DNA from: Saccharofermentans sp.
Lineage (GTDB): Bacteria > Bacillota > Clostridia > Saccharofermentanales > Saccharofermentanaceae
DNA: 64,000 nucleotides
Assembly: GCA_024403695.1 (NCBI GenBank)
Contig: JAKSRI010000009.1
Location: forward strand, 1 to 64,000
Direction of reading: 5' to 3'
In this document: in pieces, positions 1-64,000 of the stretch
Layout of the letters: each line of letters starts with the position of its first letter
Numbering within the stretch: the stretch's first letter is position 1
Position numbers and translations under genes: made by a program
The notes under the pieces: generated by a model
Seen by the model: only the letters and a program-made list of their open reading frames with translations
Told to the model about the DNA's origin: nothing
The model's database searches: none

Positions 1-2
1 CA

Positions 3-2783
3 CAGGCAGTAGTAGTTGATGAGTGGACATCCACAACATCAGCAGACGAGATTGCTAATAAGCTCTTCGCAGGTAAGACATACATCCTTGAGGAGACAGA
101 GGCACCTAAGGGATATGACAAGGCTGCATCAGTTACATTTAAGATTAACGATGATGGTAAGGTTGTTATCGATGATAAGGTAGTAGATGACAATACAATC
201 GTAGTTGCAGATACAAAGCTTGCACCAACACCAGTAACAGTACTTGTAAAGAAGGTGGATGCAGAAGATACAACTAAGGTTCTCGATGGAGCAGAGTTTG
301 TAATCACAGATTCTGAGGGAACAACAGTAGCAACATGGACATCCACAACATCTGCAGATGAGATTGCAGATAAGCTCTATGCTGGTAAGACATATACTCT
401 TACAGAGACAACTGCTCCTAAGGGTTATGAGAAGGCTGCACCAATCACATTCTCAATCAATGAGAATGGTAAGGTTGTAATTGATGGTACAGAAGTAGCA
501 GACAATACAATCGTAGTTGAGGATGCGAAGCTTGCACCTACACCAGTAACAGTACTTGTTAAGAAGGTAGATTCTGAGGATACAACTAAGGTTCTCGATG
601 GAGCAGAGTTTGTAATCACAGATTCTGAAGGTACAGAGGTTGCAACATGGACATCTACAACATCTGCAGATGAAATTGCAGATAAGCTCTATGCTGGTAA
701 GACATATACTCTTACAGAGACAACTGCTCCTAAGGGTTATGAGAAGGCAGCACCAATCACATTCTCCATCAATGAGAATGGTAAGGTTGTTATCGATGGC
801 GTAGAGGTTGATGACAACACCATCGTAGTTGCTGATGTAAAGATTAAGCCAACAGTAAGTGTATCTAAGATAGATGCAAATACTAGCGCACCACTCAGCA
901 ACGCTGTTATCTCAATCTACGAAATTAACGACCTTGTTACACCAGTGGATTCCTGGATAACAGATAAGGATGCAGATCCATATAAGGTTACAGGCCTTGA
1001 AACAGGTCATACATATGTAATCGTAGAGGAGAAAGCTCCTGCTGGTTATACAATTAGAACTAATACTTATTTTGCAATCACAGATGATGGCAAGATTACA
1101 ACAGACGGTTTACAGTTCCCAGCTGATGTTGATGGAGATGTAATCCTTGTTAAGGATACAAAGACAGAAGTAGAATTCGGTAAGGTAGATGCTAACGATA
1201 ATATGCTTCCTGGCGCTACATTCCAGATTTGGAATTCTGATGAGACAAAGAAGGTATTTGAGTTTACTTCTACTCTTGGAACTGTCAAGTACGGCGGAAT
1301 CCTTAGCATTAACGAGACATATATTCTTAGAGAGTCAGCTGCTCCAGATGGATATACATGTGCTGCAGATATTAAGTTCATGCTTGATGATAATGGCAAC
1401 ATCGTAGCACCTGATGGTACTGCTTTACCAAACGTAAATGATGATGGAGTGCTTATCGTTAAGGATGCACAGACAAAGGTAACAGTAAGTAAGACAGGTG
1501 AGGATGTAACAGGTGAGTTGACAGGCGCTAAGTTCGAGCTTACAAATGACAAGAACGATGAGAAGATAACATGGGAATCTGCAGATACAGCAAAGGTATT
1601 CCAGGGACTTCTCGTAGAAGTAAATTACACAATTACAGAGACAGAAGCACCTAAGGGCTTCGTAAAGGCAGATCCAGTAACATTCACAATTACTAAGGAT
1701 GGAAAGGTAATGGTAAATGGAGCTGAGGTTGCTGGTGGAGTAATCGTAATTAATAACGATAAGTTTGTACCTACACCTGTAACAGTATTTGTTAAGAAGG
1801 TGGATCTCAAGGACACAACATTGGTTCTTGATGGGGCAGAGTTTGAAATCACAGATGCTGATGGCAACTCAGTTGCAACATGGACATCTACAACAGCTGC
1901 AGATGAGATTGCAGGCAAGCTTTACGCTGGTAAGACATATACTCTTACAGAGACAAAGGCACCAGATGGCTATGATATTGCAGCTCCAATCACATTCTCC
2001 ATCAACGATGACGGAAAGGTTGTTATCGATGGTAAGGTAATTGATGACAACACAATCGTAGTTGAGGATGCTAAGACACCTGTAGTTAACACAATTGAGG
2101 TTTACAAGACTTTCGAGGGCGTTAATGATCCAACAAATTACAGTGCTACATTTGTAGTAACTAATGTTGATACAGGTGATACTTATACTCTTGATCCTAA
2201 TGGATTGTCAGCAGACAATGAGTTGATTTACAAGTTGGAAATGACATTGGCTGAGGGTGATTACACTCTCGAGGAGACAAGTGCAACAACAGGATATAAG
2301 ACTATTGATGCAATTAAGTTCCATGTTGATGCAGATGGAAAGATTACATTAACAGGAAACGCTCCAGAGAACGTAGTACCATATGCTACAAATGAGGGTA
2401 CAGGATATAAGTTCGAGGTTGAGAACGTGAAGGATACTCCAACACCTACACCAACTGATGAGCCAACTCCAACTCCTACAGATGAACCAACTCCAACTCC
2501 AGGAGATATCCCTACACCTACACCAGGCGATACTCCTACACCTACAGTTGATATTCCTACACCAACACCTGATATTGGAGGCCCAACTCCAACACCAAGC
2601 ACAGGAACACCAACTCCTACACCTACAGGAACTCCAACACCTACACCACAGTCTGGTAATGGTTCAGTTTCAACTGGTGAGGAAGCATCAATTACATTCT
2701 TGTTGGCATTGATTTTGTTGATGACAAGTGGATTCGTACTCACAGGTAGAGTTGTCCTTAAGTCAAAGGAAGATCAAGAATAA
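3..2783 (+). CDS. SpaA-repeat wall-anchored surface protein (5' end outside window)
   Basis: The reading frame is open from the left edge, so this is only the C-terminal 926 residues of a larger protein. It is built from roughly 100-residue prealbumin-like (SpaA/Cna-B type) domains. Each has a Lys in a VKKVD-type strand near its start and a Glu in an LTET-AP-GY strand, the pattern that usually forms intramolecular isopeptide bonds. Three repeats (about 235-545, 546-845, 1780-2080) are nearly identical in DNA and protein; the others diverge. A Pro/Thr-rich stalk (PTPTP units, about 2430-2655) follows. The C-terminus is a sorting signal: a VSTGE sequence, a hydrophobic segment and a charged tail. 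VSTGE replaces the canonical LPxTG motif. The expected role is an adhesin or pilin-like stalk attached to peptidoglycan by a sortase. The ligand is unknown and no sortase gene is in view. Confidence 0.9.
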
Positions 2784-2808
2784 AGCTTAATTCTTAAAAG
2801 CTACTATG

Positions 2809-2838
2809 AACAACCCGCTGTAATGGCGGGTTGTTTTT
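2809..2838 (+). terminator. Intrinsic terminator after the surface protein
   Basis: AACCCGC and GCGGGTT arms flank a short loop and are followed by a T-run. It closes the surface-protein transcript 26 bp after the stop codon. Confidence 0.85.
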
Positions 2839-2881
2839 TAGTGTTATAATTATCTAGATAGAAACAAAAGAGGGTTAACTA

Positions 2882-3430
2882 ATGTTATATATAATGCGTC
2901 ACGGAAAAACTGATTGGAATGTCGATTACAGACTTCAGGGAAGAACAGATATTCCTCTTAATGATGACGGAAGACAAATGGCGCGTGATGCAGCTCAGAC
3001 TTACGCAGATGTTCATTTCGATGTGTGTTATTGCTCTCCTCTTATAAGAGCGCAGGAGACTGCTAAGTTGCTCCTGGAGAATCGTGACGTTCCTATAGTG
3101 ACAGATAATCGTCTTATAGAGATGAGCTTTGGCGTGTGTGAGGGTGTAGATCATGTGTATTCTAAGCCAGACTGTCCTGTGTATCCACTATTCAAGGATC
3201 CAGAGAATTATAAGGGCGTAGAAGGTGGAGAGACATTTGAAGATCTCTTCGCGCGCACAGGTGATTTCCTTAGCAATGAAGCAATCCCATTAGTTAATAG
3301 TGGCAAAGATGTTTTGATTGTTGGTCATGGTGCCATGAATACATCTATTGTCTGCCAGGTTAGAGATATTCCTCTTAAGGATTTCTGGAGTGTAGGAATA
3401 GAGAATTGTAAGCTGATTCAGTTGATGTAA
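2882..3430 (+). CDS. Histidine phosphatase family protein
   Basis: This 182-residue protein belongs to the phosphoglycerate mutase-like histidine phosphatase superfamily. The N-terminal RHG motif (MRHGKTDWN) supplies the phospho-accepting His, and GHGAMN near the C-terminus supplies the second catalytic His. The length is normal for a small broad-specificity phosphatase. The substrate cannot be read from the sequence; dedicated mutases are longer, so a phosphatase role is more likely than cofactor-dependent glycolytic mutase. A GAGGG ribosome site lies just upstream of the start. An SMP-30-like gene begins 15 bp downstream, so the two are probably co-transcribed. A second, distant paralogue lies at 37338-37871. 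Confidence 0.85.
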   Translation: MLYIMRHGKTDWNVDYRLQGRTDIPLNDDGRQMARDAAQTYADVHFDVCYCSPLIRAQETAKLLLENRDVPIVTDNRLIEMSFGVCEGVDHVYSKPDCPVYPLFKDPENYKGVEGGETFEDLFARTGDFLSNEAIPLVNSGKDVLIVGHGAMNTSIVCQVRDIPLKDFWSVGIENCKLIQLM

Positions 3431-3445
3431 ACAAGGTGTGAAACG

Positions 3446-4294
3446 ATGCAGACATACAAAGCTGACATTTATTTTAATAAAAAACACAGCCTGGCAGAGG
3501 GTCCATACTACGATTCCAGATTTAATCGTCTGTCTTGGGTCGATATTCCTCAGGGAACTGTAAACACCTTAATTGACGGCGTTTGTAACAGTGTTAAAGT
3601 GGGTTCTACAGTGGGGGCAGCCATTCCTTTGAAGGATTCTGACGGCTTTTTGGCCTGCTGCACAGATGGTTTGTACATCGAGAAGGATGGAGAAGTAAAA
3701 AAGCTCGTTGATATGAGTTCTCACTTCAAATCTTTCCAACGCTCTAACGATGCCAAGTGTGATTCCAGGGGAAGACTTTGGTTTGGTTCCTCCAGTAACG
3801 ATGAGACGGCAGGGTTTGGTGGAGACCTTTTCCTCCTTGATAATAACGTGGTAACTAAAGTTATCCCGGAGACTGGCATTTCGAACGGTATGGCGTGGTC
3901 TAGTGATGGTAAGACTTTTTACTGGGCGGACTCCCCTGAGAATGCTGTATTTGCTTTCGATTACGACATGGAGACGGGCACTATCTCTAACCGCAGGGTT
4001 CTTTGTGAGATTACGGATGGCGTTCCTGACGGTCTTTGTATTGATGCACAGGATAATCTCTGGATTGCGGTCTGGGGTGGAAGAAGGGTCGAGAATAGAG
4101 ACGGTAAAACTGGAGAACTTATTGGTAAAATAGATGTAGATGCTAATAACGTCACATGTTGTTGCTTTGGAGGAGAGAGCATGGACGAACTGTTCATCAC
4201 TACTTCAGGTGATGGTCAGGATGGCGAAGGTGACGGTTGCATATTCAGGTGTAAATTGAATGTAAGCGGTCCGGAAAATAACTATTTTGGATGA
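3446..4294 (+). CDS. SMP-30/gluconolactonase/LRE family protein
   Basis: The 282-residue protein matches the SMP-30/regucalcin/gluconolactonase six-bladed propeller family. It has the N-terminal AEGPYYD...LSWVDI signature, whose Glu is a metal ligand, then NDAKCDSRGRLWFG and SNGMAWSSDGKTFYWADS, which carry the conserved Asn and Asp ligands, and PDGLCIDAQDNLWIA. Family members are divalent-metal-dependent hydrolases of sugar lactones. The true lactone here is unknown. There is no signal peptide, so it should be cytoplasmic. An AAGGTG ribosome site sits 8 bp before the ATG. It lies between a phosphatase and an acyl-CoA ligase, which gives no clear pathway. Confidence 0.85.
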   Translation: MQTYKADIYFNKKHSLAEGPYYDSRFNRLSWVDIPQGTVNTLIDGVCNSVKVGSTVGAAIPLKDSDGFLACCTDGLYIEKDGEVKKLVDMSSHFKSFQRSNDAKCDSRGRLWFGSSSNDETAGFGGDLFLLDNNVVTKVIPETGISNGMAWSSDGKTFYWADSPENAVFAFDYDMETGTISNRRVLCEITDGVPDGLCIDAQDNLWIAVWGGRRVENRDGKTGELIGKIDVDANNVTCCCFGGESMDELFITTSGDGQDGEGDGCIFRCKLNVSGPENNYFG

Positions 4295-4322
4295 TTTGAT
4301 GTAGAGACAAAGAGGTTTAAGT

Positions 4323-6056
4323 ATGAAAAAGAAGTATGACGTAAAAGAATACAATACAGTCAAGGATCTTATTCTTGAGGCGTGTGAGACATATAAGAAT
4401 GATGTTGCTTTCCGTGTGAAGATGAAGGCAGGAAAAGAACCTGAATATAAGGATTACACTTATGAGGAGTTCCTTTCTAATATTAATGGAATGGGCACAG
4501 CACTCTATAGCAAGGGGCTTGCTGGCAAGCGTGTAGCTATTATTGGTCGTAACCAGTATCACTGGGTTGTAACTCATGTTGCATGTCTTCTCGGAGGCAT
4601 CGTATCTGTGCCTATCGATAAGGAACTTCCACTGGGCGAGATGGAGGATTCTCTCGTTCGTGCTGAGGTCGATGCGGTTATGTTCGACGTTAAGTATAAG
4701 GATCAAATCGAGACTATTAAGAATAACGGCAAGACTTCTATCAAAGAGTATTTTTGCATGAATGATAGTGATGCTGGATATACCTCAGCGGTGGAGCTTA
4801 TTGAGCTCGGAACCAAGCTTATCGGGGAAGGCGAGAAGGCATTTGTTGACTATGAGAGTGATCCTGCATCTATGGCAATTTTGCTTTTCACTTCAGGTAC
4901 TACATCCAAGTCTAAGGCTGTAATGCTTAGTAACCATGGTCTTGCTATTAACGTCAGTGACCTTCTCGTATATGAGGTATTTGACGAGCATAGCACAAAC
5001 ATCGCATTCCTTCCTTATCACCATATTCTTGGTGGTACAGGTATGCTTTTCTGTATTGCTGATGGTATGCGTACAGTATTCTCTGACGGTATCCGTTACA
5101 TTAGGCAGAACCTCACTGAATATGGTGTTAATTTCTTCCTTGGAGTACCTGCCATTGTAGATAATATGTATACACAGGTAGAGCGAGGCATCGAGAAGCA
5201 GGGAATGACTAAGAAGGTGGCAATGGCAACAAAGCTTTCCAGATTCCTTATGTTCCTTGGTATCGATATTCGTCGTAAGCTCTTCAAGGATGTTATTAAG
5301 CAGCTCGGAGGCGAACTTAGTTATATCATCTCTGGTGGTGCGCCACTTAGCAGTCGTGTAGCAAGTGGATTCCATGACCTTGGCATCGAGATTTATCAGG
5401 GCTACGGCCTTACAGAGACATCACCTGTTCTTGTTGCTGAGAACAAGGATCACGTAAGACCTGGTTCCATTGGTGTTGCTATTCCTCACGTTACTGCAGA
5501 GATGAAGGATAAGGATTCTGAGGGTATCGGTGAGCTCTGTGTTAAGGCTCCTAACGTAATGATTGGTTACTATAAGAATCCTGAACTTACAGCGGAAGTA
5601 ATCGATAAGGACGGCTGGTTCCATACAGGTGACCTTGGTTATATGGATAAGGATGGATATATTTTCCTTACTGGCCGTAAGAAGGACATGATCGTTCTTA
5701 AGAATGGTAAGAAGGCTTTCCCAGAGGAAATTGAGATGCTTATGGCAAAGATTCCTGGTGTGGCGGATGTTTTCGTCTATGGTGAGCCAATTGACGGTGA
5801 CTACGCAGACCTTAAGATCGCTATGGAAGTGCAGTATGATCCGGCAGCGTGCAAGGAGGCTTACGGGGACGTGTCCGAAAGCGAAATCCGTGAGGCAATG
5901 TGGAACAAGGTTAAGGAGGTTAACCAGACAATTCCGCACTATAAGAGAGTTACAGATTTGTTCCTGACAACGGAGTCATTTATTAAGACAACATCACTTA
6001 AGATTAAGCGTAAGGAACAGCTAGAAGCGGTTCTAAAGGCAAAGGGTCTGGAGTAA
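4323..6056 (+). CDS. AMP-binding long-chain fatty acid-CoA ligase family protein
   Basis: The 577-residue protein is an adenylate-forming enzyme of the ANL superfamily. The P-loop-like motif LLFTSGTTSKSKAVMLS (near residue 190), the YQGYGLTETSPV motif and the hinge region DGWFHTGDLGYMDKDGYIFL followed by GRKKDMIVLKNGKK are all intact, including the C-terminal lysine region. The domain order and length are those of FadD-like acyl-CoA synthetases, which activate carboxylic acids with ATP to acyl-AMP and then transfer them to CoA. No carrier-protein or condensation domain is attached. The exact acyl chain is unknown. It is the last gene of the 2882-6056 group and is followed directly by an intrinsic terminator. 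Confidence 0.88.
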   Translation: MKKKYDVKEYNTVKDLILEACETYKNDVAFRVKMKAGKEPEYKDYTYEEFLSNINGMGTALYSKGLAGKRVAIIGRNQYHWVVTHVACLLGGIVSVPIDKELPLGEMEDSLVRAEVDAVMFDVKYKDQIETIKNNGKTSIKEYFCMNDSDAGYTSAVELIELGTKLIGEGEKAFVDYESDPASMAILLFTSGTTSKSKAVMLSNHGLAINVSDLLVYEVFDEHSTNIAFLPYHHILGGTGMLFCIADGMRTVFSDGIRYIRQNLTEYGVNFFLGVPAIVDNMYTQVERGIEKQGMTKKVAMATKLSRFLMFLGIDIRRKLFKDVIKQLGGELSYIISGGAPLSSRVASGFHDLGIEIYQGYGLTETSPVLVAENKDHVRPGSIGVAIPHVTAEMKDKDSEGIGELCVKAPNVMIGYYKNPELTAEVIDKDGWFHTGDLGYMDKDGYIFLTGRKKDMIVLKNGKKAFPEEIEMLMAKIPGVADVFVYGEPIDGDYADLKIAMEVQYDPAACKEAYGDVSESEIREAMWNKVKEVNQTIPHYKRVTDLFLTTESFIKTTSLKIKRKEQLEAVLKAKGLE

Positions 6057-6061
6057 TAATG

Positions 6062-6093
6062 AAAAAAGCTGTGATTTCACAGCTTTTTTATTT
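6062..6093 (+). terminator. Intrinsic terminator after acyl-CoA ligase
   Basis: AAAAAGCTGTG and CACAGCTTTTT arms are separated by a short loop and followed by further T residues, right after the ligase stop codon. Confidence 0.85.
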
Positions 6094-6097
6094 TGTG

Positions 6098-6165
6098 GAG
6101 AAAACTACCATAACTGCTACCAATATGAGGTTATATATGGTAGTTTTTTGTTTATTTGTGGTAGT
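6098..6165. repeat. GGTAG/CTACC intergenic palindromic element, copy 1
   Basis: This 68-bp AT-rich element carries two CTACCA half-sites followed by two TGGTAG half-sites, so it can fold into nested hairpins. It aligns over nearly its full length with 42436-42502, sharing GAGAAAACTACCATA at its start and ATTT-TGGTAGT at its end. A related unit precedes that copy. It is non-coding, and its position between convergent genes suggests a dispersed palindromic repeat. Confidence 0.7.
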
Positions 6166-6190
6166 TTGGAAAAATGTAATAATGACAAGT

Positions 6191-6221
6191 AAAATGGACT
6201 ATGAAATTAATCATAGTCCAT
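6191..6221 (-). terminator. Intrinsic terminator of the padR-rhomboid operon
   Basis: A perfect 11-bp stem (ATGGACTATGA with TCATAGTCCAT) and a six-base loop lie 26 bp past the rhomboid stop on the minus strand. A short T-run follows on that strand. Confidence 0.7.
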
Positions 6222-6246
6222 TATCTATATCTATCCAAAATTCCAA

Positions 6247-6900
6247 TTAATATGTAAGTTCGATAGAAGTATTCTGTCGAAGTAAAACCATTCCCGAAAT
6301 CACTCCTAAAACCAGGCCGAACACGTGTGTTAATAAAGTATCTATAGCATATATTGCCGGCACGTTGGCTATTACACTGAAAGATATAAGAAAAATTAAC
6401 TCGCTCTTTTTGAATTTCAATTGCTTCTTTATGCACATTATTAAAGCAATTCCTATTACTCCAAAAATGCCTCCTGAAGCACCAACAAATACGCTTGAAG
6501 TAAAAATAAAACTTACTATTACTGCGTCAATGATTGTGATTAGGTGATACACCATTATGTACGTAGCAGAGCCAAATTTCTTTTCGACATTTTTGCCTAT
6601 AACTAGCAACGCAGCAAGGTTGAAGCCCAAGTGGAAGATGCCGCCATGTAAATAAGCTTGAGTAACTACTCTCCACAATTGTAGCTTCTCGATTGCCATG
6701 GAGTATGACATGCTGCCCCATTTACCAAGAACACCCTCGCACCCTGCCAGGAAGTTCAGTAAATACGCGACGAAAATATTATCATTAATATTCAGCAATG
6801 CGTCTTTGGTTATAAAAAGACAATTTAGTATGAAAACAACACAACATATAATTGATATCACTGCATTGGCCAAACCGTATTTGTTAATTAATTTTTTCAT
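6247..6900 (-). CDS. Rhomboid family intramembrane serine protease
   Basis: The 217-residue protein has about six hydrophobic segments. It has the rhomboid signatures: GGIFHLGFNLAAL in an early helix, the catalytic serine motif GASGGIFG, and a histidine in the last helix (LTHVFGLVLG) that completes the Ser-His dyad. It should be an active intramembrane protease that cleaves single-pass membrane proteins in the bilayer. Substrates are unknown. It lies 16 bp downstream of the DUF4097 gene with an AGGTGA ribosome site, so it reads as the last gene of the PadR-controlled envelope operon. An intrinsic terminator follows. Confidence 0.88.
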   Translation of the reverse strand: MKKLINKYGLANAVISIICCVVFILNCLFITKDALLNINDNIFVAYLLNFLAGCEGVLGKWGSMSYSMAIEKLQLWRVVTQAYLHGGIFHLGFNLAALLVIGKNVEKKFGSATYIMVYHLITIIDAVIVSFIFTSSVFVGASGGIFGVIGIALIMCIKKQLKFKKSELIFLISFSVIANVPAIYAIDTLLTHVFGLVLGVISGMVLLRQNTSIELTY

Positions 6901-6916
6901 TGTGTAATCACCTTGA

Positions 6917-7753
6917 TTAGTAGTTAACCTCTATATCACCAGTGCTACTGGAGATAATGATAGAAGCACCATCATTATCTTCTTTGTATGACTGACTTAC
7001 GCCATCATCCATTTCTTTGCCGTTTACCTTGATATCGCCAACTGATGTCTTCAGGTCAAGGTTGTACTTATCAGACTTAAGAGCAATTACCACATCGCCA
7101 ACTGAGGAATCGACTTTAAGCTTAGTATTAACAGACAAATTTGTTGCAGTTACATCGCCTGTGTCGGACTCGATATCAGAAGAAGTGAGGGCACAATTTG
7201 TGAGCTTAAGATCACCTGTGTTAACAACAATATTGGAAGTATTAACTGTGCACTTTGTAAGTGTTACATCACCTACGTTAGAGATGATCTCCAGTGAGTC
7301 AATTGTGAGTGAATCGATGTTAATCTCACCAACATCTCCTCTGATACTTGCCTTGGCAAATTCGCTGTCTGCAGGAACATAAATGTTAAGGTAATTATTT
7401 GAAGAGAATGAGAAACCCATACTCACTTTGTTGGATTCCTGAGTATCTACAACAAGGGTGCCATCCTTAACTTCGTAAGTCACCTTTGAAGCATCTAATG
7501 CATATTCGATAGCGTACTTATCTGATGGGATGATATTGACATCGCCAACTGCAATGTGTGCATCGATGTTTGTGAATGCATCTACTTCTGTTTTATCCAG
7601 GGTGAGCTGAGCCTTCTGACCGTCGTTAACCTCAAGCTTGCCATTGGTATATGAAATAGAGAATGGCTTGAATCCTCTGATGGCGATACCGATACCTCCA
7701 AGAATTACGCCGATAATGAATATAATTAAGAAAATTTTCAAAGCTTTTTTCAT
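6917..7753 (-). CDS. DUF4097 beta-strand repeat protein, membrane-anchored
   Basis: The 278-residue protein starts with one hydrophobic segment (about residues 5-27). A long region of short repeating beta-strands follows, with recurrent VGDV, TGDL and SVGDI turns about 20 residues apart. This is the right-handed beta-solenoid pattern of DUF4097, often annotated as putative adhesin. The bulk of the protein should lie outside the membrane. Its start overlaps the upstream DUF1700 stop by four bases (ATGA), indicating translational coupling. PadR, HAAS/DUF1700 and DUF4097 genes commonly occur together and are thought to respond to envelope state. The molecular function is not established. Confidence 0.82.
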   Translation of the reverse strand: MKKALKIFLIIFIIGVILGGIGIAIRGFKPFSISYTNGKLEVNDGQKAQLTLDKTEVDAFTNIDAHIAVGDVNIIPSDKYAIEYALDASKVTYEVKDGTLVVDTQESNKVSMGFSFSSNNYLNIYVPADSEFAKASIRGDVGEINIDSLTIDSLEIISNVGDVTLTKCTVNTSNIVVNTGDLKLTNCALTSSDIESDTGDVTATNLSVNTKLKVDSSVGDVVIALKSDKYNLDLKTSVGDIKVNGKEMDDGVSQSYKEDNDGASIIISSSTGDIEVNY

Positions 7754-8358
7754 TTCTTTTTACCTGCCTTTCTGTGAACAATTTTTCCACCAAAACGCTT
7801 AATTCCTACAAATGTGATCTTTGTAAGTTTTACAACTAAGATAGTAAATATCGCGAAGAGGGAAATGATAATAAGTCCTGCACCAAGTGCTGAGAATCCG
7901 ATACCTGGGTTAATGAAGAGTACAATCAATCCTGCAATGAATACCAGAATTCCAGCGACTGAAGTAATAGCAAATGCGAGAATAAGTGCAGCAAGGGTAA
8001 TCAGTACTGCGAAGAACAATACATACAAAGCGAGAAGTAATGCAACTACTACAGGTGACATAGGGATAGCGAGAATCGCAAGAAGGATAGTCCAAATGCT
8101 GTTATGAGACTTTTCTTTCTTATCACCTTCGCTGATGTCTTCTTCATTGTCTTCAGAGAATTCTTTGTCTACGGCCTCGATAATGATCTTACGAGCGAGT
8201 TCCTTAGGAGAGCCTAATTCCTCTAATACTGTAGCCTCATTTTCAGGGCCAGCCTCTTCAAGATATTCTGTGTAATATTCAAGAGCATCGTTGATCTCCT
8301 GTTCTGGGAGACGCTTCAAATTCTTACGAAGCTCATTAAGATATTCTTGTTTATTCAT
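7750..8358 (-). CDS. HAAS domain / DUF1700 family membrane protein
   Basis: The 202-residue protein has an N-terminal soluble HAAS-type region: MNKQEYLNELRKNLKRLP, then YYTEYLEEAG and ELGSPKELARKI. An acidic linker and three to four transmembrane segments follow (about residues 90-185), ending in a basic tail. HAAS domains are found with PadR regulators and are thought to signal between envelope and regulator. The gene follows padR after 3 bp and overlaps the DUF4097 gene by 4 bp. A GGAAAGGA ribosome site precedes the ATG. Biochemical activity is unknown. Confidence 0.82.
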   Translation of the reverse strand: MNKQEYLNELRKNLKRLPEQEINDALEYYTEYLEEAGPENEATVLEELGSPKELARKIIIEAVDKEFSEDNEEDISEGDKKEKSHNSIWTILLAILAIPMSPVVVALLLALYVLFFAVLITLAALILAFAITSVAGILVFIAGLIVLFINPGIGFSALGAGLIIISLFAIFTILVVKLTKITFVGIKRFGGKIVHRKAGKKK

Positions 8359-8361
8359 AAG

Positions 8362-8670
8362 TTAATTCCTTTCCAAAAGACCATCAATGGATGTCTTAAA
8401 GTCTTTCCATTCCTTACAGTAGTAATCAAACTTCTCACGCCCGCTGTCCGTAATCTGATAGTATCTGCGGTTACGTCCCTGAATCGGTTCATCATAAGTT
8501 GTCAGGTAACCATCTTTCTGAAGTCGTCTTAGTACTGGATACAAGGTGGATTCTGAAATATCTATTACTTGTTTAACCCGCTGAGTGAGAGTGTATCCGT
8601 AGGCGTCCCCCCCGGACAGTACTCCTAATACGCACGCATCAAGTAAAGACGCACCTAATTGAAATACCAT
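8362..8670 (-). CDS. PadR family transcriptional regulator
   Basis: The 102-residue protein is a compact PadR winged-helix regulator. It begins MVFQLGASLLDACVLGVL and continues with GYTLTQRVKQ, then the recognition region ESTLYPVLRRLQKDGYL, the wing RRYYQITDSGREK and a C-terminal dimerisation helix. It probably represses its own operon (DUF1700, DUF4097, rhomboid). A 21-bp perfect palindrome overlaps its promoter -10 and is the obvious candidate operator. A GGAGA ribosome site precedes the ATG. The inducing signal is unknown. Confidence 0.9.
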   Translation of the reverse strand: MVFQLGASLLDACVLGVLSGGDAYGYTLTQRVKQVIDISESTLYPVLRRLQKDGYLTTYDEPIQGRNRRYYQITDSGREKFDYYCKEWKDFKTSIDGLLERN

Positions 8671-8715
8671 GTCTATCTCCTTTGTTTCGTTGTGTATAAT
8701 ACTGTATTACGTTGG

Positions 8716-8746
8716 ATATTATACGACGTATAATATTGTGTGTCAA
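8716..8746 (-). promoter_or_regulatory. padR promoter with overlapping palindromic operator
   Basis: On the minus strand TTGACA (8741-8746) is followed by a 17-base spacer and TATAAT (8718-8723), a full sigma-A consensus. The sequence 8716-8736 is a perfect inverted repeat of 10-bp arms (ATATTATACG and CGTATAATAT) around one central base, and it covers the -10 box. Occupancy by PadR would block polymerase directly. A similar ATAATACTGTATTAC partial dyad lies just downstream, near the expected start of transcription. Confidence 0.8.
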
Positions 8747-8792
8747 CAACTATTTCAGATAATCAAATTGCATTGATATTCAGCTGGAAACC

Positions 8793-8820
8793 TTGAAAAA
8801 AATAATTGTTATAGTAATAT
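8793..8820 (+). promoter_or_regulatory. Promoter of the citrate synthase operon
   Basis: TTGAAA (8793-8798), a 16-base spacer and TAATAT (8815-8820). Spacing and intervening bases (AATTGTTRTAG) match the promoter at 12902-12929, so the two operons share promoter and leader. Confidence 0.6.
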
Positions 8821-8833
8821 AAGCACCATAAGG

Positions 8834-8913
8834 ACAAGGGAGTTCACTTTTGAAGTGAGCTCCTTTTTTATTACACAGGACAATGGCGTTCGGATTATTC
8901 CGAGCGCTTTTTT
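8834..8913 (+). promoter_or_regulatory. Tandem-hairpin attenuator leader, copy A (before gltA)
   Basis: Two terminator-like hairpins stand in series. Hairpin 1 (8839-8863, GGAGTTCACT with AGTGAGCTCC, then a T-run) begins at motif ACAAGGGAGTTC. Hairpin 2 (8886-8907, GCGTTCGGA with TCCGAGCGC, then a T-run) begins at motif ACAATGGCGTTC and ends about 12 bp before the AGGAGG ribosome site. The same layout precedes the ATP-grasp operon. It is probably a transcription attenuator relieved by an antiterminator or ligand, neither of which can be named from sequence. ANTAR-type antitermination is one possibility, but the hexaloop signature was not found. Confidence 0.65.
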
Positions 8914-8937
8914 GTTTTGAGAATAGGAGGAAAAGGC

Positions 8938-10344
8938 ATGTTCGATAGAGAAGAAGACTTAAGATTAGACAAAGAAATGCCAACGGTTGCAGAGTCTGGA
9001 GAGATGATAGAGTATTTGGAGAGATTCTATCAGGAACTGCTTAAGAATCAGCTTATAGATAGAGAGTTATATACCAAGTACGATGTTAAGCGTGGACTTC
9101 GTGATGCTACAGGTAAAGGCGTATTAACCGGCCTTACAGAGATATCTGATGTCGTTGCTTATGATGATGTGGATGGTAAGCGAATTCCAAGTGATGGCCA
9201 TTTGTACTATCAGGGCTGTGACGTAAATGAACTTATTTCCAACTTGAAGGGAAGACGATTTGGATTCGAGGAGACAATATATCTTCTTATATTTGGTAAG
9301 CTGCCAACAAAGGATGAGTTTGATAAGTTCTTATATGCCATGGGTGAGATGCAGACTCTTGGTAATAGATTTATTCGTGATGTTGTTATGAAGGCATCAA
9401 ACGCAAACATAATGAATGCCATGCAGAGATGTATTCTTACGCTATACACATATGACTCTGATCCGGATGGAATTGGTCCGGAGAATGTTCTCAGACAGTC
9501 TTTGGAACTTATAAATAAGCTTCCATTGATTGCAGTTTATTCTTACCAGTCTTACCTGCATTTTAGAATGAATCAGTCACTGTTGATTCGTAATCCTAAG
9601 AAGGGTTATTCGTTGGCGGAAAATATCCTTTATATGATGAGACCAAGTGGCGAGTTCACTGAGTTGGAGGCCAAGGTTCTGGATATCGCGCTGATACTTC
9701 ATGCTGAGCACGGTGGTGGTAACAACTCCACATTTACAACTCACGTTGTAACATCATCAGGTACAGATACATATTCATCTGTATCAGCTTCCATCGGTTC
9801 TCTTAAGGGTCCACGTCATGGTGGTGCTAACCTTAAGGTACAGAATATGTTCCGCGACATTAAGAGTAATGTGAGCAACTGGGAAGATGAGGAAGAAATT
9901 ACAGCATATCTTCGTAAGATTTTGAATAAGGAAGCTTTCGATGGTTCTGGGCTTATATATGGTATGGGACATGCGGTTTATACACTGTCTGATCCTCGTG
10001 AAGTAATCCTTAAGAGGTTTGCTGAATCTCTTGCCAGAGAGAAGGACATGATGGAGGAATTCGAGCTTTATAACCGTGTAGAAAAACTGGCAGGCGCTCT
10101 CATAATGGAGAAGCATAAGGTTCAGAAGAATGTCTGTGCAAACGTAGACTTCTATAGTGGACTTGTTTATACGATGTTAGGCATTCCAGAGGAGTTGTTC
10201 ACACCTATATTTGCTATTGCCCGTATCCCTGGTTGGTGTGCACACAGATTGGAAGAGCTTCTTAATGGTAATAAGATTATAAGACCTGCATATAAGTATG
10301 TTGGACATCATGTTGACTGTCCAAACATTGATGAACGTGAATGA
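8938..10344 (+). CDS. gltA: Citrate synthase
   Basis: The 468-residue enzyme condenses oxaloacetate and acetyl-CoA to citrate. The core motifs are present: HAEHGGGNNSTFTTHVV with catalytic His, GPRHGGANLKV with the second His, and GMGHAVYTLSDPR with substrate-binding residues. The final part (DFYSGLVYTMLGIP) carries the usual catalytic Asp. The ATG at 8938 follows AGGAGG by 7 bases; an in-frame upstream TTG lies inside the leader terminator and is unlikely. The next gene is isocitrate dehydrogenase, 27 bp away, so the pair supplies 2-oxoglutarate. No aconitase lies between them. Expression is probably controlled by the tandem-hairpin leader. Confidence 0.93.
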   Translation: MFDREEDLRLDKEMPTVAESGEMIEYLERFYQELLKNQLIDRELYTKYDVKRGLRDATGKGVLTGLTEISDVVAYDDVDGKRIPSDGHLYYQGCDVNELISNLKGRRFGFEETIYLLIFGKLPTKDEFDKFLYAMGEMQTLGNRFIRDVVMKASNANIMNAMQRCILTLYTYDSDPDGIGPENVLRQSLELINKLPLIAVYSYQSYLHFRMNQSLLIRNPKKGYSLAENILYMMRPSGEFTELEAKVLDIALILHAEHGGGNNSTFTTHVVTSSGTDTYSSVSASIGSLKGPRHGGANLKVQNMFRDIKSNVSNWEDEEEITAYLRKILNKEAFDGSGLIYGMGHAVYTLSDPREVILKRFAESLAREKDMMEEFELYNRVEKLAGALIMEKHKVQKNVCANVDFYSGLVYTMLGIPEELFTPIFAIARIPGWCAHRLEELLNGNKIIRPAYKYVGHHVDCPNIDERE

Positions 10345-10371
10345 TTAATTAAAAGAAATGGAGATAAAACT

Positions 10372-11577
10372 ATGGCTAAAATTCAGATGAAAACCCCACT
10401 TGTAGAGATGGACGGAGACGAGATGACAAGAGTTCTCTGGCAGATTATTAAGGATGAACTCTTGATTCCTTTTATCGATCTTAAGACAGAGTATTATGAC
10501 CTTGGACTCGAGTATCGTAATGAGACTAACGACCAGGTAACTTTCGACTCCGCTGAGGCAACTAAGAAATATGGTGTTGCTGTTAAGTGTGCAACAATTA
10601 CTCCTAATGCTGCACGTATGACTGAGTATGATCTTAAGGAGATGTGGAAGTCCCCTAACGGTACTATTCGTGCCATGCTCGATGGTACAGTATTCCGTGC
10701 TCCTATTCAGGTTAAGGGCATTGATCCTTGCGTAAAGAACTGGGCTAAGCCTATTACTCTCGCACGTCATGCTTATGGTGACGTATATAAGAATACCGAG
10801 ATTAAGGTGCCAGGCGCAGGTAAGGCGGAGCTCGTATTTACAGCAGAGGATGGAACAGAAATCAGAAAGACAATTATGGACTTTGATGGCCCAGGCATTA
10901 TCCAGGGTATCCACAACAAGGATAAGTCTATCGAGAGTTTTGCACGTTCCTGCTTTAACTACGCTCTCGATACTAAGCAGGACCTCTGGTTCGCTACTAA
11001 GGATACAATTTCTAAGATTTACGATCATACATTTAAGGATATTTTCGCAGACATCTTCGAGGCCGAGTATAAGGAGAAGTTTGATGCTGCTGGTATCGAA
11101 TATTTCTATACACTTATCGACGATGCTGTGGCACGTGTTATGAAGGCCAAGGGAGGCTTCATCTGGGCCTGCAAGAACTATGATGGTGACGTAATGAGTG
11201 ACATGGTTTCTTCAGCATGCGGATCACTTGCCATGATGACGTCTGTGCTTGTTTCTCCTTCTGGCGTGTATGAGTACGAAGCAGCTCACGGAACAGTTCA
11301 GAGACATTACTACAAGCATCTTAAGGGGGAGGAAACATCAACTAACTCTGTTGCTACTATCTTCGCATGGACGGGTGCTCTTCGTAAGCGTGGCGAAATG
11401 GATGACATCCCTGAGCTTATGGAGTTTGCAGACAAGCTCGAGAAGGCAACACTTTCTACTATTGAGTCTGGAAAGATGACGAAAGATCTGGCGCTCATCA
11501 CATCACTTGAGAACGTGACTGTGCTTAACAGTCAGGACTTTATTAAGGCTATTCGTGAGACACTTGAGAACAGCTAA
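10372..11577 (+). CDS. icd: NADP-dependent isocitrate dehydrogenase
   Basis: The 401-residue protein is of the homodimeric, eukaryote-like NADP-IDH class. It has an N-terminal [15 protein letters not shown] motif, [20 protein letters not shown], the substrate loop [16 protein letters not shown], the metal-binding [25 protein letters not shown] and the NADP-site region [11 protein letters not shown]. It converts isocitrate to 2-oxoglutarate and CO2 and makes NADPH. It is the second gene of the gltA operon. A GGAGA ribosome site precedes its ATG. The following ArAE-HAD gene appears to begin inside its last codons. Confidence 0.94.
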
Positions 11578-12871
11578 TCAACACAAACAAAAACATGGCA
11601 TTCCTGGTATTGGAATGCGAATTGTAAAGTCAGCAATTGCAGTTGCAATTTGCTTTCTTGTAAGCCTACCAAGAGGTGAGGAGGGAATGGTTTTCTATTC
11701 TCTCCTTGCTTCGTTGTGGTGCATTCAGATGTACAGAAGCAACACAATACGTAATGCCATTCAGAGAACTATTGGAACAGTTGTGGGCGCTGTATATGGA
11801 CTTATCTATTTGCTGATATACAGAAGTTCTGCGGTTAATGAATCCGCTGCGTTCTGGCTAGAGATGGGCATGGTGTCTCTCGGAATATTACTTGTTCTAT
11901 ACACCACAGTTCTTCTTGATAAGAAGCAGGCATCTTATTTTTCCTGCGTAGTATTTCTAAGTATTGTTATTAATCATTCAACTGATATGGTCCCTTACTT
12001 GTTTGTGTGGAATCGTTTCCTAGATACTATGATTGGTATCGTTATCGGTATTGTGATTAACGATATTCATATTTGTATTAATCCTGATAAGGAAACATTG
12101 TTTATATCAGGTCTTGACGATACTCTTCTGGATAAAGATGAGGTGCTCAGTAGTTTCAGTAAAGTCGAGCTTAACCGAATGATCGATAGTGGTATGAAGT
12201 TCACAGTGTCTACTATCAGAACACCAGCGTCACTTATGGAACCAATGAGAGATGTCAGACTTAATCTTCCTGTTGTAGCTATGGATGGTGCTGTTCTATA
12301 TGACGTGAAGAAGAATGAGTATCTGCATACATGTAAAATTAAGCCTTTTATCTCAGAAGACCTGATAAGACTTTTTAAGCTGTCAGGACTTTGCTGGTAT
12401 GCTAACGTGATTATGGATGATGTACTCATTATCTTCTATGGTGATATGGAAGATGAGACCAATCTTAATATGGTTCGTAAGCTTAAGGTTTCTCCGTTCC
12501 GTAATTATGTGAAGAGAGAACTTCCTGCTAACGAAGACGTAGTGTATTTCATGTTGCTTGACAGAACAGATATTATAAACTCATTCGAACTTGTACTTAA
12601 CAGTCAGCCATACGCTAAGTTCCTCAGAATCGTTAAGTATCCGTCAGTCGATTATCCAGGTTATTCCTATATTAAAATCTACGATAAAGATGCGAATAAA
12701 GAGAATACACTTAATGAGCTGAAGAAAATAACAGGTCTGGAAAAGACAGTAACACTTGGAACCATAGAAGGACAGTATGACATATTAATTGCTGGTGATG
12801 ATGGCAATGAAGTTGTAAGGCAGGTTCGTAAGATGTATGAGCCGTTGCTTTTCAGAAGGAAATCCAAATAA
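11555..12871 (+). CDS. ArAE/FUSC-like membrane domain fused to HAD-family hydrolase domain
   Basis: The 438-residue protein has two parts. Residues about 20-165 hold a [17 protein letters not shown] motif and several transmembrane helices, as in the aromatic acid exporter (ArAE/FUSC) N-terminal domain. Residues about 180-430 resemble a Cof-type HAD phosphatase, but motif I reads [12 protein letters not shown], with SGLDDT where DxDGT is canonical. The leading Asp nucleophile therefore looks replaced, although [11 protein letters not shown] and a C-terminal region are present. The start is uncertain: GTG at 11555 overlaps icd by 23 bp, and ATG at 11615 would cut the conserved N-terminus. Co-transcription with gltA-icd is likely. 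The transported or sensed compound is unknown. Confidence 0.7.
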
Positions 12872-12901
12872 ACAAAGTATTTTGATATTTGTTATAAAGT
12901 A

Positions 12902-12929
12902 TTGCAAAAGAAAATTGTTGTAGTATTAT
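12902..12929 (+). promoter_or_regulatory. Promoter of the ATP-grasp/alpha-E operon
   Basis: TTGCAA (12902-12907), a 16-base spacer and TATTAT (12924-12929). The spacer shares AATTGTTRTAG with the gltA promoter. Confidence 0.6.
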
Positions 12930-12941
12930 TCTCACATAAGG

Positions 12942-13043
12942 ACAAAGGAGTTTGCTTCTAGGAAGCGGGCTCCTTTTTTGTATATGGAAATGAAATTATA
13001 CGGGTAAAACAAAGGCGTTTGGTAGAGATACCAGCGCCTTTTT
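12942..13043 (+). promoter_or_regulatory. Tandem-hairpin attenuator leader, copy B (before ATP-grasp operon)
   Basis: Same plan as 8834-8913. Motif ACAAAGGAGTTT (12942-12953) opens hairpin 1 (12947-12973, GGAGTTTGCTTC with GAAGCGGGCTCC, then six T). Motif ACAAAGGCGTTT (13009-13020) opens hairpin 2 (13014-13038, loop GAGA, then five T), which ends just before the AAAGGAG ribosome site. The stems differ in sequence from copy A but keep pairing, with several G-U substitutions, which supports a functional RNA. The spacer between hairpins is longer than in copy A. Confidence 0.65.
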
Positions 13044-13062
13044 GTGTTAAAGGAGCTAGAGT

Positions 13063-14382
13063 ATGGACAGATTACAACTTCTTGAGCATACGGATACCGT
13101 AAATGAATTGCTCGCACGTTATGGCGTTAAGTTTGGTATTTATAAGAATAATACTTTTCACGAGCAGCTTTTTCCGTTCGACGCTATACCAAGAGTTATA
13201 GAGGCGGATGAATTTGAATATCTGGAGAAGGGACTTAAGCAGCGTGTTGTTGCTCTTAATATGTTCCTTAAGGATATCTATAGTAAGAAGCAGATTGTAA
13301 AGGATGGAGTAATTCCTGAGGACTTCATCTTCGCATCCAGCGGATATATGGTGGAGTGTGAGGGTGTAAATCCTGTTAAGGATGTGTACTCTCACATTTC
13401 TGGTATCGACCTGGTAAAGGGTAAGGATGGAACATGGTACATTCTTGAAGATAACTTAAGAGTTCCTTCTGGTGCATCTTATCCGATGATCGCGAGAGAC
13501 CTTTGCAGACGTTCTTCTCCAGGCACATTCTCTGACCTGAAGATTGAGGATAACCGTAATTACGCACAGCTTTTAAGAAGAACCATGGATAACGTTAATG
13601 TTGGTGGTCACAGCGTAATTCTTACTCCTGGTAGATATAACGCAGCCTATTTCGAGCACAGTTACCTTGCTGAGAAAACTGGCGCACACCTGGTTAATGG
13701 ATCAGAGCTTACAGTTGAAGATGACAAGCTCTATTTCATAACTGCAAACGGCACCAAGGAGAGGGTTGGCGTCGTTTACAGAAGAATCTCTGACGAGTAT
13801 CTGGACCCTATGAATTTCAACCCTGAGTCCCTTATTGGTATTCCTCATATTTATGATGTATTCCGTAAGGGTAACGTGGCGCTTATGAACGCACCTGGTA
13901 ATGGCGTTGCTGATGATAAGGGTATCTACTATTTCGTACCAAAGATGATCAAGTATTACCTTGGTGAGGACGCAATTCTTAATAATGCACCAACATATCT
14001 GCCATTCTATGAAGATGACTACAAGTACGTTATCGAGAATTTCGACAACCTGGTTCTTAAGGACGTTGCTGAGGCTGGTGGATACGGCGTCGTATTTGGT
14101 AACAAGATGACAAAGCAGGAGAAGGCAGACTTCCTGGATCTCCTTAAGGCAGAACCAAGAAGATTCATTGCACAGGAAGTAATTGACTTCCAGGATCTGG
14201 ACATTATAGATAACGGATTGCAGGTTCCACGTAAGGCTGACCTTAGAGCTTTCGTTCTCATGGCAGATGAGCCACTCGTATGGAAGAGTGGACTTACAAG
14301 ATTCTCACGTAACCCAGATTCATTCATTGTTAACTCATCACAAGGAGGAGGTTTTAAAGACACATGGGTATTATCTCGATAG
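13063..14382 (+). CDS. Circularly permuted ATP-grasp family protein (DUF404/DUF407 type)
   Basis: The 439-residue protein matches the circularly permuted ATP-grasp family. Seen motifs are LEDNLRVPSGASYPM, the PGRYNAAYFEHSYLA stretch, VYRRISDEYLDP, NAPGNGVADDKGIYYFVP with IKYYLGE, VLKDVAEAGGYGVVFG and the C-terminal signature VNSSQGGGFKDTW. Family members are predicted amide or peptide ligases that activate a carboxylate with ATP; products are not known. AAAGGAG precedes the ATG. It is the first of five tightly packed genes (alpha-E, transglutaminase-like, two AstE/AspA types), and the alpha-E gene starts inside its last 19 bp. The leader it shares with citrate synthase suggests nitrogen or 2-oxoglutarate-linked control; this link is inference. 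Confidence 0.88.
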   Translation: MDRLQLLEHTDTVNELLARYGVKFGIYKNNTFHEQLFPFDAIPRVIEADEFEYLEKGLKQRVVALNMFLKDIYSKKQIVKDGVIPEDFIFASSGYMVECEGVNPVKDVYSHISGIDLVKGKDGTWYILEDNLRVPSGASYPMIARDLCRRSSPGTFSDLKIEDNRNYAQLLRRTMDNVNVGGHSVILTPGRYNAAYFEHSYLAEKTGAHLVNGSELTVEDDKLYFITANGTKERVGVVYRRISDEYLDPMNFNPESLIGIPHIYDVFRKGNVALMNAPGNGVADDKGIYYFVPKMIKYYLGEDAILNNAPTYLPFYEDDYKYVIENFDNLVLKDVAEAGGYGVVFGNKMTKQEKADFLDLLKAEPRRFIAQEVIDFQDLDIIDNGLQVPRKADLRAFVLMADEPLVWKSGLTRFSRNPDSFIVNSSQGGGFKDTWVLSR

Positions 14383-15026
14383 AACAGGCTGACCGTTTAT
14401 TCTGGCTCGGTCGATATACAGAAAGAGTTTTTACAACACTTAGAATTTATTCTCAGAGCTTCGACATTATGATCGATGAGATTGCAGATAACTATATCGA
14501 ATTCTGCAAGAATATTGATATTCCTAACATTTATGAGAGCAAGGAGGATTTCATTAACAGATATCCTTTTGATCCTGAGAATTCAGATTCTATTATCAGC
14601 AATCTTAACCGCGCTTATGACAATGCGATTATGCTTCGTGAGAGCATCGGATCTGAGACACTGGCGTATATTCAGCTCGCTATTTATGAGATGAATAAGG
14701 CTGCTAAGAGTAGCTCACCACTTGTTGATTTCCAGAAGGTTAATGACAATCTTCTCGCGTTCTACGGAACCGTTGATGATCAGATTGATAGTGAGAATAT
14801 CCGTAATATTATCAAGTCTGGTAAGAGAATTGAGCGAATCGATATGTATGCCCGTCTCGGTGCTTCCCGTAAGGAACTTGCCAGAGAGATACATCGTATG
14901 ATTCCTAGAGTTCAGAAGAGTGGTCTCGAGTATAACGAAGATAAATTGATGCACATCGATGAATTAATTAATGAAGATGTGATCGATTATTACGGAATCG
15001 TCAGTGAAGTCGAATCCATATTGTGA
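14364..15026 (+). CDS. Alpha-E domain protein (DUF403 type)
   Basis: The 220-residue, mostly alpha-helical protein starts with ISIEQADRLFWLGRYTERV, the hallmark of the alpha-E domain that accompanies circularly permuted ATP-grasp enzymes. A second conserved region (GKRIERIDMYARLGASRKEL) repeats the ER-D-R pattern. Family members are usually near 300 residues, so this one is short. The role is unknown; it is thought to be a partner of the ATP-grasp ligase because the two are often adjacent or fused. The ATG overlaps the upstream gene by 19 bp and follows a GGAGGAGG-like site (about 14344-14350), so translation is coupled. Confidence 0.85.
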   Translation: MGIISIEQADRLFWLGRYTERVFTTLRIYSQSFDIMIDEIADNYIEFCKNIDIPNIYESKEDFINRYPFDPENSDSIISNLNRAYDNAIMLRESIGSETLAYIQLAIYEMNKAAKSSSPLVDFQKVNDNLLAFYGTVDDQIDSENIRNIIKSGKRIERIDMYARLGASRKELAREIHRMIPRVQKSGLEYNEDKLMHIDELINEDVIDYYGIVSEVESIL

Positions 15027-15038
15027 TTGGAGTAGTAA

Positions 15039-15848
15039 ATGAAGAAATTACACTTCGATTATTCTATGAGAATCGATTATGAGGAAATGGTTTCTACGTG
15101 TAGTTTCACGATTAAGTGTATACCGCAGAAAAATAGTCGTCAGGTCCCAGACAATGTTCATATTGATATATGTCCGCCCACAAAGTACTGTCTGGGATCC
15201 GACGGACTAAATAATCCGCAGATATACGGTAAGAACGGGGAACCTCATGATTACTTCACCTTTAAAATTACGGGTGATGTGGCGGTTGGTTTGTCTCTTT
15301 ATGATGAAGTTGCAGATGAAGGTCTCGCCATGATATTCAACCATCCTCACGGCCTTAATGTGGCGGGGGAAAATATAAAGAAATATTACGATAGTCTTGA
15401 TGTAGACGGTATTGATGATCCTTATCAGAAGGCGATGAGAATCATGTACCGTTTTCATGATGATTACGAATATAGAACTAATAGCACAAGCATTTATACC
15501 ACCGCAGAGGAGGCGTTCTCTCAAGGGTATGGTGTATGTCAGGATTTTGCGCATATCTTTATCGCACTCATGCATCTGGCTGGAATTCCTGCCAGATATG
15601 TAACGGGACTTATTACAGGTGAGGGTGCCAGCCACGCCTGGGTAGAGGTGCTGAGCGATGGTAAATGGTATGGTCTTGATCCGACAAATAATAAACCGGT
15701 GTTTGATGAGCATATTAAGCTCGGTGTAGGCCGTGACGCTAATGACTGCATGATTAACAGGGGCATTATGCATGGCGGTGGCGGTCAGACTCAGACAATT
15801 AATGTAACAGTTGAAGAAATAGATGAAAGGAAAATGAATAATGATTAA
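15039..15848 (+). CDS. Transglutaminase-like (papain-fold) protein
   Basis: The 269-residue protein has an N-terminal beta-rich region and a C-terminal transglutaminase-like core. The catalytic triad is readable as Cys167 (GYGVCQDFAHIF), His199 (GEGASHAWVEV) and Asp214 (WYGLDPTNN). No signal peptide is visible, so it is probably cytoplasmic. Bacterial members of this class act as peptidases or amide-transfer enzymes and commonly accompany ATP-grasp/alpha-E pairs. It lies 12 bp after the alpha-E gene and overlaps the next gene by 8 bp. The substrate is unknown; a peptide or amide made by the upstream ligase is a reasonable guess. Confidence 0.88.
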   Translation: MKKLHFDYSMRIDYEEMVSTCSFTIKCIPQKNSRQVPDNVHIDICPPTKYCLGSDGLNNPQIYGKNGEPHDYFTFKITGDVAVGLSLYDEVADEGLAMIFNHPHGLNVAGENIKKYYDSLDVDGIDDPYQKAMRIMYRFHDDYEYRTNSTSIYTTAEEAFSQGYGVCQDFAHIFIALMHLAGIPARYVTGLITGEGASHAWVEVLSDGKWYGLDPTNNKPVFDEHIKLGVGRDANDCMINRGIMHGGGGQTQTINVTVEEIDERKMNND

Positions 15849-16788
15849 AACGGTAGCATCAGTAGCTTTGCCAGTTGATGAAGTTCTCGCTATAAAAAAG
15901 CGCAGAATCGCACCAGAAGGTAAGACAAAAGGCATGAAGAGAATCAGTGTTGTCACTGGTATTCACGGCGATGAGCTGGAGGGACAGTACGTATGTTATG
16001 AGCTCGGCAGAAGAATTGAAGCCCAGAAAGATAAGCTTAAGGGTATTGTTGATATTTACCCAGCTATGAATCCTCTTGGAATCGATTCCATTACTCGTGG
16101 TATCCCTGCATTTGACCTTGATATGAATAGACTTTTTCCAGGTAATATTGAGGGTAATATGACTGAGTATCTCGCAGCTGAGATTATGAAGGATGTGTCT
16201 GGTTCTGACCTGGTTGTGGACATCCACGCAAGTAATATTTACCTTACAGAGATTCCACAGATTAGAATCAACGAACTTCATGAGGATTTTCTCGTGCCTG
16301 TGGCAAAGCAGTCTAACGTGGACTTCATCTGGGTCCATGGTGCTAGTACCGTTCTTGAGTCCACTTTCGCTTACTCCCTTAACAGCACAGGTACACCTTG
16401 TCTCGTAGTCGAAATGGGCGTGGGCATGCGTATAACTAAGGCTTATGGCGACCAGATGGTTGACGGTATCTTTAATATGATGAAAGAGATGGGTATCTGG
16501 GAGGGGGACGTTAACCCTGTAAGAGAACCTATTATCTCCAAAGACTGGCAGGATGTTAGTTATCTTAATGCCAGTGTGGGAGGTCTCTTTGTACCACACG
16601 TAAATCACTGGGTAAAGCTTAAGGAAGGCGACCTTATCGGAGAGATTATTAATCCTCTCACAGGACAGGTGCTCGAAAGTGTTACGTCACCTGTGGACGG
16701 CATTCTTTTTACCATTCGTGACTATCCGATAGTAGATGAAGGATCACTTGTGGGAAGACTTCTTCGCAAGGAGGTATACGAGGGATGA
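15841..16788 (+). CDS. AstE/AspA-family (M14-like) zinc amide hydrolase, catalytic residues intact
   Basis: The 315-residue protein belongs to the succinylglutamate desuccinylase/aspartoacylase family. Zinc ligands are readable as His42 and Glu45 (GIHGDELEG) and His129 (VVDIHAS). The substrate-binding Asn-Arg pair is at 96-97 (DMNRLFPG), and the catalytic Glu is probably Glu191 (CLVVEMGVG). The C-terminal part (about residue 245 on) is a beta-barrel typical of the family. Such enzymes remove an acyl group from an amino acid or hydrolyse a small amide. It overlaps the transglutaminase-like gene by 8 bp and the paralogue below by 4 bp. Its substrate is unknown. Confidence 0.85.
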   Translation: MIKTVASVALPVDEVLAIKKRRIAPEGKTKGMKRISVVTGIHGDELEGQYVCYELGRRIEAQKDKLKGIVDIYPAMNPLGIDSITRGIPAFDLDMNRLFPGNIEGNMTEYLAAEIMKDVSGSDLVVDIHASNIYLTEIPQIRINELHEDFLVPVAKQSNVDFIWVHGASTVLESTFAYSLNSTGTPCLVVEMGVGMRITKAYGDQMVDGIFNMMKEMGIWEGDVNPVREPIISKDWQDVSYLNASVGGLFVPHVNHWVKLKEGDLIGEIINPLTGQVLESVTSPVDGILFTIRDYPIVDEGSLVGRLLRKEVYEG

Positions 16789-17708
16789 AAAAGAAAATTA
16801 TCTATGAGTTAAAGGGACTTTACAGAGACAGTCTCCGCGTTACAGGTTATGAGTTTGGTAAGGGCAAGAAGAGTATCTGTATCGTAGGTACTATGAGAGG
16901 TAATGAGGTACAGCAGCTCTATTGTTGTTCACAGTTGGTTAAGAAGTTTAAGCAGCTTGAAGAGGAAGGTAGAATTGCTCCTGGTCACAAGATTCTTATT
17001 ATTCCTAGCTGTAACCCATATTCAATTAATATCCAGAAGAGATTTTGGCCAATTGATAACACAGATATTAACCGTATGTTCCCAGGTTATGATCTCGGTG
17101 AGACAACACAGCGTATTGCCGATGGTGTGTTCCAGGCTATTAAGGACTATAAGTATGGTATTCAGTTTACCTCGTTCTATATGCCAGGTGAGTTTATTCC
17201 TCACGTTCGTATGATGGATGAAGGATACAGCACAGTAGAAGATGCTCTTAAGTTCGAGATGCCATACGTGGTTCGCCGTAAGGTTCGTCCTTATGACACA
17301 GCAACTCTTAATTATAACTGGCAGGTGTGGGAGACACAGGCATTCAGCTTCTATACTACTTCCACAACTACTATTGACCGCCGTTCTGCAGGCCAGGCAG
17401 TTCTTAGTGTTATGAAGTTCCTGTCAGCTCTAGGTATTGTTAAGTATCAGTCCAGTGGTCGTGTTCAGCAGTCTATCGTGTTTGATGATACGGAGCTTGT
17501 ATCTGTTCGTACTGCTAAGTCGGGTATCTTCGAGCCACTTGTTAAGGTTGGCGATGACGTAGGCGAAGGAACACCACTTGCTAATATCGTTAATCCATAC
17601 GACGGTGAGATTATGGAGACACTCTATGCTCCGCTAGAGTCTAAGGTGTTCTTCATGCACACTGACCCTCTTACTTACGCTAATACAGCGGTATTTAAAT
17701 TGATATAA
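16785..17708 (+). CDS. AstE/AspA-family paralogue lacking zinc and catalytic residues
   Basis: The 307-residue protein aligns along its length with the preceding gene product and keeps the CNP, DINRMFPG and C-terminal barrel regions. However, the first zinc motif reads GTMRGNEVQ, so His42 becomes Arg38. The second reads YGIQFTSF, so His129 becomes Thr129. The catalytic Glu position (Glu191) becomes a Tyr in FSFYTTS. Glu41 remains. It is therefore probably not a zinc hydrolase. It could be a binding or regulatory partner of its active neighbour, or have gained a different activity. The ATG overlaps the previous stop by 4 bp, so both should be made in similar amounts. Confidence 0.82.
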   Translation: MKKKIIYELKGLYRDSLRVTGYEFGKGKKSICIVGTMRGNEVQQLYCCSQLVKKFKQLEEEGRIAPGHKILIIPSCNPYSINIQKRFWPIDNTDINRMFPGYDLGETTQRIADGVFQAIKDYKYGIQFTSFYMPGEFIPHVRMMDEGYSTVEDALKFEMPYVVRRKVRPYDTATLNYNWQVWETQAFSFYTTSTTTIDRRSAGQAVLSVMKFLSALGIVKYQSSGRVQQSIVFDDTELVSVRTAKSGIFEPLVKVGDDVGEGTPLANIVNPYDGEIMETLYAPLESKVFFMHTDPLTYANTAVFKLI

Positions 17709-17738
17709 TTCATTGTGATTATATAATTCTCCTTTGCA

Positions 17739-17770
17739 AGACCATGTCGTTCCCGGGGCATGGTCTTTTT
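17739..17770 (+). terminator. Intrinsic terminator of the ATP-grasp operon
   Basis: AGACCATG and CATGGTCT arms with a 12-base loop, followed by T5. It lies 30 bp past the last gene. Confidence 0.85.
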
Positions 17771-17853
17771 GCTTGTGTGGATAGGTCGGTCGGCGTCGAA
17801 TGTAAGTGTACCAATAAATGTACAGTTTCTCGAGGCGTTAGTGATATAGTAAG

Positions 17854-17880
17854 TATAATTGACATTAGGGGATATATCCC
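17854..17880 (+). promoter_or_regulatory. -10 box and GGGATATATCCC palindrome before DUF4160 gene
   Basis: TATAAT at 17854-17859 has no convincing -35, although a TAGTAAG stretch precedes it. A perfect 12-bp palindrome GGGATATATCCC lies at 17869-17880, about where transcription would start. The second gene of the operon encodes an HTH, so this could be an autoregulatory operator. Confidence 0.45.
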
Positions 17881-17904
17881 ATATTATGAAGGAGGATAAT
17901 TATT

Positions 17905-18123
17905 GTGATGTATTTTAGGGATAAGGAACATAATCCACCACATATACATGCAATTACCAAAGACTTTGATGCACCATTTCTCATTTCGACTGGAGAAATT
18001 ATGGAGGGCTATTTCCCTAAGAAATCAGCCGCATTAGTTAAGAAATTTGTATTGAACTATAAATGTGAATTGGAGGAAATGTGGGAGACGGAAAAGTATA
18101 TTAAACTTCCACCATTAGTATGA
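17905..18123 (+). CDS. DUF4160 domain protein
   Basis: This 72-residue protein carries the DUF4160 signature MYFRDKEHNPPHIHA near its N-terminus. Family members usually have about 12 more residues before this motif, so the protein is slightly short. GTG at 17905 (nine bases after GGAGG) and ATG at 17908 are both possible starts. The stop overlaps the ATG of the next gene by three bases. DUF4160 and DUF2442 genes are often paired and are suspected toxin-antitoxin-like modules, without established activity. Confidence 0.8.
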   Translation: MMYFRDKEHNPPHIHAITKDFDAPFLISTGEIMEGYFPKKSAALVKKFVLNYKCELEEMWETEKYIKLPPLV

Positions 18124-18611
18124 TGCATCATAAAGCTGTAGAAGTTGAATTTAAAGAAAATACCGTGCTTGAAGTAAAGTTTCAGACAGGAGAAGTGAAG
18201 TCTTATGATATGGCGTTGTTGTTTGAGAAACACGTTTCTTTGCAGGCTTTGCAAAACCGTAACTTATTTTTGGCGGGTAGGCTCTGTGGTTCATCTGGAA
18301 TATATTGGAATGATGATTTGGATATAGACGTTGAGACTATCTATGAGGACGGTACAACTATTCGAATTGATAGTGATGTATTACCATTTGGCGATGCTTT
18401 ATGCAAAGCGAGAGCAAGAGCTGAGTTATCTCAGAAAAAGTTATCTGTTTTAACGGGTATCGACCAATCTGACATCTCGAAGATTGAACGTGGAATTGCT
18501 AATCCATCTGTAGGTACACTTAATCGTATCGCCAAGGCGATGGGATGTTCATTAGTAGTGGATTTTATTTTTGAAGAATCACAAGATGGTCACAAGTCTT
18601 CTGTACTATAA
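18120..18611 (+). CDS. DUF2442 domain fused to XRE-family helix-turn-helix
   Basis: The 163-residue protein has an N-terminal DUF2442 region, including the VEFKENTVLEVKFQTGEVKSYD stretch (split here by its conserved acidic-aromatic pattern) and IYWNDDLDIDVETIYEDG. It ends with a Cro/C1-type HTH (LSQKKLSVLTGIDQSDISKIERG, seen as QKKLSVLTGI then SDISKIERG). It is translated in overlap with the DUF4160 gene, so the pair is one unit. The HTH part suggests DNA binding and autoregulation, perhaps at the GGGATATATCCC palindrome. A toxin-antitoxin role is a hypothesis only. Confidence 0.8.
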   Translation: MMHHKAVEVEFKENTVLEVKFQTGEVKSYDMALLFEKHVSLQALQNRNLFLAGRLCGSSGIYWNDDLDIDVETIYEDGTTIRIDSDVLPFGDALCKARARAELSQKKLSVLTGIDQSDISKIERGIANPSVGTLNRIAKAMGCSLVVDFIFEESQDGHKSSVL

Positions 18612-18630
18612 AGTCGTAAGGAGGTGCTTT

Positions 18631-19302
18631 ATGATACACAAATATTTAATTGTTGAAGATTCAACTATGATTCGCGAAGGTGTATGTGAGTACTTCGAGA
18701 TGACGAGCCAAGGTTCAGTAACGATGGATCAGGCTGCTACAGGTACAGAAGGATTGAATAAGATAAGGGAAAACAAATATGATCTTGTTATTCTGGATAT
18801 TATGCTTCCAGGTGCATCAGGATTCGATATTTGTAAGGAACTTCGTAAGACTAGTGATTGTCCTGTATTCTTTCTTACAGCTCTCGGAAATGAAGAGAAT
18901 ATTCTCAAAGGCTATGAGATTGGCGGCGACGATTATATAGTTAAACCTTTTTCTGTTAAAGAACTCTACTGTAAGGTTGAAGCTTTAGTTAGTAGATTAA
19001 AGTCTCAGGAAGTGAAGTCTATTAAGATGGATGAGTTGGAACTTAATCCATATACCATGCAGGTTTTTGTAGATGGACAGGAGGTGGAACTTTCTCCTAA
19101 GGAGTACTTTATCCTTAAGCTCTTTATGGAAAATAAGGGGCAGGTATTCAGTAGAGAGTCCATTATTAATCTAGTGTGGGAATATGACTTTGACGGTACT
19201 GATCGCGTAGTAGACAGCCAGATTAAGAAACTTCGTAAACACCTTGGCACTTCAGGCAATAGAATAGTTACGCTCTTTGGACGTGGCTATAAGATTCAGT
19301 GA
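18631..19302 (+). CDS. OmpR/PhoB-family response regulator
   Basis: The 223-residue regulator has a receiver domain (phospho-acceptor Asp in LVILDIMLPGASG, conserved Thr and Lys in FLTALG and YIVKPFSV) and a C-terminal winged helix (SPKEYFILKLF, then DSQIKKLRKHLG and FGRGYKI). The ATG at 18631 follows AAGGAGG by six bases; an in-frame start at 18571 would lie inside the upstream gene and is not needed. It is followed by its kinase at 19313. The signal and targets are unknown. Confidence 0.92.
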   Translation: MIHKYLIVEDSTMIREGVCEYFEMTSQGSVTMDQAATGTEGLNKIRENKYDLVILDIMLPGASGFDICKELRKTSDCPVFFLTALGNEENILKGYEIGGDDYIVKPFSVKELYCKVEALVSRLKSQEVKSIKMDELELNPYTMQVFVDGQEVELSPKEYFILKLFMENKGQVFSRESIINLVWEYDFDGTDRVVDSQIKKLRKHLGTSGNRIVTLFGRGYKIQ

Positions 19303-19312
19303 GGTGATAGAA

Positions 19313-20878
19313 GTGTTAAAATGTAAACCGAAGACAATTAAGAAACCAAAGAAATCTGTGATATTCGCGAAGACGTTCATAGTTATTTTTCTGGCATACT
19401 GGCTATTATTTGGAATCTTTTATGAGCAGATAGTAAATCTGTTGCATTATCACAGTCAGTATTTAAGAGATAATATTAATCTGCTTTATCCGCATGTAAG
19501 AGACTCAATCGAGAATGATGGAGTAATTGATGATGAAGAGTATATTCAACTTGTGAATAAGACCATCACACTTTCTAATCAAGGAACTCCAGTGGTTATT
19601 AAAGTTGATGACAACGTTATATTCTCATCTGAGAATAAGTTTGTCGGGATTATAGCAAATGAAGATGAACCTAATAATCGTCACATTGTGTATATGGACT
19701 GGGATGAAAATCTTAATAATCAGTACACTAAGGCTCTAGGATACTGTGACAATTTCTTTGAGTGGAAATTTTTAGGAAGAAATATGTATTCACTAAGTGT
19801 TGAGACAGGTTATGTAAATTATGAGACCAAAGAATTTTATCCTGCCAAAGTCAGGGTGTATTTTGAAAGATTATTACTACTCAATGAACAATTGCCTGAA
19901 TTAGTAGAAACTATCGATCTGACGCCTAAGGACATGTCCTTGGTTGAAGGCTTTACATATGTGAAGAATATTAATGGTGATTCATATTTTGATGGCGATG
20001 ATATTTTTTTCTTTTCTATATGTGGCGGGATAAGGAATCCTGGATATGATGAAGTAACATGGGATTTTGATACTGGTTTGCATCATTATGAAATTGAGTA
20101 TGACAAGACTGTTATTGAAATATTAGATTCGGGTACAAGAACTATATTTATTACAGTATCTGCTCTCATTGTATTATTTCTTACGGTGGTAATTAGTGCG
20201 TTCCAGTATCTTAAGGCTAAGTCTATTTACGAGATTTTTGATTATCGCCGTAAGACAACTGCCTCTATGGCTCATGATTTTAAGACACCGCTTGCAATTG
20301 CATCCGTATATGTGGATAACTTTATGGCGTCAGTTGATAGCAATCCAGAAAATGCTAAGAAGCATGCTGAAAAGATAAGTTATAGTGTTAATTATCTGAA
20401 CTCTCTTGTTAATGACATCCTGAAGTTCTCTAATAGTGAGGATTCTGTGAAGAAACTTAAGAAGGAAGATGTTTTTGTTAAGGCATCTTTCGAGAGTTAT
20501 TTCGCGAAAGTTTCTGCTAACCTTGAAGATAACAAGATGACTTATGAGGTAACTGGCGATAGTGTCCGTAAGGTAGATAAAGAACTTTGGAATCAGGCCA
20601 TGGCAAACATTGTTGATAATGCAGTTAAGTATGGGTCTAGAGAGGGTAAGATTGTTGTCAGTCTTTCGGACAAAGAAATAAGGGTTACTAACCCTGTTGA
20701 CGTGCCTGTTGAGAATGTGCAATCGCTGGTGGAGCCTTTCGTAAAGGGTGATAACTCTAGAGGTGAAAATAGCGGTAGTGGTCTGGGTCTCGCCATCGCT
20801 GAAAATAACCTTGCCAGAATGGGATATAAATTAACTGTGGAGTGTATCGGTAACGCCTTTTCTGTTAAAATAAACTAA
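19313..20878 (+). CDS. Sensor histidine kinase
   Basis: The 521-residue kinase has a transmembrane helix near residues 15-35, a long extracytoplasmic sensor region, a second helix near residues 285-310 and a cytoplasmic kinase core. The H-box is SMAHDFKTPLAI, the N-box NIVDNAVKYGS and the G-box NSGSGLGLAIAE. No HAMP domain is evident between the second helix and the H-box. GTG at 19313 follows GAGGTG by six bases and is preferred over the in-frame start at 19277 inside the regulator gene. It should phosphorylate the response regulator at 18631. Confidence 0.9.
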   Translation: MLKCKPKTIKKPKKSVIFAKTFIVIFLAYWLLFGIFYEQIVNLLHYHSQYLRDNINLLYPHVRDSIENDGVIDDEEYIQLVNKTITLSNQGTPVVIKVDDNVIFSSENKFVGIIANEDEPNNRHIVYMDWDENLNNQYTKALGYCDNFFEWKFLGRNMYSLSVETGYVNYETKEFYPAKVRVYFERLLLLNEQLPELVETIDLTPKDMSLVEGFTYVKNINGDSYFDGDDIFFFSICGGIRNPGYDEVTWDFDTGLHHYEIEYDKTVIEILDSGTRTIFITVSALIVLFLTVVISAFQYLKAKSIYEIFDYRRKTTASMAHDFKTPLAIASVYVDNFMASVDSNPENAKKHAEKISYSVNYLNSLVNDILKFSNSEDSVKKLKKEDVFVKASFESYFAKVSANLEDNKMTYEVTGDSVRKVDKELWNQAMANIVDNAVKYGSREGKIVVSLSDKEIRVTNPVDVPVENVQSLVEPFVKGDNSRGENSGSGLGLAIAENNLARMGYKLTVECIGNAFSVKIN

Positions 20879-20898
20879 AATGGACAGGGAGGCACTTT

Positions 20899-21699
20899 AT
20901 GGCTTACGAATTTAATGTTGAAGAACAGGCTAAGAAATGTGTCGAGTGGGCACGCGATTATATGAACGCTGTTAATCCAAATGGTGTGGCAGTAATCGGT
21001 ATCTCAGGTGGTAAGGATAGTTCCGTAGTTGCAGCTATTATGACAGCAGCTCTCGGTAAGGAAAGAGTTCTTGGTGTAATGCTTCCAAATGGTAAGCAGG
21101 TTGATATCCACGACAGTAAGACGCTCATTAACCATCTTGGTATTCCTAATCTCGAGGTTAATATTTCAGATGCTGTTACTGGTCTGACTAACGAGCTTAA
21201 GAATGTGATGAATGTTGAGACATTTAATCAGGGTTATCTCACTAATACTCCAGCAAGAATTCGTATGACAACATTGTTCGGTATCGCTGCACAGATTGGT
21301 AACGGTTTTGTTATTAACACATGTAATCGAAGCGAGGATGCTGTTGGATATTCCACATTGTTTGGTGACAACGCTGGTACATTCTCTCCAGTTGCTCGTC
21401 TTACTACTGAGGAGGTTATAGCTATCGGTGATTATCTCGGTCTCCCAAGTGAGCTTACTCATAAGATGCCTACAGATGGTATGAGTCTTAACACAGATGG
21501 AACACTTATGGGTGACGAGGCTAAGCTCGGTGTTACATATCATGAGATTAATACAATTATCAGAACAGGTGAGAAGACACCTAATTACGATAAGGTTATG
21601 AAGCTCTATAAGGGTAGCAAGTTTAAGCTCGACATCGTAAGAATGCCTTGCTATAATCCAGAACTTCCTGATTATTTCTTGGAGAATTACGGTCTCTGA
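20899..21699 (+). CDS. nadE: Ammonia-dependent NAD+ synthetase
   Basis: The 266-residue enzyme carries the PP-loop ATP pyrophosphatase motif GISGGKDSS and conserved downstream segments (TPARIRMTTLFGIA, TCNRSEDAVGYSTLFGD, HKMPTDG). It amidates nicotinic acid adenine dinucleotide to NAD+. It lacks the N-terminal glutaminase domain, so it must use ammonia directly. GGGAGG lies before the ATG. It is followed by a terminator and then by the TIR gene, and a nicotinate phosphoribosyltransferase gene lies 7 kb away, so two NAD-salvage steps are in the window. Confidence 0.93.
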   Translation: MAYEFNVEEQAKKCVEWARDYMNAVNPNGVAVIGISGGKDSSVVAAIMTAALGKERVLGVMLPNGKQVDIHDSKTLINHLGIPNLEVNISDAVTGLTNELKNVMNVETFNQGYLTNTPARIRMTTLFGIAAQIGNGFVINTCNRSEDAVGYSTLFGDNAGTFSPVARLTTEEVIAIGDYLGLPSELTHKMPTDGMSLNTDGTLMGDEAKLGVTYHEINTIIRTGEKTPNYDKVMKLYKGSKFKLDIVRMPCYNPELPDYFLENYGL

Positions 21700-21727
21700 T
21701 AATAGATTGAAAAAATAACAAAAATAT

Positions 21728-21765
21728 ACTGTCTCATTCTTAAACCAAGGGTGAGACAGTTTTTA
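21728..21765 (+). terminator. Intrinsic terminator after nadE
   Basis: ACTGTCTCA and TGAGACAGT arms with a 15-base loop, followed by a T-run. Confidence 0.8.
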
Positions 21766-21829
21766 TTTACGGGAGAATCTATTATATAATATAAATTAGT
21801 ATAGTGTGGAGTAGTATTTGGAGGTTTGT

Positions 21830-24800
21830 ATGATCGATCATTACAATGCATTCATATCTTATAAACATGCAGAACTTGATAATAAGATAGCAGAGCATGT
21901 TCAGAAGAAACTGGAACATTTTCATATTCCTGCCAAGATTCAGAAGCAGACAGGTAAAAAGAAGATTGAGCGTGTTTTCCGTGATAAGGACGAACTTCCT
22001 ATTACAAGTGATCTTACTGAGACTATCTCCTATGCGCTGGAACATGCAGATTACCTCATTGTAATTTGCTCTACTAATACTAAGAAATCTATTTGGGTAA
22101 AAAGAGAGATTGAGTTTTTCCTTAAGACTCACGATCGTAGCCGCATCCTTACGGTTTTGTGCGATGGTGAACCATATGATGTTATCCCTGAGGAACTTAC
22201 TACCCAGGAGAAAACGGTTATTGATGAGAATGGAAAAGAGGTAACTATCACCACCAGCATGGAGCCACTTTCATGCGATTACAGAGAGGGCCTTCGTAAG
22301 GGGGATAAGGAAGAGTTACCACGTCTTGCTAGTGCGATTATTGGTTGTTCCTATGACGAGCTTATGAATCGTCGCCGTCAGTATAAAACACGACAGATGG
22401 TGCTTATTTTCTCTCTCGTTATTTCTATGCTTATTGCGCTTGGTTCTTACTTCTTCTGGACTTACAGGAAAATCCAGGACAGCCTTAAGGCGGCGAGAAT
22501 CAGTCAGGCGCGTTACTACGCAGGTGAGTCCGAGAGACTTCTTGAACAGGATCAGAGGATTAAGGCGATTCAGTTGGCCTTGATGGCACTTCCTAGTGAG
22601 GAGAATCCTGACTGTCCAATTATTCCAGAAGCGCAGCGTGCGCTTACCGACTCAGTATCAGCTTATGTTACAGAAAGCACGCTTAATCCAGGTGCTGTAT
22701 GGAGTTACTCTATGAGCAGTAATATTAATGCTTTTGAGGTATCTCCTAATGACAAGTATCTTGCTGGTCGAGATGACTCTGAGAATATTTATGTCTGGGA
22801 TATGGAGACCAAACAGCCAATTATGCAGTTGGGAGCACAGCCGGTTAAGTCTTTGCGTATATTGTTTGCAAATGATGATACTTTTGTGGTTGTTTATCCA
22901 ACTAAGGTGAGAGCTTATGACGTAACATCAGGAAAAATGAAATGGGAAACTCCAGGTTATTATGGTATTCATCATTCTAGAGCGCCTATAAGTGAAGATG
23001 GAAAATATCTTATTCTTACAGACGATATTGATGGTGTTGCGTATATTGATATAGCAACCGGAAATGTTGATAAAAACTATGATTATGACTTTAAGTCATT
23101 TGATATTGCAGGCTTCAGTCCGTTTGTTGCGTATCCTAATGCCAAGCTTACAAAGTATATAACTCTTGGAAGTGCATATGAGGGAGAGGGTGGAACCTAC
23201 TGCCATATAGTTGGTGTTGTTGATACCACTACAGGTGAAGAAACTTTAGTAGGAATATATAATATGGTTTCTTATGATGTTGAGTGGATAAGTGAGGATA
23301 AGGCCGTTATTGCCTTGCTTAATGACTATAACACCCATTATGTCGGTACCGACGCTGCTTACATAGCTAAGGATACTTGTGAATTGATGTGTATCGATGT
23401 TAATACCGGAGAGGTGCTTTGGAATTCCCAAACAGAATATACAGGTGATATTGGTTTCTTCGGCTTGTTTGAATTCGTTTCCAACGACAAAATTGCTCTG
23501 GTTTGTGGAGATAACTATCAGGTATTTGATCTTAAGAATGGAACTGAAGTTGTAAATTGTCAGATGACATCTGCTATCGCTGGTATTGCAGATCGACATG
23601 ATTCAGGTCAGCCTATGATTATAACAGCTGATGGTAAAGTATCTCTTGCAAATGAGACATATAGTCCAGGTTGTTATTATACATACGATGTTTTGCCAGA
23701 TGATTTGATTATGGCAGAAGTTCATGACGTGCTTTATCTGGTTCAGAGAAACAGCAATGAGATTCTTCTTTTTGACTTTAATGTTTATGATGAAAACTGG
23801 AATTGTATTTCTGATGAAAAGATTCCTATTGCAACTAATAGCGAAGATGTTCAGTATACGGTGGAAGACGGAGTAGTTGTAGTAGTATCTAGCGAAGAGA
23901 ACATTGTAGATGTTTACGACGTTAATTCTGATAAAAAACTAGCTCATGTTGATATGGATGATTTTTATCCGGATCAGATTTCTTACCCAATATATGATGT
24001 TTTGGGCGTGGTTGATGGTAAGGCATACTTTTCTTTTTACTGTTGGGGAATAAGCGTAGTAGCATCTATCGATTGTGATACTGGAAAATACAAAGAAATA
24101 TTTGTAGATACAGAAAGTTTTTATAGAGATTATAAGGCTAAGTTATGTGGTAATATCATTTCCTACATAGTCTCTCAGGACAGGGATGGTACTTCTATTG
24201 GTCTGTATGATACTAGCTCCGGAAAGACAAAGACTGTAGAGCTAGATTCCATAGAGATGGAAAACAATTATAGTGCCAAGTACTTCATACCTGTTTATTT
24301 TAGTGATATAAATTCGATTTTCTACGTTAATGAAGATGGTAAAAATCTGCTCTACAATGTGGAAACCAAAAAACAGAGCAAATTTGATATGCCTGATGAA
24401 TGGCAGAGAACTAATGTAGTGGCAGTGTCACCTGAAGGAGATTTGTGCCTAGCTGATAATTCAAGAATTGCAGTATTTGATCAGAAGGGTAATCTGAAAA
24501 ATACTATTATCTGCAATCAGGGTTCAGTTAATTGTATTGATTTCTATACTCCTGCCAAATCCAAAGAGTCAGTTATGTTGGCTTCCACAACAGCTGGATT
24601 TTTGTGCAGATACAGTACTTCTGATTATAGTTCAATTGGATCTAATAAGATGGTTGCTTTTGAAGAAGGCAATTACGAAGTAAAAATGAATTTTGATATT
24701 GATAGAAATTATTTGTACATAAATTCAAAGACAACTATGAGTATGATTGATATGAGTAGTTGGTATGAAGTTTCAGTAATTAACTCTGCTATAGGTCACT

Positions 24801-24964
24801 GTAACGAGACGGATAAGATTTATACAATATCAACCACTGATGGAAAGCGATATGGAGTAGGATATTTTAAGCACTATACTATTGATGAGCTTATTCAGAT
24901 GGGTAAGAACATCTTAGGTGATTATCAGTTCTCCGATGAAGAGAAGGCATCATACGGTGGATAA
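21830..24964 (+). CDS. TIR-domain membrane protein with C-terminal propeller-like region
   Basis: The 1044-residue protein opens with a TIR domain (residues 1-130). NAFISYKHAE is the first strand, and SIWVKREIEFF holds the likely catalytic Glu93 seen in NAD-cleaving TIRs. One transmembrane helix lies at about residues 190-211. A linker coiled region and about 750 residues of WD40/PQQ-like repeats follow (WDMETK, YDVTSGKMKWE, IDVNTGEVLWNSQ). If the TIR is cytoplasmic, the propeller is outside the cell and could be a sensor. GGAGG precedes ATG 21830; the in-frame TTG at 21818 overlaps that site. The propeller half is visibly AT-richer than neighbouring housekeeping genes. The function is unknown; NADase signalling or defence is possible but not shown. 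Confidence 0.82.
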   Translation: MIDHYNAFISYKHAELDNKIAEHVQKKLEHFHIPAKIQKQTGKKKIERVFRDKDELPITSDLTETISYALEHADYLIVICSTNTKKSIWVKREIEFFLKTHDRSRILTVLCDGEPYDVIPEELTTQEKTVIDENGKEVTITTSMEPLSCDYREGLRKGDKEELPRLASAIIGCSYDELMNRRRQYKTRQMVLIFSLVISMLIALGSYFFWTYRKIQDSLKAARISQARYYAGESERLLEQDQRIKAIQLALMALPSEENPDCPIIPEAQRALTDSVSAYVTESTLNPGAVWSYSMSSNINAFEVSPNDKYLAGRDDSENIYVWDMETKQPIMQLGAQPVKSLRILFANDDTFVVVYPTKVRAYDVTSGKMKWETPGYYGIHHSRAPISEDGKYLILTDDIDGVAYIDIATGNVDKNYDYDFKSFDIAGFSPFVAYPNAKLTKYITLGSAYEGEGGTYCHIVGVVDTTTGEETLVGIYNMVSYDVEWISEDKAVIALLNDYNTHYVGTDAAYIAKDTCELMCIDVNTGEVLWNSQTEYTGDIGFFGLFEFVSNDKIALVCGDNYQVFDLKNGTEVVNCQMTSAIAGIADRHDSGQPMIITADGKVSLANETYSPGCYYTYDVLPDDLIMAEVHDVLYLVQRNSNEILLFDFNVYDENWNCISDEKIPIATNSEDVQYTVEDGVVVVVSSEENIVDVYDVNSDKKLAHVDMDDFYPDQISYPIYDVLGVVDGKAYFSFYCWGISVVASIDCDTGKYKEIFVDTESFYRDYKAKLCGNIISYIVSQDRDGTSIGLYDTSSGKTKTVELDSIEMENNYSAKYFIPVYFSDINSIFYVNEDGKNLLYNVETKKQSKFDMPDEWQRTNVVAVSPEGDLCLADNSRIAVFDQKGNLKNTIICNQGSVNCIDFYTPAKSKESVMLASTTAGFLCRYSTSDYSSIGSNKMVAFEEGNYEVKMNFDIDRNYLYINSKTTMSMIDMSSWYEVSVINSAIGHCNETDKIYTISTTDGKRYGVGYFKHYTIDELIQMGKNILGDYQFSDEEKASYGG

Positions 24965-24966
24965 AA

Positions 24967-25005
24967 ACAAGCGACTCTTTCAGTTTGAAGGAGTCGCTTT
25001 TAATT
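24967..25005. terminator. Bidirectional terminator between TIR and DHH genes
   Basis: AAGCGACTC and GAGTCGCTT arms (24969-24977, 24991-24999) are flanked by a T-rich tail on the plus strand and A-rich bases upstream, so both convergent genes can use it. Confidence 0.75.
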
Positions 25006-25028
25006 TGATTCTTTTGCGATTAGCACAA

Positions 25029-26510
25029 TCAGATTTCTTTATAAAGCATAGGGAAGATGTCCTTGTTTATGATGTAAATATCATGTGGATCATCTGGTCT
25101 TACTGCGATGTAATCTCCAGGAACACCTGTGTAATATTTCTCATCATCCCATGCAGTAAACAACTTGATAGTCTGATTAAGTGGCTGAGCAAGAATAGTT
25201 GACTTGGCAATAGCTGTGCAACTCTTGGCGTATGGCATAACGAATTTCTTCTCGCCAGTCTTTCTATTTCTGATGTTAGGCTCGTACTCATATTTACGTG
25301 TGTACTGGAAAGGCATCAGATTATAGCTTCTCTTAAGCTTCTCCTCAGTAATAGGATAAATCTCACCTTCGATACCAATCATGAGATATGTATCATCCTG
25401 GATGATAACATCGATGTCACCCTCCATTGTTCTGAGCTCAACCTCAGTTCCAATCTCGAATACTTCTGAGAGCTTTACTGTACCAACAACCTGCTCCTGC
25501 TTAGCATATTTCTTCATGTATTTTGTATCTACGATTGTGTCCTTAGCATAGAGTACAGAGAATTCCTCGTGGTACTCCTCGAGTCTGCCGATGATAAGGT
25601 CACGGGCAGGGATTCCGATAAGGTCAGGGATAATTGTTCCGCCAGCCTTACGAAGGTGACCGCCGCCACCACCGACATCCTTAGCGATATACTGCGCCAG
25701 CTCGTTGGCATGCACTTCCTTTGAACAGCTTCTTACAGAGTACTTAATCTCTTCAGGACTCTCATAGAAAGCTACGCAGATATCAACCTTATCAGTCTCC
25801 AAAGTGAAATCTGAAATAACACCAAGGATATTAGGATCACATGGTTCTGCCTGAACCAGCATAGTTTTTGAAGTGGAATAATACTTGTTATTAAGCATTG
25901 CTCGTCCAGTGATCTCTAACTCTTCAAGAGAGAAGTTGGAGTTGCTCATGAAGTCGATGATTGACTTGTTAATTGTGAGATCATCAACCATATCTCTGTC
26001 CATTGGGTGAGACATCTCTGAGAACTTATTAGTATCTGTATACAAACCATAGTAAAGGGCAGTGGAGAGGCTTCTATTATTATCAGTCTCCATTCCTTCT
26101 CCTTCCTCGATCATTGACCACAGGATTGTAGAACAGCTGCCGACGTTAGGTCTTACCTCGGAAAGTGGAGGGAGCTTGGAACAAATCTGATGGTGATCAA
26201 TTACAGCGACATTCTTCGCCTCAGTAGTTGTTACGTTACGCTGACCATACTGACAGTCAACAAGAACCAAGAGCTCAGGAACTTCATCAAAATCTGGCTC
26301 ATAGGAAATAGGGATATTAAGCTCCTGAATCATAATTACAAGATTGCTCTTTTTAATCTTATTACGTCCTCTGTAGATAAAACGGGATTTCTTTCCCACG
26401 GTGTCGAAATAGCACTTGAGTGCGTAACCAGATGCGAGTGCGTCTGCGTCAGGATTATCATGACACTGGATAACAATATTATTATAATCAAGCAAATCAG
26501 AAAGCTTCAT
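25029..26510 (-). CDS. DHH-family phosphoesterase with C-terminal extension
   Basis: The 493-residue protein has an N-terminal DHH domain (CHDNPDADALASG as motif I, VDCQYGQ, then IDHHQ as the DHH motif) and a DHHA1 domain ending in GGGGGHLRKAGG. An additional 160 residues of unknown type follow (about 330-493). DHH/DHHA1 proteins include nanoRNases, pAp phosphatases and cyclic dinucleotide phosphodiesterases. No GGDEF-like or PAS domain is present, so a GdpP type is unlikely. The exact substrate is unclear. It is a single-gene transcript convergent with the TIR gene. Confidence 0.85.
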   Translation of the reverse strand: MKLSDLLDYNNIVIQCHDNPDADALASGYALKCYFDTVGKKSRFIYRGRNKIKKSNLVIMIQELNIPISYEPDFDEVPELLVLVDCQYGQRNVTTTEAKNVAVIDHHQICSKLPPLSEVRPNVGSCSTILWSMIEEGEGMETDNNRSLSTALYYGLYTDTNKFSEMSHPMDRDMVDDLTINKSIIDFMSNSNFSLEELEITGRAMLNNKYYSTSKTMLVQAEPCDPNILGVISDFTLETDKVDICVAFYESPEEIKYSVRSCSKEVHANELAQYIAKDVGGGGGHLRKAGGTIIPDLIGIPARDLIIGRLEEYHEEFSVLYAKDTIVDTKYMKKYAKQEQVVGTVKLSEVFEIGTEVELRTMEGDIDVIIQDDTYLMIGIEGEIYPITEEKLKRSYNLMPFQYTRKYEYEPNIRNRKTGEKKFVMPYAKSCTAIAKSTILAQPLNQTIKLFTAWDDEKYYTGVPGDYIAVRPDDPHDIYIINKDIFPMLYKEI

Positions 26511-26558
26511 TAATGTACCCTACCTAATAAATATAATACTTATTTGATTATATCACGG

Positions 26559-26586
26559 TTGACATATAAATACCTCGTGGTACAAT
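26559..26586 (+). promoter_or_regulatory. Promoter of the queuosine transporter operon
   Basis: TTGACA (26559-26564), a 16-base spacer and TACAAT (26581-26586). Transcription would start near 26593 and leave a leader of about 125 nt. Confidence 0.6.
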
Positions 26587-26592
26587 TCACTT

Positions 26593-26700
26593 GTTCTTTT
26601 ATGAACCGGCAGTTCATTCGTACCTTCCTGCCGTTAAGCAAAACCGGGACCAGACAATTTGATTGTTTTTGGTTTGGGCTTTGTTTATACAAAGTCTTTT
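26593..26700 (+). promoter_or_regulatory. Structured leader before the queuosine precursor transporter
   Basis: The leader holds an ACCGGCAG...CTGCCGT hairpin (about 26606-26636) and a second weak hairpin CTTTGT/ACAAAG followed by a T-rich run just before the AGGAG site. The gene context (queuosine precursor uptake, QueF) is where preQ1 riboswitches are common. I could not match the preQ1-I consensus (a loop with the AAAAAACTA tail), so it stays unclassified. Confidence 0.35.
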
Positions 26701-26717
26701 TTATTAGGAGAAATCTT

Positions 26718-27401
26718 ATGTCAAACAAGAAAACAACAGTTTCAACCATGTTTATGGTTATCGCAGTGGTGTATGTTACATGCCTTTTGCTCTCTAACCT
26801 CATCGCAGGTAAGATGTGGGCAGTTACAGGTTCAATTACACTTCCAGCAGCAGTAATCCTTTTCCCAATCACTTATATTTTTGGTGATATTTTCACTGAG
26901 GTATATGGATTCCGCCAGGCAAGAACAGTAATTTGGTTAGGATTCGCATGTAGCTTTTTTGCAGTAGCAATTTACCTCATTACAATCGCACTTCCTCATC
27001 CAGGTTTCTGGCAGAATCAGGAGGCTTTCGCCACAGTAATGGGAACAACACCTCGTGTTGCTGCAGCATCTTTCATCGGATATCTTTTTGGTGAGTTCTC
27101 TAACTCCATGGTATTAAGTAAGCTTAAGGTTGCCACCAAGGGTAAGAAACTCTGGGTACGTACTATCCTTTCTACACTTGTTGGTGAAGGATTTGACTCC
27201 GTCATCTTCATTACAGTGTCTTTCTGGGGTACAATGGATAACAAGACAATCTTCCAGATGATTCTTTTCCAGTATTTGTTTAAGGTTGGATACGAGATCA
27301 TCTTCACACCAGCAACATACGCTATCGTGAATAAGCTTAAGAAGGTTGAAGGCGTAGATACCTACGATTACGATATTAAGTACAATGTTATTAAGGGGTA
27401 A
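26718..27401 (+). CDS. yhhQ: Queuosine precursor transporter (YhhQ/VUT family)
   Basis: The 227-residue membrane protein has about six transmembrane helices and the family's signature positions (SNLIAGKMW, FGDIFTEVYGFRQAR, GEFSNSMVLSKLK, STLVGEGFDSVIF). Members import preQ0 or preQ1. ATG 26718 follows AGGAG by seven bases; an in-frame start at 26544 lies in the promoter and leader and is rejected. The next gene is queF, 3 bp later, so preQ0 import followed by reduction is likely. No queC, queD or queE is in the window, which fits salvage. Confidence 0.88.
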   Translation: MSNKKTTVSTMFMVIAVVYVTCLLLSNLIAGKMWAVTGSITLPAAVILFPITYIFGDIFTEVYGFRQARTVIWLGFACSFFAVAIYLITIALPHPGFWQNQEAFATVMGTTPRVAAASFIGYLFGEFSNSMVLSKLKVATKGKKLWVRTILSTLVGEGFDSVIFITVSFWGTMDNKTIFQMILFQYLFKVGYEIIFTPATYAIVNKLKKVEGVDTYDYDIKYNVIKG

Positions 27402-27404
27402 GTC

Positions 27405-27887
27405 ATGAGAGAAGACGAGAATTTAACTAAGCTTGGAAGTGGACACACAGAGTATCCTACAGATTATGATCCATCTGTACTTGAGACATTCGAGAATAAG
27501 CATCAGGAGAATGATTATTTTGTAAAGTTCAACTGTCCTGAGTTTACTGCTCTTTGTCCTATTACAGCTCAGCCTGATTTTGCAACTTTGTATATCTCAT
27601 ATGTTCCAGATGAGAGAATGGTTGAGAGTAAGTCCCTAAAGCTTTATTTGTTCTCATTCCGTAACCACGGATGTTTCCATGAGGATACATGCAATATCAT
27701 TATGAAGGACTTGATTAAGCTCATGAATCCTAAGTACATCGAGGTTACTGGAAAGTTCCTTCCACGTGGTGGCTTGTCCATCGATCCATACTGCAATTAT
27801 GGTCGCCCTGATACCAAGTGGGAGAAGATGGCCTGGGATCGACTTTCTAACCACGACATGAACCCTGAGATGGTAAATAACAGATAA
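27405..27887 (+). CDS. queF: NADPH-dependent 7-cyano-7-deazaguanine reductase
   Basis: The 160-residue unimodular QueF reduces preQ0 to preQ1 with NADPH. The catalytic Cys is in [14 protein letters not shown], and the family signature [22 protein letters not shown] is present in parts (ESKSLKLYL, then HGCFHE), as are GKFLPRGG and DPYCNYGRP. It begins 3 bp after the transporter, so the pair is one operon. A bidirectional terminator follows. Confidence 0.94.
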
Positions 27888-27892
27888 AAAAT

Positions 27893-27917
27893 AAGAGGTC
27901 GCTAGACCTCTTTTTTA
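27893..27917. terminator. Bidirectional terminator between queF and COG0523 gene
   Basis: AAGAGGTC and GACCTCTT with loop GCTA, A-rich on the left and T-rich on the right. Confidence 0.85.
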
Positions 27918-28835
27918 TGCCTTAATTAGCTTTTCTATGGCTTCTTTTTGCAGGTTGTCGCCGATTACAATGAGTACTTGCTGACCGTCAGTTATAGGCT
28001 CGATATCACACTGCCCCTTGATGGCGTTAACCTGGTGCCATGTGTCGCTTTCGCGATAAAACCCCTTAACGCGCATTACGCTGCCGTAACCGCCGTTGAA
28101 AATCTTTTCCATGATTTTCTTCACGTGTGCGTCATCCATTGGCGTGTCAAGAAAATACAAAGTCTCGTAAGAGGTGTTCTCACGTGTCATGAGCTTGACG
28201 TAAGAGCTTTCCCTGTGGGACACGTTCTCGAAAGTGGCGAAATCGCACTCGCCCCAAGGCTGTGCGTAAAAGATGTTGGTTATGTCACGACGAAGCTTTA
28301 AACCTTCGCAGGCACTTATCACGTGTTGTTTGGCTATTTCGAGCTGTTCAGGGGAGACCATCTGTGTTCTGCTAAGTACAATGGCGCCAGCGTTGGCTAC
28401 CTGTGATGCAAGGTAATAGTCAGCTGTGGAGTCATTCTCGGAGGAGAGTCGTGCGTCGACAATCGCGATAACATTGCCAACCTCGTACCAGTTATCTAGT
28501 GGTTCGTCGCGGATTACATCGAAGAATTCATCCACATCGAAGATGCCAGATGGCTCGATGATGACGCGGTCATATCCGCTCATGGCCATGGAAATAAGTT
28601 TTGTCTTAAATCTTCTGGCATGACAGTCGCTGTCGCAGGCGCCTGCCACCATCTCGAGCTCGCATTTCTCGCCGCGCAATTCCTTAAGAAGCATCATGTC
28701 CACATTAACGGCACCGTAGTCATTCTCAAGAATGCCTACACGCTGGCCTTTATCCATAAAGTGGCGCGCATACTTCTTAATGAAAGTGGTCTTTCCTGAC
28801 CCTAGAAAACCTGTGATTAAGTCTACTTTTATCAT
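27915..28835 (-). CDS. COG0523 (CobW/G3E) GTPase family protein with altered metal motif
   Basis: The 306-residue protein has a P-loop (ITGFLGSGKTT), a Walker-B-like region (RVIIEPSGIFD) and a CobW C-terminal domain. Family members are metallochaperone GTPases. Two features are unusual. The CxCC metal-binding motif expected after the first beta strands is absent, and the site reads AGACDSDCHARR. The NKxD guanine-specificity motif reads LSRTQM. Start M10 (28835) is preferred over a TTG at 28862, but no clear ribosome site precedes either. No metal enzyme is adjacent, so the client is unknown. It is convergent with queF. Confidence 0.8.
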   Translation of the reverse strand: MIKVDLITGFLGSGKTTFIKKYARHFMDKGQRVGILENDYGAVNVDMMLLKELRGEKCELEMVAGACDSDCHARRFKTKLISMAMSGYDRVIIEPSGIFDVDEFFDVIRDEPLDNWYEVGNVIAIVDARLSSENDSTADYYLASQVANAGAIVLSRTQMVSPEQLEIAKQHVISACEGLKLRRDITNIFYAQPWGECDFATFENVSHRESSYVKLMTRENTSYETLYFLDTPMDDAHVKKIMEKIFNGGYGSVMRVKGFYRESDTWHQVNAIKGQCDIEPITDGQQVLIVIGDNLQKEAIEKLIKA

Positions 28836-28935
28836 GCAAGAATGATAACATTTAATTAACAAAGAATAAATGCTGTCAAGACACCTCTAAATTGTGATAC
28901 ACTTAACCCAATACCCGTTACGGAGGGAGTTTTAT

Positions 28936-30159
28936 ATGGAAAGAATTATTAACAGCTTGCTCGAGACAGATGCTTATAAGTTCTCTATGGGCCAGGCAAT
29001 TTACCATCAGTTCAGTGACTATAAGACAACATGGTCTTTTAAGTGTCGTAACGAGGACGTTCGTTTCACTGAAGAGATGATCGAGGAAATTAAGAGACAG
29101 ATTAAGCTTTACTGTGAGCTTCGTTTTACAGAGGAAGAGCTCGAGTATCTTCATAACATCAGATGGATTAAGGGTTCTTACTGTGACTTCTTAAGACTCT
29201 GGAAGCCTAGATTCGAAGATTTTTCATTCGGTACAGATGCACCTTGTGGCCTCACAATCGAGACACGTGGTACATGGCTCAATACTTCCATGTATGAGAT
29301 TCCTACGCTCGCTATCGTTAACGAGGTTTATTTCAGAATGGCATATGATTACTCTGAGCTTATTGAGAGCTTTAAGCGTCGCCTTGCTGACAAGGTTGCT
29401 AAGCTTCAGGGTGATGAATATGAGCTCGGACCTTTCTCTGAGTTCGGTATGAGAAGAAGACTTTCTGGTGAGGCTCAGGAGATGGCAGTTATGGCTCTTG
29501 CAAATGCGAAGTATCCAAACTCCATTTTTGTTGGTACATCTAATGTTTATCTCGCTAAGAAGTACGGCATTACTCCTGTAGGAACTATGGCTCATGAGTG
29601 GATTATGTGTGTAGGTCAGGGTAATCACAAGCACAACCCAGCATTCTCTAACTGGTATGCACTTGATGCATGGGTTAAGGAGTATGGTGTCTTGAACGGA
29701 ACTGCTCTCACTGATGCGATTACTACTGATTGCTTCCTTAAGGACTTCCAGCTCACATATGCTACATTGTTCAGCGGTGTGCGTCACGATAGTGGTGATC
29801 CACTTGAGTGGGGTGACAAGATGATCGAGCACTATAAGTCATTGGGTATCGATCCACTCACTAAGACATTGCTCTTCTCCGATAGCTTGAACTTTGAGAA
29901 GGCTACAAAGATTTATCGCTATTTCAAGGGTAAGAGTAAGGTTGCATTCGGAATCGGTACATACATTGCAAATGACACTGATGTTCCAGCTCTTAATATC
30001 GTAATGAAGACAACAGCTTGTAATGGTATGGACGTTGCTAAGATTTCTGATGTTCCAGGCAAGGGTATGTGTAAGAGTGCCGAGTATGAGCACTATCTCA
30101 ATCGTTGTATTAGCTGGAGAATGGATCACGAGACAGGTAATAACTCATTGAGAGTATAA
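28936..30159 (+). CDS. pncB: Nicotinate phosphoribosyltransferase
   Basis: The 407-residue enzyme joins nicotinate and PRPP to nicotinic acid mononucleotide in the Preiss-Handler salvage route. Motifs visible are LLETDAYKFSMGQA at the N-terminus, EIPTLAIVNEVYF, GTMAHEWIMCVGQG with the catalytic His, and SGVRHDSGDPLEWG plus LLFSDSLNF in the PRPP region. ATG 28936 follows GGAGGGAG closely; an earlier in-frame start at 28894 is not needed. Together with nadE it supplies NAD. Confidence 0.93.
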   Translation: MERIINSLLETDAYKFSMGQAIYHQFSDYKTTWSFKCRNEDVRFTEEMIEEIKRQIKLYCELRFTEEELEYLHNIRWIKGSYCDFLRLWKPRFEDFSFGTDAPCGLTIETRGTWLNTSMYEIPTLAIVNEVYFRMAYDYSELIESFKRRLADKVAKLQGDEYELGPFSEFGMRRRLSGEAQEMAVMALANAKYPNSIFVGTSNVYLAKKYGITPVGTMAHEWIMCVGQGNHKHNPAFSNWYALDAWVKEYGVLNGTALTDAITTDCFLKDFQLTYATLFSGVRHDSGDPLEWGDKMIEHYKSLGIDPLTKTLLFSDSLNFEKATKIYRYFKGKSKVAFGIGTYIANDTDVPALNIVMKTTACNGMDVAKISDVPGKGMCKSAEYEHYLNRCISWRMDHETGNNSLRV

Positions 30160-30181
30160 GAGATTTGTAATTGAATAACTT

Positions 30182-30213
30182 GAGGGCTGCTTCGTTTGGA
30201 GCAGCTCTTTTTT
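30182..30213 (+). terminator. Intrinsic terminator after pncB
   Basis: About ten base pairs with one G-U (GAGGGCTGCT with AGCAGCTCTT), followed by a T-run. Confidence 0.8.
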
Positions 30214-30241
30214 GTTGTGTTTTTTGAACTTGTCAAATGAC

Positions 30242-30339
30242 TGCCTAGAAATAGAACTTTTCAGAATAAAAAGTTCTATATTGAGGAATTTAGAAGTGAA
30301 AATAGAACTTTTCCGACAGAAAAGTTCTATTTTTAGGCA
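30242..30339. repeat. Nested inverted repeat with four AGAACTTTT arms
   Basis: The outer arms TGCCTAGAAATAGAACTTTT (30242-30261) and its reverse complement at 30320-30339 match at 19 of 20 positions. Inside are two more copies of the AATAGAACTTTT arm: reversed at about 30268-30279 and forward at about 30299-30312. So four arms alternate in orientation and can form one long hairpin or two tandem hairpins. The element is non-coding. It has no visible transposase or target duplication. Confidence 0.7.
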
Positions 30340-30349
30340 TTCAAAACGG

Positions 30350-30378
30350 AAAAAGCCGCCTGAGGGGGCAGGCGGCAG
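30350..30378 (-). terminator. Intrinsic terminator of the 30415-34655 minus-strand cluster
   Basis: GCCGCCT and AGGCGGC arms (30355-30376) are followed on the minus strand by a T-run. Confidence 0.8.
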
Positions 30379-30414
30379 AAAATAAAAGAAGGTTAGAGAA
30401 GTAAAATGGCTTAA

Positions 30415-30735
30415 TTAATAGGCGACCTCATATGCCTTATATGAGCATTTGCGGTCAAGAATGTATCGGACCTGAGTGGTGCTTAATCCATAGAAATTCT
30501 GAAGGAAAGAAGCCTCGTCATCGTCTCGAATTGTATCGGCCAGACAAACCTTGCGTGTTATCTTAAGCAGTTCAGGAAGAATATCACGCGTGGTTGTCAT
30601 CAGGCCTTTTCTATATGCGGTGCAGAATACATCCTCGAATGCTTTCTCAGCATCTTCCATATTGCCGAGATAATGAACGCATCCACGAAGGATATCATCT
30701 GCGTATTTGTTAACTACATATTCCAACTCAGTCAT
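30415..30735 (-). CDS. Small sigma-70 region 2-like protein
   Basis: The 106-residue protein resembles the region 2 of an ECF sigma factor. It has YVVNKYADDILRGCVHYLGN with MEDAEKAFEDVFCTAYRKG, then a segment like the end of region 2 (LLKITRKVCLADTIRDDDE). A short tail, FLQNFYGLSTTQVRYIL, looks like a remnant of region 4. A full ECF sigma is near 160-190 residues, so a working DNA-binding region 4 is probably missing. ATG 30735 overlaps the stop of the upstream peptidase gene. It may be a degraded sigma factor or a regulatory decoy. Confidence 0.6.
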   Translation of the reverse strand: MTELEYVVNKYADDILRGCVHYLGNMEDAEKAFEDVFCTAYRKGLMTTTRDILPELLKITRKVCLADTIRDDDEASFLQNFYGLSTTQVRYILDRKCSYKAYEVAY

Positions 30736-31648
30736 TGTAGCTGTACTCCCAAAGTCCATTGGCCTGTTCTACGACATCGTTGATAGGCCATGTTTTTTCA
30801 GAACGGATGATACTGTTAGGATCGTTTACGCTAACAGAGCCGTTGTTGTAACCTGTGATTACGATGAAGTGTCCTTCAGAAGTGAAGTCTCCAGGACCCA
30901 TAATGGCGATTACTGGATGACCAGCTTCGAGTGCTGCGATAAGAGCTTCGTTCTCGCCAGGAACTTCATTGACAGTGAGGCCGAGATTTTCGGCACCTGT
31001 TGTCATGAGAGACCAGAAAGTTCCAGAGGAATTCTCATAATCGTAATAGCCGTTTTCCATGGCGTATTCAGCCATATATAGAGGGTTGTAATCGTAGCTG
31101 CCTGTGAGATATACAGCGACCATAGAGAGGACTGTTGGACCACATCCAGTAAGTCCCATGAGGTCATTGCCATAAGTTGTATAGCCCCAACGCTCGTCCC
31201 ATTGCAAAAAGAATGGGACATTTCCGTTGGCCAGACTAATATCACGAGTGATTGATATCTCCTCGGAGGAGGCATTCTTGTTACCGAGGGGATAGTTGAG
31301 AACAAAATATTCGAGTTCTGGATTATTGGCCATTCTGTTGACCAGATAATCAGGATAATAAGCAGTGGAAAGTCCGTGCTCGGCTGCATAAGCACGGATG
31401 GTTTCCTGGGCAGTTTCCATATCGATTGGACCATCGCCCATGGCAGTGAATGTTCCTGTGCCACGGTTCTGGGAAATGCCCTCTGCGTTTACGTTATGCG
31501 TCATGTCGATTTCATAATTAGTTACTTCTGGAAGGTTCTTGTGTTTTACAGTTTCATCTGGTTTGAGAAATGTATCCCAGACAATATAGATGCAGCCTCC
31601 AAGGATCAATGTAGTAAAAAGAATTAGTGTAATTAAATGCTTTTTCAT
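30728..31648 (-). CDS. C39-like cysteine peptidase, membrane anchored
   Basis: The 306-residue protein has an N-terminal hydrophobic segment (about 5-25) containing LILGGC, either a lipobox or part of a signal anchor. A C39_2/papain-like domain lies at about 145-300. The catalytic Cys is in GLTGCGPTVLSMVA, the His in GHFIVITGYN and the Asp region in VNDPNS. The fold is an extracytoplasmic cysteine peptidase. The usual C39 bacteriocin transporter architecture is not present. No clear ribosome site sits near the ATG, and a long hairpin lies 8 bp upstream. It belongs to the two-component cluster and overlaps the sigma-like gene. Confidence 0.82.
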   Translation of the reverse strand: MKKHLITLILFTTLILGGCIYIVWDTFLKPDETVKHKNLPEVTNYEIDMTHNVNAEGISQNRGTGTFTAMGDGPIDMETAQETIRAYAAEHGLSTAYYPDYLVNRMANNPELEYFVLNYPLGNKNASSEEISITRDISLANGNVPFFLQWDERWGYTTYGNDLMGLTGCGPTVLSMVAVYLTGSYDYNPLYMAEYAMENGYYDYENSSGTFWSLMTTGAENLGLTVNEVPGENEALIAALEAGHPVIAIMGPGDFTSEGHFIVITGYNNGSVSVNDPNSIIRSEKTWPINDVVEQANGLWEYSYND

Positions 31649-31649
31649 A

Positions 31650-31706
31650 ATAAAAATTCCGTATCCCTTAATTCATGTTTGAACTTATGAATTAATGATA
31701 CGGAAC
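31650..31706 (-). terminator. Long hairpin between hypothetical gene and C39 peptidase gene
   Basis: TTCCGTATC-TTAATTCAT pairs with ATGAATTAA-GATACGGAA (about 18 bp with a small mismatch) around a 10-base loop and is followed by TTTTTAT on the minus strand. It terminates or attenuates the upstream transcript right before the peptidase start codon at 31648. It could also limit ribosome access, since the ribosome site of the peptidase gene is unclear. Confidence 0.65.
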
Positions 31707-31751
31707 TTATGTCATCAACATTCCTCATAGATGTGTCAGAGTTGCAACTAA

Positions 31752-32585
31752 TTAAAAATATTCTGCATCGTAGTCATTTACATAGACTTTAACATACCAA
31801 ATATAGTTGTCTGTTGGCTGCCAATCTGTTGAATTGCTGTTAGGAGATTCCCAGTACCATCCACTGGTAATCTCGATGGTCAGCTTGATGGAGTGATCAG
31901 TATTCTCGATCTCATAGAAATACGTGCTATCCTTATCGTCAATGGTGCCAGGATCATTTGTAACGTTTATAAAACTCATGCCTGTATATTCCTGATACAG
32001 CTGAACAATCTGGCTTCTCAGATAACCTCTGTTAGCGAGGTTAGGGGAGACAACAGTAATCTTCGCATACACCGGTATATCAGTCTCTCCATCAACAATA
32101 ACAATTGTATTATTGTCGTTGGCAGATATTCTGTAAATCAGATGGTCATCAGGAAGAGAGGACTTTGTTGAACTTACAATAACAGCGTTGCCAAATCCGC
32201 TCTCTCCGATGCTGTCAAAGATAGCGTCGTCAAGCAAATCAACAAACTCAGCTTCACGTGGATTACCACGATCATAGAGTACCTGCTGAATTCCAATTTC
32301 TTCAAAATGATTCTCCTTTGTTGCTATCCAAGTTGATTCCGGACGGTCGATTATCTTACGGTTACTGCCATAAGTTTTGAGAGCAGCAATAATGGATTTC
32401 TCAGTCTGAATGGTGTCAGCACCATATGGCTGAATATTCTCAGAGTCAACCTTGCCATGAGGCAGGTTAGCAGGTCTGGTCTTAAGCTTAAGAAGTCCAA
32501 ATGGCGCCAGAATACCCGCGCTGATTACCAACAGTGAAGTGAGAATCAAGATAATAACATTACGTACAGAGGCCTTATTCTTCAT
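31752..32585 (-). CDS. Membrane-anchored protein of unknown function, linked to two-component system
   Basis: I do not recognise this 277-residue protein. It has an N-terminal transmembrane helix (about residues 9-30: ILILTSLLVISAGILA) and a soluble, probably extracytoplasmic remainder, with many acidic and aromatic residues and two Trp-rich segments (SGWYWESPNS, NYIWYVKVY). ATG 32585 overlaps the end of the kinase gene by 11 bp, so it is co-translated with the sensor pair and may be an accessory sensor or a target. Beyond this nothing can be assigned. Confidence 0.6.
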   Translation of the reverse strand: MKNKASVRNVIILILTSLLVISAGILAPFGLLKLKTRPANLPHGKVDSENIQPYGADTIQTEKSIIAALKTYGSNRKIIDRPESTWIATKENHFEEIGIQQVLYDRGNPREAEFVDLLDDAIFDSIGESGFGNAVIVSSTKSSLPDDHLIYRISANDNNTIVIVDGETDIPVYAKITVVSPNLANRGYLRSQIVQLYQEYTGMSFINVTNDPGTIDDKDSTYFYEIENTDHSIKLTIEITSGWYWESPNSNSTDWQPTDNYIWYVKVYVNDYDAEYF

Positions 32586-33984
32586 CGTCTTCAGCCTCCA
32601 GTTTCTCAAGTGTAATTCTGATGGCAGTTCCTTCGCCTTCTACGGAACGAATATCCAATTTGGAGCCGTGAAGCTCAGCAATCTTCTCACACAAAGCAAG
32701 GCCAAGACCGGCACCGTGCTGCTGACGGGAACGTGCTTTGTCTACCATGTAGAAAGCCTCGGTAACGCGTTTAAGCTCTGCCGCAGGGATTCCACGTCCG
32801 TGGTCAACGATTGCGATCATGTACTTGTTGCCCTGGCTCTGTGAGAGCACTGCCACGTCAGGACTTCCTGACTTCATGGCGTTATCGATAAGGTTAAGGA
32901 TAAGTGTCTTAAAGAGGTCAATCTCGATTTTGCAGTAACCCTCTTCGTAGTCGAAGAAAAGACGCACGTTTTTCTTCTGTGCAGCAGGCTTAACTGTGTC
33001 GTTAATATCTTTGATGAAGTCAGCCATTTGCACCTCCTCCAGGAGGAAGTCGTTTTTGCTAAGGGTCATAAGCTCCAGAAGTTTGAACGAAAGCGACTCC
33101 AAGCGCATGCCCTCGTTAACAATAAAGCCCGCTGCATTTCGTGCCTCGTCCTCACTCAGGTCCTTCTGGTAAAGGGTGTCTGCGTAGCCGATGATGCTTG
33201 TCATAGGGGTCTTGAGCTCGTGTGCGAAAGCGGCGGTAAAGTCTTCTCTCTGCTTTACTGCCAACTCTAGCTGAGCGATTTTATCCTCGATAGAGTCCGC
33301 CATCTTGTTATATACAGATCCAAGCTCACCAATCTCATCTTTGGAGGTGATGTTAACTCGTCCGGAATAATCGCCATTACTAAATTCCTCACCGATTTTG
33401 GTAAGTTTCTTAATTGGGAGTGTGATAAAGTTGGAAAAAACAACCGCAATGATGGCACCGACTAATACGATAATTAAGAATACTATTGCGCACTGTCGTG
33501 ACATCGTCTGAACATTATCGTAGATGTAGGTGATATCTGTCAGTGTAACAATACGGCAGGAGAGACCAGCCTGATTAAGAATGCTGTTCATTTCCAGATA
33601 ATATCTGCCGTTGTCGTAGACAGTTATGTATGTAATCTGATTCTTGTTAACGCCATCTTCTGGAATAGGGTGTGCTACGCTGGCAGTTCTGTAGATCATC
33701 TGCTCATCATCCTGGAGCAGCATGATATCGGTGGCCATAGTATTTGCTGTGGAATATGCAACTTCTGTAGCAACTTCAATGACGTTCTCGTTGCCTGTCT
33801 GAAGGGCGGAGAGCATGTCTGATTGAATGGCATATTTGATTAGCTGATGCTGCTTAAGTGAAGTGTCAACCTGAGTGTTAAGGGCTGATTTGAGGCTAAT
33901 ATTGATAATGAAATATTCGGTGAACGCCAGGGTCGCCGTTAAGAGAATGAGTATAACCAGGTATAACTTCGTGAAAAACTTCAT
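32575..33984 (-). CDS. Sensor histidine kinase with HAMP domain
   Basis: The 469-residue kinase has two transmembrane helices (about 5-30 and 163-185) flanking an extracytoplasmic sensor domain, a HAMP linker (LPIKKLTKIGEEFSNGDYSG), an H-box (AFAHELKTPMTSI), an N-box (NLIDNAMKSGSP) and a G-box (GAGLGLALCEK). It overlaps the response regulator gene by 4 bp, so the pair is translated together. The downstream unknown gene overlaps its end. The stimulus is unknown. Confidence 0.92.
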   Translation of the reverse strand: MKFFTKLYLVILILLTATLAFTEYFIINISLKSALNTQVDTSLKQHQLIKYAIQSDMLSALQTGNENVIEVATEVAYSTANTMATDIMLLQDDEQMIYRTASVAHPIPEDGVNKNQITYITVYDNGRYYLEMNSILNQAGLSCRIVTLTDITYIYDNVQTMSRQCAIVFLIIVLVGAIIAVVFSNFITLPIKKLTKIGEEFSNGDYSGRVNITSKDEIGELGSVYNKMADSIEDKIAQLELAVKQREDFTAAFAHELKTPMTSIIGYADTLYQKDLSEDEARNAAGFIVNEGMRLESLSFKLLELMTLSKNDFLLEEVQMADFIKDINDTVKPAAQKKNVRLFFDYEEGYCKIEIDLFKTLILNLIDNAMKSGSPDVAVLSQSQGNKYMIAIVDHGRGIPAAELKRVTEAFYMVDKARSRQQHGAGLGLALCEKIAELHGSKLDIRSVEGEGTAIRITLEKLEAEDDEE

Positions 33985-34655
33985 GAGCGATTCTCAGGAA
34001 CGTATAATCTGTATCCGATGCGGAAAACAGTCTGAATAACATCATCCCAGCCAAGTTTCTTACGAATACGCTGAATGTGATTATCTAAAGTTCTAGTGTT
34101 ACCGAGATACTCTTCTTTCCATACTGACTCGTACAGGTGCTCTCTAGTGAGGGCGATGTTCTTGTTACGAATGAGCGCCTCCAGCAAATCGAATTCCTTT
34201 GTTGTGAGAAGGATTTCCATGTTGTTTGGATCAAAGACTCTTCTGGAATCGATATCAACTGTTACTCCGAGGTAGGAGAAAGTATTGGATTCCTTGATTG
34301 TTCTTCTGAGCACTGACTCAACACGTGCCACCAGCTCGCCAATCTGGAAAGGCTTACAGAGGTAGTCATCCGCACCCATCTTAAGTCCTCTGATTCTGTC
34401 AGAAACCTGATTCATGGCTGAGATAACAATAACAGGTGTGGAAGTAGTTCTTCTGATAATCTCGAGAAGCTCATATCCTGAAATCTTTGGCAGCATGAGA
34501 TCTAGCAGGATAAGGTCATATTCGTCATAATCCAGCGCGCGAAGACCTTCTTCACCGTCATTTGCAACGGTGCAGTGATAGTTCTCTGCTGTGAGTGTCA
34601 TATAAATAAGATTAGAAATAGCGCTATCGTCTTCGACAGTAAGTATTCTGATCAT
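33981..34655 (-). CDS. OmpR/PhoB-family response regulator
   Basis: The 224-residue protein has a receiver domain (LILLDLMLPKISG with the acceptor Asp, VISAMN, YLCKPFQIG) and a winged-helix output domain (LTTKEFDLLEALI, then RTLDNHIQRIRKKLG and FRIGYRL). An AAGGGG site precedes the ATG. It leads a minus-strand cluster with its kinase, an unknown membrane protein, a C39-like peptidase and a sigma-like protein, so the latter are likely targets or partners. Confidence 0.92.
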   Translation of the reverse strand: MIRILTVEDDSAISNLIYMTLTAENYHCTVANDGEEGLRALDYDEYDLILLDLMLPKISGYELLEIIRRTTSTPVIVISAMNQVSDRIRGLKMGADDYLCKPFQIGELVARVESVLRRTIKESNTFSYLGVTVDIDSRRVFDPNNMEILLTTKEFDLLEALIRNKNIALTREHLYESVWKEEYLGNTRTLDNHIQRIRKKLGWDDVIQTVFRIGYRLYVPENRS

Positions 34656-34738
34656 ATATATCCCCTTGTTGTATTCCTCTTTTATCCCTCACATATTTTA
34701 GCCTATATAAAAATGTTTTTGAACCGGGATGCAAAAAA

Positions 34739-34767
34739 ATGACAACTTTGACACATCTTGATATAAT
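34739..34767 (+). promoter_or_regulatory. coaX promoter
   Basis: ATGACA (34739-34744), a 17-base spacer and TATAAT (34762-34767). It lies in the divergent region between the response regulator and coaX. Confidence 0.6.
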
Positions 34768-34807
34768 TCATGAGCATAACACCATAAGATGCTCGTGGAG
34801 GTGACAT

Positions 34808-35572
34808 ATGATTCTTGCAGTAGATATTGGAAATACACATGTTGTATTCGGTGGATTTGTCGACGATGAATTAGTATTTACAGCCAGAATTGCTACTGAT
34901 ACTACAGGCACTGAGGACGAATATGCCAGCAAAATTATTAATATCATGGCTGTTCATAATATCCAGCGTGACCTTATTGAAGGTGCAGTAATTTCTTCAG
35001 TTGTTCCTCCACTTACTTCCATTATGAAGAAGGCAATTAACTTCATCTATGACGTGAATGTTATTGTCGTTGGTCCTGGAATTAAGACGGGAATCAATCT
35101 TCACTGTGACGTTCCATCCACTGTAGGTGCAGATATTATCTGTTGCTGCGTGGCGGCTCACAACATCTATGGAAGTCCTTCTCTTGTTGTTGATATGGGA
35201 ACAGCTACTAAGTTGATTCTTGTAGGTGACAAGGGCACATTTGAAGGCGTATCTATCATTCCTGGTGTTATGATCGGATTAAATGCACTGTCTGATGGAA
35301 CTGCACAGCTTCCACAGGTAAGTCTTGAGAATCCAGGTCGAGTAATCGCCAAGAACACTGTGGACTGTATGAAGTCTGGTGTTATATATGGCAATGCCAG
35401 CATGATAGATGGTATGATTGACAGAAGCTTCGAGGAATACGGTAGTGCAATTCCCGTTTATGCGACTGGTGGTCTCGCATCTACTATTGTAAAATATTGC
35501 CGAAGTGAGATAATACTCGACGAACAATTAGTTCTTAAGGGATTAAATATAATCTACAAGAAGAACGCATAA
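34808..35572 (+). CDS. coaX: Type III pantothenate kinase
   Basis: The 254-residue enzyme phosphorylates pantothenate in the first step of CoA synthesis. The ASKHA-fold motifs are clear: VDIGNTHVVFGGF at the start, PPLTSIMKKA, VVDMGTATK with the catalytic Asp and PGVMIGLNAL. GGAGGTG precedes the ATG. An ECF transporter S-component gene follows at 35693, so the pair may cover vitamin uptake and use. Confidence 0.93.
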   Translation: MILAVDIGNTHVVFGGFVDDELVFTARIATDTTGTEDEYASKIINIMAVHNIQRDLIEGAVISSVVPPLTSIMKKAINFIYDVNVIVVGPGIKTGINLHCDVPSTVGADIICCCVAAHNIYGSPSLVVDMGTATKLILVGDKGTFEGVSIIPGVMIGLNALSDGTAQLPQVSLENPGRVIAKNTVDCMKSGVIYGNASMIDGMIDRSFEEYGSAIPVYATGGLASTIVKYCRSEIILDEQLVLKGLNIIYKKNA

Positions 35573-35656
35573 CCCCTGTATCGGGGCAGACAAATTTATA
35601 GTTTTGTATATTATTTCTGGTGAATTCCAGAATTTAATATAAATATTTTTTTGAGC

Positions 35657-35679
35657 GTTGCACCACGTGAGTGGGCGAC
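35657..35679 (+). promoter_or_regulatory. Stable hairpin directly before the ECF S-component ribosome site
   Basis: GTTGCACCAC and GTGGGCGAC pair around a GTGA loop with one bulged A and one G-U, five bases ahead of AGGAGG. It could be part of a small regulatory RNA element. I could not match it to a known riboswitch class. Confidence 0.35.
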
Positions 35680-35692
35680 AGTAGGAGGAAAA

Positions 35693-36265
35693 ATGAACAC
35701 AAAACAGAAGTTTGACAACAAGACATTGGCCATGGGTGCCGTTCTTACTGCTATCGTTATCGTATTGCAGTATCTTGGTTCTTTCATTCACTTAGGACCA
35801 TTCTCAGTATCTCTTGTATTACTTCCAATCGTAATTGGTGCTGCTTTATGCGGAACAGCTATTGCTACATGGCTCGGATTCGTATTCGGCCTCGTTGTAC
35901 TTATCAGCGGTGATGCAGCAGCTTTCCTTGCAGTTAATGCAGTTGGAACAGTAATTACAGTACTTCTTAAGGGTGCTGCAGCTGGTTTTGTTGCTGGTAT
36001 CGTATACAAGGCTCTTGCTAATAAGAATAAGCTTGTTGCAGTAGTTGCTGCAGCTGTTGCTTGCCCAGTAGTAAATACAGGAATCTTCCTTATTGCTACA
36101 CGCGTATTCTTCTGGTCCACAATCAAGGAGTGGGCAGGAGATATGAACACAGTTAAGTTCCTCTTCGTAGGACTTGTTGGAGCTAACTTCCTCGTTGAGC
36201 TTGCTATTAACGTAATCCTCAGCCCAACAGCTGTTAAGCTCATCGATATCATCAAGAAGAAATAA
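35693..36265 (+). CDS. ECF transporter S component
   Basis: The 190-residue membrane protein has about six hydrophobic helices. Its plan matches the substrate-binding subunit of energy-coupling-factor transporters (MGAVLTAIVIVLQYLGSF, then LGPFSVSLVLLPIVIGAALCG and GLVVLISGD). ATG 35693 follows AGGAGG by five bases. It lies after coaX, so pantothenate is a reasonable substrate guess, although residues cannot prove it. The ATPase and T components are not in the window, as expected when modules are shared. Confidence 0.8.
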   Translation: MNTKQKFDNKTLAMGAVLTAIVIVLQYLGSFIHLGPFSVSLVLLPIVIGAALCGTAIATWLGFVFGLVVLISGDAAAFLAVNAVGTVITVLLKGAAAGFVAGIVYKALANKNKLVAVVAAAVACPVVNTGIFLIATRVFFWSTIKEWAGDMNTVKFLFVGLVGANFLVELAINVILSPTAVKLIDIIKKK

Positions 36266-36373
36266 TTTAACTTTACTCGCGGTCCTCCGCGCTGACGCTT
36301 GTGCGTAGGTCTCGTAAAGTTGAAATTATTTCTTCGCCGGATAAAAGGTGATTTACTCGCGGTTCTCCGCGCT
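36261..36373. repeat. TTTACTCGCGG repeat and three-way-junction fold
   Basis: The 22-bp sequence TTTACTCGCGGTYCTCCGCGCT occurs twice, at 36272-36293 and 36352-36373, with one mismatch. Each copy contains a CGCGG/CCGCG hairpin. Around the first copy AATAATTTAACTTTAC (36261-36276) pairs with GTAAAGTTGAAATTATT (36314-36330) with one bulge, enclosing the CGCGG hairpin and an ACGC/GCGT hairpin, so a three-way junction can form. No coding potential is evident. The second copy leads into a terminator. Confidence 0.65.
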
Positions 36374-36376
36374 ACG

Positions 36377-36405
36377 ACTGGCTCTCGTTAAGAGGGCCAG
36401 TTTTT
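36377..36405 (+). terminator. Intrinsic terminator before the radical SAM gene
   Basis: ACTGGCTCTC and GAGGGCCAGT arms with loop GTTAA and a G-U pair, followed by T5. Confidence 0.8.
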
Positions 36406-36456
36406 GATTGGTCGAAAATAGATTATAATTAGTGCATTGCAGTTCAAGGAGCGCGT

Positions 36457-37329
36457 ATGCATTTCGTAGAGGTTAAGGGAATTCTTTCCGCACAAAATGG
36501 CATGAATATTTACCGTGGTTGCACTCACGGGTGTATTTATTGTGACAGTAGAAGCAAGTGTTACAAGATGGACCACGCTTTCGAGGACGTGGAGGTAAAG
36601 AGTAACGCCCCTGAACTTCTGGAGAAGAGACTTCGATCCAAGCGTCAAAACTGTATGATTGGCACCGGCGCCATGTCCGACCCTTACATGCACTGTGAGG
36701 AGCAACTCGGTCTTACCCGTAAGTGTCTGGAGATAATTGACAACCATCAGTTTGGTTTGTCCATTCTCACTAAGTCCGACAGGATTATGCGTGACATGGA
36801 CTTGCTGACCAGCATTAACAACAAGTCGAAATGTGTGGTGCAGATGACGCTTACCACCTACGACGACGAGCTGTGCAAAGTGATAGAACCAAATGTGTGC
36901 GTTACCTCGGAGCGCGCGAAAGTGTTAATGGAGTGCAAGGCGAGAGGAATCCCTACGGTGGTGTGGCTTTGTCCGATACTTCCGTTTATAAACGATACAG
37001 AAGAGAATATCAAAGGCATTCTGGACATTTGTATTAAGGCAGAGGTTAAGGGAATCATTTGCTGGAATATGGGTGTCACTTTAAGAGAGGGTGACCGTGA
37101 GTATTTTTATGATGCACTTGATAAGCACTTTCCAGGGCTTAAGGAAAAGTACATCAGAACATATGGCAACATGTATGATGTGGAAAGTCCTAGAAGCTAT
37201 GAACTCATGAAGATGCTTCGTAAGACATGTAAGGAGCACAATATAATGTGCGATGTGGATGAGTGCTTTAACTATCTTAATGAGTATCCTGAAAAATATA
37301 GACAGCTATCTATATTTGATTTGATGTGA
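36457..37329 (+). CDS. SPL-type radical SAM protein
   Basis: The 290-residue protein has an atypical early radical SAM CxxxCxxC cluster motif in GCTHGCIYCDSRSKC (Cys at about residues 25, 29 and 32), then MIGTGAMSDPYMHCEE and VQMTLTTYDDELCKVIEP, as in the spore photoproduct lyase-like (SplB/Rv2578c) subgroup. It would cleave S-adenosylmethionine reductively. The product is unknown; no other sporulation gene is nearby, so a spore DNA-repair role is not implied. It is followed by a histidine phosphatase gene with a short overlap. Confidence 0.85.
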   Translation: MHFVEVKGILSAQNGMNIYRGCTHGCIYCDSRSKCYKMDHAFEDVEVKSNAPELLEKRLRSKRQNCMIGTGAMSDPYMHCEEQLGLTRKCLEIIDNHQFGLSILTKSDRIMRDMDLLTSINNKSKCVVQMTLTTYDDELCKVIEPNVCVTSERAKVLMECKARGIPTVVWLCPILPFINDTEENIKGILDICIKAEVKGIICWNMGVTLREGDREYFYDALDKHFPGLKEKYIRTYGNMYDVESPRSYELMKMLRKTCKEHNIMCDVDECFNYLNEYPEKYRQLSIFDLM

Positions 37330-37337
37330 GGTGTATA

Positions 37338-37871
37338 GTGGGACATTTGTATTTTGTAAGACATGGCCAGACTATCTGGAATGTTGAGAATAAGATTTGT
37401 GGTGCGACAGATATCGCATTGACTGAACTTGGTCATGAGCAGGCTGTGAAGACTGGAGAAGCAATTCTTGCCAAGGGAATTACAGCGGATGAGATTTTGT
37501 ATTCTCCATTAATGAGAGCAAAGGATACAGCACTTCATATCTCTGAAGTTACTGGTATTCCTGCCAGGGAAGAGATGCGACTTAAGGAACAGAATTTTGG
37601 TAAGTATGAGTCCACAGCCAGAGACGGCGCGGAGTTCCAGCTGGCAAAGGCTGAGTTTATTAATAGTTATAGTGGCGGTGAATCAATGCTTCGTCTGGCA
37701 CAGCGTATATATAACTTGCTTGACGATGTTAAGAATTCAGATGAGACATACATTCTCGTGGCGCATAATGGAATAGCCAGAGTTGTTAATTCTTATTTCT
37801 TTGATATGAGTAATGAGGAATATGCAGCATTTGGCGTAAAGAACTGTGAAATAGTAGAATATAAGTGGTAA
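37338..37871 (+). CDS. Histidine phosphatase family protein
   Basis: The 177-residue protein has the RHG motif (YFVRHGQTIWN) and the second His motif (LVAHNGIAR) of the phosphoglycerate mutase-like superfamily. GTG 37338 follows GAGGTG by four bases and is preferred over a GTG at 37326 that overlaps the upstream stop. It is distinct from the paralogue at 2882-3430. The substrate is unknown. Confidence 0.82.
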   Translation: MGHLYFVRHGQTIWNVENKICGATDIALTELGHEQAVKTGEAILAKGITADEILYSPLMRAKDTALHISEVTGIPAREEMRLKEQNFGKYESTARDGAEFQLAKAEFINSYSGGESMLRLAQRIYNLLDDVKNSDETYILVAHNGIARVVNSYFFDMSNEEYAAFGVKNCEIVEYKW

Positions 37872-37878
37872 TAAAAAA

Positions 37879-37897
37879 CTCGGTTGCTAGAACCGAG
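37879..37897. terminator. Hairpin between second phosphatase and MFS gene
   Basis: CTCGGTT and AACCGAG arms flank a GCTAG loop. The T-run lies on the minus strand (six A before the stem on plus), so it acts best in reverse although no minus-strand gene enters it. The remaining bases to 38080 hold a weak AAAAAAC/GTTTTTT stem and nothing else I can assign. Confidence 0.4.
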
Positions 37898-38079
37898 AAA
37901 CTTAGATCCAAATATCTGGCCGGACATAGGAAAAAACGAAGAAGTTTTTTGTGTTCTGTTAGGAACAATCTTATTTTACCGATTTTGAAGTCAGGTTGTA
38001 GGGTGACTTTGAGGTAAAAATGAACGAAATATAAATGGTGATTAATAGGTTTTTGTAATAAATGCACATGGAGGCGTCA

Positions 38080-39435
38080 ATGAAGCTTAATTTCCGTAAT
38101 ACTTTTCTTGTTGGACTGGCATTTATGTCCATTATTTCCTTTTGGCAGTTGTACGATAATATCGTTCCATTGCTACTGACTAATACGTTTCATATGAACG
38201 AGACTCTATCTGGTGTGATTATGGCTGCGGATAATGTGCTTGCTTTGTTCTTACTCCCATTTTTCGGTAAGCTTTCAGATAAGACTTCAACCAAAATAGG
38301 TAAGAGAATGCCATACATCCTTGTGGGTACTTTGGTGGCTGCAGTTCTTCTTGTTATTTTGCCAATTATTGATAATGGTGCCGCTGCTGGTAAGGCAGGT
38401 TTCTTTTACACACTCCCAATGTTTGTGATTATTCTTGGCATCATGCTTTTTACTATGGCGGTTTATAGAACACCTGCGGTTGCATTGATGCCTGACGTTA
38501 CACCTAAGCCTTTGCGCTCACGTGGAAATGCCATTATTAATCTCATGGGTGCACTCGGTGGCATAATTTATCTCGCTTTCGCCGCCATTATGTACCCTAA
38601 GTCAAAGACAGAGGGACTTGCTCACGTTAATTACAACATGCTCTTTGTTTTCATGGCAGTTTTTATGGTTGTTTGCGTTGGTATCATGTTCCTGACTGTT
38701 AAGGAGAATGCATTAACTGAGGCGAATATGAAGCTGGAAAAGGAGCATCCGGAATGGGATATAGATTCTGATTCTGAGGCGGTTTCTGAAGATAAGTCGG
38801 TTAGTCAGAAGCTTTCCGCTCCTGTTCGTCGTTCTATGATTTTCCTTCTTGCTTCGATTGCTTTGTGGTACATAGGATACAACGCGGTTACTACATGGTT
38901 TACAACTTATATTAGTAAGATTATGGGCGAGGGTATCGGAGGTGCGTCCTTGTGCTTCCTTATCGCAAATGCAGGTGCTATCGTTTCTTATATTCCCCTT
39001 GGTATGCTCGCAGCAAAGATTGGTCGTAAGAAGTCCATTTACTTTGGTACAGGTCTTCTTACAGTCAGCTTCGCACTTGCCGGAATTCTCACTGTTACTA
39101 ATGATCATATCAGCGTAATTATGTATTTGGTGTTCGCACTTATCGGTGTAGCATGGGCTGCAATTAGTGTTAATTCCCTTCCTATGGTAGTAGAGATGTG
39201 CTCTGGTGCCGACCTTGGAAAGTTCACTGGCTTTTATTATACAGCTTCTATGGCAGGTCAGGTTGTAACACCTATCCTGGCAGGAACACTCATGAGAGTT
39301 ATTAGCTATAAAGTTTTGTTCGTTTATGCGACTGTTTTCTCATTCCTTAGTATATGCACAATGACAATGGTTAAGCATGGTGATGTTAAGGCTGATGCAC
39401 CTAAGGGATTAGAGATGTTTGAAGATCTTGAATGA
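38080..39435 (+). CDS. MFS transporter, sugar/GPH-like
   Basis: The 451-residue protein has about 12 transmembrane helices, an MFS-type loop (GKLSDKTSTKIGKRMPYILVG) and the GMLAAKIGRKKSIYFG repeat in the second half. The central cytoplasmic loop contains an acidic segment (DIDSDSEAVSEDKS). It resembles glycoside-pentoside-hexuronide or SLC45-like sugar importers. The substrate is unknown. ATG 38080 follows GGAGG by six bases. The next gene starts 13 bp after it. Confidence 0.82.
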   Translation: MKLNFRNTFLVGLAFMSIISFWQLYDNIVPLLLTNTFHMNETLSGVIMAADNVLALFLLPFFGKLSDKTSTKIGKRMPYILVGTLVAAVLLVILPIIDNGAAAGKAGFFYTLPMFVIILGIMLFTMAVYRTPAVALMPDVTPKPLRSRGNAIINLMGALGGIIYLAFAAIMYPKSKTEGLAHVNYNMLFVFMAVFMVVCVGIMFLTVKENALTEANMKLEKEHPEWDIDSDSEAVSEDKSVSQKLSAPVRRSMIFLLASIALWYIGYNAVTTWFTTYISKIMGEGIGGASLCFLIANAGAIVSYIPLGMLAAKIGRKKSIYFGTGLLTVSFALAGILTVTNDHISVIMYLVFALIGVAWAAISVNSLPMVVEMCSGADLGKFTGFYYTASMAGQVVTPILAGTLMRVISYKVLFVYATVFSFLSICTMTMVKHGDVKADAPKGLEMFEDLE

Positions 39436-39448
39436 TTGAGGAATTAAG

Positions 39449-41422
39449 ATGAAGTTTGAAATAGGAAAAAACAAAAAAGACTTTATGAGATATACGATAG
39501 TGGCACTTTGTCTTGTTTTGTTGTGCGTTCTTTCTATTTCAGATGGCAGTGAGATGCTTATGTTTGCTTTTATTCTTGGAGTATTTGCATGTGTAAAGAT
39601 TTCATTTAAGAAAAAGATTACATTAGTATCAGATCTAATCGTTTTGTTTTATGCATGTTTAGTTGGTGTATATATTGACCATTCCATATGTACCTACGAT
39701 ATGGATTTTTTGGTTAACGCATATGGTGGAAAATATGTATCGCTTTTTATAATGCAGGTTACTGGATTTTCATCTATTGTTATCGAAATGTTTGTAATAG
39801 CATTTATTTATTGCGTTTGCAGAGCGTTTGGTATTGGTTCAAAAATCTCAGCTATTATTGCACCTATTCCAACAATGGCGTTATGTATAGTTGATTATTA
39901 TGAATTTAAATTTAAAGGGACTGAATTGCTTCCTGGAGAGCTTAAGTCTGCTGAAACAGCATTTAATGTTATTGGTGGTTACCATTTTGACTTAAGAACG
40001 ATAATTATTGTAGCGGTTATTCCGTTTGTTATTTATGTTATATCGCTTTATGTTAATGCAGATAACAAAGGGGTGTATATAAACAAAAAAATACATTGTC
40101 TAGTGTGTATTGTGATGTGTATAGTTCTTTCTTTGGCATGTTATTTTACGTTGAATCATATAAAAACTTATAAGAAAACTCTTACATGGGGAAATCAACC
40201 ATCTGCGTATAATGGCTTTATTACTAATTTTGCTATGTCTGTCCTAGACTTGAATATCTCTGCTCCACAAGGATATAACAGGGATGACTATTCAAATCTA
40301 AATAATAGTGACGTTCGATATGAAGCAGACACTAACATCATCATAGTAATGAATGAGTCCTTCGCTGATTATTCAATTTTTAATGATCAGTTGCAGTTGA
40401 ATGAAGATGTGATTCCATATTTTCATTCTTTATCAGGAAATAATATTGTTAGTGGCACGGCATACTCTTCTGTGTATGGTGGTACTACAGCTAATTCTGA
40501 ATACGAGTTGCTTACTGGTTTGTCAACATGCGGATTACCTAATGGAGCGGTTCCGTATACTATGTATATAGATTCCGAGATGAATACGCTTCCTCAGTTT
40601 TTATCTGAATTAGGTTATTCCACAACTGTTATGCATCCATATTTATCAACTGGTTTTAACAGACCTAATGTATATCCACTTCTTGGATTTGAAAATATCA
40701 TGTTTATAGATGATTTTGAATATACAGAATCTGATTTGGTTAGACAGCTTGACTTAATGTATGGTAAAAGTGGCTTAATGTCAGATGAATGTGCATATAG
40801 AAATCTTTTGGATATGATTGATGAAAATGAAGAGGGTACTCTTAATTTCTATTACTTGATTACAATTCAGAATCATGGCGGATACAGCGAAGAAAATGAA
40901 CGTTTAGAGGTTCAGCACTATATTTCTGACTCTATTGAAGATGACAATCAGACAAATACATACTTATCAAATGTCAATAGAAGTGACACGGCATTGAAGT
41001 ATTTGTTGGATGAATTAGCACAGAAAGATGAGAGATATCTTGTTTTGTTTTTTGGAGATCATCAGCCAAGTTTATTCTCTGTTAATAGTACTCCAAATGG
41101 ATTTGATGCAGGTGGTAAATTATGGCAGGTTCCATATCTTATCTGGGCTAATTATGAATTGCCAGAAGAATTGCAAAATAGAAATTTGGATACATCAATA
41201 AACTACCTAGCCCTTGATGTGTTAACTGCAGCAGGTATTCCTTATTCTTCTTATTTTTCATCAATAAATGAAATTAGAAAAAATATACCAATGATACATT
41301 CTAATGGATACTATTCTGCTGAAAGTAATTCATGGGAGAGTGTTGATAACCAGGTGATTCAAGAGAATTATTGGATGAATAAATATTTATCTATGGAGTA
41401 CTATTACTTGTTTGATAAATAA
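39449..41422 (+). CDS. LtaS-like sulfatase-domain membrane protein
   Basis: The 657-residue protein has about five N-terminal transmembrane helices and a C-terminal extracytoplasmic sulfatase/alkaline-phosphatase-fold domain. The catalytic Thr lies in GGTTANSEYELLTG, and metal-ligand motifs are visible as MNESFADYS and FFGDHQPSLF. This is the plan of lipoteichoic acid synthase-like glycerophosphate transferases. The gene is visibly AT-richer than its neighbours. It follows the MFS transporter by 13 bp and may be co-transcribed. It could act in teichoic acid or other polyol-phosphate assembly. Confidence 0.83.
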   Translation: MKFEIGKNKKDFMRYTIVALCLVLLCVLSISDGSEMLMFAFILGVFACVKISFKKKITLVSDLIVLFYACLVGVYIDHSICTYDMDFLVNAYGGKYVSLFIMQVTGFSSIVIEMFVIAFIYCVCRAFGIGSKISAIIAPIPTMALCIVDYYEFKFKGTELLPGELKSAETAFNVIGGYHFDLRTIIIVAVIPFVIYVISLYVNADNKGVYINKKIHCLVCIVMCIVLSLACYFTLNHIKTYKKTLTWGNQPSAYNGFITNFAMSVLDLNISAPQGYNRDDYSNLNNSDVRYEADTNIIIVMNESFADYSIFNDQLQLNEDVIPYFHSLSGNNIVSGTAYSSVYGGTTANSEYELLTGLSTCGLPNGAVPYTMYIDSEMNTLPQFLSELGYSTTVMHPYLSTGFNRPNVYPLLGFENIMFIDDFEYTESDLVRQLDLMYGKSGLMSDECAYRNLLDMIDENEEGTLNFYYLITIQNHGGYSEENERLEVQHYISDSIEDDNQTNTYLSNVNRSDTALKYLLDELAQKDERYLVLFFGDHQPSLFSVNSTPNGFDAGGKLWQVPYLIWANYELPEELQNRNLDTSINYLALDVLTAAGIPYSSYFSSINEIRKNIPMIHSNGYYSAESNSWESVDNQVIQENYWMNKYLSMEYYYLFDK

Positions 41423-41466
41423 GGTTATTTGCAACGCATCTGTTTTTTCTGTCGTCATTTCCATGT

Positions 41467-41483
41467 AAGGGTAAATTACCCTT
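41467..41483. promoter_or_regulatory. Perfect 17-bp dyad before lipoprotein gene
   Basis: AAGGGTAA-A-TTACCCTT is a perfect inverted repeat 17 bp ahead of the lipoprotein start. No T-run follows, so it is more likely a binding site or a translation-affecting hairpin than a terminator. Confidence 0.45.
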
Positions 41484-41500
41484 GGAAAGGAATGATAGAT

Positions 41501-42352
41501 ATGAAGACAAAAAAGATAATTGCAATTATTCTTAGTTGCTTCGTTATGTGTGGCCTTGCTGCATGTAGTAAGAGTGATGGGAAGCCTGAGGATAGTAAGT
41601 CAGAGACTTCAGCAGAGGCAGAAGAAAAAGAGAGTGAGATTACTCCAGCGGATTCTTCAGCTGTAGCGGAGACTGATTCGGAAGAAATTGAAGCTACGAA
41701 TTATGAGTTAGAGACTCCTTCTGATATGCCAGATGCCTATAAGGATGTTCTTGATGAGATTCGTACCGTTATGGAGACTGGTGAAGTTCCGGGAGAAGAT
41801 GATGTATATCCAACAAGATTGTGTGGCCTATTTGAAATTTGTCAGAGTTCAGATAAAGAATATTTGGACTCACACATTGGTTATGCACTTGTCGATCTCG
41901 ATGAAGATGGTACTGATGAGCTTATTATAGGATGTCTCGCAGATGAGGATAGGGCAGATCCTGATTCTCCAATCGGTAGAGCAGGCTATCAGATTCTCGA
42001 TATCTATACACTTGATGGCGATAATGCTGAGCTGGTAATTGATGCCTGGGGACGTAATTCATGGTTTATTACTAATGATAATAAGCTTGTTAACTGGGGA
42101 TCTGGAGGAGCCGCTTTTGTTGAATTCAAGGTATATGATATTAGTGAAGGAATTCAGAATATGACAGATGAATATTTCCTTTATTCTGACTATGACTTTG
42201 AGACAGACGTAATTTCTTTGTATGAAGTTATTGGTGATGGTGATCCTGCTGTTGTTTGTACAGGTGAGGACTTTGATTATTTTGATGATAAGGTTGCTGA
42301 ATACCTGAATAATCCTAGACCAATACAATTTATTTTGGTTAATGGCAAATAA
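41501..42352 (+). CDS. Lipoprotein of unknown function
   Basis: The 283-residue protein has a lipoprotein signal (MKTKKIIAIILSCFVMCGL, then lipobox Cys22 in LAAC). A low-complexity Ser/Glu/Asp linker follows (about 25-70), then a globular region with repeated acidic turns (LVDLDEDGTDELIIG) resembling EF-hand-like or FG-GAP-like calcium loops. ATG 41501 follows AAAGGA; the in-frame earlier starts lie too close or upstream of the dyad. The role is unknown; a surface-exposed, possibly calcium-binding lipoprotein. Confidence 0.78.
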   Translation: MKTKKIIAIILSCFVMCGLAACSKSDGKPEDSKSETSAEAEEKESEITPADSSAVAETDSEEIEATNYELETPSDMPDAYKDVLDEIRTVMETGEVPGEDDVYPTRLCGLFEICQSSDKEYLDSHIGYALVDLDEDGTDELIIGCLADEDRADPDSPIGRAGYQILDIYTLDGDNAELVIDAWGRNSWFITNDNKLVNWGSGGAAFVEFKVYDISEGIQNMTDEYFLYSDYDFETDVISLYEVIGDGDPAVVCTGEDFDYFDDKVAEYLNNPRPIQFILVNGK

Positions 42353-42354
42353 GT

Positions 42355-42434
42355 GTTGGTAGTTTTTTTGAACTACCAAATGCGCTACCATTTTTGTCCG
42401 AAAATGGTAGCTTTTTGCATTTTTGTGGTAATTT
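42355..42434. repeat. GGTAG/CTACC intergenic element, copy 2a
   Basis: The unit from CTACCA through two GGTAG-type half-sites aligns with the following unit at 42436-42502 and with copy 1 at 6098. It begins with TTGGTAG, TTTTTTT and GAACTACC, which can form a first hairpin. Confidence 0.55.
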
Positions 42435-42435
42435 T

Positions 42436-42502
42436 GAGAAAACTACCATACTTGCTACCATTTGAAAGCTATTTTGGTAGTTATTTTTGAATTTATGGTA
42501 GT
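42436..42502. repeat. GGTAG/CTACC intergenic element, copy 2b
   Basis: This 67-bp unit shares GAGAAAACTACCATA, GCTACCA and TATGGTAGT positions with the copy at 6098-6165, with matching spacing between the four half-sites. Both units sit next to convergent gene ends. Confidence 0.7.
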
Positions 42503-42530
42503 CCCCCCAATTTACAAAAAAAATCACATC

Positions 42531-42558
42531 AAAAAAGGAGCCTCACAGCTCCTTTTTT
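42531..42558. terminator. Bidirectional terminator before plsC/lipoprotein ends
   Basis: AAAAAAGGAGC and GCTCCTTTTTT-type arms with loop CTCACA form a symmetric terminator serving both strands. Confidence 0.8.
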
Positions 42559-42579
42559 ACTTTATATTTAATATTACTA

Positions 42580-43344
42580 TTACGCCTCAAGTGCGAGGAG
42601 TTCAGCTTCGTTCTCTTCTCTAGGAAGAGCGTGAAGCATGAGGCTACGACAGTAGTCGGCTGTTTCCTCAGTCTTCTGTGACTTGGCAGTCTCAGCAGGA
42701 ATTACATCGAGAATGTCGATGTGGATGTCTGTGCGCTTCCATGGGTAATTCTTACGAACGAGCTCAGAACCCTGAATAGTAGCAACTACGATAGGAACGT
42801 TAGCCTTCTGAGCAATCTTGAATACACCGTTGTGGAACTTAAGGAGCTTAAGCTTCTTACTTCTTGTTCCCTCAGGATATACCGCTACAGAAACAGTGTC
42901 GTTCTTGATGAGGTCGATAGCACGGAGGATTGTTGTCATGGAATTACGAGGATTCTTACGATCGATTTCCATGAAACAGCATCTTCTGATGATTCTTCCG
43001 TAGATAGGGTAGTTAAAGTTCTCTGGCTTAGAAATGTAAGAAGGATTGTACTTACGGAATGTGTGCCAGGATACGATAGGGTCGAAGTTGGATCTGTGAT
43101 TACATACCAGGAGGAAACGAGTATTCTCAGGAATCTTCTCGAATCCAGTTGTAATAATCTTAATTCGGCAAATCTTCATGGCAATGCCAGTAGAACTGTA
43201 AAGCAACCAACGATAGAACTTGCTGTCTGTATTGTATTCCTTCTTAGGATTGATGAAATATGGTGTGATAATCCAGATGAGAAGATATCCGCCAACGATA
43301 GCAACTGCTACCCATAAAAGAATCCAAAGAATATTTTCTAACAT
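42580..43344 (-). CDS. plsC: 1-acyl-sn-glycerol-3-phosphate acyltransferase
   Basis: The 254-residue membrane-associated acyltransferase has an N-terminal hydrophobic helix, the NHxxxxD catalytic motif (CNHRSNFD) and the YPEGTRS motif. It transfers an acyl chain to lysophosphatidic acid. AAGGAG precedes the ATG, and the gene follows prfC by five bases, forming a two-gene operon. Confidence 0.88.
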   Translation of the reverse strand: MLENILWILLWVAVAIVGGYLLIWIITPYFINPKKEYNTDSKFYRWLLYSSTGIAMKICRIKIITTGFEKIPENTRFLLVCNHRSNFDPIVSWHTFRKYNPSYISKPENFNYPIYGRIIRRCCFMEIDRKNPRNSMTTILRAIDLIKNDTVSVAVYPEGTRSKKLKLLKFHNGVFKIAQKANVPIVVATIQGSELVRKNYPWKRTDIHIDILDVIPAETAKSQKTEETADYCRSLMLHALPREENEAELLALEA

Positions 43345-43349
43345 GTCGA

Positions 43350-44972
43350 TTAGCTCTCCTTAGAGTGAATGTCTTCGAATCTGAGTTTCAATGACTCGTT
43401 GTGATCTACCGCCCAGTCTACAGCCCATGGTGACTCGAAGAGTACAACTGGCTCGTCGTCACGATCGAGAACCATAAGGGAAGTGGATGTCAAAGTTAAG
43501 TCATGGTAATCAAATCCAGGATTTGCTTCGCTGTATACCCAACGTGCGAGTCTGTATGGGAGTGGTTGACGAAGAATCTCAACGCCATACTCTGCGAGGA
43601 GACGGTGCTCCAAAACCTCGAACTGGAGGACACCAACTACACCCATAATGTATGTCTCTGTTCCGATATCTGGCTGCTTATAAAGCTGTACAGCACCTTC
43701 CTGAGAGAGCTGCTCGATGCCCTTAAGGAACTGCTTACGCTTCATGGAATCCTTTGGCATAACCTTGGCGAAATTCTCAGGTGGGAACACAGGGATAGGA
43801 TCGAACTCGAACTTGCGGTTGGAGCTGATAAGTGTGTCACCAATTCTGAAATGACCTGGATCGAAGATACCGATGATGTCACCAGCATATGCATCCTCAA
43901 CAATATTTCTGTCCTGAGCCATGAACTGCTGTGGCTGAGAGAGAGTAATCTTCTTGCCAAGTCTCATATGGTTAACGTTCATGTCCTTCTCGTACTTACC
44001 AGAGCAGATACGGAGGAATGCCATACGGTCACGGTGCTTAGGGTCCATGTTAGCCTGAATCTTAAATACAAAGCCTGAGAACATCTCGTCAGTAGGTGAA
44101 ACCATTGTATCGTCAGATACGTGATGCTCCTGAGGCATTGGGGCGATCTCGAGGAAGTGCTTAAGGAAAACCTCGACACCAAAGTTTGTGATAGCAGAAC
44201 CGAAGAATACAGGAGTGAGCTGACCCTTAAGAACGCGGTCGAGATCGAACTCGTCACCCGCCATGTCGAGAAGCTCGATATCGTTCTGGAGTGTCTCGTA
44301 GTGACCAGGGCTCATAAGTTCCTTAAGCTTAGGGTCATCAATACCTGTAACGGATTCTTTAACCATGGATGCACCGTGGTCCTGATTAGATGCGTCAAAG
44401 AGGAGAACCTCACCAGACTCTCTCTCGTAAACACCCTCGAAGTCACCATCTGTACCGATTGGCCAGTTAATTGGTGTGGAACGGATTCCGAGAACCTTCT
44501 CGAGCTCATCGATAAGATCGAATGGATTCTTGGCAGCACGGTCCATCTTGTTGATGAATGTGAATATAGGGATACCTCTCTTACGACAAACGTGGAAGAG
44601 CTTGATAGTCTGAGCCTCGACACCTTTCGCTCCGTCAAGAAGCATTACTGCGGCATCGGCAGCGCAGAGTGTACGGTATGTATCCTCTGAGAAGTCCTGG
44701 TGGCCAGGAGTATCCAGAATGTTGATGCAGTAACCATCGTAGTTAAACTGCATTACGGATGATGTAACAGAAATACCTCTCTGCTTCTCGATTTCCATCC
44801 AGTCAGATGTGGCATGACGTGCAGCCTTACGCGCTTTTACGGATCCTGCCATGTGGATAGCACCTCCGTAAAGGAGCAATTTCTCAGTCATTGTTGTCTT
44901 ACCTGCGTCAGGGTGAGAAATGATGGCGAAGGTACGTCTTCTCTTAATTTCTTCCTCTGTTGTGTAGTTCAT
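43350..44972 (-). CDS. prfC: Peptide chain release factor 3
   Basis: The 540-residue GTPase recycles RF1/RF2 from the ribosome. GTP motifs are ISHPDAGKTTMTEKLL, LDTPGHQDFSED and INKMDR, and the RF3-specific region follows (FNPWE absent; GVVGVLQFEVLEHRL present). The length fits RF3 rather than EF-G, which is near 690 residues. It starts ahead of plsC, and its own promoter region lies divergent to malQ. Confidence 0.93.
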   Translation of the reverse strand: MNYTTEEEIKRRRTFAIISHPDAGKTTMTEKLLLYGGAIHMAGSVKARKAARHATSDWMEIEKQRGISVTSSVMQFNYDGYCINILDTPGHQDFSEDTYRTLCAADAAVMLLDGAKGVEAQTIKLFHVCRKRGIPIFTFINKMDRAAKNPFDLIDELEKVLGIRSTPINWPIGTDGDFEGVYERESGEVLLFDASNQDHGASMVKESVTGIDDPKLKELMSPGHYETLQNDIELLDMAGDEFDLDRVLKGQLTPVFFGSAITNFGVEVFLKHFLEIAPMPQEHHVSDDTMVSPTDEMFSGFVFKIQANMDPKHRDRMAFLRICSGKYEKDMNVNHMRLGKKITLSQPQQFMAQDRNIVEDAYAGDIIGIFDPGHFRIGDTLISSNRKFEFDPIPVFPPENFAKVMPKDSMKRKQFLKGIEQLSQEGAVQLYKQPDIGTETYIMGVVGVLQFEVLEHRLLAEYGVEILRQPLPYRLARWVYSEANPGFDYHDLTLTSTSLMVLDRDDEPVVLFESPWAVDWAVDHNESLKLRFEDIHSKES

Positions 44973-45081
44973 TAGGCACCTCGGTGTATGTTGTTGTATA
45001 ATAGACGAATGTTTAGTTTATTTATAATAAAGCTAGACCATTATAACAGTTTGTGCGAATAGCGCAAAGGGAGGACTATTT

Positions 45082-46653
45082 ATGAAAAGAGGCGGCGGAG
45101 TTTTGATGCATATCGCATCTCTACCAGGACCTTTTGGAATTGGAGTGTTTGGAGAGGAAGCTGTAGCGTTCAGTAAACAGCTTAAAGAACAGGGAATGAA
45201 GTATTGGCAGGTATTGCCTTTCTCATATCCAGGAATGGGTGATTCACCTTATCAGAGCTTTTCTGCATTTGCAGGTAACTGGTTGTTTATCGACCCTAGA
45301 AGTCTCATGAAGAAGGGACTTCTTACTGCAAGTGAGGTTGTTGGCGCAGAGTATAACGTAAACAAGTGGAGAATTGATTACGATTACTTAAGAGGCGCTA
45401 GAGATCAGCTCTTAAGACTTGCTTATACAAGAGTAACTAAGGAAATGCTCAAGGATGTCGAGAAGTTCCTTGAGGAGAATAAGTGGGCTGATGATGTAGC
45501 TTCATATCAGACAGCTAAGGATAAATTTTATCAGCAGGCTTGGTGGCAGTGGCCAGATAAGGACCTTGCTGACTATAAGGCTGATGCAGTAGCTAAGCTT
45601 AAGGACGACCCTAACTACATGTACCACGCTTTCGTACAGTACCTCTTTATGACAGAGTGGGCTGACATTAAGCGCCAGATTAATGAGAATGGCATCCAGA
45701 TTATTGGTGATATGCCTATTTACGTTTCTGCAGATTCTGCTGATGTATGGGCTGCTAAGGACATGTTCAAGATGGCACCTAAGGATGCTGAGAAGAAGAT
45801 TCACGCAGCACGTAAGAAGGCTGGTGAGGATGATAGCGAGCCTATCCCTGAGATGGCACTCATCCTTGATAAGGTTGCAGGTGTACCACCAGATTATTTC
45901 TGTGAGGACGGTCAGCTCTGGGGTAACCCAATCTATGACTGGAAGAAGCACAAGGCTGATGGCTATAAGTGGTGGATGAGCAGAATTGCTGAGAACTACA
46001 AGATCTATGATGTTGTAAGAATCGACCATTTCCGTGCATTTAGTTCTTACTGGGAGGTTCCAGCGTGGGCTAAGACAGCGAGAACTGGTGAGTGGGTTGA
46101 AGGTCCAGGACTTGATTTCTTTGAGGTTATGGATAAGACATTTGGTGACCGTTCCAGACTTATCGCTGAGGATCTCGGTGAGAAGACACCAGATCTCGAG
46201 GAGTTCCTCCAGAAGGTTGGTCTTCCATGTATGAAGGTTATGGAGTTCGCATTTAATCCATGGGAGGATAGCGGATATCTCCCACATAACTATGAGAAGA
46301 ACTGCGTAGCTTACACAGGTACACATGATAACAACACTCTTCTCGGATGGCTCTGGGAGGCTAATCCAGACGAGAGAGCAGAGTGCCTTAAGTACTGTGG
46401 TTTTGAGGGTGATAACTGGGGTGATGGCGGAACATATTCTGCATCCTGCCGCGCTATCATTAAGACACTTTGGATGAGTGCTGCTAACTGCACAATCATC
46501 CCTATCCAGGATATGCTTGGATACGGTGGCGATACAAGAATGAACACACCAGGTACTATCTCTGGTAACTGGGTTGTCAGATTCTCCAAGGAAGACCTGG
46601 ATGGTATCGACAACAAGTGGTACACAGAACTTAACAGACTTTACAGAAGATAA
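45082..46653 (+). CDS. malQ: 4-alpha-glucanotransferase
   Basis: The 523-residue GH77 amylomaltase rearranges alpha-1,4-glucans. Conserved pieces include LPFSYPGMGDSPYQSFSAFAGN, IIGDMPIYVSADSADVW, VRIDHFRAF (nucleophile Asp), RLIAEDLGE (acid/base Glu) and GTHDNNTLLGW. GGGAGG precedes the ATG. A small hairpin (TTTGTGC/GCGCAAA) lies just upstream of the ribosome site. It is the first gene of a run with glpK. Confidence 0.94.
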   Translation: MKRGGGVLMHIASLPGPFGIGVFGEEAVAFSKQLKEQGMKYWQVLPFSYPGMGDSPYQSFSAFAGNWLFIDPRSLMKKGLLTASEVVGAEYNVNKWRIDYDYLRGARDQLLRLAYTRVTKEMLKDVEKFLEENKWADDVASYQTAKDKFYQQAWWQWPDKDLADYKADAVAKLKDDPNYMYHAFVQYLFMTEWADIKRQINENGIQIIGDMPIYVSADSADVWAAKDMFKMAPKDAEKKIHAARKKAGEDDSEPIPEMALILDKVAGVPPDYFCEDGQLWGNPIYDWKKHKADGYKWWMSRIAENYKIYDVVRIDHFRAFSSYWEVPAWAKTARTGEWVEGPGLDFFEVMDKTFGDRSRLIAEDLGEKTPDLEEFLQKVGLPCMKVMEFAFNPWEDSGYLPHNYEKNCVAYTGTHDNNTLLGWLWEANPDERAECLKYCGFEGDNWGDGGTYSASCRAIIKTLWMSAANCTIIPIQDMLGYGGDTRMNTPGTISGNWVVRFSKEDLDGIDNKWYTELNRLYRR

Positions 46654-46668
46654 AAGAAGGTTATATTT

Positions 46669-48213
46669 ATGCCGGATTTCATTCTGACAATAGATCAGGG
46701 AACAACATCCACTAAGGCTTTCTTGCTGGATAAGGACGGAAATCTTGTTCCGTCCAACCCTGTGCCTATAACACAGCATTATCCACAGCCGGGTTATGTT
46801 GAGCATGATGCTCAGGAGATTTATTTGTCCGTGCTTAAATGCATGGCAGATCTCATTCACAATAATCCTGAAGCTGTAGGAGAGATTGATTCTATCGCCC
46901 TTACTAACCAGCGAGAGACTACAGTTGCTTTTGATAGAGAGGGTAATCCTGTTTGTCCTGCTATCGTATGGCAGTGCAGAAGAACTGCTGATATTTGCAG
47001 ACGTGAGGAGTTGCAGTCCAAGGAGAGTGAGATTAGTAGCAGGACAGGACTTCGTCTTGACCCATATTTTTCTGCTACAAAGATTCGATGGATTCTCGAG
47101 AATATTCCTGGTACGGATAAGGCTGCCAAGTCAGGTGAATTGTTATTTGCTACTGTGGATGGATATCTTGTATATCGTCTCACAGCCGGCGTAAGTTTTG
47201 CTTCTGATTATTCCAATTGCTCCAGAACTATGCTTTTTGATATCAAGAAACTTGATTACTCTGATGAGCTTTTGGAGTTGTTTGATATTCCTCGTAAGAC
47301 ACTTGCCACACCACTGCCTTCTTGCGCAGACTATGGTAGTGTTGCTTTCGACAAGGACCGCCTTGTGGCACTTGGCCTTACTGAGGGTCAGGCAGATTGT
47401 CTTATGACGCTTAATGGCGTTCATATAAGAGGTGTTGCCGGAGATCAGGCGGCAGCGCTTTTCGGACAGAATTGCTTTGAGAAGGGTGACACCAAGACCA
47501 CATACGGTACGGGCTGTTTTACCCTTATGAATATTGGTGAGGACCCAACTATCTCTAATAATGGTCTTCTTACATCTGCGGCGTGGTCTATTGATGGCGT
47601 GACAACATATGCTCTGGAGGGAAGTGTTTTCCAGGGCGGTTCCGTTATCAGCTGGCTTAAGGACGAAATGGAAATTATCGACAAGCCGTCAGACTGCGAT
47701 CCTATCTGCAAGTCGTTGGAGGATAATGGTGGCGTTTATTTGGTGCCTGCCTTTACCGGCCTTGGTGCACCACACTGGAATCCGGATGTGAGAGGAACTA
47801 TTGTGGGATTAACACGTGGTTCTGGACGTCGCCATATCGTCAGAGCAGGTGTAGAATCTATCGCGTATCAGGTAACTGAGCTTGTTGATCTTATGATGAA
47901 AGACACAGGCATCACTTCCACGTCAATGAAAGTGGATGGTGGAGTGTGTGCGTGTGAATTTTTGATGCAGCTTCAGTCAGACCTCCTTGGTGTTAAAATA
48001 ACCAGGGCGCAGTCCGACGAAATGACTGCCATGGGCGTGGGCCTTATGGCGGGTCTGGCGTCAGGCTACTACGCATCTGTTGATGAGATTAAGAAGTTGT
48101 ATGAAGGTCATAAGTCATATGCGCCTTCTAGGACTCCTGCTCAGGCAAATGAATTAATGAATGCATATCGTCAGGCGGTAACAGCTGCTACCGCTGCCAG
48201 CGTGAAAGGATAA
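46669..48213 (+). CDS. glpK: Glycerol kinase
   Basis: The 514-residue FGGY kinase phosphorylates glycerol to glycerol 3-phosphate. Motifs are LTIDQGTTSTKAFLLD, ALTNQRETTVAFDR with PAIVWQCRRTAD, TTYGTGCFTLMNIG and the FGGY signature around GGVCACEFLMQLQSD. It lies 15 bp after malQ. No glpF or glpD is adjacent. The AEC transporter that follows 5 bp later is not a known glycerol facilitator. Confidence 0.92.
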   Translation: MPDFILTIDQGTTSTKAFLLDKDGNLVPSNPVPITQHYPQPGYVEHDAQEIYLSVLKCMADLIHNNPEAVGEIDSIALTNQRETTVAFDREGNPVCPAIVWQCRRTADICRREELQSKESEISSRTGLRLDPYFSATKIRWILENIPGTDKAAKSGELLFATVDGYLVYRLTAGVSFASDYSNCSRTMLFDIKKLDYSDELLELFDIPRKTLATPLPSCADYGSVAFDKDRLVALGLTEGQADCLMTLNGVHIRGVAGDQAAALFGQNCFEKGDTKTTYGTGCFTLMNIGEDPTISNNGLLTSAAWSIDGVTTYALEGSVFQGGSVISWLKDEMEIIDKPSDCDPICKSLEDNGGVYLVPAFTGLGAPHWNPDVRGTIVGLTRGSGRRHIVRAGVESIAYQVTELVDLMMKDTGITSTSMKVDGGVCACEFLMQLQSDLLGVKITRAQSDEMTAMGVGLMAGLASGYYASVDEIKKLYEGHKSYAPSRTPAQANELMNAYRQAVTAATAASVKG

Positions 48214-48218
48214 ACAAC

Positions 48219-49151
48219 GTGAGTATTACATTGCTTCTTAAGATTTTTGTTAAGATGGCGCTTTGTATTGCCATTGGATTCTCACTTCGTAAATCACGAG
48301 TTATTGATGAGCGAAGCCATAACAACCTATCAGAAATTCTTCTGAAGGCCGTGCTGCCGTTTACTATTATCGCATCCAGCCAGTATGAGTATTCTGAGAG
48401 TATGGCTCGTTCTATTGCAGCAGTAGCTGTTGGTTCAGCAGCATATTACGCTGTTGCTTTGATTGTTATCTGGACTATTGTGAAGAAATCAAAGCTTAAT
48501 GAGCAGGTGAAGAGGGTCTTTGTTACTGCTTCCATCTTCGGAAATACTAACTTTGTTGGTATCGCGATTATGAGTGGTCTCATGGGTAAGTCAGGACTTC
48601 TTCTCGCAGCTGTTTATAACCTCGTGTATAACATTTTCTTCTATACTCTTGGTGCTCACATTCTTTCCAAGGGGAAGAATTCTTTCTACGATATCGTTGT
48701 TAATCCTGTATCACTTACATCAATTTTGTCTATTATTCTGTTCTTCGTTCCACGACTTCCAGTATTCATCTCAGATACAGTCAGTGTTGTGGGTGATATG
48801 ACATTGCCATTGTCCATGATGATTCTCGGATCTATGCTCACTACTGTTGATTGGAAGAAGCTTGTTATTGATCTCGAATCTTATGTTGTAGCTTTCTTAA
48901 GACTTATTGTCTCACCAGTGCTCATGATGGCCGCTTTGGTAGTGGTAGGTAAGTTTATTAGCATTTCTCACCATACTATTTTTACACTTGTAATTATGAC
49001 AGCTCTTCCAGCAGGAACAATGAATGCGATTTTTGCTGAAAAGTATAACTGCGCACCAAAATTCTGCGCTAGAACTGTAACACTTACACTTTTGCTTATG
49101 GTAATCACAATGCCGTTGCTTATTAGTGTTTGCTATAAGTTCTTCCCATAA
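48219..49151 (+). CDS. AEC family transporter
   Basis: The 310-residue protein has about ten transmembrane helices and matches the auxin efflux carrier (AEC) family (LLKIFVKMALCIAIGF, FGNTNFVGIAIMSGL, LTLLLMVITMPLL). Bacterial members are thought to transport organic acids such as malate. The start is GTG 48219 with an AAAGG site. It follows glpK by five bases. The substrate is unknown. Confidence 0.85.
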   Translation: MSITLLLKIFVKMALCIAIGFSLRKSRVIDERSHNNLSEILLKAVLPFTIIASSQYEYSESMARSIAAVAVGSAAYYAVALIVIWTIVKKSKLNEQVKRVFVTASIFGNTNFVGIAIMSGLMGKSGLLLAAVYNLVYNIFFYTLGAHILSKGKNSFYDIVVNPVSLTSILSIILFFVPRLPVFISDTVSVVGDMTLPLSMMILGSMLTTVDWKKLVIDLESYVVAFLRLIVSPVLMMAALVVVGKFISISHHTIFTLVIMTALPAGTMNAIFAEKYNCAPKFCARTVTLTLLLMVITMPLLISVCYKFFP

Positions 49152-49174
49152 TTCTTATATATGAGGTATAGATA

Positions 49175-49900
49175 ATGGAGAATGATTTTTTCCTTCGCGA
49201 GAGAATAGAAAACCCTAGACTTTTGGAATTGATGCGACTTGTTCGTAAAGAGAGAACATCTCAGAATATGCTGGATGTATTAAGCGAAGCAACAGGCTGT
49301 AGATTTATTGTTCCAGTAGAGATTATTAATGACACGTTTTCATTGCAGGCTGTAGGTGATAAGAATGGCCGCAGGTTTATGGTGGCATTTTCTGATTCAG
49401 ATAGTTTTGATATCAATAAAAAGTCAGATGATCAGAAGGCTGTAGCGTCTTCTTTTGCTGATCTTATTGATGCAGCTTGTCAGGAGAATTTGGGACTCGA
49501 TGGATTGATACTTAATCCAGGTGCAGAGGAAATCATTCTCGGAAAAGATATGCTTAAGGATATTCTTAAGAATATGGCTCCAGATAACACAGTTCAGATT
49601 GGCGATCCTGATAGATATCCTGTAGATATGAAGAAGATGATTGTGGAGTTCTGTTCTAATGAGCCAAAGATTTCTAAGGCTTATGTTAGATTCTTCCAGA
49701 ATAGTGATGCTTCATCTAAGGGCTGGTTATTTATTCTGGCGTGTGATGCTCCGGAAAATGAGCGTAATTATATCTTTGATACGTTTAATCGCTTTATGAA
49801 GCCTTACTGTGATGGACTCGAGTGCTTTACTGCAGGCGCGGATGAGGAATACGCTAAGAACGCGGCTGAAGGAGCAAAACCAGTATATGAGAGAGCGTAA
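49175..49900 (+). CDS. SseB-like protein
   Basis: The 241-residue protein resembles the SseB family in two parts: an N-terminal region (FMVAFSDSDSF...ASSFADLIDAACQ with GLILNPGAEEIILG) and a C-terminal region (VRFFQNSDASSKGWLFILACD). SseB was named from serine sensitivity in Escherichia coli; the molecular role is not known. It overlaps the next gene by 14 bp. Confidence 0.78.
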   Translation: MENDFFLRERIENPRLLELMRLVRKERTSQNMLDVLSEATGCRFIVPVEIINDTFSLQAVGDKNGRRFMVAFSDSDSFDINKKSDDQKAVASSFADLIDAACQENLGLDGLILNPGAEEIILGKDMLKDILKNMAPDNTVQIGDPDRYPVDMKKMIVEFCSNEPKISKAYVRFFQNSDASSKGWLFILACDAPENERNYIFDTFNRFMKPYCDGLECFTAGADEEYAKNAAEGAKPVYERA

Positions 49901-50714
49901 GGGATTAATAGGCGTTATTGTCCTGGCTACCACCGCTATATTAGTGCTGTTATTGATGCGTAGTATGGTTGATCAGTACAGGGATTACTATAATTCTGTG
50001 TCAGATGGCAAATGTAGAGAACTGGCTGCTAACATGGAAAGCAATGACTACACTATTATCTGGATTGGAACTCCTTACGATGACCTCGATAAGTATGTTG
50101 GTGACCATCTTGTTGTTATGAGCCCTGATGAGGTTTCTATGTCAAATATGCCTATCTGTAATTACTTTCAGAAAGTTCAGATAAAGGATGAGAATGGAGT
50201 TCCGATAAAATATAAGACAAGAGATGAGTTTGCTACTAATATTTTTATTGTGGTGAATGTTACAGAAGAACTAAAGCCTGAGACTATAGAAGTGATTAGA
50301 CAGTGTGTTGCAAATACTAACTGTGAGTTATTGGCTATTGGAAATGTTCAGTGCGAATGTTTCAGAGAAGCCCTGCTACTTCCTAAGGCGGATGGTGAAG
50401 AAGAATACTTCCTGTATAATTCAATATCAGGAATAGATTTGAATTTTATGGCATATCTGGATGATAAGTACGAGCCTTGCCAGAGAATTTTAAGAACATT
50501 TTACGCAAGACTTCCATTGCCAAAGCCAGCGCCAGTGGTAGTGGAGACATATTCCAGTGAGGCGTATGTAGTGGAGACACAGCCACAGGCTACTTTGCCT
50601 ACAGCTGAGACAGAACCTACATATATGACAGAATATACATCCGATGAGACGGATCCGTATATTCACAGATTTGAAGTTGGAGAACCTACGATAGTTATTC
50701 GTGGACAAAGCTAA
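49887..50714 (+). CDS. Membrane-anchored protein of unknown function
   Basis: The 275-residue protein is not recognised. One hydrophobic helix (residues 6-24) follows the N-terminus, the remainder is soluble, and a Pro/Thr/Glu-rich tail lies near the C-terminus (VVETYSSEAYVVETQPQA). ATG 49887 follows a GGAG site inside the SseB-like gene. Its stop codon shares one base with the prfA start, so it is coupled to translation of RF1. Confidence 0.6.
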   Translation: MRERKGLIGVIVLATTAILVLLLMRSMVDQYRDYYNSVSDGKCRELAANMESNDYTIIWIGTPYDDLDKYVGDHLVVMSPDEVSMSNMPICNYFQKVQIKDENGVPIKYKTRDEFATNIFIVVNVTEELKPETIEVIRQCVANTNCELLAIGNVQCECFREALLLPKADGEEEYFLYNSISGIDLNFMAYLDDKYEPCQRILRTFYARLPLPKPAPVVVETYSSEAYVVETQPQATLPTAETEPTYMTEYTSDETDPYIHRFEVGEPTIVIRGQS

Positions 50715-51787
50715 TGATTAACGAAGAGAAAGTTGCATTTATATCTGACAGATACGATGAGATTTTATCTGCTATGAGCGACCCTGTTGTGGCCGCTGAT
50801 AATGAGCGTTACACAAAATTATCTCAGGAGCTTGGTGAGATTACTCCGATTGTGGAAGTGATTAAGGCTAGAAGAGAAGCTGTTGAGCTGAAGGAAGAAG
50901 CATTGGAGTTGCTGTCTTCAGGCGAGCAGGAATTATATGATCTCGCGAATGAACAGTTAAGTGACGCTAAGGCGACTATAGAGCGAACAGAGGAGGAACT
51001 TATGGTTCTTCTTCGTCCTCGTGATCCACGTGATGACCGTTCTGTAATTATGGAAATTCGTGGTGGTGCAGGTGGCGAAGAGGCAGCACTTTTTGCTTCT
51101 GTTCTCTTTGATATGTATAAGGGATATGCCATGGCTAAGGGTTATACCGTAGATATTGTTGACTATAACGATACTGAGCTTGGCGGATATAAAGAGTTAG
51201 TCTTCGAGATAAATGGAAAGGGCGCGTACAGCCGACTTAAGTTCGAGTCTGGTGTTCATCGTGTTCAGCGTGTTCCTGAGACTGAGTCAGGTGGACGAGT
51301 TCATACATCTACAGCTACTGTGGCGGTGCTTCCTAAGGCGGAACCTCAGGATGTTGTAATTAATCCAGATGATCTTAAGATCGATAGATATAGAGCGTCA
51401 GGTGCCGGTGGACAGCATATTAACAAGACAAGTTCTGCTGTCAGAATTACACATATTCCAACTGGAATTGTGGTTGCATGTCAGGATAGACGAAGCCAGT
51501 TTCAGAACAGAGATCGTGCTATGGAGATTCTTCAGAGTCGTCTTTGGGAGATGACCAGATCTTCCGAGAAGGATGCAGAGGATAGCGAGCGTCGAGCACA
51601 GGTAGGTACTGGTGACAGATCTGAGAGAATCAGAACTTATAACTATCATCAGGGACGAGTTACTGACCACAGAATAGGATTAACATTATATAAATTAGAG
51701 AGCATCCTCGGAGGTGACCTCGATGAGATAGTCGATGCGCTGACCCTTGATGCAGTGGCGAAGGAAGAAAAGGAAGGCCAGGAATAA
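50714..51787 (+). CDS. prfA: Peptide chain release factor 1
   Basis: The 357-residue protein has the GGQ motif (GAGGQHINKTSSAVRITHIPTG) that triggers peptide release at UAG and UAA. The RF1-specific PxT-type recognition region (VHRVQRVPETESGGRVHTSTATV) is present. Its start and stop each overlap the neighbouring genes by one base (TAATG), so it is coupled to both. Confidence 0.94.
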   Translation: MINEEKVAFISDRYDEILSAMSDPVVAADNERYTKLSQELGEITPIVEVIKARREAVELKEEALELLSSGEQELYDLANEQLSDAKATIERTEEELMVLLRPRDPRDDRSVIMEIRGGAGGEEAALFASVLFDMYKGYAMAKGYTVDIVDYNDTELGGYKELVFEINGKGAYSRLKFESGVHRVQRVPETESGGRVHTSTATVAVLPKAEPQDVVINPDDLKIDRYRASGAGGQHINKTSSAVRITHIPTGIVVACQDRRSQFQNRDRAMEILQSRLWEMTRSSEKDAEDSERRAQVGTGDRSERIRTYNYHQGRVTDHRIGLTLYKLESILGGDLDEIVDALTLDAVAKEEKEGQE

Positions 51788-53553
51788 TGGAACGCAAGGC
51801 TACATATGAGACAAAATTAATTAAGCGTAATGATCAGGATGGACTTAAAGATGCCGCGCAGGCTCTGGCGGCAGGCGAAGTTGTTGGGTTCCCAACAGAG
51901 ACTGTATACGGTCTTGGTGCGGACGCACTTAACGGCGACGCAGTAAAGAAGATTTTCGAGGCCAAGGGTCGTCCTGGTGACAATCCACTTATCGTACACA
52001 TTTGGAATAAAGCACAGATAGATGAGCTTGTTAGTGAAGTTACACCTGTGGCACGTAAGCTTATTGATGCATTTATGCCTGGTCCTGTGACTATTATTAT
52101 GAAGAAGAAGGATGTTGTGCCTTCCGAGGTTACTGCTGGTCTTGATACTGTTGGCATCAGAATGCCTTCTCACCCAGTTGCAGCTGCTTTCCTCGAGGCT
52201 TGTGGCAAGCCAGTTGCAGCTCCGTCTGCTAACCTTTCTGGAAGTCCTTCTCCAACAAATGCCAGCCACGTTATGAATGACATGGACGGTTACGTTTATG
52301 CGGTTGTAGATGGCGGTGATTCCGATGTTGGACTGGAGTCCACAGTTATTGACGCTACTGGTGAGAAGCCTGTTGTTTTGCGTCCTGGTGCAATTACTTC
52401 CAAGATGATTGACGATGTTATGGGAAGCGATGTTACTTCCTCAGAGACTTTGAAGGCGGGGGAGACTCCTAAGGCACCGGGCATGAAATATCGCCATTAC
52501 GCACCTTCTGCGCAGGTGAAGATTATTACTATGCCTGAGATGGATAACGGCACTTTGCTTCCAGCAGACAGTGATATTAAGAAACTTGATGATGATGTTA
52601 AGCAGAAACTTTTCTCAGTGGTTTCTCCATTTATCCTTACAGCTAAGGATATTCTCGCTGCTAATCCAACAGTCAGAATCGGAATGTTTGTTGGTGAGGA
52701 AGTTAAGACTGTAATCGAGAGTATGGGTGATGAGATCTTGTGGTCTCACGTTAACTTTTATACTTATGGTGAGTGCTACGATATTGTTGGCGCTTCTCAC
52801 TGCCTTTTTGATGGTCTGAGACATCTTGATCTTCAGGGCGTAAATCTTATTCTTGCTGCGGGCTTTACAGGTAACGACCTGGAGGTGGCGTATATGAACC
52901 GCCTCTCGAAAGCGGCGACTGAGGGTGGAGATGCTCCTGATTCTAGTAAGTCAGACTCCTATAAGGCCACAAGAGGACACATGGATCTTGATGATTTCGA
53001 ATCCGTTTGCACTTCTTCCGTGCTTTTTGTTTGTGATGACAATATTAATCTCAGTTCTGCGTGCGAGGCGGTTTTTGGCAACATGATTCGCACTCAGGCA
53101 CCTTTCTGCCTCAGTGAGGATAAGAAGGTTGGCATGGAAATTTACTGCGAGTCAGCAGGTGTTTATGCATCTGAGGGGGACAAGGCAGATGACGAAATGT
53201 GTGACGCCCTTAAGGAACTTTACGGCATCTCTATGAAGCACCACATTACTTCTCATGTAAGTGTTGAGAAGTATAACAATAACGATCTGATTCTTACTAT
53301 GAGAGACAGTCAGGCATATGAGATTATTAATAGCTATCCTGATTTGTATGGCCGAGTACATTCTCTATCTTCATATGCAGCATCTAAGGGTATCGTGTTT
53401 AAGGACGACAAGGGTCGTGTTATTAGCATTTCTATTCCTGATCCTGCTGGTGAGAATTATGCTACATATAAGCACACAGTTAAGGCGTTGAGTTCATGGA
53501 TTCAGATTTTGTTTCCATACATCCTTAAGGACCTTGGAGCAGAGTTGAAATAA
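51787..53553 (+). CDS. Threonylcarbamoyl-AMP synthase (Sua5) fused to degenerate LMW-PTP domain
   Basis: The 588-residue protein starts with a YrdC/TsaC domain (KRNDQDGLK, VGFPTETVYGLGADA, KGRPGDNPLIVH, PSANLSGSPSPTNA), which makes threonylcarbamoyl-AMP for tRNA t6A. A Sua5-type C-terminal domain follows at about 230-370. From about residue 409 a low-molecular-weight protein tyrosine phosphatase fold appears (SVLFVCDDNINLSSACEAVFG), but the P-loop CxxxxxR lacks its Arg (Cys416 to Leu422). This domain is probably not a phosphatase. In Bacillus the Sua5 and YwlE genes are neighbours, so a gene fusion followed by decay is likely. Confidence 0.88.
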   Translation: MERKATYETKLIKRNDQDGLKDAAQALAAGEVVGFPTETVYGLGADALNGDAVKKIFEAKGRPGDNPLIVHIWNKAQIDELVSEVTPVARKLIDAFMPGPVTIIMKKKDVVPSEVTAGLDTVGIRMPSHPVAAAFLEACGKPVAAPSANLSGSPSPTNASHVMNDMDGYVYAVVDGGDSDVGLESTVIDATGEKPVVLRPGAITSKMIDDVMGSDVTSSETLKAGETPKAPGMKYRHYAPSAQVKIITMPEMDNGTLLPADSDIKKLDDDVKQKLFSVVSPFILTAKDILAANPTVRIGMFVGEEVKTVIESMGDEILWSHVNFYTYGECYDIVGASHCLFDGLRHLDLQGVNLILAAGFTGNDLEVAYMNRLSKAATEGGDAPDSSKSDSYKATRGHMDLDDFESVCTSSVLFVCDDNINLSSACEAVFGNMIRTQAPFCLSEDKKVGMEIYCESAGVYASEGDKADDEMCDALKELYGISMKHHITSHVSVEKYNNNDLILTMRDSQAYEIINSYPDLYGRVHSLSSYAASKGIVFKDDKGRVISISIPDPAGENYATYKHTVKALSSWIQILFPYILKDLGAELK

Positions 53554-53558
53554 TTAAA

Positions 53559-54011
53559 ATGTCTGATTATAAATACGTTACGCTGAAAGAAATGCCATCG
53601 ATTAAAGGCCAGGCTGCGGAATGGTTCCATAGTAAGTGGGGCGTTCCTCAGGATGCGTATCTTGAATGCATGGATGCAAATCTGAATGGCGATACAGACT
53701 ATGGATGGTATCTGTGCCTTGATGGAGAGAGAATCATTGCTGGACTGGGCGTGATTGAGAATGATTTCCATGATAGAAAAGACCTGACACCTAATGTGTG
53801 TGCTGTATATACGGATGAAGAATATCGCGGAAAAGGCATTGCTGGTCAGTTGTTAAATTTGGTGGTCGAGGACTGCAGGGCGAAAGGTATTTCTCCTGTA
53901 TATCTTGTTACTGACCACACAGGCTTTTATGAGCGTTATGGATGGGAATTCCTGTGTATGGTTCAGGGGGATGACGAACCCGAGATGACAAGAATGTATA
54001 TTCATCGCTAA
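53559..54011 (+). CDS. GNAT family N-acetyltransferase
   Basis: The 150-residue protein has the acetyl-CoA-binding motif of GNAT enzymes (VYTDEEYRGKGIAGQLLNLVVEDC), and the last strands HTGFYERYGWEF match motif B. The substrate is unknown. It begins 5 bp after the Sua5 fusion gene without a strong ribosome site. Confidence 0.82.
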   Translation: MSDYKYVTLKEMPSIKGQAAEWFHSKWGVPQDAYLECMDANLNGDTDYGWYLCLDGERIIAGLGVIENDFHDRKDLTPNVCAVYTDEEYRGKGIAGQLLNLVVEDCRAKGISPVYLVTDHTGFYERYGWEFLCMVQGDDEPEMTRMYIHR

Positions 54012-54045
54012 GTCTTATATTCGTGTTGTAGGTTGGAGTGTGTAT

Positions 54046-54471
54046 ATGAATAAAAAAGTATATGAAGTTCCTAAGCGTGTGTTGTTAATTATTGCTGGAA
54101 TTATTTGGATGATAGCTGGATTCAATGTTGTTCGATTGGGCATAATTTCTTATAAGCTAATCGAGATGAAGTGGTACCTGCCAGTTCTTTCAGTGATTAT
54201 CTTTGTATTATTTGGAATGATGTTTTATAAGATGACTCAGAAACACAGCAAAAGAATTATGAATTATGCGGAAGCATATCGTCCGGTCTGGAATTTCTTT
54301 GATATAAAATCTTATATCATTATGGCTGTAATGATGGGCGGCGGAATAGGCTTAAGAAATGCCGGCGTTTTCCCTGATGTTTTTGTAGCATTTTTCTATA
54401 CGGGATTAGGCTGTGCTTTGTTCTTAGCTGGAGTGCTGTTTATTATCAAGTTTTTCCAGAATAAGGTGTGA
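54046..54471 (+). CDS. Small integral membrane protein of unknown function
   Basis: The 141-residue protein has four hydrophobic helices (about 12-34, 41-60, 86-104 and 110-132) and a basic tail. I do not recognise the family. ATG 54046 follows GGAG by nine bases. It lies alone between the GNAT gene and the hybrid kinase. Confidence 0.6.
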   Translation: MNKKVYEVPKRVLLIIAGIIWMIAGFNVVRLGIISYKLIEMKWYLPVLSVIIFVLFGMMFYKMTQKHSKRIMNYAEAYRPVWNFFDIKSYIIMAVMMGGGIGLRNAGVFPDVFVAFFYTGLGCALFLAGVLFIIKFFQNKV

Positions 54472-54605
54472 TTATAAAGAGTGGCACTTTCTGCAGGATT
54501 TGTTCCTGCCTGGTCAGAACTTAATTGCGAAGCTGTTGATTAAGGTCGTATAATTAAACGTGTAGGCTTTGGGGTTATAAGTAGTATTACAGGGTAAGTT
54601 GCTTT

Positions 54606-56477
54606 ATGAATACACGTGATAAGATTTTCTACGAGAATAGAATACAGGCAAATAGGTTTGCGGCGACTATGCTGATTATTATTTCAGTTGCTGCTGGACT
54701 CGCGATCGCTCTATATTTTGTGGGATTTCGTTCTGAGATTGTTAACACTAATTATGGTTCTTATCTCATGGGATTCGCACTTGTTGGTTTCTCCGCTTGG
54801 CTTGGTACAGCTGGCGTTATTATTGCCCATAAAGGTGAGGGTGACAGGTTGCATTTCGTTATAGTAACGGACCTTCTTATGGCGGGTATTATCTCTAGTT
54901 TTCTCTTGAGAATTAATGTTAACTGGCCTATGTTCGTTCTTTGTGTAATTTATACCATTCGTTACTCTGATCCGAAATTCACTGTGCATGCTGGCGTTAC
55001 GACAACTTTAGGCATTATTTTTACGCATTACATGCTTATCCCTTACGGTATTGCCACAGGATATATGAATCTCAACTTTATCGAGATGGCATCTGATGAG
55101 ACCCTTTTTGTTAAGAAGGGTAGTTTTGGAATCTATAATGCCATTAGAGAAAATGGACATATAGAAATGTCTTATGTTTATAGAGAGGCTGCTATCGAGA
55201 TTCTGTTCCCACTAGCTGTTTATATAGCCTTTGTATATATCTGTTATCATATTGCTAGATATAATCGTAGAAGAATTATTGAGCAGGCCTTCTTCGAGGA
55301 TAGAATTAATGCAGCTCTTGAAGATGCGAACCAGGCAAATGAAGCCAAGACTTTGTTCCTTAATAGAATGTCGCATGATATTAGAACTCCAATGAATGCG
55401 GTAGTTGGTTATACAGAACTTTTGTCACTTACCGATGATCCTGAGCAGAGCGAGAAGTATATTAATAATATTAAGATATCCAGTAGACAGCTCATGAATC
55501 TTATTAATAACGTTCTAGAGATGAGTAGAATCGAGAGTGGACGCCTTGTTCTTTCTGAAGAGGCGACAGATGTTATTCAGTTCATTGATGAAATCAATGT
55601 AATGCTTGATGCTACTTATAATGAGAAGAATATTCAGGTGGTAAGGAATGTAGATATTAAGAGTAGATACAATTATCTTGATAAGAGCAAATGCAATGAG
55701 ATTTTTCTTAATATTGTTAGCAACAGTATTAAGTACACTCCTGTTGGTGGTCGTATAGAAATAACTGTAAACGATAGAGAATTGGACGATCCTGAAATTG
55801 TGATGTTCTTTGTTCAAATTAAAGACAACGGAAAAGGAATGTCAAAAGAGTTTCTCCCTCATATCTTTGAGAACTTTGCACGTGAAGATGACGCTAATTC
55901 CAATGCTGTTATGGGAACAGGACTTGGTATGTGCATCGTTAAACAGCTTGTAGATCTTATGAATGGAACTATAGAGGTTGATAGTGAACTGGATAAGGGA
56001 ACTTGTGTAACCATTAATATTCCACTTAGGAAAGCTAGAGAAGAAGATGTTATCTCTTCTGAAAATACTTCGGTTGATGAAGTTGTACTTAGTGGCAAAC
56101 GAATTCTTCTCGCGGAGGATAATGATCTTAATGCAGAAATTATGATCGATATTCTTGGTATTGAAGATGCTAAGGTCGAGCGTGCTCGTGACGGCTTGAT
56201 GTGTATCGAGATGTTAACAGCAGCAGAAGCTGGTTATTATGATATGATTCTGATGGATTTCCAGATGCCTAGAATGGATGGCCTAGAGGCAACAAGAAAA
56301 ATCCGTGAGATGGATGATGATGCCAAGTCTTCTATTCCAATTATTGCTATGACAGCGAATGCGTTTGAAAGTGACAGACAAAAGGCCATGGATGCGGGAA
56401 TGGATGGCTTTGTTTCTAAGCCAATAGATTTGGATGTCCTTAAGCAAATATTAGCGAAAACGATTAATAGAAAATGA
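54606..56477 (+). CDS. Hybrid sensor histidine kinase/response regulator
   Basis: The 623-residue protein has about seven N-terminal transmembrane helices (1-220), a kinase core with H-box (MSHDIRTPMNAVVG), N-box (IVSNSIKYTPVGG) and G-box (GTGLGMCIVKQL), and a C-terminal receiver domain (about 498-620) with acceptor Asp in LMDFQMPRMDG and Lys in FVSKPID. The 7TM-type input suggests a small-molecule or membrane-state signal. No separate output protein is adjacent. A -10 TATAAT lies near 54549. Confidence 0.88.
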   Translation: MNTRDKIFYENRIQANRFAATMLIIISVAAGLAIALYFVGFRSEIVNTNYGSYLMGFALVGFSAWLGTAGVIIAHKGEGDRLHFVIVTDLLMAGIISSFLLRINVNWPMFVLCVIYTIRYSDPKFTVHAGVTTTLGIIFTHYMLIPYGIATGYMNLNFIEMASDETLFVKKGSFGIYNAIRENGHIEMSYVYREAAIEILFPLAVYIAFVYICYHIARYNRRRIIEQAFFEDRINAALEDANQANEAKTLFLNRMSHDIRTPMNAVVGYTELLSLTDDPEQSEKYINNIKISSRQLMNLINNVLEMSRIESGRLVLSEEATDVIQFIDEINVMLDATYNEKNIQVVRNVDIKSRYNYLDKSKCNEIFLNIVSNSIKYTPVGGRIEITVNDRELDDPEIVMFFVQIKDNGKGMSKEFLPHIFENFAREDDANSNAVMGTGLGMCIVKQLVDLMNGTIEVDSELDKGTCVTINIPLRKAREEDVISSENTSVDEVVLSGKRILLAEDNDLNAEIMIDILGIEDAKVERARDGLMCIEMLTAAEAGYYDMILMDFQMPRMDGLEATRKIREMDDDAKSSIPIIAMTANAFESDRQKAMDAGMDGFVSKPIDLDVLKQILAKTINRK

Positions 56478-56489
56478 AATAGGCGTTAT

Positions 56490-57137
56490 ATGAATTACAA
56501 GATAATTGATAAAGAAAAATACTATAGAAAAGGTGTGTACAGACACTTTACTGAGGATTGTAAGTGCTCGACTTCCATGACTGCGAGACTGGATGTAACT
56601 GAGTTGGTCGAATTCTCGAAGAAGACAAATACTAAGTTTTATATTAATTTTCTGTATTTGTTATCCAGAGTTCTTAACTCTAGGGATGATTACAGAATGG
56701 GATATATTTGGCAGGAAGATAAGCTGATTTGTTATGACGTGATTAACCCTATTCAGTATGTTTTTCATGATGACACAGAAACATACACTCCGGTGTACAC
56801 AACTTACTATGAGGACTACAAGGTATTTTATGACAATGCCTTGAAGGATGTCGAAAGTGCCAAGCAGTCAAGGGACTACGCTCTCGATGCAGCTAACCAT
56901 CCGAACTGGTTTGATGCGTCTTATATTTCTTGGTTGTCATATGATTCACTTAATATTGAATTACCAGACGGATATTTATATTTCCTTCCGATAGTAAACT
57001 GGGGAAGATATCGTGAAGAAAATGGTAGATTGATGATGCCACTCACGGTTCGCCTTAACCACGCTATAGCAGATGGCTTTTTGGTAGCGAATGTGTACAG
57101 GTTATTGCAGTCTGCAATGGAAGAGTTTTGCAAATAA
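56490..57137 (+). CDS. Chloramphenicol acetyltransferase-like acyltransferase
   Basis: The 215-residue protein has the CAT fold and its HxxxDG motif (LNHAIADGFLV), with the catalytic His in the C-terminal third. The trimer-interface region around FYINFLYLLSRVLN is also CAT-like. Proven resistance proteins share other residues, so an acyltransferase of unknown substrate is safer than resistance. It follows the hybrid kinase by 12 bp and is followed by a terminator. Confidence 0.78.
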   Translation: MNYKIIDKEKYYRKGVYRHFTEDCKCSTSMTARLDVTELVEFSKKTNTKFYINFLYLLSRVLNSRDDYRMGYIWQEDKLICYDVINPIQYVFHDDTETYTPVYTTYYEDYKVFYDNALKDVESAKQSRDYALDAANHPNWFDASYISWLSYDSLNIELPDGYLYFLPIVNWGRYREENGRLMMPLTVRLNHAIADGFLVANVYRLLQSAMEEFCK

Positions 57138-57150
57138 TTAGCTCATAATA

Positions 57151-57176
57151 AAGTGTCCTATCTATAGGACACTTTT
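57151..57176 (+). terminator. Intrinsic terminator after CAT-like gene
   Basis: AAAGTGTCCTA and TAGGACACTTT arms with loop TCTA, followed by T residues. Confidence 0.88.
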
Positions 57177-57271
57177 TGTTTAATTCGTTTTGCATAATGG
57201 TAGAGCAGCGGGTATAATGAAGTAGTAAGAAATTTGAATTACTAGACACGAACTTTTGATAACGGATTTAC

Positions 57272-57372
57272 TTGACTTTTATAGGTTTGCTGTGTTATTC
57301 TTCACGGTGCTGTTCCATAGGGGGCAGTATATCCTTGTTCGGTAGTGATTACCGGACCTAATGTCCAAGAGG
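57272..57372 (+). promoter_or_regulatory. rpsF operon promoter and leader
   Basis: TTGACT (57272-57277), 17 bases, then TTATTC preceded by TG (extended -10). The leader holds a GTTCGGTA/TACCGGAC stem-loop (about 57339-57359) just before the AGGAGGTG site. rpsF leaders in many bacteria bind S6:S18, and the pair here could be that site; assignment is tentative. Confidence 0.45.
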
Positions 57373-57384
57373 AGGTGAACAACG

Positions 57385-57672
57385 ATGGCAAATCAGTATC
57401 AGTTGATTCTCGTTCTTAGCAACAACAACGGTGAAGAGGGTGTTAACGCTCTTATCGACACAGTTAAGGCTAAGGTTGAGACAGCAGCAACTATCGATGC
57501 ACTTGACAATCTCGGTTCTAAGAAGCTCGCTTATGAGATCGATGATCAGAGAGAGGGTACATACGTAAAGGTTGTATTTACTGCTGAAGGTGATTTCCCT
57601 AAGGAGATTGAGCGTGTACTCAAGATCACTGAGGGCGTTTTGCGTTATCTTATCGTTCGTGTAAGCGAGTAA
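57385..57672 (+). CDS. rpsF: 30S ribosomal protein S6
   Basis: The 95-residue protein is a typical S6 (MANQYQLILVLSN at the N-terminus, LAYEIDDQREGTYV and VLRYLIVRV). AGGAGGTG precedes the ATG. It heads the rpsF-ssb-rpsR gene group and its protein binds S18 in the small subunit platform. Confidence 0.95.
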   Translation: MANQYQLILVLSNNNGEEGVNALIDTVKAKVETAATIDALDNLGSKKLAYEIDDQREGTYVKVVFTAEGDFPKEIERVLKITEGVLRYLIVRVSE

Positions 57673-57696
57673 TCGCAGAAGCGACGGAGGAAGAAC

Positions 57697-58191
57697 ATGA
57701 ACAAAGTAATTTTAGTTGGAAGATTAACAAAGGATCCAGAAGTAAAGAATACAGCTTCACAGGTGCCATTTTGTAATTTTACAATTGCAGTTGATCGTAG
57801 ATTTAAGGATGCTAACGGACAGCGTCAGGCTGATTTCATCAGCTGTGTAGCTTGGAGAACAACAGCATCATTTATCGGATCTTATCTCCATAAGGGTTCC
57901 AAGATCGGAATCGTAGGAAGTATTCAGTCCACATCATACGATGACAATAATGGACAGAAGCGCTATGTTACTGAGGTTGTTGTTGATGAAGCAGAGTTTG
58001 TAGAGTCTTCAGCAGCAAGTGGTCAGGGTCAGCGCCCACAGGGCAATGGTAACGGAGCAGTTCCTCCACCTCCACCACAGGGTTCAGTAGCAGCATCTGC
58101 ACCAGTAGCACCTAAGACATCTATTGCTCCATCAATGGATGACGATGCCTTTGGCGATGACGGAGATCTTGGTCTCCCATTCGAATTCTAA
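57697..58191 (+). CDS. ssb: Single-stranded DNA-binding protein
   Basis: The 164-residue SSB has the OB fold (MNKVILVGRLTKDPEVK, FISCVAWRTTASFI, GSIQSTSYDD), a Gly/Pro/Gln-rich linker and an acidic C-terminal tip (GLPFEF). The tip, which recruits partner proteins, is DLGLPFEF here rather than the canonical DDDIPF. It lies between rpsF and rpsR, the usual order. Confidence 0.95.
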   Translation: MNKVILVGRLTKDPEVKNTASQVPFCNFTIAVDRRFKDANGQRQADFISCVAWRTTASFIGSYLHKGSKIGIVGSIQSTSYDDNNGQKRYVTEVVVDEAEFVESSAASGQGQRPQGNGNGAVPPPPPQGSVAASAPVAPKTSIAPSMDDDAFGDDGDLGLPFEF

Positions 58192-58224
58192 TCTTTCAGG
58201 TTTATCAGTTAAGGAGATATTATT

Positions 58225-58494
58225 ATGGCTGAGAACAGAGCACCTAAGGCTGGACGTGAGTTTTCCGGCAATATGAGACAGAGACGTTCCCGCAGAAAGT
58301 CTTGCGCTTTCTGTGCTGAAAAGGTTGAGGCTATCGATTTTATGGATGCAACTCGCCTTCACAAGTTCATTTCTGAGAGAGGTAAGATCCTCCCTAAGAG
58401 AATGACTGGAACATGTGCTAAGCACCAGCGTGAGCTTACAACAGCAATTAAGCGCGCACGTCAGGTTGCACTTCTCCCTTACGTAGCTGACTAA
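58225..58494 (+). CDS. rpsR: 30S ribosomal protein S18
   Basis: The 89-residue S18 carries [14 protein letters not shown], a zinc-ribbon-type Cys pair in the N-terminal part, and [34 protein letters not shown] precedes the ATG. A terminator-like hairpin follows before rplI. Confidence 0.95.
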
Positions 58495-58523
58495 TAGCAT
58501 AAGGGAACAATTTAGTATATAAT

Positions 58524-58562
58524 AATCGGGCGTTCTTCTGAAAATGAAGAAGCCCGATTTTA
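58524..58562 (+). terminator. Intrinsic terminator between rpsR and rplI
   Basis: ATCGGGC(G)TTCTTC and GAAGAAGCCCGAT arms with a seven-base loop are followed by TTTTA. It separates the ribosomal gene groups. Confidence 0.8.
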
Positions 58563-58594
58563 TATTCAGATTTTGTGTTTTGGAGGATATATAT

Positions 58595-59038
58595 ATGAAG
58601 CTCATTCTTCTTAAAGATGTTAAGGGTCTTGGTAAGGCTAATGACGTAGTTGATGTAAATGATGGTTACGGTCGTAACTTTCTCATGAAGAAGGGACTCG
58701 CTAAGGAGTCTACTGCTGCTAACCTTAATGAGGTTAAGCTTAAGAAGGGTGCTCAGGCTGAGCATGAGAGAAGAGCTCTTGAAGCAGCTAAGGAGATGAG
58801 CGCGAAGCTCGGTGATAAGTCATTCACACTTAAGATGAAGGCTGGTGAGGGCGGAAAGCTCTACGGCGCTGTTACTAATCAGGATGTATCTGATGCCCTT
58901 AAGAAAGAGGGCTTTGAAATTGAGAAGAAGCAGGTTGTTATCAATACACCAATGAAGAGTGTTGGTACATTTGGTGTGCGCATTAAGCTTCACCCACAGG
59001 TTTCCTGCGAAGTTAATATTGTTGTTGAGGCACTTTAA
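58595..59038 (+). CDS. rplI: 50S ribosomal protein L9
   Basis: The 147-residue L9 has the N-terminal domain ([21 protein letters not shown], read as [16 protein letters not shown]) with [12 protein letters not shown], a helical linker and the C-terminal lobe ([21 protein letters not shown]). ATG 58595 follows GGAGG by nine bases; an in-frame earlier start lies inside the terminator. Confidence 0.94.
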
Positions 59039-59041
59039 TTA

Positions 59042-60748
59042 ATGGAAAGAGAATTGACTGACAATCTGGCTCCATCTGATATTCCTGAATCTCCAGTAGA
59101 GATTCAGGATTCTGTTCCTATGCCTGAACCACCTGTTCCACAGTTCCAGGGGGATGATATGGATATCCCTAAGGATGACTTCGTGGAATTTGCTGATAAC
59201 AGCGGTGAGAAGGCAATTAAGGATTTGGATACTGAACGTGCCCTTCTTGCTCTTTGTATGAACAAGAAGGAAGGTCTTGATGCAGTCGTTCTTAATCGTA
59301 TTGTTAAGGAGGATTTTGCAGATCCTCGTCATGCCATTATTTTTGAGACAATTTCAGAACTCTATATTAATGGAGGAAAGATTGATAGATTTACTCTTCG
59401 TTCTCATTTGGAGAGCAAGGGTAAACTGAATGCAGCTGGTGATAGTTCTTATCTTTTTAATGTTGCTAATGCCGATGGTGTAATGAGTAATATTGACAGC
59501 TATATTCAGATTATTCGTGAGAAGAGCAGAATGAGAGATTTGGTTAATACTCTCAACTCTCTTACATCTAAAGCTATGAGTGGCAGAAGTACCGTTAATG
59601 ATCTCGTTGACGCTGGTGTTGGTAAATTCACAGAGATGCGTGGTCAGGATGATGGTACAGGATTTGAAGATATTCATTCCATCCTTAGAAAAAATATCGA
59701 AGCACTTCATGAAGCTTCTACTAACAAGGATGGCCAGAAAGCAATCAAGAGTGGTTTTAGAGGACTTGATAGTAAGCTTGGCGGATTTAGACCAGGAACA
59801 CTTAATATTGTTGCTGCTAGACCTGGTATGGGTAAGACAGCACTCGTAATTAATATCGCTGTTAACGTGGCGTTTGCCCGTCATTATCCAGTTAACATTT
59901 TCTCTTTGGAGATGAGTAAGTCTGAGATTGGTAACAGAATTCTTGCTTGCAGATCAAATGTAACTGGTAAGGAATTACAGAGAGCTAAGGTTACTGCCGA
60001 GCAGGAGAAAGAATTGTGGAATACGGTTAAGCAGTTAAGCGATCTCCCAATCTATGTAGACGATGCTTCTACAGTAACTCCAGGTTCTATGAGATCCAAA
60101 TGTAAGGATCTTAAGGCTAAGGGCCAGTTAGGCCTTATTATTGTCGACTATTTGCAGCTTATGTCATACGGCGAGCGTGCTAATTCATCTCGTCAGCAGG
60201 AAGTATCTGATATTTCCCGATCTCTTAAGGTATTGGCAAAGGAATTGGAAGTTCCTGTAATTGCTCTTTCACAGCTTTCCAGAGGTTCTGAGAAGAGAGG
60301 CGAGGATCACACACCTATGCTCTCTGACCTTAGAGATTCTGGTGCTATTGAGCAGGATGCGGATGCTGTTGTATTCATTGACAGAGCTGATTACTATAAG
60401 AAAGATGAAGAGGCTCCTAAGGCAATTCAGGATGCTAAACTTATTGTTGCTAAGAACAGACACGGTGAGACAGGTAATGTTCCTGTGAAGTGGTGGGGTG
60501 CGAGAACGTTGTTCTTCGAGTCCGATAAGAGATATGACCCACAGGATCCACAGGCTACCGGTACTCAGTCCAAGATGTCTTCATCTGCAAACTATTCTTA
60601 TGAATCACCAGAAGAGCAGATGGCTGAGCCAGCTCCGGCGGAAGAGCCACCATTTGATATGCGAGAAGATGATGTTCCACCAGAGAATCCTGATAACGAG
60701 GAGTTCTTTGCGGATAGCAACGCTGGTTTTCCGGATGATTTCTTATAA
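59042..60748 (+). CDS. dnaB: Replicative DNA helicase
   Basis: The 568-residue helicase has an N-terminal primase-interaction domain (TERALLALCM, FADPRHAIIFETISELY), the RecA-like core with Walker A (AARPGMGKTALVINIA), Walker B (LGLIIVDYLQLM) and the arginine-finger region (KNRHGETG). An acidic, Pro-rich C-terminal extension (about 500-568) is longer than usual. The ATG lies 3 bp past the rplI stop. Confidence 0.95.
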   Translation: MERELTDNLAPSDIPESPVEIQDSVPMPEPPVPQFQGDDMDIPKDDFVEFADNSGEKAIKDLDTERALLALCMNKKEGLDAVVLNRIVKEDFADPRHAIIFETISELYINGGKIDRFTLRSHLESKGKLNAAGDSSYLFNVANADGVMSNIDSYIQIIREKSRMRDLVNTLNSLTSKAMSGRSTVNDLVDAGVGKFTEMRGQDDGTGFEDIHSILRKNIEALHEASTNKDGQKAIKSGFRGLDSKLGGFRPGTLNIVAARPGMGKTALVINIAVNVAFARHYPVNIFSLEMSKSEIGNRILACRSNVTGKELQRAKVTAEQEKELWNTVKQLSDLPIYVDDASTVTPGSMRSKCKDLKAKGQLGLIIVDYLQLMSYGERANSSRQQEVSDISRSLKVLAKELEVPVIALSQLSRGSEKRGEDHTPMLSDLRDSGAIEQDADAVVFIDRADYYKKDEEAPKAIQDAKLIVAKNRHGETGNVPVKWWGARTLFFESDKRYDPQDPQATGTQSKMSSSANYSYESPEEQMAEPAPAEEPPFDMREDDVPPENPDNEEFFADSNAGFPDDFL

Positions 60749-62256
60749 TGGGTAACATGAATCACAAGATTATTCAGAGAGTAAGAGATTTTGCTGATAG
60801 GCAGAATCTCTTTAACGTTGAGAATATAATTGTCGGAGTGTCCGGCGGTCCTGATTCCATGGCGCTTCTGAGTATTCTTCATGAGGTTTCCTCATTAGAA
60901 AATACTTTTCCTGCTATTACTGCGGTTCACGTTAATCACCAGATTCGTCCCGGCGATGCCATGAGGGACCAGCAGTTTGTTGAAGCGTTTTGTGCCAAGC
61001 TTGGAATTAAGTGCGTAAGCTTTAGCTATGACATTCCTAAGCTGGCATCTGATAACGGCAGATCCCTTGAAGAAATGGGCAGAATTATGCGTTATGCCGC
61101 TTTCGAGCAGTGTGCGCAGGATGCGTGTGGTGCGGATTATGAGGCCAGATGTAGGATTGCCGTTGCGCACCACAAGGATGATATTGCAGAGACAATGCTT
61201 ATGAACTTGTTCCGTGGGTGCGGATTAGATGGTCTTGTTAGCCCACGTGCACGAAATGGTCTCGTTATAAGACCACTTTTGTGCGTTACAAAGGAAGAGA
61301 TTTGCGCATATCTTCAGGATCAGAGAATAGAATACGTTACGGACTACACTAACCTTGAGTTAGATTGCACCCGTAACGTGTGGCGTAACAAGATTTTGCC
61401 TGATATAAGCGCGGTGTCTAACAAAGACGCTTCGGAGGCCCTTAATGACACATACAATCTCCTTAAAGAAGACAGTAGTTTCCTGGAGATGAGTGCGAAT
61501 AAGGTTTATGACGATGAGGCTAGAGATATTGGAGGCTTCAAGGTTCTTCCTTGTGCTGTACTTAATAGTGCTCACAAGGCTATTGCGAGCCGTCTAGTTA
61601 GAAGGCTTCGTCAGGATAATAAGGGAGACCTTGTTGATTTTTCTACTAAGCATCTGGAACTGACTCTTAGCCTAGCTCAGGAGGCTTCATGGGAGACTAA
61701 GACCATCGACATGCCATTTGATACACTTGCTTTTGTGTGCGCCGGCTATATTGGTTTTTGTAAGGATGATGACGACCTTAAGAAAATCAGTGTTGGTATT
61801 GCTAATTTTATGGGTGTTATTGCTGTGGAAGGCGATTTATCCATAGAAATTGACCTTAATCAGTCTATTAATACAAAAATACCTAATTCAAACCTATTAA
61901 TTACGGCCCAAAAGTTTGAGAATATTGATGGGTTAGAGTATAATGAACAATCGTGGTTTATTCCGTTTTTTGGTGGGGAGACCTCGACAATTACAATAAC
62001 TAACGGACTTGCTCAGATGAAGTTTACCAAGGCTGGTAGTTCTTCTAGCAAAGTCTTAAGTAAAGTAATGTCTGACATGCATATTCCTAGAGATGCGAGG
62101 GGATGCGTATTAGGAATTAAGTATGGTGAAGATTATTTGTGGATTCCTGGTATTGGACATACCAATGGATTTGTGAGTGACAAGTCATATGAAGCGTGGA
62201 AGAAGACTAATAGCAATGCTGATGGTTATTTTAGAATAGAAGTAACACGTGCGTGA
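60748..62256 (+). CDS. tilS: tRNA(Ile)-lysidine synthase
   Basis: The 502-residue enzyme has the N-terminal PP-loop (VGVSGGPDSMALLSIL), the HHKDDIAETMLMNLFRG stretch (catalytic Asp/His region) and GLVSPRARNGLVIRPLL. It modifies C34 of tRNA-Ile(CAU) to lysidine. The ATG shares one base with the dnaB stop. The hpt gene common between tilS and ftsH in Bacillota is absent here. Confidence 0.93.
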   Translation: MGNMNHKIIQRVRDFADRQNLFNVENIIVGVSGGPDSMALLSILHEVSSLENTFPAITAVHVNHQIRPGDAMRDQQFVEAFCAKLGIKCVSFSYDIPKLASDNGRSLEEMGRIMRYAAFEQCAQDACGADYEARCRIAVAHHKDDIAETMLMNLFRGCGLDGLVSPRARNGLVIRPLLCVTKEEICAYLQDQRIEYVTDYTNLELDCTRNVWRNKILPDISAVSNKDASEALNDTYNLLKEDSSFLEMSANKVYDDEARDIGGFKVLPCAVLNSAHKAIASRLVRRLRQDNKGDLVDFSTKHLELTLSLAQEASWETKTIDMPFDTLAFVCAGYIGFCKDDDDLKKISVGIANFMGVIAVEGDLSIEIDLNQSINTKIPNSNLLITAQKFENIDGLEYNEQSWFIPFFGGETSTITITNGLAQMKFTKAGSSSSKVLSKVMSDMHIPRDARGCVLGIKYGEDYLWIPGIGHTNGFVSDKSYEAWKKTNSNADGYFRIEVTRA

Positions 62257-62275
62257 AGATAAATGAGAGGTATTA

Positions 62276-64000
62276 ATGGATAACAGAAATAATGTTAACA
62301 AGAAAAATCAGATGAATCGTAAGCCAAAGCCAGGTATCGGTCTTTTGTTCTATGTAGTTTTGGCAGTAGGTATCTTGTTCGCATCAACATTCATGTTTGG
62401 TGATAGCTTCGGAGGCGGTAACGAGAAGACACTTTCAGACGTTATGTATTACATCGAGTCTGATTCATTTGATGTTTCTTCTGTTGAGGTAGATGGTACT
62501 AACGTAACAGTTACTTATGTTGATAAGACAGGTGTTGAGAAGTATCAGACACAGACTATCCCACGTGAATATACTGATGACCTTTTGGATAAGCTTGAAG
62601 TAGCTAAGGCAGAAGGTAAGATTGAGACATATAACTACACAGAGCCTTTTGACTGGGCTGGCTTTATGAATATCGTTTCAATCATCGGAATGATTATCAT
62701 CGTAGTTGTTATCTTTATGAGCTTCTCTAAGCAGGGCAAGGATGGCAACAGCGTATTTAGCTTTGGTTCCAATAAAGCAAGACTTACTTCTCCTAAGGAT
62801 ATGAATGTTAAGTTTGCTGATGTTGCTGGTTCTAAGGAGGAGAAGGAGGAGCTTTCTGAGATTGTTGACTTCCTTAAGTCTCCTAAGAAGTACCATGACC
62901 TTGGCGCTAAGATTCCTAAGGGTGTAATTCTTTATGGTGCGCCTGGTACAGGTAAGACACTCCTTGCACGTGCCGTTGCAGGTGAGGCTGGCGTTCCATT
63001 CTTCTATATTTCAGGTTCTGACTTCGTAGAGATGCTTGTTGGTGCAGGTGCTTCTCGTGTTAGAAGCCTTTTCGCAGACGCTAAGAAAGCAGCTCCAGCT
63101 GTTATCTTTATCGATGAGATCGACGCAGTTGGTCGTAAGAGAGGTGCCGGCTTAGGTGGTGGTAACGACGAGCGTGAGCAGACACTTAACCAGATTCTCG
63201 TTGAGATGGATGGTTTTGAGAAGAATACAAACGTAATTGTTATTGCTGCTACTAACCGTGCAGACGTTCTTGACCCAGCTCTCCTTAGACCTGGTAGATT
63301 TGACCGTAAGGTTATGGTTAATGAGCCAGATGCAGATGAGAGAGAGGCTATCCTCAAGATTCATGCTAAGGGTAAGCCACTTGCCAAGGACGTTAATCTT
63401 AAGGAGATTGCACTTTCTACAAGCGGTTTTACAGGTGCTGATCTCGCGAACCTTCTTAATGAGGCTGCTCTTCTTACAGCAAGACGTAACAAGAAGGAGA
63501 TTACTCCACTTGAGATTTCTGATGCTACATTCCGTGTAATGATGGGCCCTGAGAAGAATTCCAAGAAGCTTAGCGATAAGGTTAAGAGACTTACAGCGTA
63601 CCACGAGGCTGGTCACGCAATCGTTCTTAAAGCTACATCTGATAACCAGAAGATTGATCGAGTTACAATTATCCCAGCTGGTCGTGCAGGCGGATTTACA
63701 GCATATAAGCCAGTTGAAGATATCGAGTTCTACACAGAGAAGATGCTTCTCGATTCCATCAGAACAAGTCTTGGTGGACGTGCAGCCGAGGAGATTTTCC
63801 TTGGTGAGATTAGTACAGGAGCTTCCTCTGATCTCCAGCACTGTAATCGTGTTGCTTCTGCAATGGTTAAGAAGTACGGTTTATCTCCTAAGTTCCCTAA
63901 TATGGTATTTGGGGATGAGAATAATGAGGTATTCGTAGGAGCTTCATTTGGTCAGGTTCAGCCTTACTCAGATGCAACTGCAAATGAGATTGATAAGGAA
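62276..64000 (+). CDS. ftsH: ATP-dependent zinc metalloprotease FtsH (3' end outside window)
   Basis: The 575 codons seen cover most of FtsH. Two transmembrane helices (about 22-42 and 128-148) flank a periplasmic-type domain. Then Walker A ([19 protein letters not shown]), Walker B ([15 protein letters not shown]), the SRH ([11 protein letters not shown]) and the zinc motif HEAGHA (about residue 443) follow. The gene continues past base 64000. AGAGGT precedes the ATG, 20 bp after tilS. Confidence 0.95.

Follow-up and report, generated by a model that had tools for sequence, protein, structure and literature searches.

Five genes on the forward strand of the window (the whole 64,000-nucleotide stretch of DNA analysed here) form a compact run whose neighbors overlap or nearly touch one another (Table 1). 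They encode, in order, a circularly permuted (cp) ATP-grasp ligase, an Alpha-E protein whose gene overlaps that of the ligase, a transglutaminase-like cysteine protein, an AstE/AspA-type deacylase that we call A, and a paralogue of A that we call B. These five genes are bracketed by two terminator-like hairpins, the longest ones detected in the region, and a promoter scan of the region gave matches no richer than those in shuffled sequence. Nearly all homologous loci that lie on a long enough contig carry the same order of ATP-grasp, Alpha-E, transglutaminase, A and B. Among the homologous operons, the cp-ATP-grasp protein is 69-98% identical, and in 69 homologues of the transglutaminase-like protein conservation is 97% or higher at each of Cys167, His199 and Asp214. 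The gene before the run, a FUSC-like/HAD fusion, has a relative near the operon in about 15 loci; a putative regulator lies just downstream of the run, followed further on by a large multidomain protein.

Table 1. Features of the A/B locus and its surroundings (positions in the window)
Feature	Position	Strand	Description
FUSC-like/HAD fusion	11555..12871		aromatic-acid-exporter/FUSC-like membrane domain fused to HAD hydrolase
Terminator-like hairpin 5' of the five genes	12944..12976	+	15 pairs then T run; consensus match only
cp-ATP-grasp ligase (PF14403/PF04174)	13063..14382	+	Pfam 452.8 bits
Alpha-E (PF04168), 220 aa short form	14364..15026	+	Pfam 84.8 bits, profile 6-168 of 294
Transglutaminase-like cysteine protein	15039..15848	+	Cys167-His199-Asp214; Pfam 83.1 bits
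A	15841..16788	+	intact AstE/AspA-type deacylase, 315 aa; His42, Glu45, His129, Glu191, Asn96-Arg97
B	16785..17708	+	zinc-less, catalytic-Glu-less paralogue of A, 307 aa
Arg38 codon of B (zinc His in A)	16896..16898	+	Arg in 80/80 homologues covering the site
Glu41 codon of B (zinc-ligand position retained)	16905..16907	+	invariant
Asn96-Arg97 codons of B (substrate-binding pair retained)	17070..17075	+	81/81
Thr129 codon of B (second zinc His in A)	17169..17171	+	His in no homologue
Tyr190 codon of B (catalytic Glu in A)	17352..17354	+	Tyr in 81/81
Terminator-like hairpin just 3' of B	17738..17767	+	11 pairs then T run; consensus match only
DUF2442/HTH protein	18120..18611		DUF2442 fused to Cro/C1-type HTH regulator
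1048-aa protein	21818..24964		TIR/SEFIR-like N-terminus, hydrophobic stretch, then beta-propeller-like repeats (by eye)

Residue losses and retained fold of B

Aligned over 287 columns, A and B are 23% identical (E 7e-19), and both exceed the Pfam cut-off of 25 bits for the AstE/AspA catalytic domain (PF24827), A with 85.9 bits and B with 36.8 bits. Both fall below the cut-off of the DoeB equivalog TIGR02994 (52.5 bits for A and 34.9 bits for B versus 402.7). A preliminary description of this DNA had reported that B has lost key residues of A, and both the two open reading frames and the losses are borne out: His42 of A is replaced by Arg38 in B, His129 by Thr129, and the catalytic Glu191 by Tyr190. 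Around this last position, the gapless alignment reads VVEMGVGMRIT in A, SFYTTSTTTID in B and ILMLGVARRID in an older form of B that is described below. B lacks two of the three zinc ligands and the catalytic Glu. Glu41 of B, which corresponds to Glu45 of A, retains the third zinc-ligand position, and the Asn96-Arg97 substrate pair is common to both proteins. With the residues needed for zinc hydrolysis gone, B is predicted to be metal-free, and the chemistry of A, to judge from its family, is likely to be amide deacylation of amino-acid conjugates.

Homology and fold place B within the AstE/AspA family, but the zinc set and the catalytic Glu that mark the family are absent from it. An AlphaFold model of B (pLDDT 86.5, low at residues 81-100) matches members of the family with Z of 24.6-25.9 across 275-289 residues, including DoeB (6twm; Z 25.9, rmsd 2.9, 287 residues) and CphZ (8ein; Z 25.6). 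The C-terminal barrel, which had been said to persist along with the Asn-Arg pair, does so in this model, in which residues 231-306 are mostly strands with block-mean pLDDT of 92-98. Among B proteins, the cleft is the most conserved part, and the C-terminal domain shows weak conservation. Of the invariant columns, 72/76 fall in the catalytic domain (Fisher P 1e-8), and they are enriched in the segments of the ancestral cleft (40/72 positions vs 32/145), for which the P of 1.5e-6 is indicative only because the segments were picked from the known family fold after the alignment had been seen. His140 is nearly invariant (78/81) and is shared with the older form of B; no other conserved His is found near the cleft across the B homologues.

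Conservation of B and its coupling to A

Scanning genome contigs gave 80 loci, mostly from Lachnospiraceae, with some from Treponema MAGs and from relatives of the window; two loci (L057 and L069), in which gene order or frames are broken around or inside the pair, probably through assembly joins or local decay, were left out. Alignment of many homologues, the check that the preliminary description had advised, finds the losses conserved (Table 1). Residue 129 of the 81 B homologues is Thr in 41, Ala in 38, Ser in 1 and Pro in L080, and is never His, and the complete His-Glu-His set occurs in no homologue of the zinc-less grade. Glu41, Asn96 and Arg97 are invariant across the homologous loci, and A retains all of its catalytic residues in those same loci. 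Sequencing error or chance is ruled out as the source of the losses, because about 80 homologous loci show identical replacements, and this distribution points to losses of long standing that have become fixed.

Identity averaged over the alignment columns is 71% in B and 72% in A. By a simple counting method, with dS high in the first group, dN/dS in four groups is 0.042, 0.018, 0.062 and 0.051 for B and, in the same order, 0.063, 0.060, 0.059 and 0.092 for A; purifying selection on B is about as strong as that on A, or stronger. Dozens of gut bacteria carry the same dead and live proteins next to each other, which argues that the dead copy is maintained by selection as a functional component, probably as a partner for regulation or binding. 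The view that B is a real, old and selected pseudoenzyme paired with an active sister, not a decaying gene, is strongly supported, and the earlier idea of a dead paralogue with a kept role agrees with losses fixed in about 80 loci at dN/dS of 0.018-0.062.

B is also tightly coupled to A. The stop codon of A and the start codon of B share the bases ATGA, and across loci the median spacing of the two genes is -4 bp, with overlap in 49/77. All 17 genomes with B that were tested for A have it, adjacent to B, and B without an adjacent A occurs only in broken-looking loci or at contig ends. In a sample of 391 genomes from the class, B is found in 15 and Alpha-E in 12, all 12 of which are within the 15. 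The pair can also stand without the rest of the operon: four genomes (G738, which is a single contig, G810, G831 and G951) have no cp-ATP-grasp match above the family cut-off anywhere in the genome, and in each A and B are adjacent. The transglutaminase of G951 (L040) is truncated to 97 aa beside an intact A and B, and in G738 (L195) the pair sits after an amino-acid ABC importer, a PucR/CdaR-like regulator and a GABA-type aminotransferase. Two human-faecal scaffolds labelled as phage likewise hold a bare A/B pair. Because the pair is kept without the ligase genes, we consider the tie between A and B to be closer than the tie of either to those genes.

The neighbors of the pair offer a hint as to its substrate. 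Polar amino-acid importers, a PuuD-like Peptidase_C26 protein and a GABA-type transaminase, which occur in some loci, point to amino-acid or gamma-glutamyl-type conjugates, and a short list of candidate substrates can be drawn from the pair-only genomes, in one of which an amino-acid importer and a transaminase accompany the pair.

The two faecal scaffolds (L191 and L192; MT835471.1 and MT835514.1) were deposited as 'Bacteriophage sp.' (UNVERIFIED) and carry ordinary bacterial genes around the pair; they are probably bacterial scaffolds, and the A copy of L191 has Asn-Met instead of Asn-Arg. B of G481 (L143:5669-7204, - strand) is fused C-terminally to a class I methyltransferase domain (Methyltransf_11, 79 bits), a join that may be genuine or may stem from the loss of a stop codon. 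Four Treponema or Spirochaetales MAGs (L028, L029, L036 and L037) hold the operon with 77-79% identity to the window's B, and only 8/115 genomes of the window's own family have it, a distribution that suggests horizontal transfer among gut bacteria, with mis-binning as an alternative.

Origin of the pair and probable stepwise loss

The five-gene order is likewise present in the taxonomic order of genomes G512 and G490, a small and deep lineage. In this order, 6/9 genomes hold the pair, and their older B retains the His-Glu-His set and has Met at the catalytic Glu position in 6/6 genomes. The preliminary description had reasoned that same-locus homologues with an intact His-Glu-His set would mark the window's copy as a recent decay. 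Such homologues do exist, but they too are without the catalytic Glu, and this makes them an older stage rather than evidence for recent decay. Alpha-E is about 220 aa long in the zinc-less lineages versus full length in G490 (L139:4735-5658, 307 aa, profile 1-294); the loss of its C-terminal part thus lies in the portion of the tree where B lost its zinc site.

In the tree, both grades of A fall together (100/99), as do both grades of B (99/97), and A and B form a joint group (96/94) to the exclusion of other AstE/DoeB proteins. Long branches come together where A and B fork, as the tree program warned, and this makes the joint group less certain than the separation of A from B; their common origin is supported independently by the position that they share in the operon. 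From tree and gene order together, A and B appear to be sister clades that arose from one duplication. Older B and zinc-less B share a signature that is absent from A, namely Arg14, Phe24, Asn82, Asp91, Thr93, Ile95, Met98, Tyr102, Glu106, Thr107, Gln109, Arg110, His140, Tyr161, Pro169 and Trp179. The stem leading to zinc-less B is long, with 3.63 changes per site, and is followed by stasis. About 20 polar residues are fixed in zinc-less B and absent from both A and older B, among them Arg38, Asn40, Gln43, Gln44, Lys85, Gln127, Tyr132, Asp171, Thr172, Asn176, Asn178, Gln180, Tyr190 and Thr194.

The simplest reading is that the catalytic Glu of B was lost before the zinc His residues; it is also possible that this Glu was lost on two separate occasions in B lineages. 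The path to a pseudoenzyme would be legible in living lineages, from an intact A, through a B without the catalytic Glu, to a B without the zinc ligands.

Possible roles of B and comparison with known systems

We propose, with moderate confidence, that A and B make up a deacylase in which B is an obligate pseudo-subunit, one that binds ligand without hydrolyzing it and works together with A. A heteromer is the likeliest reading of the gene data, and direct contact between the two proteins is suggested by them. In the proposed mechanism, A and B would assemble and hydrolysis would be carried out by A only, on a substrate expected to be an N-acyl or peptide-like amide of an amino acid. B would keep the ancestral cleft, including Glu41, Arg86, Asn96, Arg97 and Arg142, and its Arg38 would put a positive charge at the former metal site. 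Substrate, product or an effector could then bind in the cleft of B and thereby activate, gate or specify A. The preliminary description had raised such a heteromer, which gains indirect support from the overlap of the two genes, their almost universal adjacency and the survival of the pair where the rest of the operon is gone, although adjacency and overlap are also frequent in operons for proteins that do not touch, which weighs against inferring contact between A and B.

The polar residues unique to zinc-less B could equally reflect a new ligand or a new chemistry unrelated to A. B may thus act alone in the pathway of A, as a soluble binding protein or a zinc-free enzyme, with the pairing a sign of a shared pathway. 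We regard this as a genuine but lesser possibility: new function is also the pattern suggested by a stem of 3.6 changes per site followed by stasis, but B is always found beside A, broken-looking or contig-end loci aside. A related reading, which we put forward only tentatively, is that the rebuilt cleft of B is a zinc-free functional site, either a sensor of amino-acid conjugates or a seat of new catalysis, such that, in a machine of two subunits, A would hydrolyze and B would read or convert the substrate, with the intermediate stage of this change still living.

Other explanations fare less well. B might retain a metal through relocated ligands and still hydrolyze an amide, for which the kept Glu41 and the shared His140 could be called upon; with the zinc His pair and the catalytic Glu absent and no further His conserved near the cleft, we find this improbable. 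Equally doubtful is a purely structural scaffold for A with an empty cleft, which would fit the gene coupling and the retained fold, because an empty cleft should drift, yet conservation is highest there. That B is a decaying copy or pseudogene, as its loss of catalytic residues relative to A might imply, is refuted by dN/dS well below 0.1, open frames and identical losses over many genera, which rule out recent decay.

The pseudo-subunit that we favor can be set beside several known systems. With the AstE/AspA family (PF24827; DoeB/EutE 6twm, the cyanophycin dipeptide hydrolase CphZ 8ein, aspartoacylase), B shares the whole fold and its C-terminal barrel, the Asn-Arg substrate motif and one zinc ligand, but differs in being without the two zinc His and the catalytic Glu. 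Our literature search found no paper that pairs an aspartoacylase with a pseudoenzyme and no pseudoenzyme of the AstE/AspA family. Dead paralogues that activate a live sister are known from the trypanosome AdoMetDC prozyme (PMC5201418) and deoxyhypusine synthase (PMC3663545). The shared trait is a catalytically dead paralogue retained beside its live sister; here, the fold is another, the setting is bacterial and the two genes overlap, and B would be a candidate activator of A.

An ATP-grasp ligase gene also adjoins an AstE-family gene in the rimK - AstE-family - RimK/LysX-family operon of a Vibrio nigripulchritudo plasmid (L193), which differs in having one AstE copy, another ATP-grasp family and a RimK/LysX-family protein in the place of the transglutaminase. 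Across the literature searched, which did not include the 2009 amidoligase survey, ATP-grasp, alpha-E, transglutaminase and succinylglutamate desuccinylase were never found together, and AstE genes may already have been mentioned for such operons.

The closest counterpart of the ligase part is the Anbu operon, which comprises a cp-ATP-grasp protein, Alpha-E, a transglutaminase-like protein and Anbu, and for which a peptide-synthesis or tagging system of unknown product has been hypothesized (PMC6376114, PMC5666114). No Anbu is present among the five genes, and the proteasome fold (PF00227) has no match in the window's genome (96% complete), which speaks against an Anbu encoded elsewhere in that genome and doing its usual job. 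Other genomes do have PF00227 matches, located at a distance from the operon in frames of 184-206 aa, and this length would fit HslV. The first three gene families of the Anbu operon thus recur here in the same order, with Alpha-E cut to about 220 aa and with the A/B pair, not Anbu, in the peptidase slot. Through this locus, the still unexplained ATP-grasp/Alpha-E/transglutaminase system is now joined to a deacylase pair.
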